Assembly: GCA_021770925.1 (NCBI GenBank)
Contig: JAETPY010000006.1
Span: forward strand, 1-54,249
Length of the DNA: 54,249 bases
Origin: Erysipelotrichaceae bacterium
GTDB lineage: Bacteria; Bacillota_I; Bacilli_A; Erysipelotrichales; Coprobacillaceae
Direction: 5' to 3'
Shown here: positions 1 to 54,249 of the stretch, in pieces
How the letters are laid out: the number at the start of each line of letters is the position of its first letter
Position numbering within the stretch: the first letter of the stretch is position 1
Notes under the pieces: model-generated
Told to the model about the DNA's origin: nothing
Databases searched by the model: none
Seen by the model: only the letters and a program-made list of their open reading frames with translations
Made by a program: the position numbers and the translations under genes

Positions 1-30
1 GCAAACTTTTTTTAGTTCCCCTAAAGTTGA

Positions 31-75
31 CCCCCAAATAATTTGGCTTTCCCCCTAAATTATTTGGTTACCCCC
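31..75. repeat. CCCCC/AAAT-ATTTGG tandem repeats, IS-end-like
   Basis: Two copies of AAAT(A/T)ATTTGG (36-46 and 57-67) are set between runs of five Cs at 31-35, 51-55 and 71-75, a period of about 20 bases. Multiple short repeats like this are typical of IS21-family ends, but no transposase is visible because the window starts here. It lies outside the inferred element boundary, so it would belong to host DNA downstream of guaA. Confidence 0.35.
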
Positions 76-105
76 TATTCTAAGGACATTTTTCATATTA
101 TCTAC

Positions 106-116
106 TATTCGAACTC
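106..116. repeat. Distal attachment-site copy (att core)
   Basis: TATTCGAACTC, identical to the copy at the guaA stop codon. Joining the sequence left of this copy to guaA gives a reading frame ending E-F-E followed by TAG, so the pre-insertion guaA would still end at the same residue. This supports it as the true outer end. Confidence 0.7.
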
Positions 117-218
117 AACCAAGGAAAACAGAACTTAAACAAATTTGCTTAAGAAATATCTTGCCTCGTGTTCTCATTAACTAGATTATTCATATTCTAT
201 CTCGTAGCTGATAGACTA

Positions 219-236
219 TTATCAAATACTTATCAG
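219..236. repeat. Arm-type repeat, distal end of the element
   Basis: TTATCAAATACTTATCAG matches the repeat at 12342-12359 at 16 of 18 bases. It overlaps a CTTATCA-GTAT-TGATAAG palindrome (229-246). Likely an integrase arm-binding site, by analogy with tyrosine recombinase att sites. Confidence 0.5.
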
Positions 237-271
237 TATTGATAAGCCAACCAGATACCTATAAAGAATAA

Positions 272-284
272 TATCGAGTGGCTA
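272..284. repeat. 13-bp inverted repeat, distal end (partner at 12301-12313)
   Basis: TATCGAGTGGCTA is the exact reverse complement of TAGCCACTCGATA at 12301-12313. The pair brackets the element just inside its ends and supports treating both ends as one unit. Confidence 0.55.
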
Positions 285-312
285 ACTGAATTTTACCATA
301 GAAATTAATCTT

Positions 313-1737
313 CTACAACGAATACAGAATCTTTTTTAGCAAATTTGAATATAAATAATTATCAAACTTCCCATATCTTGTATCGCCATAAAACTTTTCT
401 TCTCCATCAATATTCATTTTTGACATATATAATTCATTTCCGTCTTTATCATATTTTTGGAATAGTTCATTTATAAAGCTTTTTTCACTATCTTCTACTT
501 GGTTATTAAATTTAATCGGTCTTGAAGCTTTAAACATGTAACATTTGTCACTATAGTCTTTATCTTTGGAAATATCATCTGCTATAATAGCCAAATTAAC
601 ACCCTGAGGAAATTGAAACTCGTCTTGACCTTTCATTGATAAATAAGCAATTCCGTCAATTCCATATTCAGGAACAATCTCCATTAATAATTGTGATAAT
701 AAATAATGATATTTCCTCTTATCATTTTTATTTTTCATCGAGAATGACGTAGCCATAACTAAAGGAAATATTTTTAACATAGCAAGTTGTAACTCGTACT
801 TTTGTACATTATTCTCATCTTTTTGCTTATCATAGATTCCATTAATCAAAGCCTGAGAAACTGTCAAATTTAAAATTTTCAATGTTTTACCTCTAGTATT
901 CGGCACAAAAACAGATGCATACAAATCGTCATCTGCTTCATTCCAATCACATTCTTTACTACATACATATGTAGTTGTACCTAAATATAAGGCTGGAGTT
1001 CCTTTTACATTAAAACGCATATTGCTAGCTTTCTCTTTTAAATAATAAGGTAAATGATACATATGTTCAACTTTCTCTATTAAATTTTTATGATCATTCT
1101 TTCCTTTAGTACGTGTCCTATAAAAAGTAAGGTCTCTTTTCATAATTTCATCAGATTCATTTTCATAATAAAATGTAGGCACAACACATCTAAATGAATA
1201 AGAATCGTCTAGATTTGAAACTAAGAATTCGTCATCCTTTATATCAGATATAATTTTCTTTAGCATTTTTCTTGCAGTAGACTTATCTTCATGTATTAGT
1301 TTGTCAGCTATTTCTAGGATAGTATTACATTGACATTCAATAAAATCATATAATCCCTCTTCATAGATAAAACCTGGGTTATCTATAGATTTTAAATATT
1401 TATCAAATAGATCATTTAACGTATCAAAGTATTGACTACTATCATCTATTCTTATCGGTAAAGAAAATCCATTTAAATTATTATTCATATATGCACAAAC
1501 CCAAGTAAAAAAGTCACTTGTTTCTTTAGAGCAATAATCAGACGTTTCTTCTTTATTTTTTAATTTATACCTTTCGATTTCAGCATTTATGCATATAATC
1601 TTTGCACTTTGGTATTTTTTTATTTTTATTATTTCTTCTAATTCTCTTTTTGAAAATCCTCTGGGATTTATTCGAATATTAGGAAATAACGCAATTCCAT
1701 TATCTATCAATAAATAATATTTATTTTCTTCACTCAT
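313..1737 (-). CDS. RES-domain protein, candidate NAD+-degrading effector
   Basis: 474 aa. The middle of the protein has the RES signature: FYRTRT near residues 204-209, then RFNVKGTPALYLG near 241-253 and an SKECDW stretch near 260-265. These supply the Arg, the G/RFN..G.P.LYL core and the acidic residue conserved in RES proteins, a family known to break down NAD+ in toxin-antitoxin modules. The N-terminal ~190 residues are helical and charged and may be a HEPN/RES-type N-terminal domain, which I cannot confirm. The C-terminal ~200 residues are unassigned. No antitoxin-like small gene (Xre type) lies next to it. It is the last cargo gene, 202 bp after the SNF2 gene on the same strand. No signal peptide or membrane segment is seen, so it is probably cytosolic. 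Confidence 0.6.
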   Translation of the reverse strand: MSEENKYYLLIDNGIALFPNIRINPRGFSKRELEEIIKIKKYQSAKIICINAEIERYKLKNKEETSDYCSKETSDFFTWVCAYMNNNLNGFSLPIRIDDSSQYFDTLNDLFDKYLKSIDNPGFIYEEGLYDFIECQCNTILEIADKLIHEDKSTARKMLKKIISDIKDDEFLVSNLDDSYSFRCVVPTFYYENESDEIMKRDLTFYRTRTKGKNDHKNLIEKVEHMYHLPYYLKEKASNMRFNVKGTPALYLGTTTYVCSKECDWNEADDDLYASVFVPNTRGKTLKILNLTVSQALINGIYDKQKDENNVQKYELQLAMLKIFPLVMATSFSMKNKNDKRKYHYLLSQLLMEIVPEYGIDGIAYLSMKGQDEFQFPQGVNLAIIADDISKDKDYSDKCYMFKASRPIKFNNQVEDSEKSFINELFQKYDKDGNELYMSKMNIDGEEKFYGDTRYGKFDNYLYSNLLKKILYSL

Positions 1738-1939
1738 ATTTTCAAATCCTTAACATACAATTTAAAATTACAAACTTAATCAATAATTGACTTTTACTAA
1801 ACAATTACCAGCTATAATCTTTAACTCCTCATTATTAAAACATAATCTTATATCGTCTAAAATGTTTAATGAAATAATTTTTCTTTCATATCAGACTGTT
1901 TAAAAATCTTCGTTTTTTAAATTTTCAATATTTTATCCT

Positions 1940-4357
1940 TTATAATAATAATTTTTTAAAGAATTCTGAAGAAAATTCCGTTGGTTGATCGTGACCATGT
2001 AATAACTCGTTTGCAATGTTGTCCTTCTCATTTTGCAGATATTGTATTTTTTCTTCAATAGTATTTTCCATAATCAATTTGTAAATAAGGACATTCTTAT
2101 TTTGTCCAATTCTATATATTCTGTCCATTGCTTGTCTTTCAATGGCTGGATTCCACCATGGATCAAAAATGATAGCAGTATCAGCTGAAACAAGATTCAG
2201 TCCAGTACCTCCCGCTTTTAAGCTAATCAAAAAAACGCCATTTTCAGCTTTCTCAAAGTCATCTACAATGGACATTCTATCCTTTGTTTTTCCATCTAAA
2301 TAATAATAGTTAAAATGTTTATGTATAACTTCAGATTCAATTAATTTTAACATCTTTGTAAATCTGCTAAAGACAATAACTTTGTGACCATTACTATATA
2401 AGTTTTCTAATAAATCTAATAAGAATTCAAATTTTGCGGATTTATTACATTCATAGGGATTTAATTTTTTTGACAGTAATAATGGATGACAACATACCTC
2501 TTGCAAATATAGCAGCCCATTTAAAATCGCACTACTTGATTTTATTTCAAATCTTTTAGGTTTACGACATAACTCATATTTTACGCTTTCTAATAGCTTA
2601 TCATACAACTGTCGTTGCTCGTTTTCCATGGAAATCAATACATTTTGTTCTTGCTTACTTGGTAATTCTTTTAGAACATCTTTCTTTAATCGTCTTAAAA
2701 TAAATGGAGCACAAACAAGTCGAATATTATCAATCTTGTCATTTGATGAAATTTTTAAATTTCTAAAAGAATTTCTATTAATTAAATTCATTAATCCTAT
2801 AAATTCATTTATATTATTTTCAAATGGTGTGCCAGTCATAATAAATTTATTACCTATTTTTAGACTATCAATAGTTATATAAGCTTGACTTTTTGGATTT
2901 TTTATATACTGTGCTTCATCAACAATTAAATTATTGAAATTTAATTTTCTAATTGTCTCATAATCATTAATTAACGTTCTATAAGTGGTCAAAACGATAT
3001 CACAGTTATCATATTCTAAAAAACTCCTATTTGTTCCATAATATAACATCACTTTAAGTGATGATGTAAACTTCTTAATTTCTCTATCCCAGTTAATCAA
3101 TAAAGTCTTAGGTACAACTACCAAAGTTTTTTCACCTCTTAATTTTTTAGAAGTCAAAAAAGCTATTACTTGTAATGTTTTCCCTAATCCCATATCGTCA
3201 CTTAAGCAGCCACCAAAGCCATTTTGTTTTAATGATAACAACCATTTCACACCAACAATTTGATATGGTCTTAAAATTGATAATATATTTTCATCGATAT
3301 CTAAGCGTATAGAATTAAAACTTATAAAAGAATCTATATTTCTAATATTTTTTCCATTTAATGTCTGTGAAAAATACATAGCTGATATAAAATCTTTTTT
3401 TTCGATTTTTGCACAACCTTTATCAAGCTTTATGTTTTCATTAATTAACTTATCGGTGATATGGATGTACTTTCCAGACAATTCAACCCAATTATTTTTT
3501 TTTGATTTTAAGTCTATTAATTCAGCTATATCAACCTTGCTCTCATCTATTAAAGCATCTCCTTTTATATCAAACCAATCAATACCATATGAAACATTCA
3601 CATTTGAATAATTAACTGTCGCAATAGGAATACCTCTATTTGTATAAACTCTAATTCCGCAGTTTTTAAGTTTCAAAATAGATTCTTCTATTTGATTCCC
3701 TTCATAAATGAAGCCTTTTGATTTATCAAGTTTCCAACCTGATTCTTTTATATCTGAAATAATTTTTGATTCAAAACGAAAATCTCTTATTACATTATTT
3801 TGCTCATTAGAATGATTATGAGAATACTTAAACCCGTTATAATCAAACTCTACATTTAAAATATAACTAGTTGATTCAATATCAATAAACACACTTGGAA
3901 TTATGTTTACTAAATCAATATTATTTATTTTCTTATAATATATTTTCAAATTATCTTTTTCAAACTTATATTTAATACCATCAATTTCTAAATCATTTTT
4001 TTCTAGATAACTATAAACAAGTGATGAAATTTGAAACATTCCATATTTCTTAAATTTATAAAAAAAGCAATTCAAACTTAAAAATTCATCAAAATATTTT
4101 ATATTAGTACCAGAAATCATATATTGATTTTTTGAAATTTGGATATTAGAATTTAAATTTAAAAAACTTATTATTCTATTTAAATCAAATGAATTTATGT
4201 TATCAAAGTGTTTCTTTGAATTAATATTTATATTTCTCAGTTGTCCCGAAAATTTTTTGCTTTTTAAATTCGGGATATATCCTTCGTATGTTTCAATTAT
4301 CATTCTATTTTTCTTTTTACTTTCGTCAAAATTCAAACATATAATAATATCAGACAT
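1940..4357 (-). CDS. SNF2-family DEAD/DEAH-type helicase/ATPase
   Basis: 805 aa. The first ~355 residues resemble the bacterial SNF2-associated region, without a clear SWIM zinc finger. The C-terminal half is a complete SNF2 motor: DDMGLGKT (about residues 386-393, Walker A), DEAQ box in IVDEAQYIKNP (about 477), MTGTPFENN (motif III), and the second lobe with SLKAGGTGLNL and the arginine-rich motif VI QAMDRIYRIGQ (about 740). Such proteins translocate on double-stranded DNA and remodel bound protein; in bacteria they occur as RapA-like factors and in several defence systems. It begins 23 bp after the radical SAM gene stop, with a good AAGGAGG-type RBS, so the two are probably co-transcribed. 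Very AT-rich codon use, like the other cargo genes. Its specific role here is unknown. Confidence 0.85.
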   Translation of the reverse strand: MSDIIICLNFDESKKKNRMIIETYEGYIPNLKSKKFSGQLRNININSKKHFDNINSFDLNRIISFLNLNSNIQISKNQYMISGTNIKYFDEFLSLNCFFYKFKKYGMFQISSLVYSYLEKNDLEIDGIKYKFEKDNLKIYYKKINNIDLVNIIPSVFIDIESTSYILNVEFDYNGFKYSHNHSNEQNNVIRDFRFESKIISDIKESGWKLDKSKGFIYEGNQIEESILKLKNCGIRVYTNRGIPIATVNYSNVNVSYGIDWFDIKGDALIDESKVDIAELIDLKSKKNNWVELSGKYIHITDKLINENIKLDKGCAKIEKKDFISAMYFSQTLNGKNIRNIDSFISFNSIRLDIDENILSILRPYQIVGVKWLLSLKQNGFGGCLSDDMGLGKTLQVIAFLTSKKLRGEKTLVVVPKTLLINWDREIKKFTSSLKVMLYYGTNRSFLEYDNCDIVLTTYRTLINDYETIRKLNFNNLIVDEAQYIKNPKSQAYITIDSLKIGNKFIMTGTPFENNINEFIGLMNLINRNSFRNLKISSNDKIDNIRLVCAPFILRRLKKDVLKELPSKQEQNVLISMENEQRQLYDKLLESVKYELCRKPKRFEIKSSSAILNGLLYLQEVCCHPLLLSKKLNPYECNKSAKFEFLLDLLENLYSNGHKVIVFSRFTKMLKLIESEVIHKHFNYYYLDGKTKDRMSIVDDFEKAENGVFLISLKAGGTGLNLVSADTAIIFDPWWNPAIERQAMDRIYRIGQNKNVLIYKLIMENTIEEKIQYLQNEKDNIANELLHGHDQPTEFSSEFFKKLLL

Positions 4358-4380
4358 ACTACATTCCTCCTTAAAAAGAA

Positions 4381-5700
4381 CTATTCCTCAAAGAAATATT
4401 CATTATATTTCACCCTTTTATCAAGTAAACGCTCTTTATCTTTACATTGATACTCCCATTCGTCATTCATTGTCGAAGCATATTGAATACCTTTATACTT
4501 CATCCTACATCCACCACCACAGATATATTTAATCTCACAGTCTTTACAAATTTTTGTATTATCAACAGAGGTTGATTCTTTTATTTTCTCACTCATTCTA
4601 TCTATACTTACCAAGTCATCTGAAAAAACATTCATAGATGATTTTAATTCATGTATTCTATTACACCAATAAACATCTCCATTTGATGCTATGCTTAATC
4701 CACCAAATCCACAATTATTATGAATAGTCTTGTCTTTATAATTTAAATAAAATGATTCTGCATAATAATCTGGATATAGAGATTCAACTAATTTTTTTAA
4801 TTTGTTCTTATATAATTGATTTTCTTCGTCACTTACATTTACTTCTCTACCTGTGATCAATTCGTGATTTAATTTAACAAATACATTTGGCATTTTCTGC
4901 ATAAAATCTGTGGCAAAATCTTTAAATTTTTCAATAAATTCATCCAAGTTTTCATATAATGGAGTTACTGCAATAGAAACCTTTGTTCCATAAGAATCAA
5001 AAAGTTTTACTGTATCAATAGCTTTCTTAAATCCATTATATCTACGAACATCGTAATAAGATTTTTCATCATAACCATCTACACTAATCTGTATTTCATC
5101 GATATATTCATGCATTTCTGCAATATTATAACTGTTCCACAGAATCCCATTACTTAAAACTGTCACATTTAAACCTAATTGATGTGCCGATTTAATCACT
5201 TCTTTATATCCCGGATATATAGTTACTTCTCCACCAGTAAAAGTCACACCATTATATCCAATGTTTTTTAACCTTTTTAATAATTCAATCCACTTCTTAT
5301 AATCAACTTCATCTATTTTGATGTCTCCGGCATACATATAACAATGTCTACATCTTTGATTACAATTATTTGTAAGATAGATACAAATGTCTTTTACATC
5401 AGAATATTTAACAATTGGTCTATCAAATTTTTTTGCTTCAATTTGCATAACAACATTAATTACAGCATCATTATCATATTTTTTAAACAATTCTTCTAAG
5501 GTTACATGCTTGTTGTATATTCTATTGAATATTTCTAATTCTGTGTCATCATTTAGCACTATCCAAGTCGTACCTTTTATATAAATTGCCAAATATTTAT
5601 TTTGGTATTTTATTGTTCGAATTTCTTTAGGTAAATTATACGTTTTATTTAAATCAAGTTCTTCTTCTACAGAAATATCATTCATCAATTCATTAATCAT
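4381..5700 (-). CDS. Radical SAM/SPASM peptide maturase with N-terminal PqqD-like domain
   Basis: 439 aa. Residues ~20-95 look like a PqqD/RRE precursor-binding domain (WIVLNDDTELEIF followed by an HVTLEEL helix). The radical SAM core begins with C113-x3-C117-x2-C120 (NCNQRCRHC), followed by the GGE motif of TFTGGEVT. The C-terminal SPASM region has many cysteines: NNCGFGG, VYWCNR, CKDCEIKYICGGGC and a last Cys near YQCKDKE, enough for auxiliary Fe-S clusters. This architecture is that of RiPP maturases such as sactipeptide and ranthipeptide enzymes. The likely substrate is the 33-residue peptide encoded just upstream, separated by a hairpin. SNF2 follows 23 bp downstream. The family assignment is firm; the bond it forms cannot be read from sequence. 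Confidence 0.9.
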   Translation of the reverse strand: MINELMNDISVEEELDLNKTYNLPKEIRTIKYQNKYLAIYIKGTTWIVLNDDTELEIFNRIYNKHVTLEELFKKYDNDAVINVVMQIEAKKFDRPIVKYSDVKDICIYLTNNCNQRCRHCYMYAGDIKIDEVDYKKWIELLKRLKNIGYNGVTFTGGEVTIYPGYKEVIKSAHQLGLNVTVLSNGILWNSYNIAEMHEYIDEIQISVDGYDEKSYYDVRRYNGFKKAIDTVKLFDSYGTKVSIAVTPLYENLDEFIEKFKDFATDFMQKMPNVFVKLNHELITGREVNVSDEENQLYKNKLKKLVESLYPDYYAESFYLNYKDKTIHNNCGFGGLSIASNGDVYWCNRIHELKSSMNVFSDDLVSIDRMSEKIKESTSVDNTKICKDCEIKYICGGGCRMKYKGIQYASTMNDEWEYQCKDKERLLDKRVKYNEYFFEE

Positions 5701-5728
5701 AATCTAATCTCCCTCACATATAAAAATC

Positions 5729-5747
5729 GGTGTGACTAATGCACACC
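5729..5747 (-). terminator. Terminator/attenuator hairpin between peptide gene and maturase
   Basis: On the minus strand GGTGTG-CATTAGT-CACACC is followed by GATTTTTAT. It lies 18 bp after the peptide stop and about 28 bp before the maturase start. A leaky terminator here would give more precursor than maturase mRNA, as in many RiPP operons. Confidence 0.6.
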
Positions 5748-5765
5748 TTTTCATTAAAAAAACTT

Positions 5766-5867
5766 CTAGTTTTGATTTTTTTCACAATTTTTAAAACAAT
5801 ACATTGTGTTTAATCTCGAAGAATCTTTAACTTTTTTTACTTTCCAAGAAATTTTGACTGTTTTCAT
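5766..5867 (-). CDS. Small Cys-containing peptide, candidate RiPP precursor
   Basis: 33 aa. It has an ATG at 5867-5865, an AGGAGGT ribosome site ten bases upstream, its own promoter and a hairpin after the stop, so it looks like a real gene and not a chance frame. The N-terminal half is basic and leader-like (MKTVKISWKVKKVK). The C-terminal part holds a Y-C-F-K-N-C motif with cysteines at 24 and 28, then EKNQN. A C-x3-C pair is a plausible site for Cys-based crosslinks by the downstream radical SAM/SPASM enzyme. No secretion signal and no dedicated transporter are seen. Small Cys peptides next to radical SAM genes in clostridia (for example the Clo7bot group) are a possible comparison, which I could not test. 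Confidence 0.7.
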   Translation of the reverse strand: MKTVKISWKVKKVKDSSRLNTMYCFKNCEKNQN

Positions 5868-5909
5868 CGATGAATTACCTCCTATCTATAGTGTATATAT
5901 ACGTTAATA

Positions 5910-5938
5910 ATCGTATCATCATAGTAAATCATTGTCAA
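5910..5938 (-). promoter_or_regulatory. Promoter of the candidate RiPP precursor
   Basis: Minus strand -35 TTGACA (5938-5933), 17-bp spacer, -10 TACGAT (5915-5910), about 45 bp upstream of the ATG. This places the peptide gene first in its transcript, ahead of the maturase and SNF2 genes. Confidence 0.6.
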
Positions 5939-6044
5939 TAATTTACAAGTAGATTATCGTATTGTCGGATATTTATTATATAAAGCCATACATCAAATTA
6001 CAAATAATACTTTTTTTTATTTGATTTTCTTGAACATAATTTAA

Positions 6045-6992
6045 TTATAATTCATTACTTATTAACAAACTAAGTAATTTTTCACATTCATGAACGTCAA
6101 ATTTAGATACAATCGTATTTGAAGTATGTATATATTTGCAAGGAATAGATATTCCTATTTCTTTGCAACCATTGTCTATTTCATTAGTAATTATCATTTC
6201 TGTCGTCCCATTATCACTCACTTCATATTGATATACTATGTTTCCCTCATTAGAAATTTTTTCAATTTTTTTGACTAATTCGTAATTAGAAACTCCTAGA
6301 CTATCAGAAACTTTAATACATACTCCTTTTTGAATTTCTACACTATTCATTTTTCCAATATTAGTCACATCAACGGTTAAGCAAACATTTGGACAAATAT
6401 TTGTTTTTGCCACACGAATTCCTCTCATACCAATTTCTTCTTGTACTGTAAACACAAAATAAATATCTTCAACTGGTTTAATTCCATTTTTTAAAATTTC
6501 ACTTAAAATATATACTGAAATTCTATTATCTAATGCTTTACCACAATAAAAGTCTTCACTTTCAATTAACTTGTCAGCGAAAGTAAAAACTTCTCCAATC
6601 TTTATTTTATTGCTTGATAAATTTTTAAAAACCAAATTTTCATAATTATAAGCTGAGAATTCCCCTTCATTTATTGTATAAACAACCCCATATGAATTAT
6701 CTGATTTCATTCTGCTCTGACATAAATTCCACGTTTTGACATTCCCTAAACATTTAAATCTATATTCTTCATTATCAATTTCTTTAATAATTTGAATTCC
6801 AACTTCATCTACATGAGCACTTATCATTATTTTTTTGTTACTTTTACTTCCTTTTTTTAAACATATTAAATTACCAACATTATCTATATAAATATCATCA
6901 ACATCGTATTTTGATATAGTATCAAATAATATATTTACAATTTTAGATTCATACCCTGAAACACCTATACAATCGGAATATATTTTTAACAT
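6045..6992 (-). CDS. M42-family metallo-aminopeptidase
   Basis: 315 aa, near the low end for M42 glutamyl aminopeptidases/cellulases (usually 340-360). Metal and catalytic residues are all visible: SAHVDEVG (first His and Asp), GKALDNR (bridging Asp), VQEEIGMRG (catalytic Glu pair), LTVDVT (Asp) and a late His in KYIHTS. The family makes cytosolic two-zinc or two-cobalt aminopeptidases that trim peptides from the N-terminus, usually as large tetrahedral assemblies. It is the most upstream cargo gene, ending about 105 bp before the promoter of the small peptide. A role in trimming the modified peptide is possible, but it could equally be unrelated cargo. Confidence 0.85.
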   Translation of the reverse strand: MLKIYSDCIGVSGYESKIVNILFDTISKYDVDDIYIDNVGNLICLKKGSKSNKKIMISAHVDEVGIQIIKEIDNEEYRFKCLGNVKTWNLCQSRMKSDNSYGVVYTINEGEFSAYNYENLVFKNLSSNKIKIGEVFTFADKLIESEDFYCGKALDNRISVYILSEILKNGIKPVEDIYFVFTVQEEIGMRGIRVAKTNICPNVCLTVDVTNIGKMNSVEIQKGVCIKVSDSLGVSNYELVKKIEKISNEGNIVYQYEVSDNGTTEMIITNEIDNGCKEIGISIPCKYIHTSNTIVSKFDVHECEKLLSLLISNEL

Positions 6993-7083
6993 ATTACACC
7001 TTCTCTCTTGATTTATTTTAACATTCTAAATTGAATATTTCAAAAGAAAAGTATTTACCCAACCTTTTATATAGAAATAATTC

Positions 7084-7106
7084 CTAGATTTAACATAAAA
7101 ATCTAG
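7084..7106 (-). terminator. Hairpin after the relaxase gene
   Basis: CTAGATTT-TTATGTT-AAATCTAG, a perfect 8-bp stem about 90 bp after the mobV stop. The following tract is AT-rich but has no clean T run, so termination is uncertain. Confidence 0.3.
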
Positions 7107-7198
7107 CGAGTGAGATAGAGTGTAAATCAATAGATCATTTATGATATGTAAAGTTAAAATATCAGCTTTAAAACTAATACTTTAACCCTTTGAACGAC

Positions 7199-8413
7199 CT
7201 ATCTTTGAACCGATTTATCTATCTTTTTATCTTTTACTTTATGCTTGTCTACTTCAACAAGTAAAATCTTTTTTACAAATTCATTTACAAGCTCTGGTGC
7301 ACGTTTTAAGGCTTTCATAAAATCTTTTGTCTGCACTTTTAATTTTTCGTATCTATATTTCCAAATAGCTATATCCTTCTTTGCTTTTGTTAAAGCATGT
7401 TTTAAATCTAATATTTCAGCTTTTGCACTTACACCAGCTTTAGCTAATTTTTTCAAATCAGTAGCTTCTTTTTGAGTAAATTGAACTTTACCTGTAATTG
7501 TTGTTTGTCCCATTTTATCAATATCATCAAGCACTTTAGCTATTTCATTTTGTACTTTTGTTCTCTGTTCAATCTTCTTTAATTTCTGTTCTTTCTTTTC
7601 AATATACGTATTCAAAACTTCTAATCTTTCTTTATCTTGCTCAAGTTTAAATTGCGTAACAGATAGATGTTCTTCTGTGCTGCCACGTTCACCACGTTCT
7701 ACATCATCATATCCTTTTTTGCGCATAGCATTGAAAAAGTCATCTTGTAATACACTATAAGATTTTTTAAGAACCTTTTTTCCTGTACTGGTAAATATAA
7801 GATTTCCTTGCTCATCAACTGCTTGTTTTGATGCCCATTTTTTACTACTGCTGACCTGCATGATTGTTTCTTTTACAGTACCAACCAAAGATTTATCTTT
7901 ACAGCGTTTTGACCATAATATTTGTTTTTCTACAACCGGTACATAAACAACATGAAGATGGTAATGATAAACATCTTTGCCTAATGCTTCAGACATTGCT
8001 CGATTACGTTCATCAGCATGCATAACAGCAGATAAAATATATTGCTCACCACCAACAATATCAATAGAAGCTTGATAGGCATCTTCATAAAACTTTTTAG
8101 CAAACTCATAACCACCATGATTATGAAAGTATGCTGAATTGACATCAAATAATAACTCTCCATAATGAACAGCATCATCCTTTAATCCACGAGTAGAAAT
8201 AACACCGTCCTCTTTTAATTGTTCAAACATTTCTTCATAAGAGCGTGACGGTGTTTTAAAGTGAACATTAAATCGAGATCGATCTAAAACAATATCTGAA
8301 TTAACATAAATATCATTCATTCTTTCATTATGCTTTTGGGCATTAACAACATCAGTTTTCTTTAGATTTCGGTTCCTTGCAAATGTACGGTCAATACCAT
8401 CATTTCTTGCCAT
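7199..8413 (-). CDS. MobV-family relaxase (Mob/Pre plasmid recombination enzyme)
   Basis: 404 aa. The N-terminal relaxase domain contains the metal-binding HxHxxxxxP signature in YHYHLHVVYVPV (about residues 147-158), and an upstream N-R-N-L-K motif near the start where MobV proteins carry the first conserved motif. The C-terminal ~150 residues are a Lys/Glu-rich coiled coil (KLEQDKERLEVLN onward) ending in a basic tail. MobV enzymes nick oriT of pMV158-like plasmids and many integrative mobilizable elements and stay covalently attached to the strand during transfer. The matching oriT-like sequence is just upstream at 8461-8488. The gene follows a good AAAGGAG ribosome site. It is the last gene of the mobility block and borders the cargo. 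Confidence 0.9.
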   Translation of the reverse strand: MARNDGIDRTFARNRNLKKTDVVNAQKHNERMNDIYVNSDIVLDRSRFNVHFKTPSRSYEEMFEQLKEDGVISTRGLKDDAVHYGELLFDVNSAYFHNHGGYEFAKKFYEDAYQASIDIVGGEQYILSAVMHADERNRAMSEALGKDVYHYHLHVVYVPVVEKQILWSKRCKDKSLVGTVKETIMQVSSSKKWASKQAVDEQGNLIFTSTGKKVLKKSYSVLQDDFFNAMRKKGYDDVERGERGSTEEHLSVTQFKLEQDKERLEVLNTYIEKKEQKLKKIEQRTKVQNEIAKVLDDIDKMGQTTITGKVQFTQKEATDLKKLAKAGVSAKAEILDLKHALTKAKKDIAIWKYRYEKLKVQTKDFMKALKRAPELVNEFVKKILLVEVDKHKVKDKKIDKSVQR

Positions 8414-8460
8414 AGAACTCCTTTCAGTTTAAACACAATCCTTTGAAAGAGCACTTTTTC

Positions 8461-8488
8461 AAAGTGTAATAACCGACTATGATACTTT
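8461..8488. other. Putative oriT core (pMV158/MobV type)
   Basis: The minus strand reads AAAGTATCATAGTCGG followed by TTATTACACTTT, an imperfect inverted repeat with the AAAGTATNATAG...GGTTAT...ACTTT pattern of MobV origins. It sits 48 bp upstream of the MobV gene, where such origins occur. Flanking hairpins at 8439-8463 (CTTTGAAA/TTTCAAAG), 8531-8545 (GGCTC/GAGCC) and 8552-8574 (CCACGATTG/CAATCGTGG) make the whole intergenic stretch strongly structured. Confidence 0.55.
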
Positions 8489-8670
8489 CATCCTGCGTCT
8501 GCAAAGTACCGTGGGCTCTCCGAGGGTCATGCGGCTCTTTTCGAGCCTTTACCACGATTGTTTCTCAATCGTGGCACCTCAATTCAATGAATTTCGGTGA
8601 AGTAAACGAACGAAATATTGATTATATTTTCATAATCATTCCCTTCGTTTCCATCATTCCGTGTCGGTAT

Positions 8671-8746
8671 GTGACGATGGTGACAGTATATCAACACCGT
8701 CACTACCCATCAAGAAAACATCGTCACAACCGTCACGCATCGTCAC
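8671..8746. repeat. CGTCAC iteron-like repeats
   Basis: CGTCAC occurs at 8698, 8722, 8731 and 8741 on the plus strand and once inverted at 8671. Three of these extend to CATCGTCAC (8719-8727, 8738-8746, and inverted 8671-8679). They end at the stop codon of the RepA-like gene. They could bind that ATPase or an accessory protein in replication or relaxosome assembly. Confidence 0.5.
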
Positions 8747-9894
8747 TCTCGAAGAAAAGTTAAGCGTACTTTTCTTCCCTCGTGGAATCGCTTGTTCTCA
8801 TATTTGATATGATAATCATCTTTAAGATTACCAACATTGACATTCAATTTTAATGTTAATGCATTTGCTTTCATGTCAATACCGAGATATTCAACAAGCT
8901 CAGTTGGGCTTCCCATCCAGCATGGATTGTCCGCATTGATTCGCTTTGCGATTTCTTCTAATACTGGTTCAGATGGTTCTTCCCATATTTCGATTTCAGC
9001 CTTATCAAACTCCCATACAAGAGTTTGCTGATTACGAACAAGACGAAATCTTTGATCAGGCTGATCTCTACCCGATACATCAAGAACAGCACTGTTACTT
9101 GTTCGTTTTTCTTTTGTAAGAATAAACGCTCCATCTGCAGCACCAAGCAATCCATTCGTTCCTGATATTGAATCAAACTTGTCATTTGATTGTTGCTTTC
9201 TTGTATGATGTACAATAATGATACAAACGCCATTTGCATCAGCAAATGATTTTAATCTTGTAATGATTTGATAGTCACTTGCGTAGCTATAATTTTCTCC
9301 ACCCGTTTCTCTCACTTTTTGTAGAGTATCAATAATGATCAATTTGGTATCTGGTTGTTCTTTCATAAATTGAGTTAATTGTTCATCTAATCCCTCACCT
9401 AATTTACCTGCTGAAACAGAAAAGAACACGTTATCAGTACCTTCTGTACCAAACATACGATATAAGCGATCTTGCAAACGTTTATAAGTATCTTCTAATG
9501 CAAGATATAGTACTTTTGATTTTTTAACAGGAAGTCCCCATAGTGGAGTACCAGTACCTACATGATAAGCAAGTTGTGCCATCATAAAACTTTTACCCAG
9601 TTTAGGTGCTCCTACAAACAAGTAAGTTCCTTCATATAACAAGCCTTCAATCAATGGCGTTTTACTTTCATATACATTATCATATAATTGATTCATCGAA
9701 ACAACTTCAAGAAATGCAGGATCATTTTTTCGTTCTAATTCTTTCTGTAAATCTCTTAAAACCTCATCCATGGTCTTGAAATCATTGTCCCAATTGTCTA
9801 TACTATTTGTTGTACATATTAGATTTGACTGCTCAGCATCTGCGCCAACAGATACATCACAAGCAGTCATTTCTTTTTTATCATCGTTAATCAT
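8743..9894 (-). CDS. RepA-like AAA ATPase (DnaB/RecA-fold helicase of a mobile element)
   Basis: About 383 aa. Walker A is GAPKLGKS (residue ~100), Walker B is LIIIDTLQ, and the sensor stretch is CIIIVHHTRK, all in the order seen in AAA_25/RepA hexameric helicases of plasmids and integrative mobilizable elements. The last ~60 residues (PTELVEYLGID...) look like a winged-helix DNA-binding tail. The ATG at 9894 is preferred over the one at 9903 because the GGAG site abuts the latter. The reading frame overlaps the end of the mobC-like gene by a few bases, so the two are translationally coupled. It probably drives autonomous replication of the excised circle. Confidence 0.8.
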   Translation of the reverse strand: MINDDKKEMTACDVSVGADAEQSNLICTTNSIDNWDNDFKTMDEVLRDLQKELERKNDPAFLEVVSMNQLYDNVYESKTPLIEGLLYEGTYLFVGAPKLGKSFMMAQLAYHVGTGTPLWGLPVKKSKVLYLALEDTYKRLQDRLYRMFGTEGTDNVFFSVSAGKLGEGLDEQLTQFMKEQPDTKLIIIDTLQKVRETGGENYSYASDYQIITRLKSFADANGVCIIIVHHTRKQQSNDKFDSISGTNGLLGAADGAFILTKEKRTSNSAVLDVSGRDQPDQRFRLVRNQQTLVWEFDKAEIEIWEEPSEPVLEEIAKRINADNPCWMGSPTELVEYLGIDMKANALTLKLNVNVGNLKDDYHIKYENKRFHEGRKVRLTFLRE

Positions 9895-10219
9895 CACTTT
9901 CATCTCCTTTTAATCCTTTCATCATAACTGTTATTAAATCAATCGTATCAAGTATGTCATCTGCAACATCACCTCCTTGAGCTATTCTTTGAAGTTCTTC
10001 ATAAATGCCATCCATTTGTGTTTTTAAAGCCTTAAACACTCTAGGATTGGGTTGAACCACCACTTCTCTATTCATACATTTTCGATAACAGTATTCCTGC
10101 TTAGGAAGTCCAGATAAAGCAACTGCACGATTCAGTTCTGCCTGTTCTTCTGGTGAAACTCTAAAACCTACAGTAATACTTCTAAAACGATTACGTTTAT
10201 CAACATTTTTCGCAGTCAT
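9887..10219 (-). CDS. MobC-like relaxosome accessory protein
   Basis: 110 aa. An N-terminal ribbon-helix-helix pattern (ITVGFRVSPEEQAELNRAV, then PKQEYCYRKCM) is followed by an acidic helical tail. This is typical of MobC proteins that bind oriT and help the relaxase open the DNA. It starts 4 bp after the integrase stop with an AAAGGAG site and overlaps the RepA-like gene. A ribbon-helix-helix regulator with another job is the alternative. Confidence 0.65.
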   Translation of the reverse strand: MTAKNVDKRNRFRSITVGFRVSPEEQAELNRAVALSGLPKQEYCYRKCMNREVVVQPNPRVFKALKTQMDGIYEELQRIAQGGDVADDILDTIDLITVMMKGLKGDESDD

Positions 10220-10223
10220 AATC

Positions 10224-11300
10224 TCACGCTCCTTTGTTCATATCATTTAATTTAGTAGCCATTTCAATTTGTTTAGATGGGAATAAATGAGCATAACGAT
10301 ATGTGATATCTATACTTTCATGTCCAACTCTATCTGCTATCGCCACAGCTGAAAATCCCATATCAATCAACAAACTGATATGACTATGACGTAAATCATG
10401 AATTCTAATTCTTTTTACACCAGCTTCTTTAGAACCTCTGTCCATTTCATGGTGCAAGTAACTTTTAGTAATATTAAATATCCTATCTTTCTTTCTCAAT
10501 CCATACTGCAATTGAAAGAACTCTTGCATCTCAGCTGCTAGAAAATCTGGCATTTGAACTGTTCGATTACTCTTTCGTGTTTTAGGTGAAGTAATCACAT
10601 CTTGTCCTTTTAAACGTTGATAGGACTTACTTATCTTGACTGTTTTCTTTTCAAAATCAAAATCTGCAGGAGTTAAAGCTAACAGTTCACCCTCACGTAT
10701 TCCAGTCCAATAAAGCATTTCAAATGCATAAAATGAAATAGGTTTATCCATTATCACTTCACTAAACTTTTGATACTCCTCTTTTGTCCAAAACAACATT
10801 TCTTTACTTTCTTCAACACCCATATTTCCAGCTTTAGCAGCTGGATTACTACGAAGATCGTAGTATCTGATTGCATGATTGAAGATAGCAGATAGTTGAT
10901 TATGAACAGTTTTTAAATAAGTTTGAGAATATGGTTGTCTATTTTCATCTCGAAATGCAAGCAGTTGGTTTTGCCATTCAATGACATCTTTTGTTGTAAT
11001 CTCATTGATTTTTTTCTCTTTGAAGTAAGGCAAAATCTTTTTTGTGATAATATGCTCTTTTGTCAGCCAAGTATTTTCTTTTATTCTTGGTTTAATATCT
11101 TGACAATAAAGTTCAATAAAAGCATCAAATGGCATTTCTAAATCACCTGCTGTCTGCTGATGAAAAACTCTTTCCCATGCAAGTGCTTCTTTCTTAGTTT
11201 TAAAACCACGTTTACATTTAGATTTCCTCGCTCCAGTCCAATCGGTGTATTGAGTAACAACATACCATGAACTATCATTTTCATATTTATAAGCTGGCAT
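10224..11300 (-). CDS. int: Tyrosine recombinase (integrase) of the guaA-site element
   Basis: 358 aa, normal for ICE/IME and phage integrases. The N-terminus has an arm-binding AP2-like region (WYVVTQYTDWTGARKSK) and a SAM-like core-binding domain. The catalytic residues are present: Arg in WTGIREGELLAL (about 200), H-x-x-R in HDLRHSH (about 300), His in VGHES and the nucleophilic Tyr in TYRYAHLF (about 336). Its ATG overlaps the excisionase stop (TAATG), so the two are coupled. It lies about 1.1 kb from the guaA junction. The likely substrates are the TATTCGAACTC cores at both ends. Confidence 0.93.
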   Translation of the reverse strand: MPAYKYENDSSWYVVTQYTDWTGARKSKCKRGFKTKKEALAWERVFHQQTAGDLEMPFDAFIELYCQDIKPRIKENTWLTKEHIITKKILPYFKEKKINEITTKDVIEWQNQLLAFRDENRQPYSQTYLKTVHNQLSAIFNHAIRYYDLRSNPAAKAGNMGVEESKEMLFWTKEEYQKFSEVIMDKPISFYAFEMLYWTGIREGELLALTPADFDFEKKTVKISKSYQRLKGQDVITSPKTRKSNRTVQMPDFLAAEMQEFFQLQYGLRKKDRIFNITKSYLHHEMDRGSKEAGVKRIRIHDLRHSHISLLIDMGFSAVAIADRVGHESIDITYRYAHLFPSKQIEMATKLNDMNKGA

Positions 11301-11488
11301 TAGTCATTCCTCCTTTCCATTCCATATAATCTTTCGCCAAAATACTGTCTACTTACTTTACCAGCAATTGTGATATAACCTTTTGCTTTCAATTCATCAT
11401 TAAGTTTTTTCACAATCTTATAAGCATGTCCTACAGAAATACTTAACTCTTTAGCAACTTCTTCAGCTGTAATCAATGAACTTTCCAT
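11300..11488 (-). CDS. xis: Excisionase-like helix-turn-helix protein
   Basis: 62 aa with a winged-helix/MerR-like motif (ITAEEVAKELSISVGHAYKIV) typical of excisionases and of small DNA-binding proteins placed before integrases. It overlaps int through TAATG. A strong RBS (AAGGAGG) and a sigma-A promoter lie upstream. It probably biases the integrase towards excision; a transcription regulator is the alternative. Confidence 0.7.
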   Translation of the reverse strand: MESSLITAEEVAKELSISVGHAYKIVKKLNDELKAKGYITIAGKVSRQYFGERLYGMERRND

Positions 11489-11536
11489 GATATCCCTCCT
11501 TTCTACACTAACGCTTTTTGTTTAACTTTCGATTTG

Positions 11537-11565
11537 ATTATACTAAGCATATTCCGTTAAGTCAA
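11537..11565 (-). promoter_or_regulatory. Promoter of the xis-int-mob-rep operon
   Basis: Minus strand TTGACT (11565-11560), 17-bp spacer, TATAAT (11542-11537), ideal for sigma-A and about 50 bp before xis. It faces the XRE gene promoter. Confidence 0.75.
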
Positions 11566-11584
11566 GTGGTTTAAGAGAAAATAC

Positions 11585-11600
11585 TAAACATTTTTGTTTA
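11585..11600. promoter_or_regulatory. Operator-like palindrome O1 for the XRE repressor
   Basis: TAAACA-TTTT-TGTTTA, perfect 6-bp arms, lying between the two divergent promoters. Confidence 0.5.
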
Positions 11601-11607
11601 TGTTCAA

Positions 11608-11637
11608 TTGACATAACTTAAACATATTTGTTATAAT
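11608..11637 (+). promoter_or_regulatory. Promoter of the XRE regulator gene
   Basis: TTGACA (11608-11613), 18-bp spacer, TATAAT (11632-11637), 37 bp before the ATG. Confidence 0.75.
11619..11634. promoter_or_regulatory. Operator-like palindrome O2 overlapping the XRE promoter
   Basis: TAAACA-TATT-TGTTAT, the same motif as O1 34 bp away. It covers the spacer and -10 of the XRE gene promoter, so binding would repress the regulator's own gene. A further TTGTTTAA half-site lies near 11517-11524, before xis. Confidence 0.5.
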
Positions 11638-11673
11638 CAAATCAAGAAATACATGATAAGGAAGTGATTACAT

Positions 11674-12198
11674 ATGGCAATAGGTGAAAGAATACGTTTT
11701 ATTCGTAATTTACGTGGCTTTACACAAAAGTGGCTTGGTACAGCTGTTGGCTTTCCAGAAAAAACAGCAGATATCCGTATGGCTCAGTATGAATCTGGTT
11801 CAAGAACTCCTAAAGATGATTTAGTACAAGCAGTAGCTGATGTGCTTGAAGTATCTCCTCTAGCTTTAAAAGTTCCTGATATAGATAGTAATATAGGATT
11901 TATTCATACTTTGTTTGCAGTTGAAGATTTACATGGTTGCAATGTTGAAGAAATTGATGGTCAAGTTCATCTTGTCTTTGATGTTAAGAAACCATCTACT
12001 GATCCACAAATCTTTCAAATGCTCATGTCTTGGGCAAAGCAAGCTGAGAAATTCCGTAATGGAGAAATATCCAAGGAACAATATGATCAATGGCGATATA
12101 CTTATCCAAGAATGGATAAATCTCAATACTTTGTTAAAGTCATGCCTCAAGATTTAAGCGATGCCATCGTTAAAGGTCTTGAGAACGAAGAAAAATAA
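11674..12198 (+). CDS. XRE-family transcriptional regulator of the element
   Basis: 174 aa. An N-terminal Cro/CI helix-turn-helix (IGERIRFIRNLRGFTQKWLG... then YESGSRTPKDDLVQAVADVL) is followed by an acidic C-terminal domain of ~100 residues without a Ser-Lys peptidase pair that I can see. It is the only plus-strand gene of the element and is divergent from xis-int. Two TAAACA-N4-TGTT palindromes in the shared intergenic region suggest that it represses both directions. An AAGGAAG ribosome site precedes the ATG. Confidence 0.85.
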   Translation: MAIGERIRFIRNLRGFTQKWLGTAVGFPEKTADIRMAQYESGSRTPKDDLVQAVADVLEVSPLALKVPDIDSNIGFIHTLFAVEDLHGCNVEEIDGQVHLVFDVKKPSTDPQIFQMLMSWAKQAEKFRNGEISKEQYDQWRYTYPRMDKSQYFVKVMPQDLSDAIVKGLENEEK

Positions 12199-12217
12199 AC
12201 CTAAAGACGTAAAAATC

Positions 12218-12243
12218 CCGTACTGACATATCCATCAGTACGG
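12218..12243 (+). terminator. Terminator of the XRE gene
   Basis: CCGTACTGA-N8-TCAGTACGG followed by AATCATTTATTTAT, 20 bp after the stop codon. Confidence 0.6.
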
Positions 12244-12300
12244 AATCATTTATTTATATGAATATTTCTAGCGAGCCACTATTTATGACTCTTTTCTCGA

Positions 12301-12313
12301 TAGCCACTCGATA
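12301..12313. repeat. 13-bp inverted repeat, guaA end (partner at 272-284)
   Basis: TAGCCACTCGATA, the exact reverse complement of the copy at 272-284. A related GCGAGCCACTA lies 30 bp to the left. Confidence 0.55.
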
Positions 12314-12341
12314 CCAAGAATAATGGCATATTATGGCAATC

Positions 12342-12359
12342 TTATCAAATTCTTATCAA
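12342..12359. repeat. Arm-type repeat, guaA end of the element
   Basis: TTATCAAATTCTTATCAA, itself two TTATCAAA half-repeats, matches the distal copy at 219-236. It lies about 60 bp from the att core, a plausible distance for an integrase arm site. Confidence 0.5.
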
Positions 12360-12418
12360 AGCCATATACCAATGTTCAATTTACCATGATTTTATGGGCT
12401 TTTTTTGAATTTTGAAAA

Positions 12419-13966
12419 TTATTCGAACTCTATTGTCCCTGGTGGTTTTGAAGTAATATCATACATTACTCTGTTTACCCCACGAACTTCATTTATAATT
12501 CTAGACATAACTTTATTTAATACTTCATATGGAATTTGTGCTGCTTCAGCCGTCATGAAATCAATTGTGTTAACTGCACGTAATGCAACAGCATAATCAT
12601 AAGTTCTTTCATCACCCATAACACCAACAGAACGCATATTTGTTAAAGCTGCAAAGTATTGACCAATTGATTTATCTAAGCCTGCTTTAGCAATCTCTTC
12701 TCTATAGATTGCATCAGCATCTTGAACAATTTTAACCTTTTCACCAGTAACTTCACCAATAATTCTGATTCCAAGTCCTGGTCCTGGGAATGGTTGTCTA
12801 AAGACTAAATATTCAGGAATACCTAATTCTAGTCCGACTTTACGAACTTCATCTTTGAAAAGATCACGTAATGGCTCAATAATTTCTTTGAAGTCTACAG
12901 CATCAGGCAATCCTCCAACATTATGATGAGATTTAATTACTGCTGATTCTCCACCTAAGCCACTTTCAACAACATCAGGATAAATAGTTCCTTGAACTAA
13001 GAAATCTACCACTCCGATCTTTTTAGCTTCTTCTTCAAAAACACGAATAAATTCTTCACCAATAATTTTACGTTTAGTTTCTGGTTCTGTAACTCCTTTT
13101 AATTTTGTGTAATATCTTTCTTGAGCATTAACACGAATAAAGTTTAAATCATATTGCCCTTCTAGTCCAAACACGGCTTCTACTTCATCACCTTCATTTT
13201 TACGAAGTAATCCATGATCAACAAATACACATGTCAATTGATTTCCAATTGCTTTAGATAACAATACTGCCGCAACAGAAGAATCAACTCCACCAGATAA
13301 GGCACATAATACTTTACCATTACCAATTCTTTCTCTAATTGCTTTAATTTGTTCTTCAACAAATGAATCCATACGCCAGTCACCACTACAATTACATACA
13401 TCTAAAACAAAGTTAGATAAAATATTTTTTCCATATTCAGTATGTAATACTTCTGGATGAAATTGAATCGCATATAACTTTTGATCAACTTTTTCACATG
13501 AAGCTACTGGACAATCTTTAGTATAAGAAGTAATTTTAAAACCTGGTCCAATCTTAGAAATATAATCAAAATGACTCATCCAGCAAATCGATTCTTCAGG
13601 AACATCCTTAAATAACTTAGAATCTTTATCATTTACAATTAAATTAGATTTACCATATTCTCTAACATCAGCTCTTTCAACTTTACCACCTAAAATATGC
13701 TGCATCAACTGAGCTCCATAACATAACCCTAATACTGGAATTCCTAATTCAAATAACTCTTTTTTATATGTTGGAGAATCTTCTAAATAACAGCTGTTAG
13801 GGCCACCAGTTAAAATAATTCCCTTAGGATTCATTTCTTTGATCTTTTCAATATCCGTTTTATAAGAATAAATCTCACAATACACATTGCATTCACGAAC
13901 CCTACGAGCCACTAATTGATTATATTGACCACCAAAATCAATAACAATAACTAACTCTCTTTTCAC
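12419..13966 (-). CDS. guaA: GMP synthase (glutamine-hydrolysing)
   Basis: 515 aa, full length. It converts XMP to GMP using glutamine and ATP. The N-terminal class I amidotransferase has the nucleophile Cys in GLCYGAQLM and the His in FHPEV; the ATP-pyrophosphatase has the P-loop SGGVDSSV; the C-terminal dimerization domain ends PPGTIEFE. It starts at GTG 13966 behind a GGAGGAAG site. It begins 12 bp after the purA stop, so the two genes of the terminal purine branches are one operon. Its last codons and stop form the attachment site of the mobile element. Confidence 0.97.
12420..12430. repeat. guaA-proximal attachment-site copy (att core)
   Basis: TATTCGAACTC overlapping the last three guaA codons and its TAA stop (read on the minus strand as GAG TTC GAA TA). 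It rebuilds the guaA 3' end after insertion, the usual arrangement for tyrosine-recombinase elements using a gene 3' end. Confidence 0.7.
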
Positions 13967-13978
13967 GCATCTTCCTCC

Positions 13979-15370
<1,392 letters not shown>

Positions 15371-15415
15371 TTAGTAAAATTAATATATTATAATTATGAT
15401 ATAAGGAGTACTTAT

Positions 15416-16294
15416 ATGTATATCAAATTAGAACAATATAAAATATTTAATGAAGCTGCTACTACTTTATCATTTTCCACAGCTGCTAGAAACTTATTTA
15501 TATCTCAATCTGCTGTTTCTCAAACAATCAGCAGCATTGAAAAAGAACTACAAACCCAACTATTTATCCGAAATTCTAAAGGGGTTAGTTTAACCAAAGA
15601 AGGAAAACTATTACATCAACAAATAGATAAAGCTTTATCTATTATTACTGGAGTTGAAAATCAGCTATCTAACTATCATGAACTAAAAGAAGGTGAATTA
15701 ATCATTGGCGCTGGAGATACTTTTAGTGAGTATTTTTTAACAGCTTATATAGTTAAATTTAAACAATTGTATCCTGGCGTTAAAATTAAAGTAATTAATC
15801 GTACTAGTTTAGAAACACGAGAATTACTAAAATCTGATCAAATTGATATCGGTTTTTTAAATCTGCCCATTAAAGATGATTCACTTATAATCAAAGAATG
15901 TTTTCAAGTCCATGATATTTTTGTTTCCAAAAATTTAGATAACTATATCTATTCATTTGATGAATTAGCTAATCAGCCATTGATCTTATTAGAAAAATCA
16001 TCAAATACCAGAAATCGTATTGATAACTATTTTGCTGAAAAAGGACTACTGCTAAAACCAACTATTGAATTAGGTGCTCATAACTTATTACTAGACTTTG
16101 CTCGTGCCGGCTTAGGAATTTCATGTGTCATTAAAGAATTCTCACAAGATTTACTTGATCAGGGAATTCTTCATGAAATCAAAACTACTCAGCCTCTACC
16201 TAAACGAAGTATTGGTTATGCCTATCCTAAAAGACGCAGTCAGTCAATTGCTACTAATAAATTTATTGAATTAATTGCTAAAAATGATGATTAG
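15416..16294 (+). CDS. LysR-family transcriptional regulator
   Basis: 292 aa, standard length. The N-terminal winged helix-turn-helix (FNEAATTLSFSTAARNLFISQSAVSQTI) is followed by a periplasmic-binding-protein-like effector domain from about residue 90. It resembles CysL/YeiE-type members, but the inducer cannot be read from sequence. It is divergent from purA with a 160-bp shared promoter region holding a 9-bp inverted repeat, so it may act on itself, on purA-guaA or on both. An AAGGAG site precedes the ATG. A run of the pattern TAGCGGTATTAG...CTAATACCGCTA (16325-16355) follows the stop and probably terminates it. Confidence 0.88.
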   Translation: MYIKLEQYKIFNEAATTLSFSTAARNLFISQSAVSQTISSIEKELQTQLFIRNSKGVSLTKEGKLLHQQIDKALSIITGVENQLSNYHELKEGELIIGAGDTFSEYFLTAYIVKFKQLYPGVKIKVINRTSLETRELLKSDQIDIGFLNLPIKDDSLIIKECFQVHDIFVSKNLDNYIYSFDELANQPLILLEKSSNTRNRIDNYFAEKGLLLKPTIELGAHNLLLDFARAGLGISCVIKEFSQDLLDQGILHEIKTTQPLPKRSIGYAYPKRRSQSIATNKFIELIAKNDD

Positions 16295-16324
16295 ATACAA
16301 AAAACTATTTATCAATAAAATATA

Positions 16325-16355
16325 TAGCGGTATTAGCTAAATCTCTAATACCGCT
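16325..16355 (+). terminator. Terminator of the LysR gene
   Basis: TAGCGGTATTAG and CTAATACCGCTA form a 12-bp stem about 30 bp after the stop. The following tract is AT-rich but has only short T runs. Confidence 0.5.
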
Positions 16356-16469
16356 ACTATTCGCTATTTTACTTTAAAATCAGCCTACAACACTTATCAA
16401 ATTATCTTTTCATCAATGTGATATTTATAAAACTTCATAATCCAGCTGTCTTGATTACCCTAAAAAATA

Positions 16470-16721
16470 CTATCCCTTTAATCCTCTTGACTGGCGGTCC
16501 ATATCTTCAACAACAATATCATAAATTTCACCAAGGGTAGCGCAATACTCTAATACCTGCCATGGTTCATTAGTATGAAAATGAATTTTAATTAACTCAT
16601 CATCACCAACCACCAATAAACAGTCACCTTTAAAATTCTCTATAAAATAATCATTAATTGCATCTTCATCAAGGTTTTCACCTTCAATTAATAATTGAGT
16701 ATCATATCTAAATTCAAGCAT
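16470..16721 (-). CDS. Small stand-alone FakA-middle-domain-like protein
   Basis: 83 aa. It resembles the middle domain of the fatty-acid/dihydroxyacetone kinase FakA (YloV): a YDTQLLIEGENLDEDAI start, then IKIHFHTNEPWQVLEYC and GEIYDIVVEDM, where FakA proteins carry IKVHIHTN..PG.VLE.A. The His pair in HFHTN matches family members often named 'kinase to dihydroxyacetone kinase'. It lacks any ATP-binding Dak2 domain and any FakB part, so it is not a kinase on its own. It follows cinA at 7 bp and is probably co-transcribed with it. Its function is unknown. Confidence 0.6.
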   Translation of the reverse strand: MLEFRYDTQLLIEGENLDEDAINDYFIENFKGDCLLVVGDDELIKIHFHTNEPWQVLEYCATLGEIYDIVVEDMDRQSRGLKG

Positions 16722-16728
16722 ACTTTTC

Positions 16729-17799
16729 TTAATTATAATTCTGCTGGGTTAAAAACTGATATACCCGACTAATAATTCTCGATTCTAATTTACTACATGA
16801 TAAAGCTGGATCCTTTAATAAAGGTACTTCAAAACAATCTTTGCGATCTAAGTACTCAAGTTCAATCTTAACAATCACACCTAAACGATGGTCTAAACAA
16901 TCAATTGTCATTGTCAATATTTCCTCGCTATGATTTTCCCCCAAACTAAAACCATCACGTAACCTAAACTTATCACAATTATAAATAATAAAATATGATG
17001 GCATGATCTTTGCTAATGCTTCTTTTAAATTAGGCTCTCTAATAATATATTTACCAATTACAGCTTCAATTCTTTCTTTAATTGGTGCCATCTTTTTATC
17101 AGCAGCTTCTTTAGAACCGACTTTACATCCTAAACGTATACGTACAGTTTCTTCAGAAGCATATAAAGCAATACTTACTTCGTTTTGCTGATTGATTAAA
17201 TCTTCTAACACTTCATCAACTTTACTTTCACCAATCCCCATGGTTAAAAAATCATAAGTATAAATAACATCTTTTTTATATTTACTTAAATAATCTTTTA
17301 ACACATGATCTACAATATATTTCATTTCTTTAGGTGGACCAGGCAGATTAATAATCATTTTTTCATCACGGGACATTACACAGCCATTGGCAGTACCTAC
17401 TTCATTTTCTAAAATATAACAATCTTTAGGAAAATAAGCTTGTTTAAAGTTATTTTCAGGAATTCCACCCCAGCTAGTTACAAATCGACACTTTTCCTCA
17501 ACTTTTTTAGCTTCTTCTTCTAAACAAACCAGTTCCAATCCTAAATACTGGGCTGATAGTTCTTTTGTTAAATCATCCTGTGTTGGTCCTAACCCCCCTG
17601 TTGTAATAACACAATTAGCCCCTCGCTTAAAAGCAATATCTAAACATTCTTTAAAGCGATTAGGATTATCGCCAACAGTTGTTTGAAAATAAACATCAAA
17701 TCCCAAATCCTTACACATCTTTTGAATATATGTTGCATTAGTATTAACAATTTCACCAAGTAATAATTCTGTACCAACATTAATAATTTCTACATTCAT
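16729..17799 (-). CDS. CinA-like MoCF-domain protein lacking the usual amidase domain
   Basis: 356 aa. Residues 1-~170 are a clear CinA N-terminal MoaB/MogA-like (COG1058) domain: INVGTELLLGEIVNTNA, ITTGGLGPTQDDLTKE and NLPGPPKEM. A linker domain (SKVDEVLEDLI...VRIRLG) follows. From about residue 265 the sequence should become the PncC/CinA C-terminal amidase, but it reads instead YFIIYNCDKFRLRDGF... with no sign of that family. CinA proteins take part in NMN/ADP-ribose salvage, where the N-terminal part is an ADP-ribose pyrophosphatase. This one may have only that activity. An AGGAGGAG site precedes the ATG. Confidence 0.8.
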   Translation of the reverse strand: MNVEIINVGTELLLGEIVNTNATYIQKMCKDLGFDVYFQTTVGDNPNRFKECLDIAFKRGANCVITTGGLGPTQDDLTKELSAQYLGLELVCLEEEAKKVEEKCRFVTSWGGIPENNFKQAYFPKDCYILENEVGTANGCVMSRDEKMIINLPGPPKEMKYIVDHVLKDYLSKYKKDVIYTYDFLTMGIGESKVDEVLEDLINQQNEVSIALYASEETVRIRLGCKVGSKEAADKKMAPIKERIEAVIGKYIIREPNLKEALAKIMPSYFIIYNCDKFRLRDGFSLGENHSEEILTMTIDCLDHRLGVIVKIELEYLDRKDCFEVPLLKDPALSCSKLESRIISRVYQFLTQQNYN

Positions 17800-18569
17800 G
17801 TATTACTCCTCCTAAAATGATACCTATATTATAAATAATTTTAACCATTTTTCCAGTCAAATAATCATTTTATATACATTGATTTTATTTCCAAAACAAA
17901 CACTGTTATCTAATTTTCTTCTATAATAAACAATAATTTCATCATTATTGTTTAAAAAGCTTTATTTAATACTCCCTCATAATTAAATTTATAAATCTTG
18001 AAAAACACTAATTTATAAAAATATTTTTATTTCACAAAACCCCTATCTTATCCATTATAAATCATTAAGCATCCAGATATCATTATTAATATATGCCTAT
18101 CTGAAAAAATACATATCTTTCGATACAGATTAATTGATATTAAACAAAAATACAAGAAACATTCAAAAAGTCATAATGTAGTTTCAATACATCTTATGTT
18201 GGTATTAAATCATCGTAATTTAGTCACATTTCATTTCTGTTAATAAAATTAATTCTTATTTAAATTACTCTAAACTATTACTTTTTTAATAGCTTTAGAC
18301 TCTTTAATAAAAATTATACTTGATAAAATAATATCGAAATTACTTTTCTATAATAATAAATATGAAATGCATACTAAAGTTATATTTATAACTCACAAAA
18401 CTAATAATTAATACTTTTTCAATTTTTGGACTCTAAACTAGTATTTTTAGTACAATAAAATCACATTATCTTTTCCATTCATCTAAAAATAATTTTATCC
18501 AATACATCCAATAAAATTTTCTTATTTCAATCTCTTTAAGTTTAGCATCCATAACATATAAAAATGAAA
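17800..18569. other. 770-bp gene-poor AT-rich stretch
   Basis: No reading frame of useful length or RNA signature is visible on either strand. The cinA promoter should lie in its first 80 bp (TTGACT at about 17851-17856 and a TATAAT 21 bp on). The rest has many stops and poly-A/T runs; it may be decayed coding DNA. Confidence 0.4.
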
Positions 18570-18818
18570 TCATGAAACATTTTTTTTATATTCTTTTAAA
18601 ACTTGTTCATGCATTGCCTTAATATCATTAGTTACAATAATATTTACTTTATGATATATCTTAAGCTTCTTTAATTCCTTTTCTATGATTTTTCTTGTCT
18701 TCTTGTCAATAAAAGGAATTACTATGGATGTTCCATATTCTTTGACATATTCTAAATCCATTTCATGAATTGATTTAATAATTTCCTCTTTTGTTCTTGC
18801 TTTTTTGTATGTAATCAT
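18570..18818 (-). CDS. Small hypothetical protein
   Basis: 82 aa, Lys/Glu-rich (MITYKKARTKEEIIK... ending YKKNVS), predicted as alternating helices and strands with no cysteine and no membrane segment. The sequence KTRKIIEKELKKLKIYHKVNII suggests a small alpha/beta fold. A GGGGGATAAAG site precedes the ATG. It is divergent from the XRE gene at 18949. I do not recognise a family. Confidence 0.45.
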   Translation of the reverse strand: MITYKKARTKEEIIKSIHEMDLEYVKEYGTSIVIPFIDKKTRKIIEKELKKLKIYHKVNIIVTNDIKAMHEQVLKEYKKNVS

Positions 18819-18948
18819 TACTTTATCCCCCTTCGATAAACAAATACTAACACAAAAATGCCTTTATGTCACTCCCCTATATCACTCTCTTATAGCTTTT
18901 CAATTTTTGGTAATATTAAATATATATGAAAGAGGAGTTCTTAACAGC

Positions 18949-19182
18949 ATGGATATGATTAATTATGGAGTAATAAAGTTTGATATAAGGCCAGCGATGA
19001 AAAAATATGGTAAAACTAGAACCTATATAAAACACGCTTGCCTTTTAGATAATAGAGTATTAAAACGATACTATGAAGGAACTATAACAAAACCTGACTT
19101 AGAAATTCTTGCAAGAATTTGTTATGCAATCGGCTGTTCACTTGATGAAATCATGTATTACGAACCGCCTATAAAACGATAA
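18949..19182 (+). CDS. Small XRE-family helix-turn-helix regulator
   Basis: 77 aa. FDIRPAMKKYGKTRTYIKHA...LKRYYEGTITKPDLEILARICYAIGCSLDEIMYY is a Cro/CI-type DNA-binding domain almost from end to end, of the YozG/Cro-like single-domain class. The ATG at 18949 has an AAAGAGGAG site eight bases away, which decides the start over a longer in-frame extension from 18805. It is not next to any phage or toxin gene that I recognise; the divergent 82-aa gene may be a partner. Confidence 0.7.
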   Translation: MDMINYGVIKFDIRPAMKKYGKTRTYIKHACLLDNRVLKRYYEGTITKPDLEILARICYAIGCSLDEIMYYEPPIKR

Positions 19183-19203
19183 ATTATCTAGTTTATATAA
19201 TTG

Positions 19204-19231
19204 AAAAGAGATTTTATCAAGTCTCTTTTTT
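19204..19231 (+). terminator. Terminator of the small XRE gene
   Basis: AAAAGAGA-N10-TCTCTTTT followed by TTTATTT, 22 bp after the stop. Confidence 0.65.
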
Positions 19232-19276
19232 ATTTCTAATTTACTAATATAACAATTTTTATTTTTAATAAATTAA

Positions 19277-19306
19277 AATCAATAACACTAAAAAGTATTA
19301 TTGATT
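19277..19306 (-). terminator. Terminator of the DUF368 gene
   Basis: Minus strand AATCAATAATACT-TTTT-AGTGTTATTGATT, one mismatch in a 13-bp stem, then TTAATTTATT. It lies just after the stop at 19313. Confidence 0.5.
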
Positions 19307-19312
19307 TCTATT

Positions 19313-20152
19313 CTATTGAATTTTTGATAATCCTAGAACAATTATCCCACCAAAAATAACTGCAGCTAATGATGTAACAATTAAATTAAGATCATAATTA
19401 ACATCAAAAGGAATTAATACTAATGATGAAGCGACAATTAAACCAAGTATTAAACTTAAAAAACCAGCTTTATGTGTCTTAGTAAAATAAGAACATAACT
19501 TAGCACTAATAACTATTCCTATAGCAATTCCAATTGCCATAAAACCAAGTGGCATAATTACATCTAAACTAAAACTAGTAACGTTTGCTAAATAAGATTT
19601 AAATAAATAATACTCACCTAAAATCAATAATACCATGCTGCCGCTAACACCTGGCATAATCATTGTAGCTCCAGAAACAGCACCAATAATAACCATTTTA
19701 ATAAATAATCCGGCACTTAAAACGGGAAACTCTGGATTAACAACTGTTTTCCCTTCACCTGGATTAAAATATTCTAGAGCAAAGATTACTGCTAAACCAC
19801 AAATAAAAGGAATAACAGCTAATTTTTGTCCTTTCATTTCTCCTTTCAAAAACAATGGAATACTAAAAGCAATTAACCCAATAAACCAATAAATCGTTTG
19901 CGTTGGATAATAATTAAATAAAACTTCCAAAATTTTAGCAAAACCAATAATTCCAACAGCTGCTCCAGCTAGTACTTGAAAAATAAAAATAATATCATCT
20001 TTACGATTTGGATTTTCTCGTTTAAAAATTCCACTAATAGCATCCATCATTCGATTAAAGATACCTAAAATAACCATCATTGTTCCCCCGCTTACGCCAG
20101 GAATCACATTTGCAACGCCTACAGCAATACCGCCTATTATATTTCTTATCAT
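19313..20152 (-). CDS. popT: DUF368 family polyprenyl-phosphate translocase (PopT-like)
   Basis: 279 aa polytopic membrane protein with about eight hydrophobic segments. It carries the family's duplicated signature: GGIAVGVANVIPGVSGGTMMVILG near the N-terminus and SGATMIMPGVSGSMVLLILGEY about 160 residues later. DUF368 proteins have been shown to recycle undecaprenyl phosphate across the membrane (PopT), supplying lipid carrier for wall synthesis. It is single, between the small XRE gene and a gene-poor stretch. Its start MIRNI matches the family. Symbol given by family function, not by a proven orthologue. Confidence 0.85.
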   Translation of the reverse strand: MIRNIIGGIAVGVANVIPGVSGGTMMVILGIFNRMMDAISGIFKRENPNRKDDIIFIFQVLAGAAVGIIGFAKILEVLFNYYPTQTIYWFIGLIAFSIPLFLKGEMKGQKLAVIPFICGLAVIFALEYFNPGEGKTVVNPEFPVLSAGLFIKMVIIGAVSGATMIMPGVSGSMVLLILGEYYLFKSYLANVTSFSLDVIMPLGFMAIGIAIGIVISAKLCSYFTKTHKAGFLSLILGLIVASSLVLIPFDVNYDLNLIVTSLAAVIFGGIIVLGLSKIQ

Positions 20153-20689
20153 ACTTTATCTCCTTCTAAAATCCTTACCTATTATAATAAAATCTCTTGA
20201 ATATAACAAGAGATTTTATTTTCCTTATATAAATATTTTACATAATCAACAGACTTTAACTTCAATAACGCTTGTTTTTGCTACAAATATCTTCATTTCA
20301 TCTATAACAATCATTTAAATCAACAGCAATATTTTTTGTTTTATATCTTTTGGCTTTAAATTCTTAACAATTTCTCTTTTTTATCAACCATGCTGCAATA
20401 TAAAAACAATTTCATCAATACTACTATTTTTACTCAAATCCATTATCCCATTTCAATCAGTTTCTATATCAATAACTGCCCGTTTATCACTGTTTAAACA
20501 CTTCTATCATTTATTTTTCCTTATTTACTAATAGATTTTACAAAAATCTAAATTTATAGTTATACAAAATAATATCTTTGAAAAATAGAACCTTCATAGC
20601 GAATCATGCATCTAAACTTGATCCAGCACTAATAATATTTTACAATCAATTCATTTAAAATTATCTTAATGCCAATAACCAAATACTTT
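20153..20689. other. 537-bp stretch with a hairpin and decayed coding trace
   Basis: A hairpin AAAATCTCTTG...CAAGAGATTTT (20189-20217) lies near its start, with T runs on either strand, so it could terminate an old gene to its right. On the minus strand, pieces such as SSIDEIVFILQHG and KREIVKNLKPKDIKQK read as protein-like but are split by stops. No intact gene is seen. Confidence 0.4.
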
Positions 20690-22018
20690 TTATTTTTCAA
20701 ACTTTTGATGTCTCTTTCGTAAATATGCAATTTGTTCCATTCGTTTAATTACCTTAGCTTCAGTTCCTTGAGTAGTAGGGTAATAATACCGATGATCCTT
20801 AATACTATCAGGTAAACACTGCATATTTGTTATTTTACTCTCATAATCATGAGCATACTGATACCCTTTACCATAATTTAATTCTTTCATTAACTTTGTT
20901 GGAGCATTACGAATCTGTAACGGTACAGGATCAGCTATTGTATTTAAAGCATCATGTTTGGCCTTCTCATATGCTATATATAAAGCATTGGATTTAGGAG
21001 CTAAGGCCAGATAAGTTACACAATGGGTTAAATTAACATTACATTCAGGCATTCCAATATAATGACAAGCCTGATATGTAGCAACTGCTATTTCCAAAGC
21101 CCGGCTATCTGCCATTCCAATATCCTCGGAAGCAAAACGAATTAAGCGCCTAGCCACATATAAAGGATTCTCACCAGCCTCAATCATTCTCGACATCCAG
21201 TAAATCGAAGCATCAACATCACTATTACGCATTGATTTATGTAATGCACTAATAATATTATAATGTTCTTCCCCTTTTTTATCATATAATAGTGATTTTT
21301 GATTAATACACTGCTCGATTATTTCTTTAGTAACAATAACTTTATCATCAGCAACATTTCCATTTAAAACTGCCATCTCTAAAGTATTTAATGCTACTCG
21401 AGCATCACCATTAGAAAAACCGGCGATCATATACAATAAATCATCTTCAATCATTACGTTTTGTTCTTTAAATCCTTTAGGATTTCTTAATGCCTGATGT
21501 AATAAATTCATAATATCATCACTAGTCAAGGCTTTTAATACAAATACTTTACAACGTGATAATAACGCTGAGTTAACCTCAAACGAAGGATTTTCAGTTG
21601 TTGCTCCAATCAAAATTATACTTCCTTGTTCTACATAAGGTAAAAAGGCATCCTGCTGTGCTTTATTAAAACGATGAATTTCATCAACAAAAACAATCGT
21701 CTTTTCACCCAGAGTATGTATTTCCTGTGCTTTTTTCATAACTGTCCGAATTTCTTTAATACCGCTGGTAACAGCACTAAAATTAATAAAATTAGCTTTA
21801 GTTTGATTAGCAATAATTCTAGCTAAAGTTGTTTTACCAACTCCTGGAGGCCCCCAAAAAATCATTGATGAAACAACGTCACTATTAATTAACTGATACA
21901 AAATCCTGCCTGGTGCCACTAAATGGCTTTGACCTACATACTCTTCTAAAGTTGTCGGACGTAAACGATTAGCTAATGGCTCATTATTAATATTTGTAAA
22001 CAAAGATTGTTCTTTCAT
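20690..22018 (-). CDS. rarA: RarA/MgsA AAA+ ATPase, replication-associated recombination protein
   Basis: 442 aa, full length. Motifs: NRLRPTTLEEYVGQSHLV (N-terminal family start), Walker A GPPGVGKTT (about 57-65), Walker B FVDEIHRF, sensor 1 GATTENPSF, Arg finger in LLSRCKVF, then the tetramerization domain NYGKGYQYAHDYE. RarA works at stalled replication forks and in recombination/translesion control. It stands alone, with an ABC operon terminator just upstream at 22099-22131. Confidence 0.94.
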   Translation of the reverse strand: MKEQSLFTNINNEPLANRLRPTTLEEYVGQSHLVAPGRILYQLINSDVVSSMIFWGPPGVGKTTLARIIANQTKANFINFSAVTSGIKEIRTVMKKAQEIHTLGEKTIVFVDEIHRFNKAQQDAFLPYVEQGSIILIGATTENPSFEVNSALLSRCKVFVLKALTSDDIMNLLHQALRNPKGFKEQNVMIEDDLLYMIAGFSNGDARVALNTLEMAVLNGNVADDKVIVTKEIIEQCINQKSLLYDKKGEEHYNIISALHKSMRNSDVDASIYWMSRMIEAGENPLYVARRLIRFASEDIGMADSRALEIAVATYQACHYIGMPECNVNLTHCVTYLALAPKSNALYIAYEKAKHDALNTIADPVPLQIRNAPTKLMKELNYGKGYQYAHDYESKITNMQCLPDSIKDHRYYYPTTQGTEAKVIKRMEQIAYLRKRHQKFEK

Positions 22019-22098
22019 CTTTTATCACATCCATTTCTTCATCATTATACAACAATCAATAAAAAAGAAACAGTAATAATCAATATCTTCTCTACAGC

Positions 22099-22131
22099 AA
22101 AAAAGCAGTATGAATATTTCTATTCACCTGC
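22099..22131 (-). terminator. Terminator of the MarR-ABC exporter operon
   Basis: Minus strand GCAGGTGAATA-GAAA-TATTCATACTGC followed by TTTTTTGC, just after the second ABC gene. Confidence 0.7.
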
Positions 22132-22143
22132 TCTATTGATCCT

Positions 22144-23994
22144 TTATTCTGCCATACCTTCAAATTGAGAGCGATATAAAGATGCATAAAAACCATTTTG
22201 CTCAAGCAGTGAATCATGATTACCAAGTTCTACAATATCACCATCTTTCATGACAATGATTGTATCTGCATCACGAATCGTTGATAAACGATGAGCAATT
22301 ACAAAGCTGGTTCTACCTTCCATCAATTTCTCCATTCCCTGCTGGATTAAAACTTCAGTTCTTGTATCAACCGATGATGTTGCTTCATCAAGAATTAAGA
22401 TTTTTGGATCTTTCAAAAATGCTCTTGCAATTGTCAACAACTGTTTTTGTCCTTGAGAAATATTAGAAGACTCTTCATTAATAATTGTTTCATAACCATC
22501 TTCTAATGTCTGTACAAAATGATCAACATAAGCAACTTTGCAAGCTTCTCTAACCTCTTGATCACTAGCATCTAATTTACCATACATTAAGTTTTCTTTT
22601 ATTGTTCCATTAAACAGCCAGGTATCCTGTAAAACCATTCCAAATAAAGAACGTAAATCTTTACGACCAAAATCACGAATATCTTTACCATCGATTAAAA
22701 TAGAACCACCATTCAATTCATAAAATCTCATCAATAATTTAACAAGTGTTGTTTTACCAGCTCCTGTTGGGCCAACAATTGCTACTGTTTGTCCTGCATG
22801 CACGTGTAAACTAAAATCATTAATAATTGTTTGATCTTTTAAATAACCAAAGTTGACATCTGCAAATGTCACTGAACCATTAATTTTAGCTGCTTCTTCG
22901 CTAGAAACCCTTGGAGTTTCCAATTCTAATTCTTCTTCATCTAAAAATTCAAAAACACGTTCTGCAGCAGCTGCTGTACTTTGTAACATATTCATTGTTT
23001 GCGCCAACTGACTAATTGGCTGATTGAATTGACGAACATACTGGATAAAGGCCTGAATATCTCCAATTGTAATATTTCCTCCACTAGCTAAAACACCACC
23101 TAATAGACACACTGCCACATATCCAACATTTCCAACAAAATTTGTAATTGGCTGCATTAATCCAGAAAAGAACTGTGATTTCCAAGCACTTTCATATAAG
23201 CTGTCATTAAATTCATTAAACTGTTCAACTGATGCTTCTTCACCATTAAATGCTTTGACAACATTATGTCCACCATACATTTCTTCAATATGACCATTGA
23301 CATCTCCCAAAGCCTGTTGCTGTCTTGCAAAATATTTTTGAGAACGTTTCATTACTAATCCAATCAATATCATTGAAACGGGTAAAACACAAACTGCAAT
23401 TAATGTCATTTGTGGTGAAATACTCAACATCATAATAAAAATACCTACTACAGTAACACTAGAAGTAATTACCTGTGACATACTTTGATTTAATGATTGA
23501 GCAATTGTATCAATATCATTTGTAACACGACTTAAAATATCCCCACTAGTATGTTTATCAAAATAACTTAGCGGCATTCTATCCATCTTAGTAGAAATAG
23601 ATGTTCTCAAATCATACGCTACCTTTTGAGAAACTGTAGAAGTTATAAATCCTTGAATATAACTAAATAATGCACTCAATAAATATAAACCAACCAAAAT
23701 TAAGATAATATATCCAATATATTCAAAATCAATTCCTCCAGTACCATTAACTTTAGCCATGATCCCTTCACCTAACTTATCAGTCGCTTTAGCTAAAATC
23801 TTTGGCCCTACAATTGCAAATACAGTTGAAGCAGAAGCAAAAATTACTACTACTACCAATTTAAAATAATATGGTTTTAAATATTTAAATAATTTACCAA
23901 GTGTTCCTTTAAAATCCTTAGCTTTTTCACCACCACGCATTCCATGCATTCCTGGTCCGAATTTAGGACCACTTCTTTTTTGTCTACTACTCAT
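22144..23994 (-). CDS. ABC exporter half-transporter, permease-ATPase (consensus site subunit)
   Basis: 616 aa type I exporter. A Gly/Lys/Arg-rich N-terminus (RQKRSGPKFGPGMHGMRGG) precedes six TM helices and a nucleotide-binding domain with Walker A GPTGAGKTT, Walker B ILILDEATSSVD with its catalytic Glu, and signature ISQGQKQ, which departs from LSGGQ. In heterodimers such as TM287/288 and BmrCD the two subunits share one full and one degenerate ATP site; this one supplies the Glu and the partner supplies the intact signature. It overlaps the upstream ABC gene by 8 bp. Substrate unknown; multidrug or peptide export is likely. Confidence 0.9.
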   Translation of the reverse strand: MSSRQKRSGPKFGPGMHGMRGGEKAKDFKGTLGKLFKYLKPYYFKLVVVVIFASASTVFAIVGPKILAKATDKLGEGIMAKVNGTGGIDFEYIGYIILILVGLYLLSALFSYIQGFITSTVSQKVAYDLRTSISTKMDRMPLSYFDKHTSGDILSRVTNDIDTIAQSLNQSMSQVITSSVTVVGIFIMMLSISPQMTLIAVCVLPVSMILIGLVMKRSQKYFARQQQALGDVNGHIEEMYGGHNVVKAFNGEEASVEQFNEFNDSLYESAWKSQFFSGLMQPITNFVGNVGYVAVCLLGGVLASGGNITIGDIQAFIQYVRQFNQPISQLAQTMNMLQSTAAAAERVFEFLDEEELELETPRVSSEEAAKINGSVTFADVNFGYLKDQTIINDFSLHVHAGQTVAIVGPTGAGKTTLVKLLMRFYELNGGSILIDGKDIRDFGRKDLRSLFGMVLQDTWLFNGTIKENLMYGKLDASDQEVREACKVAYVDHFVQTLEDGYETIINEESSNISQGQKQLLTIARAFLKDPKILILDEATSSVDTRTEVLIQQGMEKLMEGRTSFVIAHRLSTIRDADTIIVMKDGDIVELGNHDSLLEQNGFYASLYRSQFEGMAE

Positions 23995-26218
23995 GTCCTA
24001 ATTCCTCCTTTGATAACTGTGAATAAGCAATTTCTTGATAAACCTTACAATCCTTCATCAGTTCATCATGTTTACCTTTACCAACAATCTTACCTTCGTC
24101 TAAAACAATGATTTGATCAGCAGACATAATTGAAGCAATTCGCTGTCCAACAATTAAAACTGTATTTTTAGTTTTCTTGATCATTTTATCCAGTTCATGA
24201 CGTAACATTGCATCTGTTTTAAAATCGAGGGCTGAAAAACTATCATCAAAAATGAAAATTTCAGGATTTTTAGCAATTGCTCTGGCAATCGCTAAACGCT
24301 GCTTTTGTCCACCAGAAACATTTGTACCACCTTGAGAAATCTCTGAATCAAGACGATTTTCTTTATGATCAATAAATTCTTTAGCCTGAGCAATTTTAAT
24401 AACTTCCTCCAGCCACTCATCAGTTGCATCAGGTGCACCATAAGTTAAATTAGATCTAATTGTTCCCGAAAATAACAATCCCTTTTGAGGAACTAGTCCA
24501 ATCTTTTCTCTTAAATCATGCCCTTTTACATTCCTGATATCAACACCATCAACTTTAATTTCTCCTTCACTTACTTCATAGAATCGAGGAATCAGGTTAA
24601 TCAAAGTACTTTTACCAGATCCAGTCGAACCAATAAAGGCTGTTGTTTGACCTGGTTTAGCAGTAAACGTAATATTTTCTAATACTGCTTCATGTGCACC
24701 AGGATATTTAAAAGTTACATTTTTAAATTCAACTAATCCACGCTTATTATCATCAAAAGGTTTTGGTTCCTGAGGATCAATGATTTTAGGTTTCATCGAT
24801 AAAACTTCATAAACACGGTCTGCTGCTACACTGGCACGTGGCAGCATAATTGCAATCATTGCAATCATTAAAAATGACATGATGATCTGCATTGCATACT
24901 GCATAAATGCCATCATCTGACCAATTGCAATATTACCTAAATCAATTTGCTTTGCACCATAATATACAATCAATAAACTAACTACATTAAAAATAAACAT
25001 CATAATTGGCATCATTGATACCATTGTTCGATTAACAAAAAGATTAACTTTAGTTAAATCAAAATTTGCTTTTTCAAATCTTTTTTCACTATGTTCCTCA
25101 TTCCCAAAAGCTCGAATAACTAACATTCCAGATAAATTTTCCCTCATTGTTAAATTAAGCTTATCAATCAATGATTGAACTATTTTAAATTTTGGCATTA
25201 CAATTATAAACGTAACTCCAATCACTACAAAAATAACTACTAATACTAAACCAATGATCCAAGTCATTGAAGGTGTATTTTGAAAAGCTTTGATTAAAGC
25301 TCCAATTCCCATCATTGGTGCAAAACAGACAATTCTAATAAACATAATTACAACCATCTGAACCTGAGTAATATCATTTGTAGTACGCGTAATTAAAGAA
25401 GCAGTTGAAAACTTATTAAACTCTTCATTAGAAAAACTTTCAACTTTCTTAAAAACATCTCCACGTAATAATCTAGAAACCCCAGACCCTATTCTACTTG
25501 CTAAATAACCACAAACAATCGCACAAACTGTTCCAGCAAGAGCAATCGCTAACATTTTAAATCCTGCTATTAAAATATAATCTTTTTGAACTTGATCAAC
25601 ATCACAGCCAAGTCTTGTATATTCAGCTTTGACCCCGTTACCAGCCGCAATTTTTAATGTTGATTCTCCCATTGCTTCCATTTGACTATCAATTTCACTA
25701 AACATTTCAGCTTTTTGATCATCAGGAATCATCGCTAGAGCGTCATATGGAGATATTCCTGCAGGCAAATTACCAAATTTTTCCTGATATTCTTTAGAAC
25801 TAGGATCCATAGCATCAATAGAAGTTACCAATAACATTGGTTTTACTAAAATTTGCTCTAACTCCTCCATTTTTTTATTATCAAGATCTTTTAATGAATA
25901 AAGATTTTGACCATTAGCTTTAGGAAACTTATCTAATGTATCTTCATCAAGATCTTTACTTTCTACTAACTTATAGGATTTTTCAAAAAATTCCTGATCA
26001 TTTTCATCCATTAAGACCAATAAGTGATTATAAGTATCCTCACTTAACACATCACTGACAGCACTATCAAAACCTCCTGCTTGAATACCAACTGATACAA
26101 TATCTGACATATAATCGGGCAGTGCTAACTCTGATTGTGATTGTAAAAACAATAAGCCTACACAAAGCAGAATTGGTGCCCAGAATTTTTTAAAATAATG
26201 TTTTAATTTTAGCATCAT
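23987..26218 (-). CDS. ABC exporter half-transporter with a large extracytoplasmic insert (degenerate site subunit)
   Basis: 743 aa. After the first TM helix (about residues 14-30) comes a ~180-residue hydrophilic insert, probably extracytoplasmic, before the second TM near 215. The nucleotide-binding domain has Walker A GSTGSGKST, signature VSGGQKQR and Walker B IFIFDDSFSALD, where Asp replaces the catalytic Glu, giving the degenerate site expected of one member of a heterodimer. It overlaps the MarR gene by 4 bp and the partner exporter by 8 bp. The insert is a feature of some Firmicutes exporters and may gate or bind substrate. Confidence 0.88.
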   Translation of the reverse strand: MMLKLKHYFKKFWAPILLCVGLLFLQSQSELALPDYMSDIVSVGIQAGGFDSAVSDVLSEDTYNHLLVLMDENDQEFFEKSYKLVESKDLDEDTLDKFPKANGQNLYSLKDLDNKKMEELEQILVKPMLLVTSIDAMDPSSKEYQEKFGNLPAGISPYDALAMIPDDQKAEMFSEIDSQMEAMGESTLKIAAGNGVKAEYTRLGCDVDQVQKDYILIAGFKMLAIALAGTVCAIVCGYLASRIGSGVSRLLRGDVFKKVESFSNEEFNKFSTASLITRTTNDITQVQMVVIMFIRIVCFAPMMGIGALIKAFQNTPSMTWIIGLVLVVIFVVIGVTFIIVMPKFKIVQSLIDKLNLTMRENLSGMLVIRAFGNEEHSEKRFEKANFDLTKVNLFVNRTMVSMMPIMMFIFNVVSLLIVYYGAKQIDLGNIAIGQMMAFMQYAMQIIMSFLMIAMIAIMLPRASVAADRVYEVLSMKPKIIDPQEPKPFDDNKRGLVEFKNVTFKYPGAHEAVLENITFTAKPGQTTAFIGSTGSGKSTLINLIPRFYEVSEGEIKVDGVDIRNVKGHDLREKIGLVPQKGLLFSGTIRSNLTYGAPDATDEWLEEVIKIAQAKEFIDHKENRLDSEISQGGTNVSGGQKQRLAIARAIAKNPEIFIFDDSFSALDFKTDAMLRHELDKMIKKTKNTVLIVGQRIASIMSADQIIVLDEGKIVGKGKHDELMKDCKVYQEIAYSQLSKEELGHE

Positions 26219-26667
26219 TTCTCTCCTTTACATTTTTCAATATTCTTTTTCATGATTTTTATGACATCATTTATTACATTGATCTGTTCTTTAGAAACAC
26301 CTTTAAACAAAATCATTGTTTTTTCTTTCATAATTTTAGTTGCTTCTTCAATAAACGTCTCTCCAGTATCTGTTATATTTAAAATATAATTGCGCTTATC
26401 ATGTTCATCTTGAACTCTAGTAAGAAAACCTAGTTTTTCTAAACGCTGTAACCTAACTGATAAAGTAGCTTTAGTTACATTAAGTTTTTTTGCTAAAGCA
26501 TTTTGATTAATATTTTGATATTTCTGCACGACAAGCAATAGCCGTGTTTGATTTACCGAAATATCAAACTGTTCAGTCTTTTCCATCATTGCATAATTTA
26601 CATTTTTATGGAAATCTTGAAAATTATCAAATAACTCTTTAATATCATTAAAATTAATTTCCTCCAT
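26215..26667 (-). CDS. MarR-family transcriptional regulator of the ABC exporter
   Basis: 150 aa. A MarR winged helix (QNALAKKLNVTKATLSVRLQRLEKLGFLTRVQDEHDKRNYIL) with the D-x-R-D-x-R-like wing, flanked by dimerization helices. It is the first gene of the operon with both exporter subunits and overlaps the next by 4 bp. It likely represses its own operon, with the exporter substrate as inducer, by analogy with other MarR-exporter operons. The start has a GAGGAGAT site. Confidence 0.9.
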   Translation of the reverse strand: MEEINFNDIKELFDNFQDFHKNVNYAMMEKTEQFDISVNQTRLLLVVQKYQNINQNALAKKLNVTKATLSVRLQRLEKLGFLTRVQDEHDKRNYILNITDTGETFIEEATKIMKEKTMILFKGVSKEQINVINDVIKIMKKNIEKCKGEK

Positions 26668-26698
26668 TTTCTATCTCCTCTCAGCTAGTATACAGAGT

Positions 26699-26727
26699 AT
26701 TATAGTTAGTATTCAAACTATTGTCAA
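26699..26727 (-). promoter_or_regulatory. Promoter and probable MarR operator
   Basis: Minus strand TTGACA (26727-26722), 17-bp spacer, TATAAT (26704-26699): a perfect sigma-A match. The spacer holds TAGT-TTGAAT-ACTA followed by a related ACTAACTATAATACT, so a dimeric MarR protein could bind between -35 and -10. Confidence 0.75.
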
Positions 26728-26751
26728 TAAAAAATAGATGCCATAAGACAT

Positions 26752-27171
26752 CTAATCTACTAAATATTTTTCCAATAACCTAACTACCTCTGCAATTAAA
26801 TCATCACATGTAGCCCGATTCACTTCCTTATCAGTTTTTCTAAGTCCTAATAATTCTCCACAAACAACAGATCCATGAGACTCTTCAAATTCTTTACATA
26901 AAGATGAAACCTTTTCATTAACAAATTTTTTTTGCTTTACATCAGCTTCCCCTTTACCATATTTCAAACTTAATGCCATTGCACCACCTGTTAAAGTTCC
27001 ACAAATTTCTCGAGTCATTCCAACCCCGCCACCAAAACCATAAGCGATAGTCATTGCCTGATCCATATCTATGTTCAATAAATCAACATATGCTCCTAAT
27101 ACCGCCTGAGCACAATTATATCCAGCATGATGTAAATCATAAGACTTTTTTACTCTCTCTTCAATATTCAT
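26752..27171 (-). CDS. C_GCAxxG_C_C family redox protein
   Basis: 139 aa. It has the family hallmarks: YNCAQAV near the N-terminus, FGGGVGMTREICGTLTGGA in the centre and a VCGELLG Cys, with a further Cys near the C-terminus (RATCDD). The four spaced Cys suggest a metal or redox centre; the family is found in anaerobes, sometimes fused to oxidoreductases, but its exact role is unknown. It is a single gene between the MarR operon and the phosphatase-fold gene. Confidence 0.88.
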   Translation of the reverse strand: MNIEERVKKSYDLHHAGYNCAQAVLGAYVDLLNIDMDQAMTIAYGFGGGVGMTREICGTLTGGAMALSLKYGKGEADVKQKKFVNEKVSSLCKEFEESHGSVVCGELLGLRKTDKEVNRATCDDLIAEVVRLLEKYLVD

Positions 27172-27256
27172 ATCTCAATCCTACCTCTCTATATTATCAA
27201 TTATAGTGTAGTAATATTTCTAATCGTTGTCAAGAACAGCTTTGATCAACGATTTA

Positions 27257-28069
27257 CTAATTTTTAAATGCTAATTTTGCATAAAGAAGATTATGATCAG
27301 AAAATGACGATACTATTGATCCTTTTTCCTTTACTACAAATTTATCTGAATAAAAAATATCATCTGGAGCTGCAAAATCACGAAAGGTCATATATTCTTT
27401 TTCACTGTTAATACTATTAATTCCATCTATTTTAAAGTCACCATTCATCCCAAAGGAATTAAAATCACCAGCTAAGATTGCATAATTATTAAAATCTATT
27501 TGTTCTTTTACAAAATCCATCTGTGAAATTCGAAAATCATTATTTTCATATGTTAAATGGGTATTATAAATATCAACTTCTTTATCACCAAAAGCTATCT
27601 TCGTTTTTGTTAGTATACGTGGTTCTTTAAATAAACTATTTGGTAAAAGTTTAGAGGAAATTTCAATAATAGGATATTTACTTAATATTCCTAAACCATA
27701 ATATCCATCTAAAATCCACATTGTCGAATAAAAATGATAATACGAATATCCATTAGCTTCTGCCATTTCTTTTAACATATCATAATTATCAGAACGATAT
27801 GCATTTTTATCTACTTCCTGCAAACAAATTATATCAAGATCAAGTCCATTTATATCATTATTAAAATTTTCTAATGATTCTTTTCCATAATTTAATGATC
27901 TTATATTATAACTGCCAACTCGTAAATTACTGAAACTATCTAATTTAAGATTATTGTCATTTGTTAAATTACACTGATATTCACTGGCATAAACACTATA
28001 ATAAAAGCGTCCGGCAACTGCAGATAATAAAATAATTATACATATTATTAATTTCAACATTTTTTTCAT
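27257..28069 (-). CDS. Membrane-anchored or secreted endonuclease/exonuclease/phosphatase-fold protein
   Basis: About 270 aa. An N-terminal Lys-rich segment and hydrophobic helix (MLKLIICIIILLSAVAG) target it to the membrane or outside. The EEP (Mg2+-dependent DNase I/sphingomyelinase/inositol phosphatase fold) motifs follow: RSLNYG, ICLQEVD, NTHLTY, LAGDFNSFG and SFSDHNLL with the last catalytic His. It could be an extracellular nuclease or phosphatase; the substrate cannot be assigned. The ATG at 28069 is preferred over 28075 because of its distance from the AAGGTGGG site. Confidence 0.8.
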   Translation of the reverse strand: MKKMLKLIICIIILLSAVAGRFYYSVYASEYQCNLTNDNNLKLDSFSNLRVGSYNIRSLNYGKESLENFNNDINGLDLDIICLQEVDKNAYRSDNYDMLKEMAEANGYSYYHFYSTMWILDGYYGLGILSKYPIIEISSKLLPNSLFKEPRILTKTKIAFGDKEVDIYNTHLTYENNDFRISQMDFVKEQIDFNNYAILAGDFNSFGMNGDFKIDGINSINSEKEYMTFRDFAAPDDIFYSDKFVVKEKGSIVSSFSDHNLLYAKLAFKN

Positions 28070-28128
28070 TTTCATCCCACCTTATTCATTATAATAATGC
28101 AAACTATTAACTTTATTAAGTTTACATA

Positions 28129-28144
28129 TTAAAGTTAACTTTAA
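28129..28144. promoter_or_regulatory. 16-bp perfect palindrome in the promoter of the EEP-fold gene
   Basis: TTAAAGTTAACTTTAA overlaps a minus-strand TTGACT -35 (28149-28144). Further TTAA-CTTT/AAGTTTA copies follow on the start side. A dimeric repressor or activator could bind, but none is encoded next to it. Confidence 0.4.
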
Positions 28145-28204
28145 GTCAATGCTTTCTTAATAATTCCTTAATTCAAGATAAATTTGCCATTATATCACAT
28201 AAAA

Positions 28205-28232
28205 ATAAAGAAAAGCTGCCGCTTTTCTTTAT
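28205..28232 (-). terminator. Terminator of the proBA operon
   Basis: Minus strand ATAAAGAAAAGC-GGCA-GCTTTTCTTTAT then TTTTATG, a 12-bp perfect stem 5 bp after the proA stop. Confidence 0.85.
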
Positions 28233-28236
28233 AACT

Positions 28237-29466
28237 TTATCTAATCTGTCCTTTACCATAAATCATATATTTAGTTGAGGTCATTTCCTGCAATCCAATT
28301 GGTCCTCTTGCATGTAATTTTTGTGTACTAATTCCTACCTCAGCTCCAAAACCAAACTCACCCCCGTCAGTAAATCTTGTTGAAGCGTTATGATATACAC
28401 AAGCTGAATCTAAAGATTCCATAAAATATTTTGCAGTATTTTCATTTTCAGTAATAATGCTTTCAGAATGTTTAGTTGAATAATCATAAATGTGCTCAAT
28501 TGCCTCATCGACATCTTTAACAACTTTAATATTACAAATATAATCATCATACTCAGTTGCATAATTTTTAGATACTGCTAATTGACCATCTAAATATTTC
28601 AATACTTCTTTATCACCATAAATCTTGATTTTAGCAAATTCAGGCTTTAGTTTTGTTAAAAAAGCATTGGCAACATCCTGATGAACTAAAATTGTTTCAA
28701 TTGCATTACAAACTGAAGGTCGTGAAATTTTTGCGTTAACTGCTACTTTTACAGCCATTTGCAAATCAGCATCTTTATCAATATATAAATGGCAGATTCC
28801 TGCTCCTGTTTCAATTACTGGTACTGTTGCATTATTAACAACATGCTGGATCAATCCAGCTCCACCACGTGGTACTACTACATCAACATATTGATTAGCT
28901 GTAATAACTTCTGTAACAATACTGCGATCAGTATTTTCAATCAAAGTCACAACATTGCTGGGCAGGATATTCCTAATCGCCATATTAATAACGTTGACTA
29001 AAGCAATATTGGAATGAATTGCCTCTTTTCCTCCTTTTAAAACACAAACATTATTGGTTTTAATACAAATTGATGCAATATCAACTGTAACATTTGGTCT
29101 TGATTCATAAATTGTTGCTACTACCCCAATAGGAATTCGCACCTGATTAATAACTAATCCATTAGGACGTTCAATCTTACGTATTACTTCGCCAATACAG
29201 TCTTTTAAATCAGCTACTTTTTCAACATCTTTAGCAATAGCCCTAATTCTTTCTTCATTTAACAATAAACGGTCAACCATAGCTTCACTGATACCATTAT
29301 ATTTTGCATTAGCAACATCTTTAGCATTTTCACCTAAAATATAATCAATATTATCTAATAATCCCTTACTGATAGCATCCAAAGCATCCATTTTAGTATA
29401 TTTATCAATATTTTGCATCTTCCGACAAGCCAATTTAGCTTGTTTCAATTGTTCTTCTATCATCAT
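28237..29466 (-). CDS. proA: Gamma-glutamyl phosphate reductase
   Basis: 409 aa. The second step of proline synthesis: NADPH-dependent reduction of glutamyl-5-phosphate to glutamate semialdehyde. Aldehyde-dehydrogenase fold with the catalytic Cys in ISRPSVCNAIETIL, the PRGGAGLI motif and the C-terminal FTDGGEFGFGAEVGISTQKLHARGP block. The ATG overlaps the proB stop (ATGA). Confidence 0.96.
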   Translation of the reverse strand: MMIEEQLKQAKLACRKMQNIDKYTKMDALDAISKGLLDNIDYILGENAKDVANAKYNGISEAMVDRLLLNEERIRAIAKDVEKVADLKDCIGEVIRKIERPNGLVINQVRIPIGVVATIYESRPNVTVDIASICIKTNNVCVLKGGKEAIHSNIALVNVINMAIRNILPSNVVTLIENTDRSIVTEVITANQYVDVVVPRGGAGLIQHVVNNATVPVIETGAGICHLYIDKDADLQMAVKVAVNAKISRPSVCNAIETILVHQDVANAFLTKLKPEFAKIKIYGDKEVLKYLDGQLAVSKNYATEYDDYICNIKVVKDVDEAIEHIYDYSTKHSESIITENENTAKYFMESLDSACVYHNASTRFTDGGEFGFGAEVGISTQKLHARGPIGLQEMTSTKYMIYGKGQIR

Positions 29467-30596
29467 TTCTTCACCCCTTCTACTAAGACTAAATTATTTG
29501 CATGGACTACTTCATCATAGTCTTTGTAATGTATCACATTTTCAATTTCACTCGTATTTAAACCTTTTATCAGCTTAATTTCATCACTTGAATAATTGAC
29601 CATTCCACGTGCCAATAAATTATCATTAAGATCAATAATATCTACAATTTGTGAAATCAAAAAATTACCCCTCACGCTAACGATTCCTTTTGGCAATAAA
29701 CTAGTATGATTATTTATTAAGGCTTGTTTTGCCCCATTATCAACAACAATACTTCCTTTTGGCATACTTCGATACATGATCCAGTGCTGTCTAGAATTCA
29801 GCTTTCTACCAGCCTCACTATTAAAATAAGTTCCTACTTCCTTACCATCAATTAAGTCTATCAAGACATTAGGCTGTCCTCCATTAACAATAACCATATC
29901 ACAACCAAACTCATTACATACTTTAGCTGCTCTAATTTTAGTAATCATTCCACCAGTTCCAACTTTACTTGAAGCATCTTTAGCCATATTTTCAATTTCT
30001 TTGGTAATTCCATTAACATTCTTAATTAATCTAGCATTTTTATTAATGTGTGGATTATCATCATATAAACCATCAATATCGCTAATCAATACAACCATAT
30101 CTCCATCTACAGCTGGTACGATTAATGAGGCCAAAGTATCATTATCACCAACCTTTATTTCATCAACTGCCAAAGTATCATTTTCATTAATAATTGGTAC
30201 CACATCATACTCAAATAATGCCTGCATAGCATGATTAAAATTCATCAATCGTTTACGATCATCAAAATCATCATGATTTAACAATATTTGAGCACATTTT
30301 AAATTAAATAAACTAAATAAATCCTCATATATTTGCATTAATGAAGCTTGTCCAATGGCTGCCAGTGCCTGTTTTTGAGGTATTGTCTGCGGCCGCTTTA
30401 CAAGCCCCAGCACATGAACTCCAGCATTAATAGCTCCGCTACTAACTAGTGTAATTTTAATCCCCTTACGTTTAATATATGCTATTTGCTGAATCAAATT
30501 TAAAATTTTCTCTTTATTAATATTGCCCTGATCATCACATAATGATGAAGAACCAATCTTAATAATCAAACTCGTAATCTTACTTAAATCTCGCAT
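29463..30596 (-). CDS. proB: Glutamate 5-kinase
   Basis: About 377 aa with both the amino acid kinase domain (IKIGSSSL, LVSSGAINAG, NENDTLAVDEIKVGDNDTLA) and a C-terminal PUA domain (KGSIVVDNGAKQAL...LARG), the full-length form. It phosphorylates glutamate for proline synthesis and is normally feedback-inhibited by proline. The ATG at 30596 sits 7 bp after a GGGGGAA site, which decides it over the TTG at 30614. No proC is present in this window. Confidence 0.95.
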   Translation of the reverse strand: MRDLSKITSLIIKIGSSSLCDDQGNINKEKILNLIQQIAYIKRKGIKITLVSSGAINAGVHVLGLVKRPQTIPQKQALAAIGQASLMQIYEDLFSLFNLKCAQILLNHDDFDDRKRLMNFNHAMQALFEYDVVPIINENDTLAVDEIKVGDNDTLASLIVPAVDGDMVVLISDIDGLYDDNPHINKNARLIKNVNGITKEIENMAKDASSKVGTGGMITKIRAAKVCNEFGCDMVIVNGGQPNVLIDLIDGKEVGTYFNSEAGRKLNSRQHWIMYRSMPKGSIVVDNGAKQALINNHTSLLPKGIVSVRGNFLISQIVDIIDLNDNLLARGMVNYSSDEIKLIKGLNTSEIENVIHYKDYDEVVHANNLVLVEGVKK

Positions 30597-30664
30597 GATA
30601 ATTTCCCCCTGCAATTATTTCTTTAATTATACAAGTTTTATGCATACATAACAATAATAAACTA

Positions 30665-31936
30665 TTAACATTTCGTCATGATTCTAATTATTTCTTTATC
30701 AGTTTCTTTCATTCCAATTTTACCTAATCGAGCAACGTTATTAATAGTATTCTCAACCCCTTTAACAACAATTCCATCTCCATCTTTAAATTCCTGACCT
30801 TGTAAATACATTTTATATCCTAAAATTCCTGCATCTACACTAGCTGCAATTTTAGCAGCACAGGAAGATTTAGCACCATCGCAAATAATACCTGAAGTAA
30901 TAGCTAACGAATTAACAATAGTGTGAGCAATACACTGATAATCTCCTCCACACAAATAAGCAATTCCACATCCTGCAGCACACCCTGCGCTTACCGCTCC
31001 ACAATATGCGGAAAGTCTGCCAATTCCTGTTTTTTGATGAATAGCAATTAAATTAGCTAACACTAATGCTCGATATAATTTATCATCATCAACTTCTAAT
31101 TCCTTAGCATATTCGATAACTGGTAAAGATACTGTTAATCCTTGATTGCCACTGCCAGAATTAATTACGACTGGTAAATCACAGCCGCTCATTCTAGCAT
31201 CACTACCAGCTGCCGCCATTGCTTTAGCTCTTGTGATAATATCATTTTTGATATTTAATAATACTTTTCCAATATTTGCACCATACTCATTATTAAGTCC
31301 TTCTTTAGCAATAGCGCTATTATAATCAATTTGTCTTTTTATAACTTCTTGAATATCTGTTATTTTAACTATATTAGCAAACTCAAAAATATCTGCTACA
31401 TTCAATTCACCACGATTAATAACAATTTCATTATTATATTTTTTACTTTTTTTTGAAAAAAGAATATCATGATTTTTTTCAATTAAAATAATATTAGTAT
31501 GTAAATCAACAATTCTAACTGCCACATAGTCATCACCATTAAATAAAGTAACTTTAATATCCAAAAGATGCTCAGAATCTATTGGTTTAACCTCAATACA
31601 ATGATTATCTAAAAAATCTCTTATTTTTATGATGTCTTCTGCATTTACATTAGAAATTACTTCTAATACCTTATTTGCATTGCCGGCAATTATTCCAGCA
31701 GCTACTGCTGCTTCAATCCCCTTTAACCCATTTGTATTAGGAACAATAACACTTTTAACATTTTTAATTATATTCCCACTTACTTCCACTAAACACCGTT
31801 CAGGTTTAGCCTGTAAAATATCACGCGCTTTACTAGCACAATAAGATAATGCAATTGGTTCTGTACATCCCATTGCTGGTACTAATTCTTCTTTTAATAT
31901 TTGAATATAAGTTTGATATCGACTATTATTTAACAT
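30665..31936 (-). CDS. L-cysteine desulfidase family protein (CyuA/YhaM)
   Basis: About 423 aa. It starts with the family block ELVPAMGCTEPIALSY and has Cys-rich stretches for a [4Fe-4S] cluster (SAGCAAGCGIAYLCGG, DGAKSSCAAKIA). The family splits cysteine to pyruvate, ammonia and sulfide and resembles serine dehydratase alpha chains. ATG 31936 lies nine bases after AGAAGG, against 31945 right at it. It is divergent from asnA, with a shared 130-bp intergenic region. Confidence 0.85.
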   Translation of the reverse strand: MLNNSRYQTYIQILKEELVPAMGCTEPIALSYCASKARDILQAKPERCLVEVSGNIIKNVKSVIVPNTNGLKGIEAAVAAGIIAGNANKVLEVISNVNAEDIIKIRDFLDNHCIEVKPIDSEHLLDIKVTLFNGDDYVAVRIVDLHTNIILIEKNHDILFSKKSKKYNNEIVINRGELNVADIFEFANIVKITDIQEVIKRQIDYNSAIAKEGLNNEYGANIGKVLLNIKNDIITRAKAMAAAGSDARMSGCDLPVVINSGSGNQGLTVSLPVIEYAKELEVDDDKLYRALVLANLIAIHQKTGIGRLSAYCGAVSAGCAAGCGIAYLCGGDYQCIAHTIVNSLAITSGIICDGAKSSCAAKIAASVDAGILGYKMYLQGQEFKDGDGIVVKGVENTINNVARLGKIGMKETDKEIIRIMTKC

Positions 31937-32079
31937 TATTTTCATTCCTTCTCTTATTTTTTATCTTTATACTATATTTTATCACAATTGTTTACAAAAT
32001 TAGTCTATTTTCTTATTGTGTCCAAGTATTTATACGTGTTACAATGTAGAAAAATAATTAAAGGAGAACTATTATTACA

Positions 32080-33087
32080 ATGAAATTAATTATACCTGAA
32101 AATTATGATCCTGTATTAGATCTACGTCAAACCCAGGAAGCAATCAAATATATTCGTGATACATTTCAAAAAGAAATAGGTAGAGCTTTGCAATTATCTA
32201 GAATATCAGCTCCATTATTTGTTGAAAAAAATAGTGGTTTAAATGATAATTTAAATGGAGTTGAAGCTCCTGTCTCATTTGAAATCAAAGAAATACCTGA
32301 TGAAACGATCGAGGTCGTTCATTCTTTAGCTAAATGGAAGCGAATGGCTTTAAAAAAATATAATTTTAAGATGCATGAAGGTTTATACACAAACATGAAT
32401 GCAATTAGAAAAGATGAAACTGTTGATAATCTTCATTCATATTATGTTGATCAATGGGATTGGGAAAAAATCATTTCTAAATCTGAAAGAAATGAGGAAA
32501 CACTTAAACGCCATGTTCTTAAAATATTTAAAGTAATTAAACACATGGAACATGAAGTCTGGTATAAATACCCTCATGCAGTCAACCGTTTACCTGATAA
32601 GATTCATTTCTTCACATCACAGGAATTAGAAGATCGTTATCCTGATTTAACTCCAACTGAACGTGAAACAGCAATGTGTAAAGAATATGGATGTATCTTT
32701 GTTATAGGAGTTGGAAATAAATTAAAAAGTGGTATTAAACATGATGGACGAGCTCCTGACTATGATGACTGGGATTTAAATGGAGATATTTTATTCTGGT
32801 TTGAACCACTTAAATGTGCTTTAGAAATTTCATCAATGGGAATCAGAGTTGATGAAAATACTTTAATAAAACAATTAAAAGCAGAAAATTGTTTAGAGCG
32901 CTTAGAATTACCTTATCATAAACAAATTCTTAATAAAGAACTGCCATATACTATTGGCGGTGGAATTGGTCAATCTAGATTATGTATGTTATTATTAAAA
33001 AAGGCTCATGTTGGTGAAGTACAAGCTAGTATTTGGCCTCAAGATATGATTGATGAATGTGAAAAACATAATATTCATTTATTATAA
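32080..33087 (+). CDS. asnA: Aspartate-ammonia ligase
   Basis: 335 aa. It makes asparagine from aspartate, ammonia and ATP (class II aminoacyl-tRNA-synthetase fold). Motifs: [42 protein letters not shown]-like central block and the ATP-site [11 protein letters not shown] near the C-terminus. An AAAGGAGAA site precedes the ATG; a TTGTGT-N18-TACAAT promoter lies about 32030-32056. A bidirectional terminator follows the stop. Confidence 0.96.
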
Positions 33088-33113
33088 AACTACTGAAAAA
33101 ATTCAGTAGTTTT
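33086..33113 (+). terminator. Terminator of asnA
   Basis: AAAACTACTGAA and TTCAGTAGTTTT form a 12-bp stem overlapping the asnA stop codon, followed by T then AATTAT. Confidence 0.85.
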
Positions 33114-33168
33114 TAATTATCATTAATTAACCAAAACTATGATTAAGAAAATCATTAATATATGCCAT

Positions 33169-33197
33169 AAAAGGGTATCTATCAAAGATACCCTTTT
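33169..33197 (-). terminator. Terminator of the purine operon
   Basis: AAAAGGGTATCT-N5-AGATACCCTTTT, a 12-bp stem that reads with a T run on both strands. It lies about 140 bp after the purB stop, the end of the leftward purine operon. Confidence 0.7.
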
Positions 33198-33334
33198 AGT
33201 TACGATTAACAATTTTCTCTTTTCAATAAACAACATAGCATAAAGTAATTAATGCTGATTTTAATTGAACCTAACAATTTAATTGTATCACTTTCAATCT
33301 AGAGAAAATGCATAACCTCTTATTTAAAAATTTA

Positions 33335-34717
33335 TTATTTCAAATCAATATTAGCTAAGATATTAGCTAAACCAATATAAGAAGCAGGTGTCATCTCAAC
33401 TAAAGTCTGACGATCTTGATCAGATAAAATATCCAGACTTTCTGCAAATTTTAAGATATCTTCCTTAGAAATACTCTTTCCTCTAGTTAAAGCTTTTAAA
33501 GTATCATAAGCATCAGGAACACCATATTTTCTTAACATTGTTTGAATTGGCTCAGCAAGTACTTCCCATTTTTCATTTAAATCACTAGCAAGCTTTTCTT
33601 TATTTACAACGCATTTAGCTAAACCATTCATTGTCTCATTGATTGCTTGCAATGAATAACCAAATGCTAAACCTAAATTTCTTTGACTTGATGAATCTGA
33701 TAAATCTCTTTGCATTCTTGATTTAGGTAATTTATTTGATAAAGCTACACAAATATTATTTGACATATCAACGTTTGCTTCACTATTTTCAAAACGAATT
33801 GGATTAACTTTATGTGGCATTGTACTACTTCCAACTTCACCTTTAACTGGAATTTGCTTAAAGTATTCCATAGAAATATATAACCACATATCAACATCAA
33901 AATCTACTAATACATTATTAAAATGACGAATACCATCTAAAATATGACATGTATAATCATGACTTTCAATCTGTGTTGTTAAAGGATTAAATGTTAAACC
34001 TAAATATTCTTCAACAAATTTTTTTGCAAGGCTTTGCCAATCTTCATTAGGGAAAGCGGTTAAAATAGCACTATAGTTTCCAGTAGCTCCATTAAATTTA
34101 GCCTTGATTTTAACTGCCTCAATATTTTCGATACTTGATAATAAACGATAAGCATAAACTTTAAACTCTTTACCAATTGTTGTAGGAGTAGCTGGCTGAC
34201 CGTGAGTATGAGCAAGCATTGCATCATCTTTATGCTCAGTCGCCCACTTATCAATGATTGAAGCAAATTCTTTAGCTTTTGGTAACCAAACATCTTTTAA
34301 ACCATATTTCAACATACAGGCATAAGATGTATTATTGATATCTTCTGAAGTACAACCAATATGAACAAAACTTTGTAAATAACCAAATCCTAAAGCATCA
34401 ACTCTTTCATCAATAAAATATTCTACTGCTTTAACATCATGACGAGTTGTATTTTCAATCTCTTTAATTCTTGCAAAAGAATCATAGTTAAATTCACTAG
34501 CAATAGCTGTAAGTTTATCCATATCTCTCACATCAAATTTGGCTAAAATGTCACTTTCAACATTCTCAATTAAAAATTTTAACCATTGAATTTCAACGAA
34601 AACTCTATATTTAACTAATGCATATTCAGAAAAATATTCTCCTAACGCATCCTTAACACCTGAGTAACGACCATCTAACGGACAAAGTGTTAAACATTCA
34701 AATTCTTGTTTTTCCAT
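33335..34717 (-). CDS. purB: Adenylosuccinate lyase
   Basis: About 460 aa. It acts twice in purine synthesis: SAICAR to AICAR and adenylosuccinate to AMP. Fumarase/aspartase-superfamily signature GEVGSSTMPHKVNP (about 290-303) with the catalytic Ser loop, and HTHGQPATPTT upstream. ATG 34717 is nine bases after GGGTGG; the GTG at 34729 overlaps the purL stop and is less likely. It closes the purine operon, 1 bp after purL. Confidence 0.96.
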   Translation of the reverse strand: MEKQEFECLTLCPLDGRYSGVKDALGEYFSEYALVKYRVFVEIQWLKFLIENVESDILAKFDVRDMDKLTAIASEFNYDSFARIKEIENTTRHDVKAVEYFIDERVDALGFGYLQSFVHIGCTSEDINNTSYACMLKYGLKDVWLPKAKEFASIIDKWATEHKDDAMLAHTHGQPATPTTIGKEFKVYAYRLLSSIENIEAVKIKAKFNGATGNYSAILTAFPNEDWQSLAKKFVEEYLGLTFNPLTTQIESHDYTCHILDGIRHFNNVLVDFDVDMWLYISMEYFKQIPVKGEVGSSTMPHKVNPIRFENSEANVDMSNNICVALSNKLPKSRMQRDLSDSSSQRNLGLAFGYSLQAINETMNGLAKCVVNKEKLASDLNEKWEVLAEPIQTMLRKYGVPDAYDTLKALTRGKSISKEDILKFAESLDILSDQDRQTLVEMTPASYIGLANILANIDLK

Positions 34718-34718
34718 T

Positions 34719-37700
34719 CTATTTTCCACCCTTAAAATAATCTACACCAGCTTCAAATAATTTTTGGTCCATTTCACCATAAACATTTTTAAAGCGATTT
34801 TCACCTTGACGTTCACTATGTCCCATTTTACCAATGACACGTCCATCACGTGAAATAATACCTTCAATTGCATACATAGATCCATTTGGATTATAAGGAG
34901 TCTGCATTGTCACCTTACGATTTGGATCAACATATTGAGAAAATACTTGGCCATTTTCAAATAATTCTTCAATGACTTCTTTTGGTGCCACAAAACGTCC
35001 TTCACCATGACTAACAGGAATTGTATGAATATCATCAACATTTACATATTTTAGCCAAGGTGATTTAACACTTCCAATTCTAGTATCTACCATTTGAGAC
35101 ACATGGCGGCCAATTGTATTGAAGGTTAAGGTTGGGTCATCTTTAGACATATCCTGAATCTTACCATATGGTAATAACCCTAATTTAACCAAAGCCTGGA
35201 AGCCATTACAGATACCAATCATTAGTCCATCACGATTTTCTAATAAATCAGTAATTGCTGCTTTTAAACGAGGATTCTTTAATACTGTTGCAATAAATTT
35301 ACCAGAACCTTCTGGTTCATCACCTGCACTAAACCCTCCAGGTAACATAACGATATTAGCCTGCTTAATGGCAGCTTCTAATTCGTTAATTGAATCATTA
35401 AGCATTTGTTCAGTTTTATTTCTAATTAATACTAATTCAACTTTAGCCCCAGCTTTTTCAAAAGCACGTTTTGAGTCATATTCGCAGTTTGTTCCTGGGA
35501 AAACTGGAATCACAACCAAAGGAGTTTCCACAACTGCCTTTACTTTTAAATTAGATCTTGTTTTGCAGGCAGCTACTTTGATTTCACTAGTTGGTGCCTT
35601 TTCTCTTGTTGGATAGACATTTTCTAATGGTGCTTTATTAATTGCATAAGCTTCATCTAAAGTAATTTTATCACTGCCATAAGATAAAACATCACTTTCA
35701 TTGGTTGTACCTACAATACGATAATTATCAAACATGCTTAGATCTTTTTCAGATTTAACTTCAATAATAATATTACCATAATCACGTGCTACATAACTTT
35801 CAAGACAGTTTTCTGTATTGAAAGCAACACCAACACCATTACCAAAGGCCATTTTACTTACAGCTTCTATAACTCCACCATCTTTTACAGTATAAGCACT
35901 GTAAATTTTCTTTTCTTTCATTAATGCCATAATTGCATCATACTGCTTTTGTAAATGATCAAAATCAAATACTTTATATTTATCTTTATTAATAATAATT
36001 TCAACTAAAATATGTCCTGTTTCTTTAATTTCTGGTGTCATAATTTCATCAACTTCACCGCTTGTAATAGCAAATGACACAAGTGTTGGCGGTACATGTA
36101 GATTTTCAAAAGAACCTGACATACTGTCTTTACCACCAATTGAAGGTAATTTTAAAGCGCTTTGTACTCGATAAGCTCCAAGTAATGCTGCCGCTGGTTT
36201 ACCCCAGCTAGTTGGATTATCTAATAATTTTTCAAAATATTCTTGGAATGAAAATCTAATTGTATGATAATTTCCACCCATAGCAACAATTTTAGCAACA
36301 GATTCTACAATTGCATACATTGCTCCATGATATGGAGACCATTTTGAAATTAAAGGATTATAACCATAAGCCATAATTGAAGCAGTTGTTGTTTCTTTTC
36401 CTAATACTGGGATCAAGGCTGCCATACCTTCAGTTTCACTATGATACTTAATTCCTCCAAATGGAGATAAAACAGTCCCATTACCTATTGATGAGTCAAA
36501 TCTTTCAATCAGTCCTTTTTGCGAAGCTACACTTAATTTAGATAACGTATCTTTTACTGTAGATATAAAATCAGTTTGTTTTTCTTCATCAAATGGTGTG
36601 TTATCAAAATCTGGTAAAGTAATTTTAACATCCTGATAACGTTTAGCTCCAGCTGCATCTAAGAAATCACGTGATATATTAACAATATCCTCACCCATAT
36701 GCTTCATCACTAACCTATTTTCATCAGTTACTACTGCTACTTGTACTACTTCTAAGTTTTCTTTAGCACATTCAGTTTTGATAAAATCAGCATCTTTAGC
36801 GTCAATAACAATTGCCATACGTTCTTGGGATTCTGAAATAGCAAGCTCACTACCTGTTAAACCATCATATTTCTTTAATACGGCATCTAAATCAATGACT
36901 AATCCTGGCGCTAATTCACCAACCGCAACGCAAACCCCACCAGCTCCAAAATCATTACAACGAACAATTTTTTCACTTACTTCTTTATTTCTAAATAAAC
37001 GCTGAATTTTTCTTTCTTCAACTGGATTGCCTTTTTGAACTTCTGCTCCAGCTGTTTCAATTGATTTAATATCATGGGATTTAGAAGAACCAGTTGCTCC
37101 TCCAATTCCATCACGACCAGTACGTCCGCCAATTAATAAAACAATATGATCTTTTAATGGTTCAAGACGTTTAACTTGTTCTTTAGGTGCTGCAGCTACT
37201 ACTGCTCCAAGTTCCATTCTTTTAGCAACATAGCCCTCATCATAAATCTCATGGACATAGCCCGTTGTTAAACCAATTTGATTACCGTATGAAGAAAATC
37301 CATGAGCTGATTCCTGACATAATTTACGCTGTGGTAATTTCCCTGCCATTGTTTCTTCAAGTGATTTACGTGGATCACCAGCACCAGTAATACGCATTGA
37401 TTGATATACATAAGCACGACCTGAAAGAGGATCTCTAATTGCCCCACCTAAACAAGTTGCAGCGCCCCCAAAAGGTTCGATTTCCGTTGGGTGGTTATGA
37501 GTTTCGTTTTTAAACATTAACAGCCATTGTTCATCACCATCAGTTGTATGAACAGTAATTTCTACTGAGCAGGCATTAATTTCTTCAGATACTTCTAAAT
37601 CATCTAAATATCCTGTTTTGCGTAATTCTTTCATTGAGATTGTCGCAAGATCCATTAAAGTTAAAGGACGTTTTGTATCAATTCCATAAACTAAATGACG

Positions 37701-38480
37701 ACTTGTTTTATAATCTTCAATATCTTTTTCCAGGATTTCCTTAAAAGCACCATTTTCAATATCTAAATCTGTAATAACTGTTGCAAATGTTGTATGACGA
37801 CAATGATCAGACCAATATGTATCTAATACTTTTAATTCTGTTTCAGTTGGATCCCTTTTTTCTTCATTTTTAAAATAATCTTGGGTTACTTTTAAATCTT
37901 CATAATTCATTGCCATTCCATTATCAGTTAAGAACTTATCAAGACCAGCTTTATCCAGCTCATTAAATCCAGTGATTGTTGGTACCGGTTTAATATCTGG
38001 TGCTTTATCATTAAGATCTTCTGGTTTATCCAAACTAGCTAAACGCTGGTCAACAGGATTAATTAAAAAACTTTGGATTTGTTTTAAAACAGTATCCTGA
38101 TCCCCCGTAAAAGTAACAGCAAATACTCTAGCACATTTTACTTTAGCTTTTGTATTCCCAGTTAAAATAGCAAAACACTGTTCACATGAATCTGCTCTTT
38201 GATCATATTGTCCAGGTAAAAATTCAATTGCAAAAACAGCCTCATCATCATTTTTAGGGAAATTTTCCTGGTATACATCATCAACCATTGGTTCAGATAA
38301 GATAGTATTAATACCTTGAGCTAAAATATCATCACTGATACCTTGAACATCATAACGATTAATGACTCTTAATGTCTTGATATTTAATCCTAATTGTTCA
38401 ATTAAATTATGTTTAATTTCATTTGCTTCCGTTGCATACGCTACTCTTTTTTCGACGTATATCCGTTTTACCTCACTCAT
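34719..38480 (-). CDS. purL: Phosphoribosylformylglycinamidine synthase, single-chain
   Basis: 1253 aa, the large single-chain form that fuses the PurS-like, synthetase and PurQ-like glutaminase parts (converts FGAR to FGAM). Motifs: FKNETHNHPTEIEPFGGAATC, RDPLSGRAYVYQSMRITGAG, GGIKYHSETEGMAA in the middle; the C-terminal amidotransferase has VFPGTNCEYDSKRAFEKAGA, MLPGGFSAGDE and the nucleophile GICNGFQALVKLG. Most Firmicutes have split PurS/PurQ/PurL; the fused form is typical of clostridia-like and proteobacterial lineages and helps place this organism. It sits between purD and purB. Confidence 0.97.
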   Translation of the reverse strand: MSEVKRIYVEKRVAYATEANEIKHNLIEQLGLNIKTLRVINRYDVQGISDDILAQGINTILSEPMVDDVYQENFPKNDDEAVFAIEFLPGQYDQRADSCEQCFAILTGNTKAKVKCARVFAVTFTGDQDTVLKQIQSFLINPVDQRLASLDKPEDLNDKAPDIKPVPTITGFNELDKAGLDKFLTDNGMAMNYEDLKVTQDYFKNEEKRDPTETELKVLDTYWSDHCRHTTFATVITDLDIENGAFKEILEKDIEDYKTSRHLVYGIDTKRPLTLMDLATISMKELRKTGYLDDLEVSEEINACSVEITVHTTDGDEQWLLMFKNETHNHPTEIEPFGGAATCLGGAIRDPLSGRAYVYQSMRITGAGDPRKSLEETMAGKLPQRKLCQESAHGFSSYGNQIGLTTGYVHEIYDEGYVAKRMELGAVVAAAPKEQVKRLEPLKDHIVLLIGGRTGRDGIGGATGSSKSHDIKSIETAGAEVQKGNPVEERKIQRLFRNKEVSEKIVRCNDFGAGGVCVAVGELAPGLVIDLDAVLKKYDGLTGSELAISESQERMAIVIDAKDADFIKTECAKENLEVVQVAVVTDENRLVMKHMGEDIVNISRDFLDAAGAKRYQDVKITLPDFDNTPFDEEKQTDFISTVKDTLSKLSVASQKGLIERFDSSIGNGTVLSPFGGIKYHSETEGMAALIPVLGKETTTASIMAYGYNPLISKWSPYHGAMYAIVESVAKIVAMGGNYHTIRFSFQEYFEKLLDNPTSWGKPAAALLGAYRVQSALKLPSIGGKDSMSGSFENLHVPPTLVSFAITSGEVDEIMTPEIKETGHILVEIIINKDKYKVFDFDHLQKQYDAIMALMKEKKIYSAYTVKDGGVIEAVSKMAFGNGVGVAFNTENCLESYVARDYGNIIIEVKSEKDLSMFDNYRIVGTTNESDVLSYGSDKITLDEAYAINKAPLENVYPTREKAPTSEIKVAACKTRSNLKVKAVVETPLVVIPVFPGTNCEYDSKRAFEKAGAKVELVLIRNKTEQMLNDSINELEAAIKQANIVMLPGGFSAGDEPEGSGKFIATVLKNPRLKAAITDLLENRDGLMIGICNGFQALVKLGLLPYGKIQDMSKDDPTLTFNTIGRHVSQMVDTRIGSVKSPWLKYVNVDDIHTIPVSHGEGRFVAPKEVIEELFENGQVFSQYVDPNRKVTMQTPYNPNGSMYAIEGIISRDGRVIGKMGHSERQGENRFKNVYGEMDQKLFEAGVDYFKGGK

Positions 38481-38489
38481 AATATCCCC

Positions 38490-39740
38490 CTATCTAAGTC
38501 CAATGTCGTTACGGTAATATTTACCATCAAAATCAATCTTTTTGGCTACAGCATAAACTTTATTTCTAACTTCTTCTAATGAAGAACCTGTCGCACAGAT
38601 ATTTAAAACACGACCACCGCTTGTCACTAATTTACCATCTTTAATTGCTGTTCCCGCATGAAAAATCACACAATCATCACTATCTTCAATATTTTTAATT
38701 TCGATTCCTTTTGGATAACTTCCAGGATATCCGCCACTTGCAAGAACTAAGCAGGCAACATAGTAATCGTTCCATTTAACTTCAACATCTTTTAATGTCT
38801 TAGTCGCACAAGCTGCCATAATATCATACAAATCACTATCTAAACGCAACATAATTGATTGAGTTTCTGGATCACCAAAACGAACATTAAATTCTAATAC
38901 TTTAGCTTTCCCATCTTCAATCATCAATCCGATGAAAACAACTCCACGATAATCCATCTTATCAACTTTTAATCCTTCCATAAATGGATTCAGAATATCT
39001 TTTTTCAATACTTCATCCATATTTTCAGGCATAAATGGATTTGGTGAAACAGTTCCCATACCACCAGTATTTGGTCCCGTATTACCATCATAAATTTGTT
39101 TATGATCTTTAGCACTTACCATTGGAACTATCGTTTCACCATCAGTAAAGCAAAGTAATGAACATTCAAATCCTGTTAAAAACTCTTCTAGTACAACTTT
39201 ACTTCCTGCACCGTCTAAACTGCCATCGATCATCATTTCCTTTAATGTTGTTTTAGCATCATCAAAATTATCTACAATGACAACCCCTTTACCAGCTGCT
39301 AAACCATCAGCTTTAATGACTAAAGGATAATCAAACTCGTTTATAGCTTCAATTGCTTCATCATAACTATTCACTTCTTTATATTTAGCAGTTGGAATAT
39401 TATGTCTAATCATAAAATCTTTAGAGAATGCTTTACTACCTTCTAATGTAGCAGCATGTTTAGTTGGACCAAAGGCCATGAATCCCGCCGCTTCTAAATC
39501 ATCTGCTAAACCATTACATAAAGGAACCTCAGGCCCAATAACTGTTAAATCAATTTTATTTTCACGAACAAAATTAACAATCATTTCATTATCTTCAACA
39601 CTGCCGCTAATACATTCCCCAATCTCAGCAATTCCAGGATTACCTGGAATCGCATAGATTTTATCTACTTTACTACTTTGGTTTAATTTATAAGCAATGG
39701 CATGTTCACGTCCACCACCACCAATTACTAATACTTTCAT
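38490..39740 (-). CDS. purD: Phosphoribosylamine-glycine ligase
   Basis: 416 aa, ATP-grasp. It joins phosphoribosylamine and glycine to GAR. The N-terminal nucleotide-binding fold VIGGGGREHAI, PLVIKADGLAAGKGV, GNTGPNTGGMGTVSPNPF and VRFGDPETQ are all in place. It begins 18 bp after purH and leads directly into purL. Confidence 0.97.
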   Translation of the reverse strand: MKVLVIGGGGREHAIAYKLNQSSKVDKIYAIPGNPGIAEIGECISGSVEDNEMIVNFVRENKIDLTVIGPEVPLCNGLADDLEAAGFMAFGPTKHAATLEGSKAFSKDFMIRHNIPTAKYKEVNSYDEAIEAINEFDYPLVIKADGLAAGKGVVIVDNFDDAKTTLKEMMIDGSLDGAGSKVVLEEFLTGFECSLLCFTDGETIVPMVSAKDHKQIYDGNTGPNTGGMGTVSPNPFMPENMDEVLKKDILNPFMEGLKVDKMDYRGVVFIGLMIEDGKAKVLEFNVRFGDPETQSIMLRLDSDLYDIMAACATKTLKDVEVKWNDYYVACLVLASGGYPGSYPKGIEIKNIEDSDDCVIFHAGTAIKDGKLVTSGGRVLNICATGSSLEEVRNKVYAVAKKIDFDGKYYRNDIGLR

Positions 39741-39758
39741 AAATTCTAAACCTTTCTA

Positions 39759-41282
39759 TTAATGTCTAAAATGTCTGTACCCAGTAAATACCATTGGGAT
39801 ACGTTTTTCGTTACAAAAATCAATTGAATCTTGATCACGGATTGAACCACCTGGCTGTACAATTGCTCCAATTCCTGCATTATAAGCAACTTCAGCACAA
39901 TCACTAAATGGGAAAAAAGCATCGCTAGCAAGTACTGCTCCATTAAAATCTTTATCAGGATTATTATGGATTGCATTTTCTAATGCCCATACCCTTGAAG
40001 TTTGACCGCCCCCAACAGCTAACGTAACTCCATTTTTAACGATACAAATAGCATTAGATTTAACGAATTTAACAACCCGCATTCCAAATTCCATATCGCT
40101 AATTTGCTTTTCAGTTGGCTTAACTTCAGTTACACAGTTCATTTCTTTAATCATTTCAGTATTGATGTCTTGAACCAAAACTTTGCCTTCTAAATATTTA
40201 ATATCATATTTAGCCTCTCTTACATCAATATTTTTTAGTTTTAAAATACGTAAATTTTTCTTCTTCTTTAACACTTCTAAAGCATCATCATCAAAATCAG
40301 GTGCTGCTACAATCTCTAAGAAAATCTTATGCATTTCTTCAGCTGTCTTTTTATCAATTTTATAATTAACAGCTACAATTCCTCCAAAAATACTTTGAGG
40401 ATCAGCTTCATAGGCTTTCATATATGAATCATAGCCATCTTTACCAATCGCTACTCCACAAGGAGTTGAATGTTTAATTGCAGCAGTGACGATTTGATCT
40501 TTAAATTCACGAACCACAGCCACAGCTCCATATAAATCATTGACATTATTAAAAGAAATTTCTTTACCATGTAATTGATCATAGTCTAATAAACTATGCT
40601 GTACAAATGGATCAACATAACTATTTGCTCTTTGCTGTGAATTTTCACCATAACGTAAATGTTCTGTTTTCTTTAAACTAATATTTAATGTATCTGGGAA
40701 ATCATCACCAACAACTCCTGCAAAATAACGAGAAATCATCGCATCATAAGCCCCAGTAGTTGAAAATGCTTTATATGCAAGATTTAATCTAAAATCAAAA
40801 TCATCACCATGCTCTTTAATTGCAGATAAAACATTATCATAATCTTTAGGATCTGTAACAATTAAAACATCTTTAAAATTCTTTGCTGCTGAACGAATCA
40901 TCGAAGGACCACCAATATCAATATTTTCAATCATTTCTGCCATTGGTTTACCTGCTTTTAAAGCTTTTTCAAATTCATACAGATTAACACATACTAAATC
41001 AATTGGCTGAATATCCATTTCTTTAACCGTGTTCACATGTTCTTCTAAATCACGACGGAATAATAATCCTCCATGAACTTTAGGATGTAATGTTTTAACA
41101 CGACCATCTAAAATTTCTGGAAATCCTGTTACATCATCAATTGCAATACATGGTACATTTGCCTCCTGTAATTTAGCCATTGTTCCACCTGTAGAAACAA
41201 TTTCAAATCCTAATTCAACTAAGCCTTTACAAAAATCAACGATACCATCTTTATTAGTAACACTAACTAATGCTCTTTTCAT
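39759..41282 (-). CDS. purH: Bifunctional AICAR transformylase/IMP cyclohydrolase
   Basis: 507 aa. The N-terminal IMP cyclohydrolase (KRALVSVTNKDGIVDF...STGGT) and the C-terminal AICAR transformylase (IKHSTPCGVAIG, then AVGGGQTSRVWA, GFFPFSD-like ASDAFFPFSDCAE, IVQPGGSIRD) are both complete. It uses 10-formyl-THF, the product of the fhs gene leading the operon. It follows purN with no gap (stop and ATG adjacent). Confidence 0.97.
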   Translation of the reverse strand: MKRALVSVTNKDGIVDFCKGLVELGFEIVSTGGTMAKLQEANVPCIAIDDVTGFPEILDGRVKTLHPKVHGGLLFRRDLEEHVNTVKEMDIQPIDLVCVNLYEFEKALKAGKPMAEMIENIDIGGPSMIRSAAKNFKDVLIVTDPKDYDNVLSAIKEHGDDFDFRLNLAYKAFSTTGAYDAMISRYFAGVVGDDFPDTLNISLKKTEHLRYGENSQQRANSYVDPFVQHSLLDYDQLHGKEISFNNVNDLYGAVAVVREFKDQIVTAAIKHSTPCGVAIGKDGYDSYMKAYEADPQSIFGGIVAVNYKIDKKTAEEMHKIFLEIVAAPDFDDDALEVLKKKKNLRILKLKNIDVREAKYDIKYLEGKVLVQDINTEMIKEMNCVTEVKPTEKQISDMEFGMRVVKFVKSNAICIVKNGVTLAVGGGQTSRVWALENAIHNNPDKDFNGAVLASDAFFPFSDCAEVAYNAGIGAIVQPGGSIRDQDSIDFCNEKRIPMVFTGYRHFRH

Positions 41283-41876
41283 TTATTTCACCTTAGCCCT
41301 TTCATTTTCAACAATAATTTTACCATCACAATACAAAGCTACTGCTTTTGGTAAAATACGATGTTCAATTTCTAAAACTCTTGCCTGAATATCTTCAGGA
41401 CTATCTAAATCATCTATATTACAAGCTTCTTGAAGTATAATTGGTCCCCCATCAACTTCACCATTGACAAAATGAACCGTCGCTCCTGTTACTTTAACAC
41501 CACGCTCTAATACTTTTTCATGGACATGTATGCCATAATAGCCAGATCCACAAAAAGAAGGAATAAGTGATGGATGAATATTGATGATCTTATTTGGATA
41601 AGCATCAATCAATACATCAGTAAGGATTGCCAGATATCCCGCTAAAACAACTAAATCAACACTGCGCTCTTTAAGCATCTTAACGATCAATTCATCATCT
41701 TTTCTAACAACAGCTGTTTCAATTCCAGCTTTTTTTGCCCGTTCTAGACCATAAGCATTTTTACGATTTGAAACAACCAAAACAATCTTTCCATTAATGT
41801 TTTTATTTTCAACTGCATCAATAACTGATTGTAAGTCTGTTCCCCCACCAGAGATAAAGACAGCAATCTTTAACAT
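41283..41876 (-). CDS. purN: Phosphoribosylglycinamide formyltransferase
   Basis: 197 aa. It transfers a formyl group from 10-formyl-THF to GAR. Motifs FISGGGTDLQSVIDA, GYLAILTDVLIDAYPNKIINIHPSLIPSF (catalytic Asn/His) and VTGATVHFVNGEVDGGPII. It overlaps purM by 7 bp. Confidence 0.96.
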   Translation of the reverse strand: MLKIAVFISGGGTDLQSVIDAVENKNINGKIVLVVSNRKNAYGLERAKKAGIETAVVRKDDELIVKMLKERSVDLVVLAGYLAILTDVLIDAYPNKIINIHPSLIPSFCGSGYYGIHVHEKVLERGVKVTGATVHFVNGEVDGGPIILQEACNIDDLDSPEDIQARVLEIEHRILPKAVALYCDGKIIVENERAKVK

Positions 41877-42895
41877 AACTTAACTCCTTTATCTCCGGCT
41901 ACAATATTTCCAACTACATAGCATTTATCACCAGCTGCTTCAATCGCTTCCATTGCTTTTTCAACATCATTTGGATCTAATGCAATGACCATTCCAAGTC
42001 CCATATTAAATGTGTTATACATCATATCTTGAGCAATATCTCCATTTTTTGCAATCAAATCAAAAATTGCTGGAACTTTATAACTATCCTTTTTTATAAC
42101 TGCATTTACTCCTTCTGGTAACATTCGAGGAACATTTTCAAAGAACCCGCCACCAGTAATATGAGAACATCCTTTTACTTTAATACCTGCATTTTTAATA
42201 TTTTTAAGTGCTTTAACATAAATTCTAGTTGGTTCAATTAAAGCTTCACCAAGTGTTTTTCCTAATTCATCATAGTATGTATCTAATGACTCTTTGCTCA
42301 TTTCAAAAACTTGACGTACTAGAGAAAAACCATTACTATGTACACCGCTTGAAGCAATTCCTACTAAAACATCTCCAGGCTTAATATTTTCACCATTAAT
42401 AATATCTTTTTTATCAACAACACCAACTGCAAATCCCGCTAAATCATAATCGTTTTCCGGCATTAATCCTGGATGTTCAGCAGTTTCTCCACCAACTAGA
42501 GCACACTGAGACTGCTTGCAGCCTTCAGCCACACCACTTACGATTGTAGCAATCTTTTCAGGATAATTTTTTCCACAAGCAATATAATCTAAAAAGAATA
42601 ATGGTTCACCACCAGAACAAGCAATATCATTAACACACATTGCTACTGCATCGATACCAATCGTATCATGTTTATCCATGATAAATGCTAATTTTACCTT
42701 TGTACCACATCCATCAGTCCCTGACAAAAGAACAGGTTCATCCATATTTTTAATCGCACTTAAATCAAATGCCCCAGCAAATCCCCCAAGTCCTCCCAGG
42801 ACTTCAGGTCTCATTGTTTCTTTAACGTGTTTTTTCATTAATTCAACAGATTTATACCCTGCTTCAATATCTACTCCGGCTTTTTTATAATCCAT
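41870..42895 (-). CDS. purM: Phosphoribosylformylglycinamidine cyclo-ligase
   Basis: 341 aa. It closes the imidazole ring (FGAM to AIR). Motifs YKKAGVDIEAGYKSVELMK, LSGTDGCGTKVKLAF, GGETAEHPG and the C-terminal HITGGGFFENVPRMLP. It starts 16 bp after purC with a GGAGAT site. The gap between purC and purM is where purF sits in many Firmicutes operons; it is absent. Confidence 0.97.
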   Translation of the reverse strand: MDYKKAGVDIEAGYKSVELMKKHVKETMRPEVLGGLGGFAGAFDLSAIKNMDEPVLLSGTDGCGTKVKLAFIMDKHDTIGIDAVAMCVNDIACSGGEPLFFLDYIACGKNYPEKIATIVSGVAEGCKQSQCALVGGETAEHPGLMPENDYDLAGFAVGVVDKKDIINGENIKPGDVLVGIASSGVHSNGFSLVRQVFEMSKESLDTYYDELGKTLGEALIEPTRIYVKALKNIKNAGIKVKGCSHITGGGFFENVPRMLPEGVNAVIKKDSYKVPAIFDLIAKNGDIAQDMMYNTFNMGLGMVIALDPNDVEKAMEAIEAAGDKCYVVGNIVAGDKGVKLC

Positions 42896-42911
42896 TTTTT
42901 ATCTCCTTTTA

Positions 42912-43613
42912 TTATTTTTGCATTCTTGCAAGTACTGCTTTATATGTTTCGATTAAATCTCCAATATCTTGTCTAAAAACATCCTTATCATATTTCTGAT
43001 TAGTTTCGACATCCCATAAACGACAAGAATCTGGAGAAATTTCATCAGCTAATAAGATTTCACCATCAGCAGTTTTACCAAATTCAATTTTAAAATCAAC
43101 TAATTTTAAATTTAAACTTAAGAAAAATTCTTTTAATAACTCATTAATTTTTAACGTTTCTTGTTTAATAAAATTATATTCATCTCTTGTACATAATTTT
43201 AAAGCTACAGCATGATCTTCATTAATTAATGGATCACCATAATCATCATTTTTATAACTTAACTCAAAGATTGGTTCATCTAATACAATTCCTTCAGGTG
43301 CTCCTAATCTTTTACAAAAAGATCCTGTTGTAATATTTCTAATAATTACTTCCAATGGGAAAATATCTACCTTTTTAACTAAAATATCGCGATCATTTAA
43401 TTTTTTGATCATATGTGTTTTAATTCCAGCTTCTTCCAGCATATCAAAAATAATACAGGAAATTGTATTATTTAAAACACCTTTTCCTTCAAACTGATCA
43501 TGTTTAACACCATTACCAGCTGTCGCATCATCTTTATAATGAATTAAATATTCATCTTCTTTATCAGTTTTATAAACTTGTTTTGCTTTTCCTTCATATA
43601 ATAACTCTGCCAT
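42912..43613 (-). CDS. purC: SAICAR synthetase
   Basis: 233 aa, standard length. It condenses CAIR with aspartate. Motifs LLYEGKAKQVYKT, HYKDDATAGNG, EVIIRNITTGSFCKR, KIEFG and LADEISPDSCRLWD. It follows purE by 23 bp. Confidence 0.97.
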   Translation of the reverse strand: MAELLYEGKAKQVYKTDKEDEYLIHYKDDATAGNGVKHDQFEGKGVLNNTISCIIFDMLEEAGIKTHMIKKLNDRDILVKKVDIFPLEVIIRNITTGSFCKRLGAPEGIVLDEPIFELSYKNDDYGDPLINEDHAVALKLCTRDEYNFIKQETLKINELLKEFFLSLNLKLVDFKIEFGKTADGEILLADEISPDSCRLWDVETNQKYDKDVFRQDIGDLIETYKAVLARMQK

Positions 43614-43636
43614 TTTTCTAATTTCTCCTTTTATCT

Positions 43637-44125
43637 CTATTTATATTTTGCAATAACTTCCGCGTTTGCTTCCATTGCCTGAGCTTCCATTTCTTTACGA
43701 TAACTTACTAGTTTTTCTTTGATACTATCATGTTTGATAGCCATGATCTGCAAAGCTAAATAAGCCGCATTTTTACTTCCATTAATTGCCACAGTTGCTA
43801 CAGGAATTCCTGAGGGCATTTGCACAATTGATAATAAAGCATCCATTCCATCTAAAGTTGCTCCACTGATAGGCACTCCAATTACTGGTAAAACTGTTTG
43901 AGAAGCAACGACTCCAGGTAAAGCCGCAGCCATTCCAGCAGCTGTAATAATTACTTCCGTTCCATCAGTTTCTGTTTCTTTAATAAATGAGCTTAGCCCT
44001 AAATGAGCTCGGTGTGCCGAAAGACATCTTACATTTACTTCAACACCATAATCTTTCAAAATTTCAATTGCTGGTTCAACCTTACTTAAATCACTAGTAG
44101 AACCCATAATAATTGCTACTTTCAT
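43637..44125 (-). CDS. purE: 5-(carboxyamino)imidazole ribonucleotide mutase (PurE)
   Basis: About 162 aa. It moves the carboxyl group in CAIR formation. Motifs MKVAIIMGSTSDL, LSAHRAHLG and GMAAALPGVVASQT with the catalytic SAHR. The ATG at 44125, after AAAGGAAGAA, matches the family start; longer in-frame starts reach back into the hairpin after fhs. No purK is seen, so either purK is elsewhere or this is a class II PurE that uses CO2 directly (AIR carboxylase). Confidence 0.95.
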   Translation of the reverse strand: MKVAIIMGSTSDLSKVEPAIEILKDYGVEVNVRCLSAHRAHLGLSSFIKETETDGTEVIITAAGMAAALPGVVASQTVLPVIGVPISGATLDGMDALLSIVQMPSGIPVATVAINGSKNAAYLALQIMAIKHDSIKEKLVSYRKEMEAQAMEANAEVIAKYK

Positions 44126-44150
44126 CATTTCTTCCTTTCTTTTTAAACCA

Positions 44151-44176
44151 CTAAAAGTGACCTGCGTCACTTTTAG
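44151..44176 (-). terminator. Hairpin at the fhs-purE junction
   Basis: CTAAAAGTGA-CGCAGG-TCACTTTTAG, a 10-bp stem over the fhs stop codon. It has no long T run, so it may be a weak terminator, an RNA-stability or processing site between fhs and purE. Confidence 0.5.
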
Positions 44177-45843
44177 AATAAACCGACAATTTTACCATCT
44201 TTATCAATATCCATATTAACTGCTGCAGGACGTTTTGGCAGTCCTGGCATTCTCATAATACTTCCAGAGATTGCAACTAAAAATCCTGCCCCAGCAGAAG
44301 GAATAAGATCATTGATCTTAACTGTAAATCCGCTAGGACGGCCTAATAATGTTGCTTGATCTGATAAAGAATACTGTGTTTTTGCTATACAGATTGGAAG
44401 TTTTCCTAATCCTTGAGCTCCATACTTCTTCATCTTTGTCAAAACTTTTTTATCAAAAACAACACCATCAGCACCATAGATTTCTTTTGCAATGGTTTCA
44501 ATTTTTTCTTTAATTGATATATCTAAACTATATAGAGGATGATAATTAGCTTCTTTAGTATTTAAAATTTCTAATAACTTTTCAGCTAATTCAATTCCTC
44601 CATCAGCACCTTTTTCCCACACTTTAGAGATTGCCACATCAACCCCTAATTTATTACACGTATCTTTTAATAATTGTAATTCAGCTTCGGTATCAGTAGG
44701 AAATGCATTGATAGCCACAACTGAAGGAATATTATATTTAGCTATATTTTCAATATGTTTTTCTAGATTTTGAACACCTTTAGCTAAAGCTTCCAGATTT
44801 TCTGTTCCCAGTTCTTTTTTATCAACCCCGCCATGCATCTTTAAAGCCCTGACAGTAGCGACAATTACTACAGCCTGAGGGTCAAGATTAGCTTGACGAC
44901 ATTTAATATCTAAAAATTTTTCAGCCCCTAAATCAGCACCAAATCCTGCTTCAGTAATCGCATAATCACCAAGTTTGATTGCTAATTTAGTTGCCATAAC
45001 TGAATTACATCCATGAGCGATATTAGCAAATGGTCCCCCATGAACAAATACTGGCGTATGATCTAATGTTTGAACTAAATTTGGTTTAATAGCATCCTTT
45101 AATAATAGAGTAACAGCACCAGTAGCTTCAATATCATTTACAGTAACTGGTTCACCATCATAATTATAAGCAACGATCATTTTTCCAGCTCTCTCTTTTA
45201 AATCTTCAAGACTAGTGGCTAGACATAAAATTGCCATAACTTCACTAGCAACACTGATATCAAAACCATCTTCACGAGGCACACCATTTACTTTGCCGCC
45301 TAACCCACATACAGTATGACGTAATGCTCGATCGTTTAAATCAACAACTCTTTTCCAAACAATATTACGAACATCAATATTTAATGGATTTCCTTGATGG
45401 ATTGAATTATCAAGCATTGCCGCAATTAAATTATTAGCAGCAGTAATCGCATGAATATCTCCAGTAAAATGTAAATTGATATCTTCCATTGGAACTACCT
45501 GAGCATATCCTCCACCAGCAGCTCCACCTTTAATTCCAAAACATGGCCCTAAAGATGGTTCTCTCATTGCCACAACTGATTTTTTCCCCATCTTATTTAA
45601 AGCTTGAGAAAGACCAATCATTGTGGTTGTCTTCCCTTCCCCTGCAGGAGTTGGATTAATCGCTGTAACAAGAACTAGCTTACCATCAGGATTACTTTCT
45701 AATCGGTTAATTGCATCAAGTGCAATTTTTGCTTTATACTTACCATATAATTCTAAATCTTCATCTTCTAAACCAACTTTTTTTGCAATCTCACTAATTG
45801 GTTTCATTTTTGCACTTTGTGCAATTTCAACATCAGTTAACAT
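44173..45843 (-). CDS. fhs: Formate-tetrahydrofolate ligase
   Basis: 556 aa. It makes 10-formyl-THF from formate, THF and ATP, feeding PurN and PurH downstream. P-loop TPAGEGKTT (about 65-73), [18 protein letters not shown], then [14 protein letters not shown] and a C-terminal [24 protein letters not shown]. It is the first gene of the purine operon and lies directly behind a ZTP riboswitch, which links its expression to folate status. Confidence 0.97.
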
Positions 45844-45990
45844 AACGCCACCCTTTCACAATTATAATTTTAAAATATAAATCTAAGGTCAGTTTTCATT
45901 AAAATAAAAATACAACTAATTTATATCATATTTCCACTTTTTTCTCAACCAGTACAATAGGTTAAAAATAAGTATTTTGACTGCCTATAG

Positions 45991-46018
45991 AATTAAAAAA
46001 GAGCCTACACCTATCCAG
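45991..46018 (-). terminator. Expression-platform terminator of the ZTP riboswitch
   Basis: Minus strand AGAGTC...GGCTCTTTTTTAATT (AAGAGTCTGGATAGGTGTAG as stem and loop). The 3' arm GGCTC can also pair with GAGCC just before the conserved CCGACCG of the aptamer, giving the switch between termination and readthrough. Confidence 0.7.
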
Positions 46019-46024
46019 ACTCTT

Positions 46025-46092
46025 GCCCAGACGGTCGGCTCTTCAACGATTATACTCCCTGTGGTTAATTCCACTTCCGTCAGTCGTATAAC
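46025..46092 (-). ncRNA. ZTP (pfl) riboswitch upstream of fhs-pur operon
   Basis: Minus strand: P1 arm TTATAC, conserved ACTGACGG, hairpin AAGTGG/CCAC, GGGAG, P1 return GTATAA, then a linker and the conserved 3' block CCGACCGTCTGGGC (46038-46025). This is the pfl motif that binds ZTP/ZMP, which builds up when 10-formyl-THF is short. Ligand should favour readthrough into fhs and the purine genes. All conserved elements are in order, so I am confident of the class. Confidence 0.9.
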
Positions 46093-46099
46093 TATCTGC

Positions 46100-46128
46100 A
46101 TAATATCATTTATTGATTCAAGATTCAA
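46100..46128 (-). promoter_or_regulatory. Promoter of the fhs-pur operon
   Basis: Minus strand TTGAAT (46128-46123), 17-bp spacer, TATTAT (46105-46100), placing the start about at the 5' edge of the ZTP aptamer. Confidence 0.6.
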
Positions 46129-46198
46129 GCATTTACTACCAAAACAATTTAATTTCAGTAAATTAATTGTTACTAGTTATAACAAATATTGACAATAC

Positions 46199-46231
46199 TT
46201 TCTACCTGACACCCTTTGTAAATTTCTACCT
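46199..46231. repeat. Short direct repeats TTTCTACCT
   Basis: TTTCTACCT at 46199-46207 and 46223-46231, 24 bp apart, in the gene-free stretch between the pur promoter and the CapA gene (46129-46449). They resemble multi-repeat ends of insertion sequences, but no transposase is near. Nothing else is identifiable in that stretch. Confidence 0.3.
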
Positions 46232-46449
46232 AAATTATTTTCAACAAATATTAATTATTTGATTGAAAAATTTGCTAAAAATGAGATTATTATGATACAA
46301 ATTTGAGACGAATTATAAGTACGAAAATGATAAAACAATAACAAGTGATCACTGCTGTTTTAATGGAAGAAGGGAATAGATGTTTTATACATTCCAGCAA
46401 GCAGAGATTAAAAATAATAATTTTACCTATTCATTAAAAAAATCAAGAT

Positions 46450-47493
46450 TTAATAACCATATTTTTGAATTTTATCTAACACTCTTTGTTTTTCACCACC
46501 ATCTAAAATCATTGGCTGATAATTATTTCTTCCTTTAACCGAAGAAATTGAACAGGGAATAATTTCATGACTATCTCCTATGTATTGACCATCTGTAAAA
46601 TTCATCGTAATAGAATAAATCATGGAATCTGTATCACTAGGATTACGATTACCTCCAAAACAAAAATTTCCTAAAGAATAGACAATCTGTTTACCATTAT
46701 ATTCTTCAACTCCCTGAACAACATGAGGATGAGAACCCATGACTAAATCAGCGCCACTATCTATTGTAAATTTTGCTAATTCTCGTTGATCACTATTAGC
46801 ATAATATTCACGTTCTATCCCCCAATGATAAAATACAACAACGGCATTAGCTCCCTGATTATTTTTTAAATCATTGATTGCTGCTTTTATCTCTGCTCTA
46901 CCTTTTTCATTATTCATTGATAAAGACATTGAACGATATCCTAAAAAACCAATTTTTATTCCTTTAACCTCTTTAACACACGCTGTTTCATAACCAAAGT
47001 AACCAATTTTCTTTTCATCTAATACTTGTTTAGTATCTTTCATACCTTGATCATAATAATCTTCTGAATGGTTGTTAGCTAACGATACAAGTTCAACACT
47101 GCCGCTAGTTAAAATATCCGCATATTCTTTAGGCCCGTTGAAAGGAAACTGCTTTTGTACATGAGACGTTGCGCTTGTTAGTGGACCTTCAAGATTAACA
47201 ATTGTCAAATCATCATTTTCAAAAATACTTTTAACATTTTTTAAAAAATACGCAGCATCATTTCCCTGTTTTACATATTCTTGATTAAATGAACCATCAT
47301 ATGCCTGTCCAGCATAATTTCCTAATGTACAGTCACCCGCAAAACTCAGTTTCACACTTGTTTTAACAGGTTCCTTTTTTTCTTCTATTTGTTTTTCAAC
47401 TTTTTTTTCTTTTTCATCAACATCCTTTTTATTAAAAACTGAACATCCAGCAACAAAAAACAGTACTATTAAACAAAATAATATTTTTTTCAT
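46450..47493 (-). CDS. CapA-family lipoprotein (poly-gamma-glutamate synthesis PgsA-like)
   Basis: 347 aa. A lipobox (LFFVAGC, Cys 17) after a short signal peptide predicts anchoring on the outer face of the membrane. A Lys/Glu-rich linker then leads to the metallophosphatase-like CapA domain: LSFAGDCTLG, VNLEGPLT, SLANNHSEDYYDQG, GSHPHVVQG and YSLGNFCFGG. CapA/PgsA proteins belong to the capsule poly-gamma-glutamate machinery in Bacillus, but lone copies without capB/capC, as here, are common and of unknown function. It faces the GNAT gene divergently. Confidence 0.9.
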   Translation of the reverse strand: MKKILFCLIVLFFVAGCSVFNKKDVDEKEKKVEKQIEEKKEPVKTSVKLSFAGDCTLGNYAGQAYDGSFNQEYVKQGNDAAYFLKNVKSIFENDDLTIVNLEGPLTSATSHVQKQFPFNGPKEYADILTSGSVELVSLANNHSEDYYDQGMKDTKQVLDEKKIGYFGYETACVKEVKGIKIGFLGYRSMSLSMNNEKGRAEIKAAINDLKNNQGANAVVVFYHWGIEREYYANSDQRELAKFTIDSGADLVMGSHPHVVQGVEEYNGKQIVYSLGNFCFGGNRNPSDTDSMIYSITMNFTDGQYIGDSHEIIPCSISSVKGRNNYQPMILDGGEKQRVLDKIQKYGY

Positions 47494-47588
47494 ATTCTTA
47501 TCACCCCTTTAGTTAAAGTATAACACACAATAATATTCTTTTACATTAAATAAAACTTTGTTATAATACATACTAGGAAGTGAAAATA

Positions 47589-48038
47589 ATGATAAAAGAA
47601 ATTAAAAATAAACTGGATTTTGATGAACTTTTAACTGAAAGTGATCCTAATATTAATTTAGTTAGAGATTATTTAGAAAATGGTAAATTATACGGTTATT
47701 TTATAAAAGAAGAACCAGTATCTTTTATTGCTGTTGAAATTATTGACGGTGAAGTAGAAATTAAAAATATCTTAACTTTAATCGAATATCGTGGTTGCGG
47801 CTATGCTAAAGCATTAATTAAATATGTTGAAGATATTTACAGTGCTTATGATACTTTTTTGATTGGTACTGCAAACTCAAGTTTGGAAAATATAACTTTT
47901 TATACTCGTTTAGGATATGTGTATAGTCACCGAATCGAAAATTTCTTTTTAGACTATTATCCAAAAGAAATTATTGAAAATGAAATGCAGGCAACAGATC
48001 TAATGTATTTTAAAAAAAGCAGGAAAGGATTAAATTAA
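47589..48038 (+). CDS. GNAT-family N-acetyltransferase
   Basis: 149 aa. The acetyl-CoA site motif IEYRGCGYAKALIKYVE and the surrounding strand-helix pattern (VSFIAVEIIDGEVEIKNILTL) mark a single GNAT domain; the C-terminus has NSSLENITFYTRLGY. The acceptor cannot be read from sequence. ATG 47589 is eight bases after AGGAAG, chosen over a GTG at 47580. It stands alone. Confidence 0.85.
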   Translation: MIKEIKNKLDFDELLTESDPNINLVRDYLENGKLYGYFIKEEPVSFIAVEIIDGEVEIKNILTLIEYRGCGYAKALIKYVEDIYSAYDTFLIGTANSSLENITFYTRLGYVYSHRIENFFLDYYPKEIIENEMQATDLMYFKKSRKGLN

Positions 48039-48278
48039 AAATATACTATAATTAGTTTCTACTAAATAAACTAAATTACAACATTCAATATTACATATGT
48101 AATGAATTTTAAAATTTGTAAAAACTTAAGATTTTAAATTTACACTTTCTTACATCCTAATCATTATTCAGCCTAACTATTGTCACTAAAAATTATCTCA
48201 ATAAATTTATCTGATTTTTTAATTATCAGTTTAATTTTTTATTAAAAAATACTACTATAATCACTATATTTATATATT

Positions 48279-48319
48279 AAAAAACGGTAAATCTAAGACA
48301 ATAAGATTAACCGCTTTTT
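48279..48319 (-). terminator. Terminator of the arginine-type transporter operon
   Basis: Minus strand AAAAAGCGGTTAATCT and AGATTTACCGTTTTTT around a nine-base loop, 20 bp after the aminotransferase stop. The rest of 48039-48337 is AT-rich with no gene. Confidence 0.75.
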
Positions 48320-48337
48320 AGTATATAAATCAATATA

Positions 48338-49450
48338 TTATTTTACTTTAGTATGTAACCATTTAGAAAATAATTCTAAACCTGCTTTAATATCTTCACT
48401 TTTATTTGCAAAACCAAACCGAAGATGATATTCCTGATTAAAACAAGCCCCAGGAACAAAAAATACTCCTGTATCCTTTTGCAGTTCTACACATAATTCT
48501 CTTGATTCAATTGGTAGATTATACTTTAGAAAAGCAATTGTTCCTGCTTCAGGTACTACACATTCAACTAAAGGCTCTTTTTTCAGCCAATCAATTAATA
48601 TTTGACGATTTATATCAATAATCATCTTACTTCTTTCTATGATTTTATCATAATTTTCAATAACTATTGACGCCAAATAATCATTTATATACCCAGTAGA
48701 AATAATATGATAATCCCGACGATCATTTATCATTTTAATAATCTCTAAATTAGCCTTGATCCATCCTACTCTAAGTCCTGCAAAAGAAGTAACCTTTGAT
48801 AAACTGCTCGTTGAAATTCCTAAATCATATAAATCGCTAACAGCTACTTCATCTTCTCCTAATCCTTGATAAACTTCATCACAAAGAATATATAGATCGT
48901 GCTTTTTAGCTATCGTAATCAGCTCTAATAAAAAATCTTTAGAAAACTTTGTACTTGTAGGATTATTAGGGTTGACTAAACAAATCATTTTAGTATTTTC
49001 TTTGATTTCCTTTTCGAAATCTTCAAGTTTAGGCAGCCAATTATTTTCCTCTTTTAAAGATACCAAACTTGTTTCAACTCCAAATGATTCAGGAAAAGAA
49101 TACATTTGTTGATAAGTTGGCGTAATCGTTATTAAATGATCACCTTTTTCTAATAATGAAACCAAGACCAGCTCATTAGCATTAATACAGCCATGGCTAA
49201 TCGTAATATTATTCAAATCACCTGTTTGATATAATTTAGCAATTCCTCTACGCAAACGTTCACTACCAATAATCGGACCATAATCTAACTTTGTAGCTAA
49301 TAAATTATTAACTAATTTTTCTTTATCCTCTACAAATTCTAATAAATCATTAATACACATTGAAGCAACACATGTCTCAGCCAGATTATAGCGATAATCA
49401 ACTTCATGCTCTGTCATCCAGGCTTCTACATCAAAAAAATCAATTTTCAC
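48338..49450 (-). CDS. PLP-dependent class I/II aminotransferase, linked to an arginine T-box operon
   Basis: 370 aa. Fold-type I aminotransferase: NPNNPTSTKF, CDEVYQGL (Asp that holds the PLP ring nitrogen), STSSLSKVTSFAGLRVGW with the Schiff-base Lys, and a late Arg in LRFGFAN for the carboxylate. The N-terminus (AETCVASMCINDLLEF) resembles the group around capreomycidine/arginine-acting enzymes, which I could not test. It starts with GTG 49450, sharing bases with the stop of the ATPase gene (TAGTG), so it is translationally coupled to the transporter. Placement after a CGC-specifier T-box suggests arginine or a related amino acid as substrate. Confidence 0.82.
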   Translation of the reverse strand: MKIDFFDVEAWMTEHEVDYRYNLAETCVASMCINDLLEFVEDKEKLVNNLLATKLDYGPIIGSERLRRGIAKLYQTGDLNNITISHGCINANELVLVSLLEKGDHLITITPTYQQMYSFPESFGVETSLVSLKEENNWLPKLEDFEKEIKENTKMICLVNPNNPTSTKFSKDFLLELITIAKKHDLYILCDEVYQGLGEDEVAVSDLYDLGISTSSLSKVTSFAGLRVGWIKANLEIIKMINDRRDYHIISTGYINDYLASIVIENYDKIIERSKMIIDINRQILIDWLKKEPLVECVVPEAGTIAFLKYNLPIESRELCVELQKDTGVFFVPGACFNQEYHLRFGFANKSEDIKAGLELFSKWLHTKVK

Positions 49451-50178
49451 TAATGCATCACCTTGCTTAAGAAATCTTTAGCCCGATCAGATTTAGGACT
49501 AGTGAAAAATTCTTTGGAAGAACTATCTTCAATTATCTTACCGTTTTCTAAAAAAACAACTCTATCTCCGACCGTTCTTGCAAAGCCCATTTCATGAGTG
49601 ACCACCACCATCGTCATGCCTTCTTTTGCTAATTCCTGCATTACTTCTAATACCTCAATAACCATTTCTGGATCCAAAGCACTTGTGGGTTCATCAAATA
49701 ACATCACTTCAGGATCCATACATAAAGCTCTTGCTATCGCAACTCTTTGTTTTTGACCTCCAGATAACTTGTTAGGATACTCATCCTTTTTATCCAATAA
49801 ACCAACTCGCTGTAATAGTTCACATGCTTTTTGATTAGCTGCCTGTTCATCCATCTGCAAGACTTTAACCGGTGCTAGAGTAAGATTCTCTAAAACTGTT
49901 TTATGAGGAAATAAATTAAAGTGCTGGAAAACAAACCCCATCTTTGCTCGAAGTGCTTTAAACGATTTAGGATCATTGCTGTTTAATAACTGATCGTTAA
50001 TATAAATTTCTCCTGATTCTGGAATTTCTAAGCCGTTAATACATCGTAATACTGTACTTTTACCGCTTCCACTTGGTCCAATCAAACATACGATCTCACC
50101 TTTTTTTATTTCTAAGGAAACATCATTTACAGCTTTCAAATTTTTAAATTGCTTAACAATATTCTTAACTTTAATCAC
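49450..50178 (-). CDS. Polar amino acid ABC transporter ATPase
   Basis: 242 aa, GlnQ/ArtP type. Walker [11 protein letters not shown]-loop [10 protein letters not shown], signature [15 protein letters not shown], Walker [16 protein letters not shown] and switch [10 protein letters not shown] are all intact. It pairs with the permease, which overlaps it by 8 bp, and couples translationally to the aminotransferase. Confidence 0.95.
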
Positions 50179-50851
50179 TTTCAGATAACTTCCTTTCTAT
50201 CTTTCTTGCAAAAAATGATGTTGTTAAAGTCATAACTAAATAAAAAACTGCTGACATTAATAACGGAGGAATTAAATTAAACGTATTAGCCCCTAAAATT
50301 TGAGCTGAATATAATAATTCTGTAGCTCCTAAAACAGAAATTAATGATGAATCCTTAATTAATGTAATAAATTCACTAACAATTGGTGGTACGACTCTTT
50401 TAAATGCCTGTGGTAAAATAACTAGTTTCATTGTTTGACTATAATTTAAACCTAAAACCTCGCAAGCTTCCCATTGACCTTTATCAACTCCCATGATTCC
50501 ACTACGAATTAGTTCTGTTGAATAAGCACCACTATTAATACTCATTGCTACTGCCCCGCAAATATATGGATCAGGTACAAATCTTTCACCAGTAATTGCT
50601 CTTACCATTAACGGAAAAGCAATATATAAAAATAAAATCTGTAATAACATTGGTGTACCACGAATCAATTCAACATAAATATTACCTATAATTCTTAAAA
50701 TCTTATGTTTAGAAATTTTTGCTGCAGCCCCTAAAACTCCTAAAATCAATCCAAAAACTAAAGCACAAGCGGCTAGCAGTAACGACTTACCAGCCCCTTG
50801 TAATAAAAAGATTAAATTATCTGCAGTAAAAAAATCAATTAATGCCTCCAC
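50171..50851 (-). CDS. Polar amino acid ABC transporter permease
   Basis: About 226 aa, five TM helices. The EAA loop [25 protein letters not shown] contacts the ATPase. GTG 50851 is preferred, eight bases after the GGGGAG at the binding-protein stop; another GTG at 50866 overlaps that gene. It is likely to act as a homodimer, as only one permease gene is present. Confidence 0.92.
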
Positions 50852-50853
50852 AA

Positions 50854-51591
50854 TTATGCTCCCCACTTAGTCTTTAATTCCTGGTATTTATCTGATCCAA
50901 TAAAAACCTTTAAAGCTTCATTAATATCATCCATTAAATCCTGATTATTCTTATTAGTAATAATCAAATTTTCTTCTTCTAATAATGTCTCTTCTAACAT
51001 TCTATATCCTGCTTCTTTAACATAATTTTTAGCCACTGCTTCATCTAAAATAATTGCATCAATGCCACCTGAATTTAAAGTTTCAATTAAGACCTTAACA
51101 TCTTTAACTGCCTTAACATTAGCATCTTTAATTTCATTAGCAACACCTTCTCCAGTAGCTGCTAACTGTGCTCCAATATTTTTACCTTCTAAATCTTTAA
51201 CAGTCGTAATTGTACTATCACTGGCTACTAGCGCAACCTGTCTAGAATCATTATATTTATCTGACCAAACGACATTTTCCCAATCTTCATGATAAGTAAA
51301 ACCTGAAATACCTAAATCAATTTGATCAGCCACTAAACTAGTCGAAATAGTCTCAAAAGATAATTTTTTAAATTCATATTCATAATCATGCCCATTTTCA
51401 TTCATAATTCTAAATAGTTCTTTTGTCATATCAATATCAAAGCCAACCATTTCATTACCATCTAAAGATTCATATGGTGGATAATCTGGTGAAATTCCAA
51501 TTAAAACCTTCTTTTTTGAATTATTCCCACCACAAGCTGCAAGTGAAACAGCCATCATACATACTAACAATACTTTAAATAATTTTTTCAT
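50854..51591 (-). CDS. Polar amino acid ABC transporter substrate-binding lipoprotein
   Basis: About 245 aa. Start MKKLFKVLLV at 51591 after an AAAGGAAAGGG site; a longer frame from 51672 runs into the T-box. Signal peptide with lipobox (VSLAACGG) then a family 3 binding domain: LIGISPDYPPYESLDGNEMVGFDIDM, LSFETISTSLVADQIDLGISGFT and QLAATGEGVANE. The family covers arginine, histidine, glutamine and cystine; the CGC T-box favours arginine. Confidence 0.93.
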   Translation of the reverse strand: MKKLFKVLLVCMMAVSLAACGGNNSKKKVLIGISPDYPPYESLDGNEMVGFDIDMTKELFRIMNENGHDYEYEFKKLSFETISTSLVADQIDLGISGFTYHEDWENVVWSDKYNDSRQVALVASDSTITTVKDLEGKNIGAQLAATGEGVANEIKDANVKAVKDVKVLIETLNSGGIDAIILDEAVAKNYVKEAGYRMLEETLLEEENLIITNKNNQDLMDDINEALKVFIGSDKYQELKTKWGA

Positions 51592-51617
51592 TTTTCCCTT
51601 TCCTTTCTTATGCAAAA

Positions 51618-51646
51618 ATAAAAATCTCTTAGCCAAAGCTAAGAGA
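51618..51646 (-). terminator. T-box terminator
   Basis: Minus strand TCTCTTAGC-TTTG-GCTAAGAGA followed by TTTTTATTTTTG, between the T-box sequence and the binding-protein ATG. Confidence 0.85.
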
Positions 51647-51850
51647 CGAAATTTCCGCGGTACCACTCTCATTGATATAAAGAATTTATATCCCCTCTTG
51701 TCTGTAAAGTAGACTTACTGACCATCATACTATTAGTTCAAACAGTCCTCTTCAAAGTGCGGTTCATTTAATCTTGTTTACTGATCTTACACTCTCATCA
51801 GCTCGCTTAAAAACTCAATTAAACTACTCTCTTTATCAACGAGTTTATAA
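51647..51850 (-). ncRNA. T-box leader, arginine specifier (CGC)
   Basis: The minus strand carries the T-box core AGAGTGGTACCGCGG (51669-51655), the AGTA-type loop-E motif near the 5' end (GAGAGTAG), and in Stem I GAAC-CGC-ACTTTG where the triplet CGC (51761-51759) sits in the specifier position before A. The lower stem pairs AAAG with CTTT. The reading CGC (Arg) follows the usual GAAC-NNN-A alignment and is an inference. Uncharged tRNA-Arg should promote readthrough into the transporter and aminotransferase genes. Confidence 0.88.
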
Positions 51851-51861
51851 TATATATCTGT

Positions 51862-51889
51862 ATTATATAAAAAAACAATTTATTGTCAA
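51862..51889 (-). promoter_or_regulatory. Promoter of the T-box operon
   Basis: Minus strand TTGACA (51889-51884), 16-bp spacer, TATAAT (51867-51862), just upstream of the T-box Stem I. Confidence 0.75.
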
Positions 51890-51898
51890 CAGTTTTAA

Positions 51899-52153
51899 CT
51901 ATTTTATCTTAAGAAATTTATGATTAAAATGATCGATTTTTCTACTAATTTTCTTTAATATTTCATTATGGCTTTCTAATTCATTTAATGTTTCCTCAAG
52001 CATTTCATTGGTTTGATTAATCATTTCTATATTTTGACGATACCGCTTAGTATTCAAACGTTTCTTTTCATCACTTCGAAGCAGCATTAAACATCCTAAA
52101 ATCAATAATCCAAAAATTCCTACAATCATTAATAACCCTTTTATCATTTCCAT
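51899..52153 (-). CDS. Small membrane protein with coiled coil
   Basis: About 84 aa. An N-terminal TM helix (GLLMIVGIFGLLILGCLMLL) and a C-terminal ~50-residue coiled coil (INQTNEMLEETLNELESHNEILKKISRKI). The ATG at 52153, after AGCTGGTGAT, is preferred to the in-frame start at 52180. It faces away from enolase. Function unknown. Confidence 0.6.
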   Translation of the reverse strand: MEMIKGLLMIVGIFGLLILGCLMLLRSDEKKRLNTKRYRQNIEMINQTNEMLEETLNELESHNEILKKISRKIDHFNHKFLKIK

Positions 52154-52328
52154 ATCATCACCAGCTATAGTATACCACATTTATTTAATCTATCCAAAAT
52201 ATTTATAAATACAGTTTCATAATATAATCACATTTATATTTACATTATAACTCATTAAAACAAAATAACAATATTTGATTAAAGACGTTTAAAAGAGTTC
52301 ATAATAATTTAGAAGGAGTGATAAAATT

Positions 52329-53597
52329 ATGCCATATATTAATGATATATATGCAAGACAAGTATTAGATTCAAGAGGTTTTCCAACAATCCAGGTAGAA
52401 GTTACAACAAAAAGTGGTTTCTGTGGCAGTGCCATTGTTCCTAGCGGTGCATCAACTGGAAAATACGAAGCATTAGAATTACGTGATAATGATGATATGC
52501 GTTATCTTGGAAAAAGTGTATTTAAAGCTGTCAACAACGTCAATGAAACAATTAACCGATTATTAAAACAAAAAAATATTTTAGATCAACGTGAAATAGA
52601 TTTAGCTATGATTCGCTATGATAACACAGAAAATAAATCTAAATTAGGTGCTAATGCTATGTTAGCAGTATCTTTAGCGGTAGCCAATTGTGCTGCTAAT
52701 TACCTAGGTATTCCTTTATATCGTTATTTAGGAGGATGTAATGCTAAGATACTGCCAACACCAATGATCAACATAGTAAATGGTGGAAGCCACGCTACTA
52801 ATTCTCTAGATTTTCAAGAATTCATGATTATGCCAATCAGTGCTAATTCCTTTTATCAGGCTATGGAGATGGCTACAAACGTTTTCCATACCCTAAAAAA
52901 CATCCTTAAACAAAACAGTTTAGCAACTTCAGTTGGTGATGAAGGAGGATTTGCCCCAAACCTAGAAAGCAATGATGATGCTTTAGACCTGATTATTAAA
53001 GCAATTAAAGAATGTCATTTAGAACCTGGCAAAGATATAGCCATTGCTTTAGATGTTGCATCTAGTGAATTATATCAAGATGGTATTTATACGATTCACG
53101 GTCATAATTATACAAGTGAAGAATTAATCAAATATTATGAACAGTTAGTAAATAAATATCCAATTATTTCTATTGAAGATGGCTTGGATCAAGAGGATTA
53201 TGAAGGCTGGAAAAAACTTACTAGTAGATTAGGTGATAAGATTCAATTAGTAGGTGATGATTTATTTGTTACAAATACAAAACGACTGCAAGCTGGTATT
53301 GATGGACATTATAGTAATAGTATTTTAATTAAATTAAACCAGATTGGTACTCTAACTGAAACCATCGACTGTATTGAACTAGCACTTAAAAATAACATAG
53401 CCCCTATTATTTCCCATCGTTCTGGAGAAAGTGAAGATACTTTTATTGCTGATCTAGCAGTTGCTTTAAATATTGGACAAATTAAAACTGGTTCAATGTC
53501 AAGAAGTGAACGTATTTGTAAATATAATCGACTTTTAAAAATTGAAGACGACTTAGCAGGCAGCTCATATTATCAAGGAAAAATTAATAATAAATAA
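52329..53597 (+). CDS. eno: Enolase (phosphopyruvate hydratase), somewhat divergent
   Basis: 422 aa (about 430 is usual). It interconverts 2-phosphoglycerate and PEP. Catalytic and Mg2+ residues are in place: [21 protein letters not shown] (acid/base Glu), [32 protein letters not shown] (base Lys), [15 protein letters not shown] and [15 protein letters not shown]. The active-site loop reads [14 protein letters not shown] where most enolases have GGSHADNNVD-IQEF; the His is kept. AGAAGGAGTG precedes the ATG. A single gene, not next to other glycolysis genes, so it could be a second copy. Confidence 0.93.
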
Positions 53598-53601
53598 TAT
53601 T

Positions 53602-53627
53602 TACGGCTTATCATTAAGCCGTTTTTA
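53602..53627 (+). terminator. Terminator of eno
   Basis: ACGGCTT-ATCATT-AAGCCGT followed by TTTTATATT, just after the stop codon. Confidence 0.85.
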
Positions 53628-53639
53628 TATTAATAACTC

Positions 53640-53990
53640 AAGTTTCGCAGTTCAGGTATCATCTGATCCAATCCTTCATAGAAGGACCGTACTCAGATAA
53701 AAGTATATATATTAAAATCAAAGTTATATTGATTTTTTCAATATAAAAGCATTCCTTGCAATATAAGTGTTTAAAATAATACAAATGGAGTGTACTTATA
53801 TCTTATCATCTATTTCAAAACTATGTAACTTGATAAATTCATTTTCTTCATCTTTTTATGAACCTGGTATTTTTAATGCTCTTGAAGTTAAAAAAGTATC
53901 CTCTCTTCTATCATATGCCTTGTCAATTCCAAACATAAAGAAAAATTACCAGGAAAAGACTGCATTTGTTGTTTTCTTAATATTTTAACA
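53640..53990 (-). pseudogene. Decayed coding stretch of unknown origin
   Basis: On the minus strand one frame reads AYDRREDTFLTSRALKIPG, then a stop, then KDEENEFIKLHSFEIDDKI; another frame ends FYEGLDQMIPELRNLSY (about 53635-53700). These look protein-like but are broken by stops, so this is probably a remnant gene. No family recognised. Confidence 0.35.
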
Positions 53991-54100
53991 GCTGTCATCT
54001 TTCTTTGGCTGCTACTGTCAGACATCTTTTCAATGATTATTACAAATTTTTAAAGTAAAATATATAATTCTTTTGTATATATTAATAGGAGATCTTTTTT

Positions 54101-54249
54101 ATGACAAAAGAATTTTATAATGATTTTAAAAACGATATCTTATTTAAATATTTACTCCATGATGACTTAGATCCTGACTGTATCTTTATGTTAAAACTCT
54201 TTATCGAAAATATCCTCAATATTAAATGTGATCACATCTCTGTCCTTAA
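54101..54249 (+). CDS. Rpn-type PD-(D/E)XK nuclease/transposase family protein, 3' truncated by the window
   Basis: 49 codons to the window edge. The start NDILFKYLLHDDLDPDCIFMLKLFIENIL matches the N-terminus of recombination-promoting nuclease (Rpn)/PD-(D/E)XK transposase-family proteins, which are common and repetitive in Erysipelotrichia. An AATAGGAG site lies about nine bases before the ATG. The catalytic domain is beyond the window, so activity cannot be judged. Confidence 0.6.
   Translation, partial: MTKEFYNDFKNDILFKYLLHDDLDPDCIFMLKLFIENILNIKCDHISVL

Follow-up and report, generated by a model that had tools for sequence, protein, structure and literature searches.

A putative four-gene RiPP module linking a small cysteine peptide to an SNF2 ATPase on a mobilizable element

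The window studied here, the whole 54,249-nucleotide stretch of contig JAETPY010000006.1 from an Erysipelotrichaceae bacterium, carries four co-directional genes in the order M42 peptidase, 33-residue peptide, radical SAM/SPASM maturase and SNF2-family ATPase, all within a mobilizable element (Table 1). We propose that these genes form a RiPP module, in which the short basic leader of the precursor, with its conserved Trp8, would be bound by the maturase, the cysteines of the core would be linked to nearby residues through thioethers, and the M42 aminopeptidase would next remove the leader. The small, strongly conserved product would be retained in the cell and act as a ligand, cofactor or signal on or with the SNF2 ATPase, and for such an SNF2-linked product a conflict or defence function would be probable. 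Taken whole, as a four-gene module with an intracellular, cross-linked peptide tied to SNF2, we regard this reading, which was drawn from sequence, as evenly balanced between right and wrong. The first-pass annotation of this DNA had recognised the precursor and maturase, a pair that holds, and had overlooked the M42 peptidase, the SNF2 ATPase and the mobile element. With these three, the locus is no routine pair but an unusual module.

Table 1 Features of the module and of the element that carries it (positions in the window)
Feature	Position	Strand	Remarks
Left att core	106..116		TATTCGAACTC, one of exactly two copies in the window
SNF2-family ATPase	1940..4357	-	PF00176 E 2.2e-63, PF00271 E 4.9e-23
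Radical SAM/SPASM maturase	4381..5700	-	PF04055 E 2.4e-23
Terminator-like hairpin	5729..5747	-	in the peptide/maturase interval, followed by GATTTTTATA
Precursor peptide gene, 33 aa	5766..5867	-	homologs in L031, L032 and L087, and a longer one in L033
Conserved core, residues 22-33	5804-5769	-	codons of the core; leader is about residues 1-21
Ribosome-binding site AGGAGGT	5877..5883	-	9 nt between its end and the ATG
Promoter-like TTGACA-17-TACGAT	5910..5938	-	of the peptide gene, extended -10; equivalents in L031, L032 and L087
M42-family aminopeptidase	6045..6992	-	PF05343 E 6.5e-50
Mobility genes	7199..11488	-	Pfam
Mob_Pre relaxase	7199-8413	-
AAA_25 protein	8743-9903	-
NikA-like protein	9887-10219	-
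Tyrosine integrase	10224-11300	-
Small HTH-like protein	11300-11488	-	below Pfam cut-offs; excisionase-like by position
HTH protein	11674-12198
Right att core	12420..12430		over the guaA stop codon / 3' end
guaA	12419-13966

The peptide gene and its pairing with the maturase

The maturase clade is known from few loci, five in all: the window, L031, L032, L033 and L087. L031 and L032 came from a scan in which each species was represented by one genome and matches were sought to exact short peptide patterns, an approach that can overlook relatives. L033 and L087 were selected on the maturase alone and therefore provide an independent test of the pairing. Identity to the window maturase is 58% in L031, 51% in L032, 37% in L087 and 32% in L033. 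A homologous peptide gene occurs with each of the four relatives, so that the small gene called in the first-pass annotation is real and a chance ORF was rejected. Its product in the window, MKTVKISWKVKKVKDSSRLNTMYCFKNCEKNQN, does end in the Y-C-x3-C tail that had been described, and the AGGAGGT site claimed for it is likewise present. Directly upstream of the maturase in L031, L032 and L087, the gene encodes peptides sharing 27/33, 24/33 and 17/33 residues with that of the window; in L033, the plasmid pTS1 of Treponema saccharophilum, it lies 3.3 kb downstream of the maturase, beyond the SNF2 gene and a methyltransferase gene. The expectation that every maturase copy would have a small peptide gene at the same place was thus borne out for presence (four of four relatives) and for position in three, the Treponema gene being the one placed downstream.

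L087 (genome G1150) emerged when 392 genomes were searched with a profile. Its peptide, MEKIVLSWEVKSIEDASRVAAMYCFKSCSANQN, ranks first among 189 small ORFs (115 vs 41), and its genes follow the order M42, peptide, maturase, SNF2 on a contig of only 7.8 kb; the L032 locus is split by a contig end. The Treponema plasmid contains two small ORFs that are unannotated in the record's table and were first spotted by eye. The second of them, MKTLTLTWNV...FKNC, is, out of 526 small ORFs, the one most similar to the three known peptides, with a score of 52.7 vs 31.7 for the next unrelated ORF and none of 2000 shuffles as high. Immediately before this conserved precursor, at L033:12453-12587 (+), lies a Cys-rich small ORF (KCFGCFNCCCVM) with an LTWNV start and a Gly-rich tail, which suggests that one Treponema saccharophilum maturase may serve two peptides.

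Purifying selection is visible at the codon level. Over the whole peptide, synonymous and non-synonymous differences number 14/6 between the window and L031, 14/9 between the window and L032, and 9/10 between L031 and L032, and over the 12 core codons the same comparisons give 7/1, 9/0 and 5/1. Together with the homologous small ORF in all four relatives, this upholds the proposed RiPP precursor–maturase pair, and we hold the pairing to be near certain. Another account would make the small ORF fortuitous, or a non-coding leader, and have the maturase act on a different protein. The ORF is indeed short, and its Treponema homologs went unannotated, but the homologs with four of four relatives, the synonymous codon changes and the recurring control signals leave this account hardly credible.

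Those control signals had also been noted in the first-pass annotation. The promoter-like site is present, and TTGACA-17-TATAAT or TATAGT stands upstream of the peptide in L031 (12/12), L032 (11/12) and L087 (12/12); across the window, promoter-like matches number 11 against a shuffle mean of 14.6, and are thus not commoner than chance. GGAGGT is unchanged in three of three aligned loci. The hairpin between peptide and maturase is likewise present, with a modest RNA fold in the window (z -1.78, 11 of 200 shuffles being equally good). A terminator scan was positive in L032 and in L087, where the terminator has 12 pairs, and found none in L031; as a fold, the hairpin reaches z -3.25 in L031 despite that negative scan, and z -6.65 in L032. 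Promoter, ribosome site and hairpin all recur in the three relatives with the peptide upstream. Rfam gave no match over window positions 1-12500.

With a promoter-like site of its own and a hairpin following it, the peptide is probably made in excess over the maturase, whose gene would be reached by what is probably read-through of the hairpin. Such an excess would suit a toxin-antitoxin-like or regulatory arrangement, in which the SNF2 protein or the element is controlled by the peptide, with or without modification, and the cross-link acts as a switch. We consider this quite improbable, however, since a maturase requires a substrate and no other conserved small gene was found beside it, and since toxicity is without support.

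The maturase and the predicted core chemistry

The maturase has its CxxxCxxC motif at residues 113-120 and its SPASM cysteines at residues 330, 346, 385, 388, 394, 398 and 419. All seven of the latter are invariant in the four aligned maturase rows and, with the radical SAM match (Table 1), they confirm the earlier assignment to the radical SAM/SPASM enzymes, although the Pfam SPASM model scores 15.3 in the window, below its cut-off of 21.5; it passes in L033 and L087 and is unlisted for L031. The PqqD-like N-terminal domain that had been described, an element present in many though not all radical SAM/SPASM maturases, is supported only weakly. A comparison of the first 100 residues with eight PqqD sequences gave a weak profile match (P 0.0038 and HHsuite probability 8.7% with four rows; P 0.011 and 3.7% with twelve), which with each alignment lay above 60 of 60 column shuffles, but Pfam returned no PqqD match in the window maturase up to E 10. 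A PqqD-like RRE within these 100 residues is no more than plausible.

The best NCBIfam match of the window maturase is StsB (NF045574, 110.8 bits), which we take to be the streptosactin maturase, and StsB is matched by four of four members. Membership of that family was rejected, as 110.8 bits compares with a curated cut-off of 625. The mycofactocin and PqqE maturase models are among many radical SAM models that match all four members, far below their cut-offs. In a tree against eleven outgroup rows, the five SNF2-linked maturases fall on one side of a branch with support 100/99; G049 was dropped because of a stop in frame, Mycetohabitans was added, and the outgroup rows carry a long-branch warning.

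Conservation of the precursor is concentrated in its tail, MYCFK-N/S-C-xx-NQN, which is better conserved than the leader and has the consensus MYCFKxCxxNQN in the four 33-residue peptides. We chose the boundary between leader and core after inspecting the alignment. Among three peptides, 11/12 core positions are invariant vs 10/21 in the leader (Fisher P 0.022, with the boundary fixed after alignment), and among four, 9/12 vs 4/21. In all four 33-residue peptides, the third residue after either cysteine is Asn or Ser (Cys24-N/S27 and Cys28-N31), and L087, which differs at residues 29-30, retains N31. When the window tail is shuffled, 3.0% of the shuffles have N, S or T three residues after each cysteine, and 1.5% do so with rings that do not overlap. 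The Treponema peptides fit the pattern only partly, with T, C and T at these positions in peptide 2 and C, C, V, M and A in peptide 1.

Streptosactin is described in passages of PMC8172795 and PMC13361665 as having two four-residue sactionine rings, Cys25-Ser28 and Cys31-Gly34; in one place PMC8172795 prints Cys15. This parallel and the N/S at Cys+3 lead us to predict two tandem rings, most likely Cys24-Asn27 and Cys28-Asn31, successive and of four residues each. That the peptide is cross-linked by thioethers at all seems to us probable, and the linkage may be at the alpha- or the beta-carbon. The two C-x-x-N/S rings amount to a precise chemical prediction, and the compactness of the module makes it directly testable.

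Partner genes, known systems and possible roles

The SNF2 gene begins 23 nt past the maturase stop, and its motor motifs look intact by eye. An SNF2 gene follows the maturase in all five loci, the window included, and in none of the ten outgroup loci. The latter were taken from eight non-clade genomes passing a profile E of 1e-30 and two from the relatives sample; no SNF2, M42 or peptide homolog was found in them at E 0.01, L047 and L048 being shortened by contig ends. For the N-terminal part of the SNF2 protein, nothing beyond a sub-threshold SNF2_assoc match was obtained, and that in L031. An intact M42 gene precedes the peptide in the window, L031 and L087, its 3' end does so in L032, and the Treponema plasmid record lacks it. 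Three aligned M42 copies retain, by eye, the motifs that we take to form the metal site, and M42 is the probable leader-trimming protease.

Just upstream in L032 lies a 96-base piece containing the in-frame M42 3' end. An intact M42 gene occurs elsewhere in the same genome: it contains those same 96 bases, sits at the end of a second contig and belongs to an element that also carries an integrase and a guaA-like gene. L072:8480-8575 and L073:155-250, from one genome, are 96 identical bases with different flanks. Such sharing next to the module may stem from rearrangement, duplication or an assembly chimera.

Radical SAM RiPPs are mostly viewed as exported antibiotics, signals or redox cofactors. 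Here, three observations favour an intracellular role with SNF2: Pfam detected no transporter in any of the window element's ten larger ORFs, conservation is higher in the core than in the leader, and SNF2 is the most constant partner. Counting against that role are the Treponema peptides, which are not adjacent to the maturase, the lack of M42 on that plasmid, and the annotation of a MATE efflux transporter on the opposite strand, some 4 kb away from the maturase in Treponema. The MATE gene would suit an exported sactipeptide or ranthipeptide bacteriocin whose transporter lies elsewhere in the genome and for which SNF2 is a passenger, as would the best NCBIfam match, to a sactipeptide maturase family (StsB, 110.8 bits), and some outgroup maturases that seemingly lie beside ABC-type genes, judged from the first ORF residues only. 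We nevertheless think a bacteriocin unlikely, given that SNF2 is retained in five of five loci down to 32-37% maturase identity, that the window element yielded no transporter in its ten larger ORFs, and that the core, not the leader, is the more conserved part. Bacteriocin cores are usually variable. An immunity gene may be present within the element.

The PQQ and mycofactocin pathways, like the window module, combine a RiPP with a radical SAM maturase, and they have peptidase trimming and a conserved product. They differ in that the partner here is SNF2 and that the window maturase scores far below their family cut-offs. A peptide-derived cofactor or signal of this kind, trimmed by M42 with SNF2 as regulator, would account for the conserved core and the peptidase partner, and is in keeping with the sub-cut-off matches of the mycofactocin and PqqE models to all four members. 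It is improbable in our judgement: Pfam found no oxidoreductase in the ten larger ORFs that the window element contains, the flavin reductase and 2-dehydropantoate 2-reductase annotated in the Treponema stretch lie on the opposite strand and outside the conserved module, and SNF2 is not known to be a client of PQQ- or mycofactocin-like cofactors.

The streptosactin (GGG-type) pathway of streptococci shares with the module a small precursor, a radical SAM/SPASM maturase and a separate protease, and resembles it further in that StsB is the best NCBIfam match and that a pair of four-residue rings is found there. The window module is distinguished by M42 and SNF2, by its strongly conserved core, and by an StsB score well short of the cut-off (110.8 vs 625). 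The streptosactin maturase is called GggB in passages of PMC8172795 and PMC13361665. PMC7159879 describes conflict systems that unite a metallopeptidase, a radical SAM/SPASM enzyme and an NTPase with a precursor conserved at its C-terminus, and it proposes a role as peptide toxin or signal for the VMAP/FtsH ternary systems. As presented there, the VMAP/FtsH units share with our module the metallopeptidase, the small precursor with its conserved C-terminal peptide, the radical SAM/SPASM enzyme and the coupling to an NTPase, but have an AP-ATPase and an FxSxx-ended peptide where the window has SNF2 and a Cys core. By Pfam, the ten larger ORFs of the element in the window include neither vWA/MoxR nor AP-ATPase partners.

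The SNF2 motor is strongly similar to the SNF2-type ATPases of the Dpd, Zorya and DISARM systems (DpdE 412.9 bits, ZorD 345.9 bits); the window protein differs in being linked to a RiPP maturase. A PADLOC scan of five window proteins found none of the companion genes of these systems and no dedicated defence family, only general SNF2 and radical SAM (viperin) similarity. PMC12715929 lists SWI2/SNF2 ATPase domains among the families found clustered around class II lanthipeptide genes and, for radical-SAM peptides in the vicinity of phage defence, cites work by another group; the words 'helicase' and 'SNF2' are absent from PMC9062424. In searches of the PMC literature, at the level of titles and abstract openings and with subscription journals mostly outside, none of the papers listed described a radical SAM peptide maturase linked to SNF2.

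A defence function in particular is possible, at somewhat less than even chances, and slightly more tentative still is the specific picture of a mobile system for immunity or conflict whose SNF2 ATPase, on DNA, would have the cross-linked RiPP as its dedicated ligand or cofactor, the peptide then being an intracellular component of a nucleic-acid motor. Alternatively, SNF2 itself could be the real system, with the peptide regulating it. A nearly fixed core is tied to a DNA-motor ATPase, usually together with a peptidase, in hosts from Lachnospiraceae to Treponema, and if the peptide does serve SNF2 it would represent a new type of intracellular job for RiPPs. The comparison also adds precursor genes where annotation had overlooked them, at least in the Treponema record.

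The mobile element, its hosts and its rarity

The window copy of the module is carried by an element of roughly 12.3 kb that sits in the guaA 3' end, as delimited by the 11-base TATTCGAACTC at 106 and 12420, the left copy being 105 bases from the contig end. Its tyrosine integrase, its relaxase and the att repeat at the guaA 3' end are those of an integrative mobilizable element. A 50% identical integrase adjoins a guaA-like gene in the L032 genome. L031 and L032 are hosted by Lachnospiraceae; G1150, the source of L087, belongs to the order of G540, which is the L032 genome and whose GuaA is 76% identical to that of the window, a value compatible with a Bacillota host for the latter though no proof of one.

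Neighbours of defence type differ between loci and may be merely markers of mobile DNA. Four neighbour genes that we picked in L031, L032 and L033 for the defence scan match candidate defence or restriction-modification families, which speaks for a conflict or defence role. They encode an FRG protein with a PDC-S15 match (L033:6744-7886), a weakly mad2-like methyltransferase (L033:11783-12367), an M.Eco57I-like end (L031:35-484) and PDC-S13 (L032:4660-5556).

The clade is rare in the genomes sampled. Beyond the seed, which is counted in every sample size, members numbered 0/196 among relatives, 0/395 in the class, 0/397 in the family of G539, 0/145 in a further sample, 0/392 in the phylum, 1/392 in the order of G540 and 0/6 in the genus of G1150; the samples overlap, and weaker matches in those of 196, 395, 397 and 145 genomes were not counted as clade. 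Viral contigs yielded no relative. Plasmids gave nothing with the window peptide, and with the Treponema peptide gave that peptide itself (97.7%) and 1110 other records. Among the matches listed besides itself, all have E 2-6 and were taken as chance; they comprise zinc-finger-like or hypothetical proteins of enterobacteria and, from Streptomyces, a single match of 20 residues. The SNF2 N-terminal region had no plasmid match, Treponema included. Phage searches returned 19 records with the window maturase, none above 82 bits, and a single record, at 104 bits, with that of Treponema.

Two further observations concern the left end of the element. A 474-aa cargo ORF at 313-1737 (-) has a sub-threshold RES-domain match (E 0.001, 19.6 bits vs a cut-off of 23.2) and may act on NAD, as RES proteins do. 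It was rejected as a fifth part of the module, with no homolog at E 0.01 in L031, L032 or L033 and a best E of 2.4 in L087. Outside the left att core, positions 1-105 at the contig edge contain, by eye, short imperfect repeats of the type CCCCCTAAATTATTTGG, perhaps the end of a further repeat that broke the assembly.
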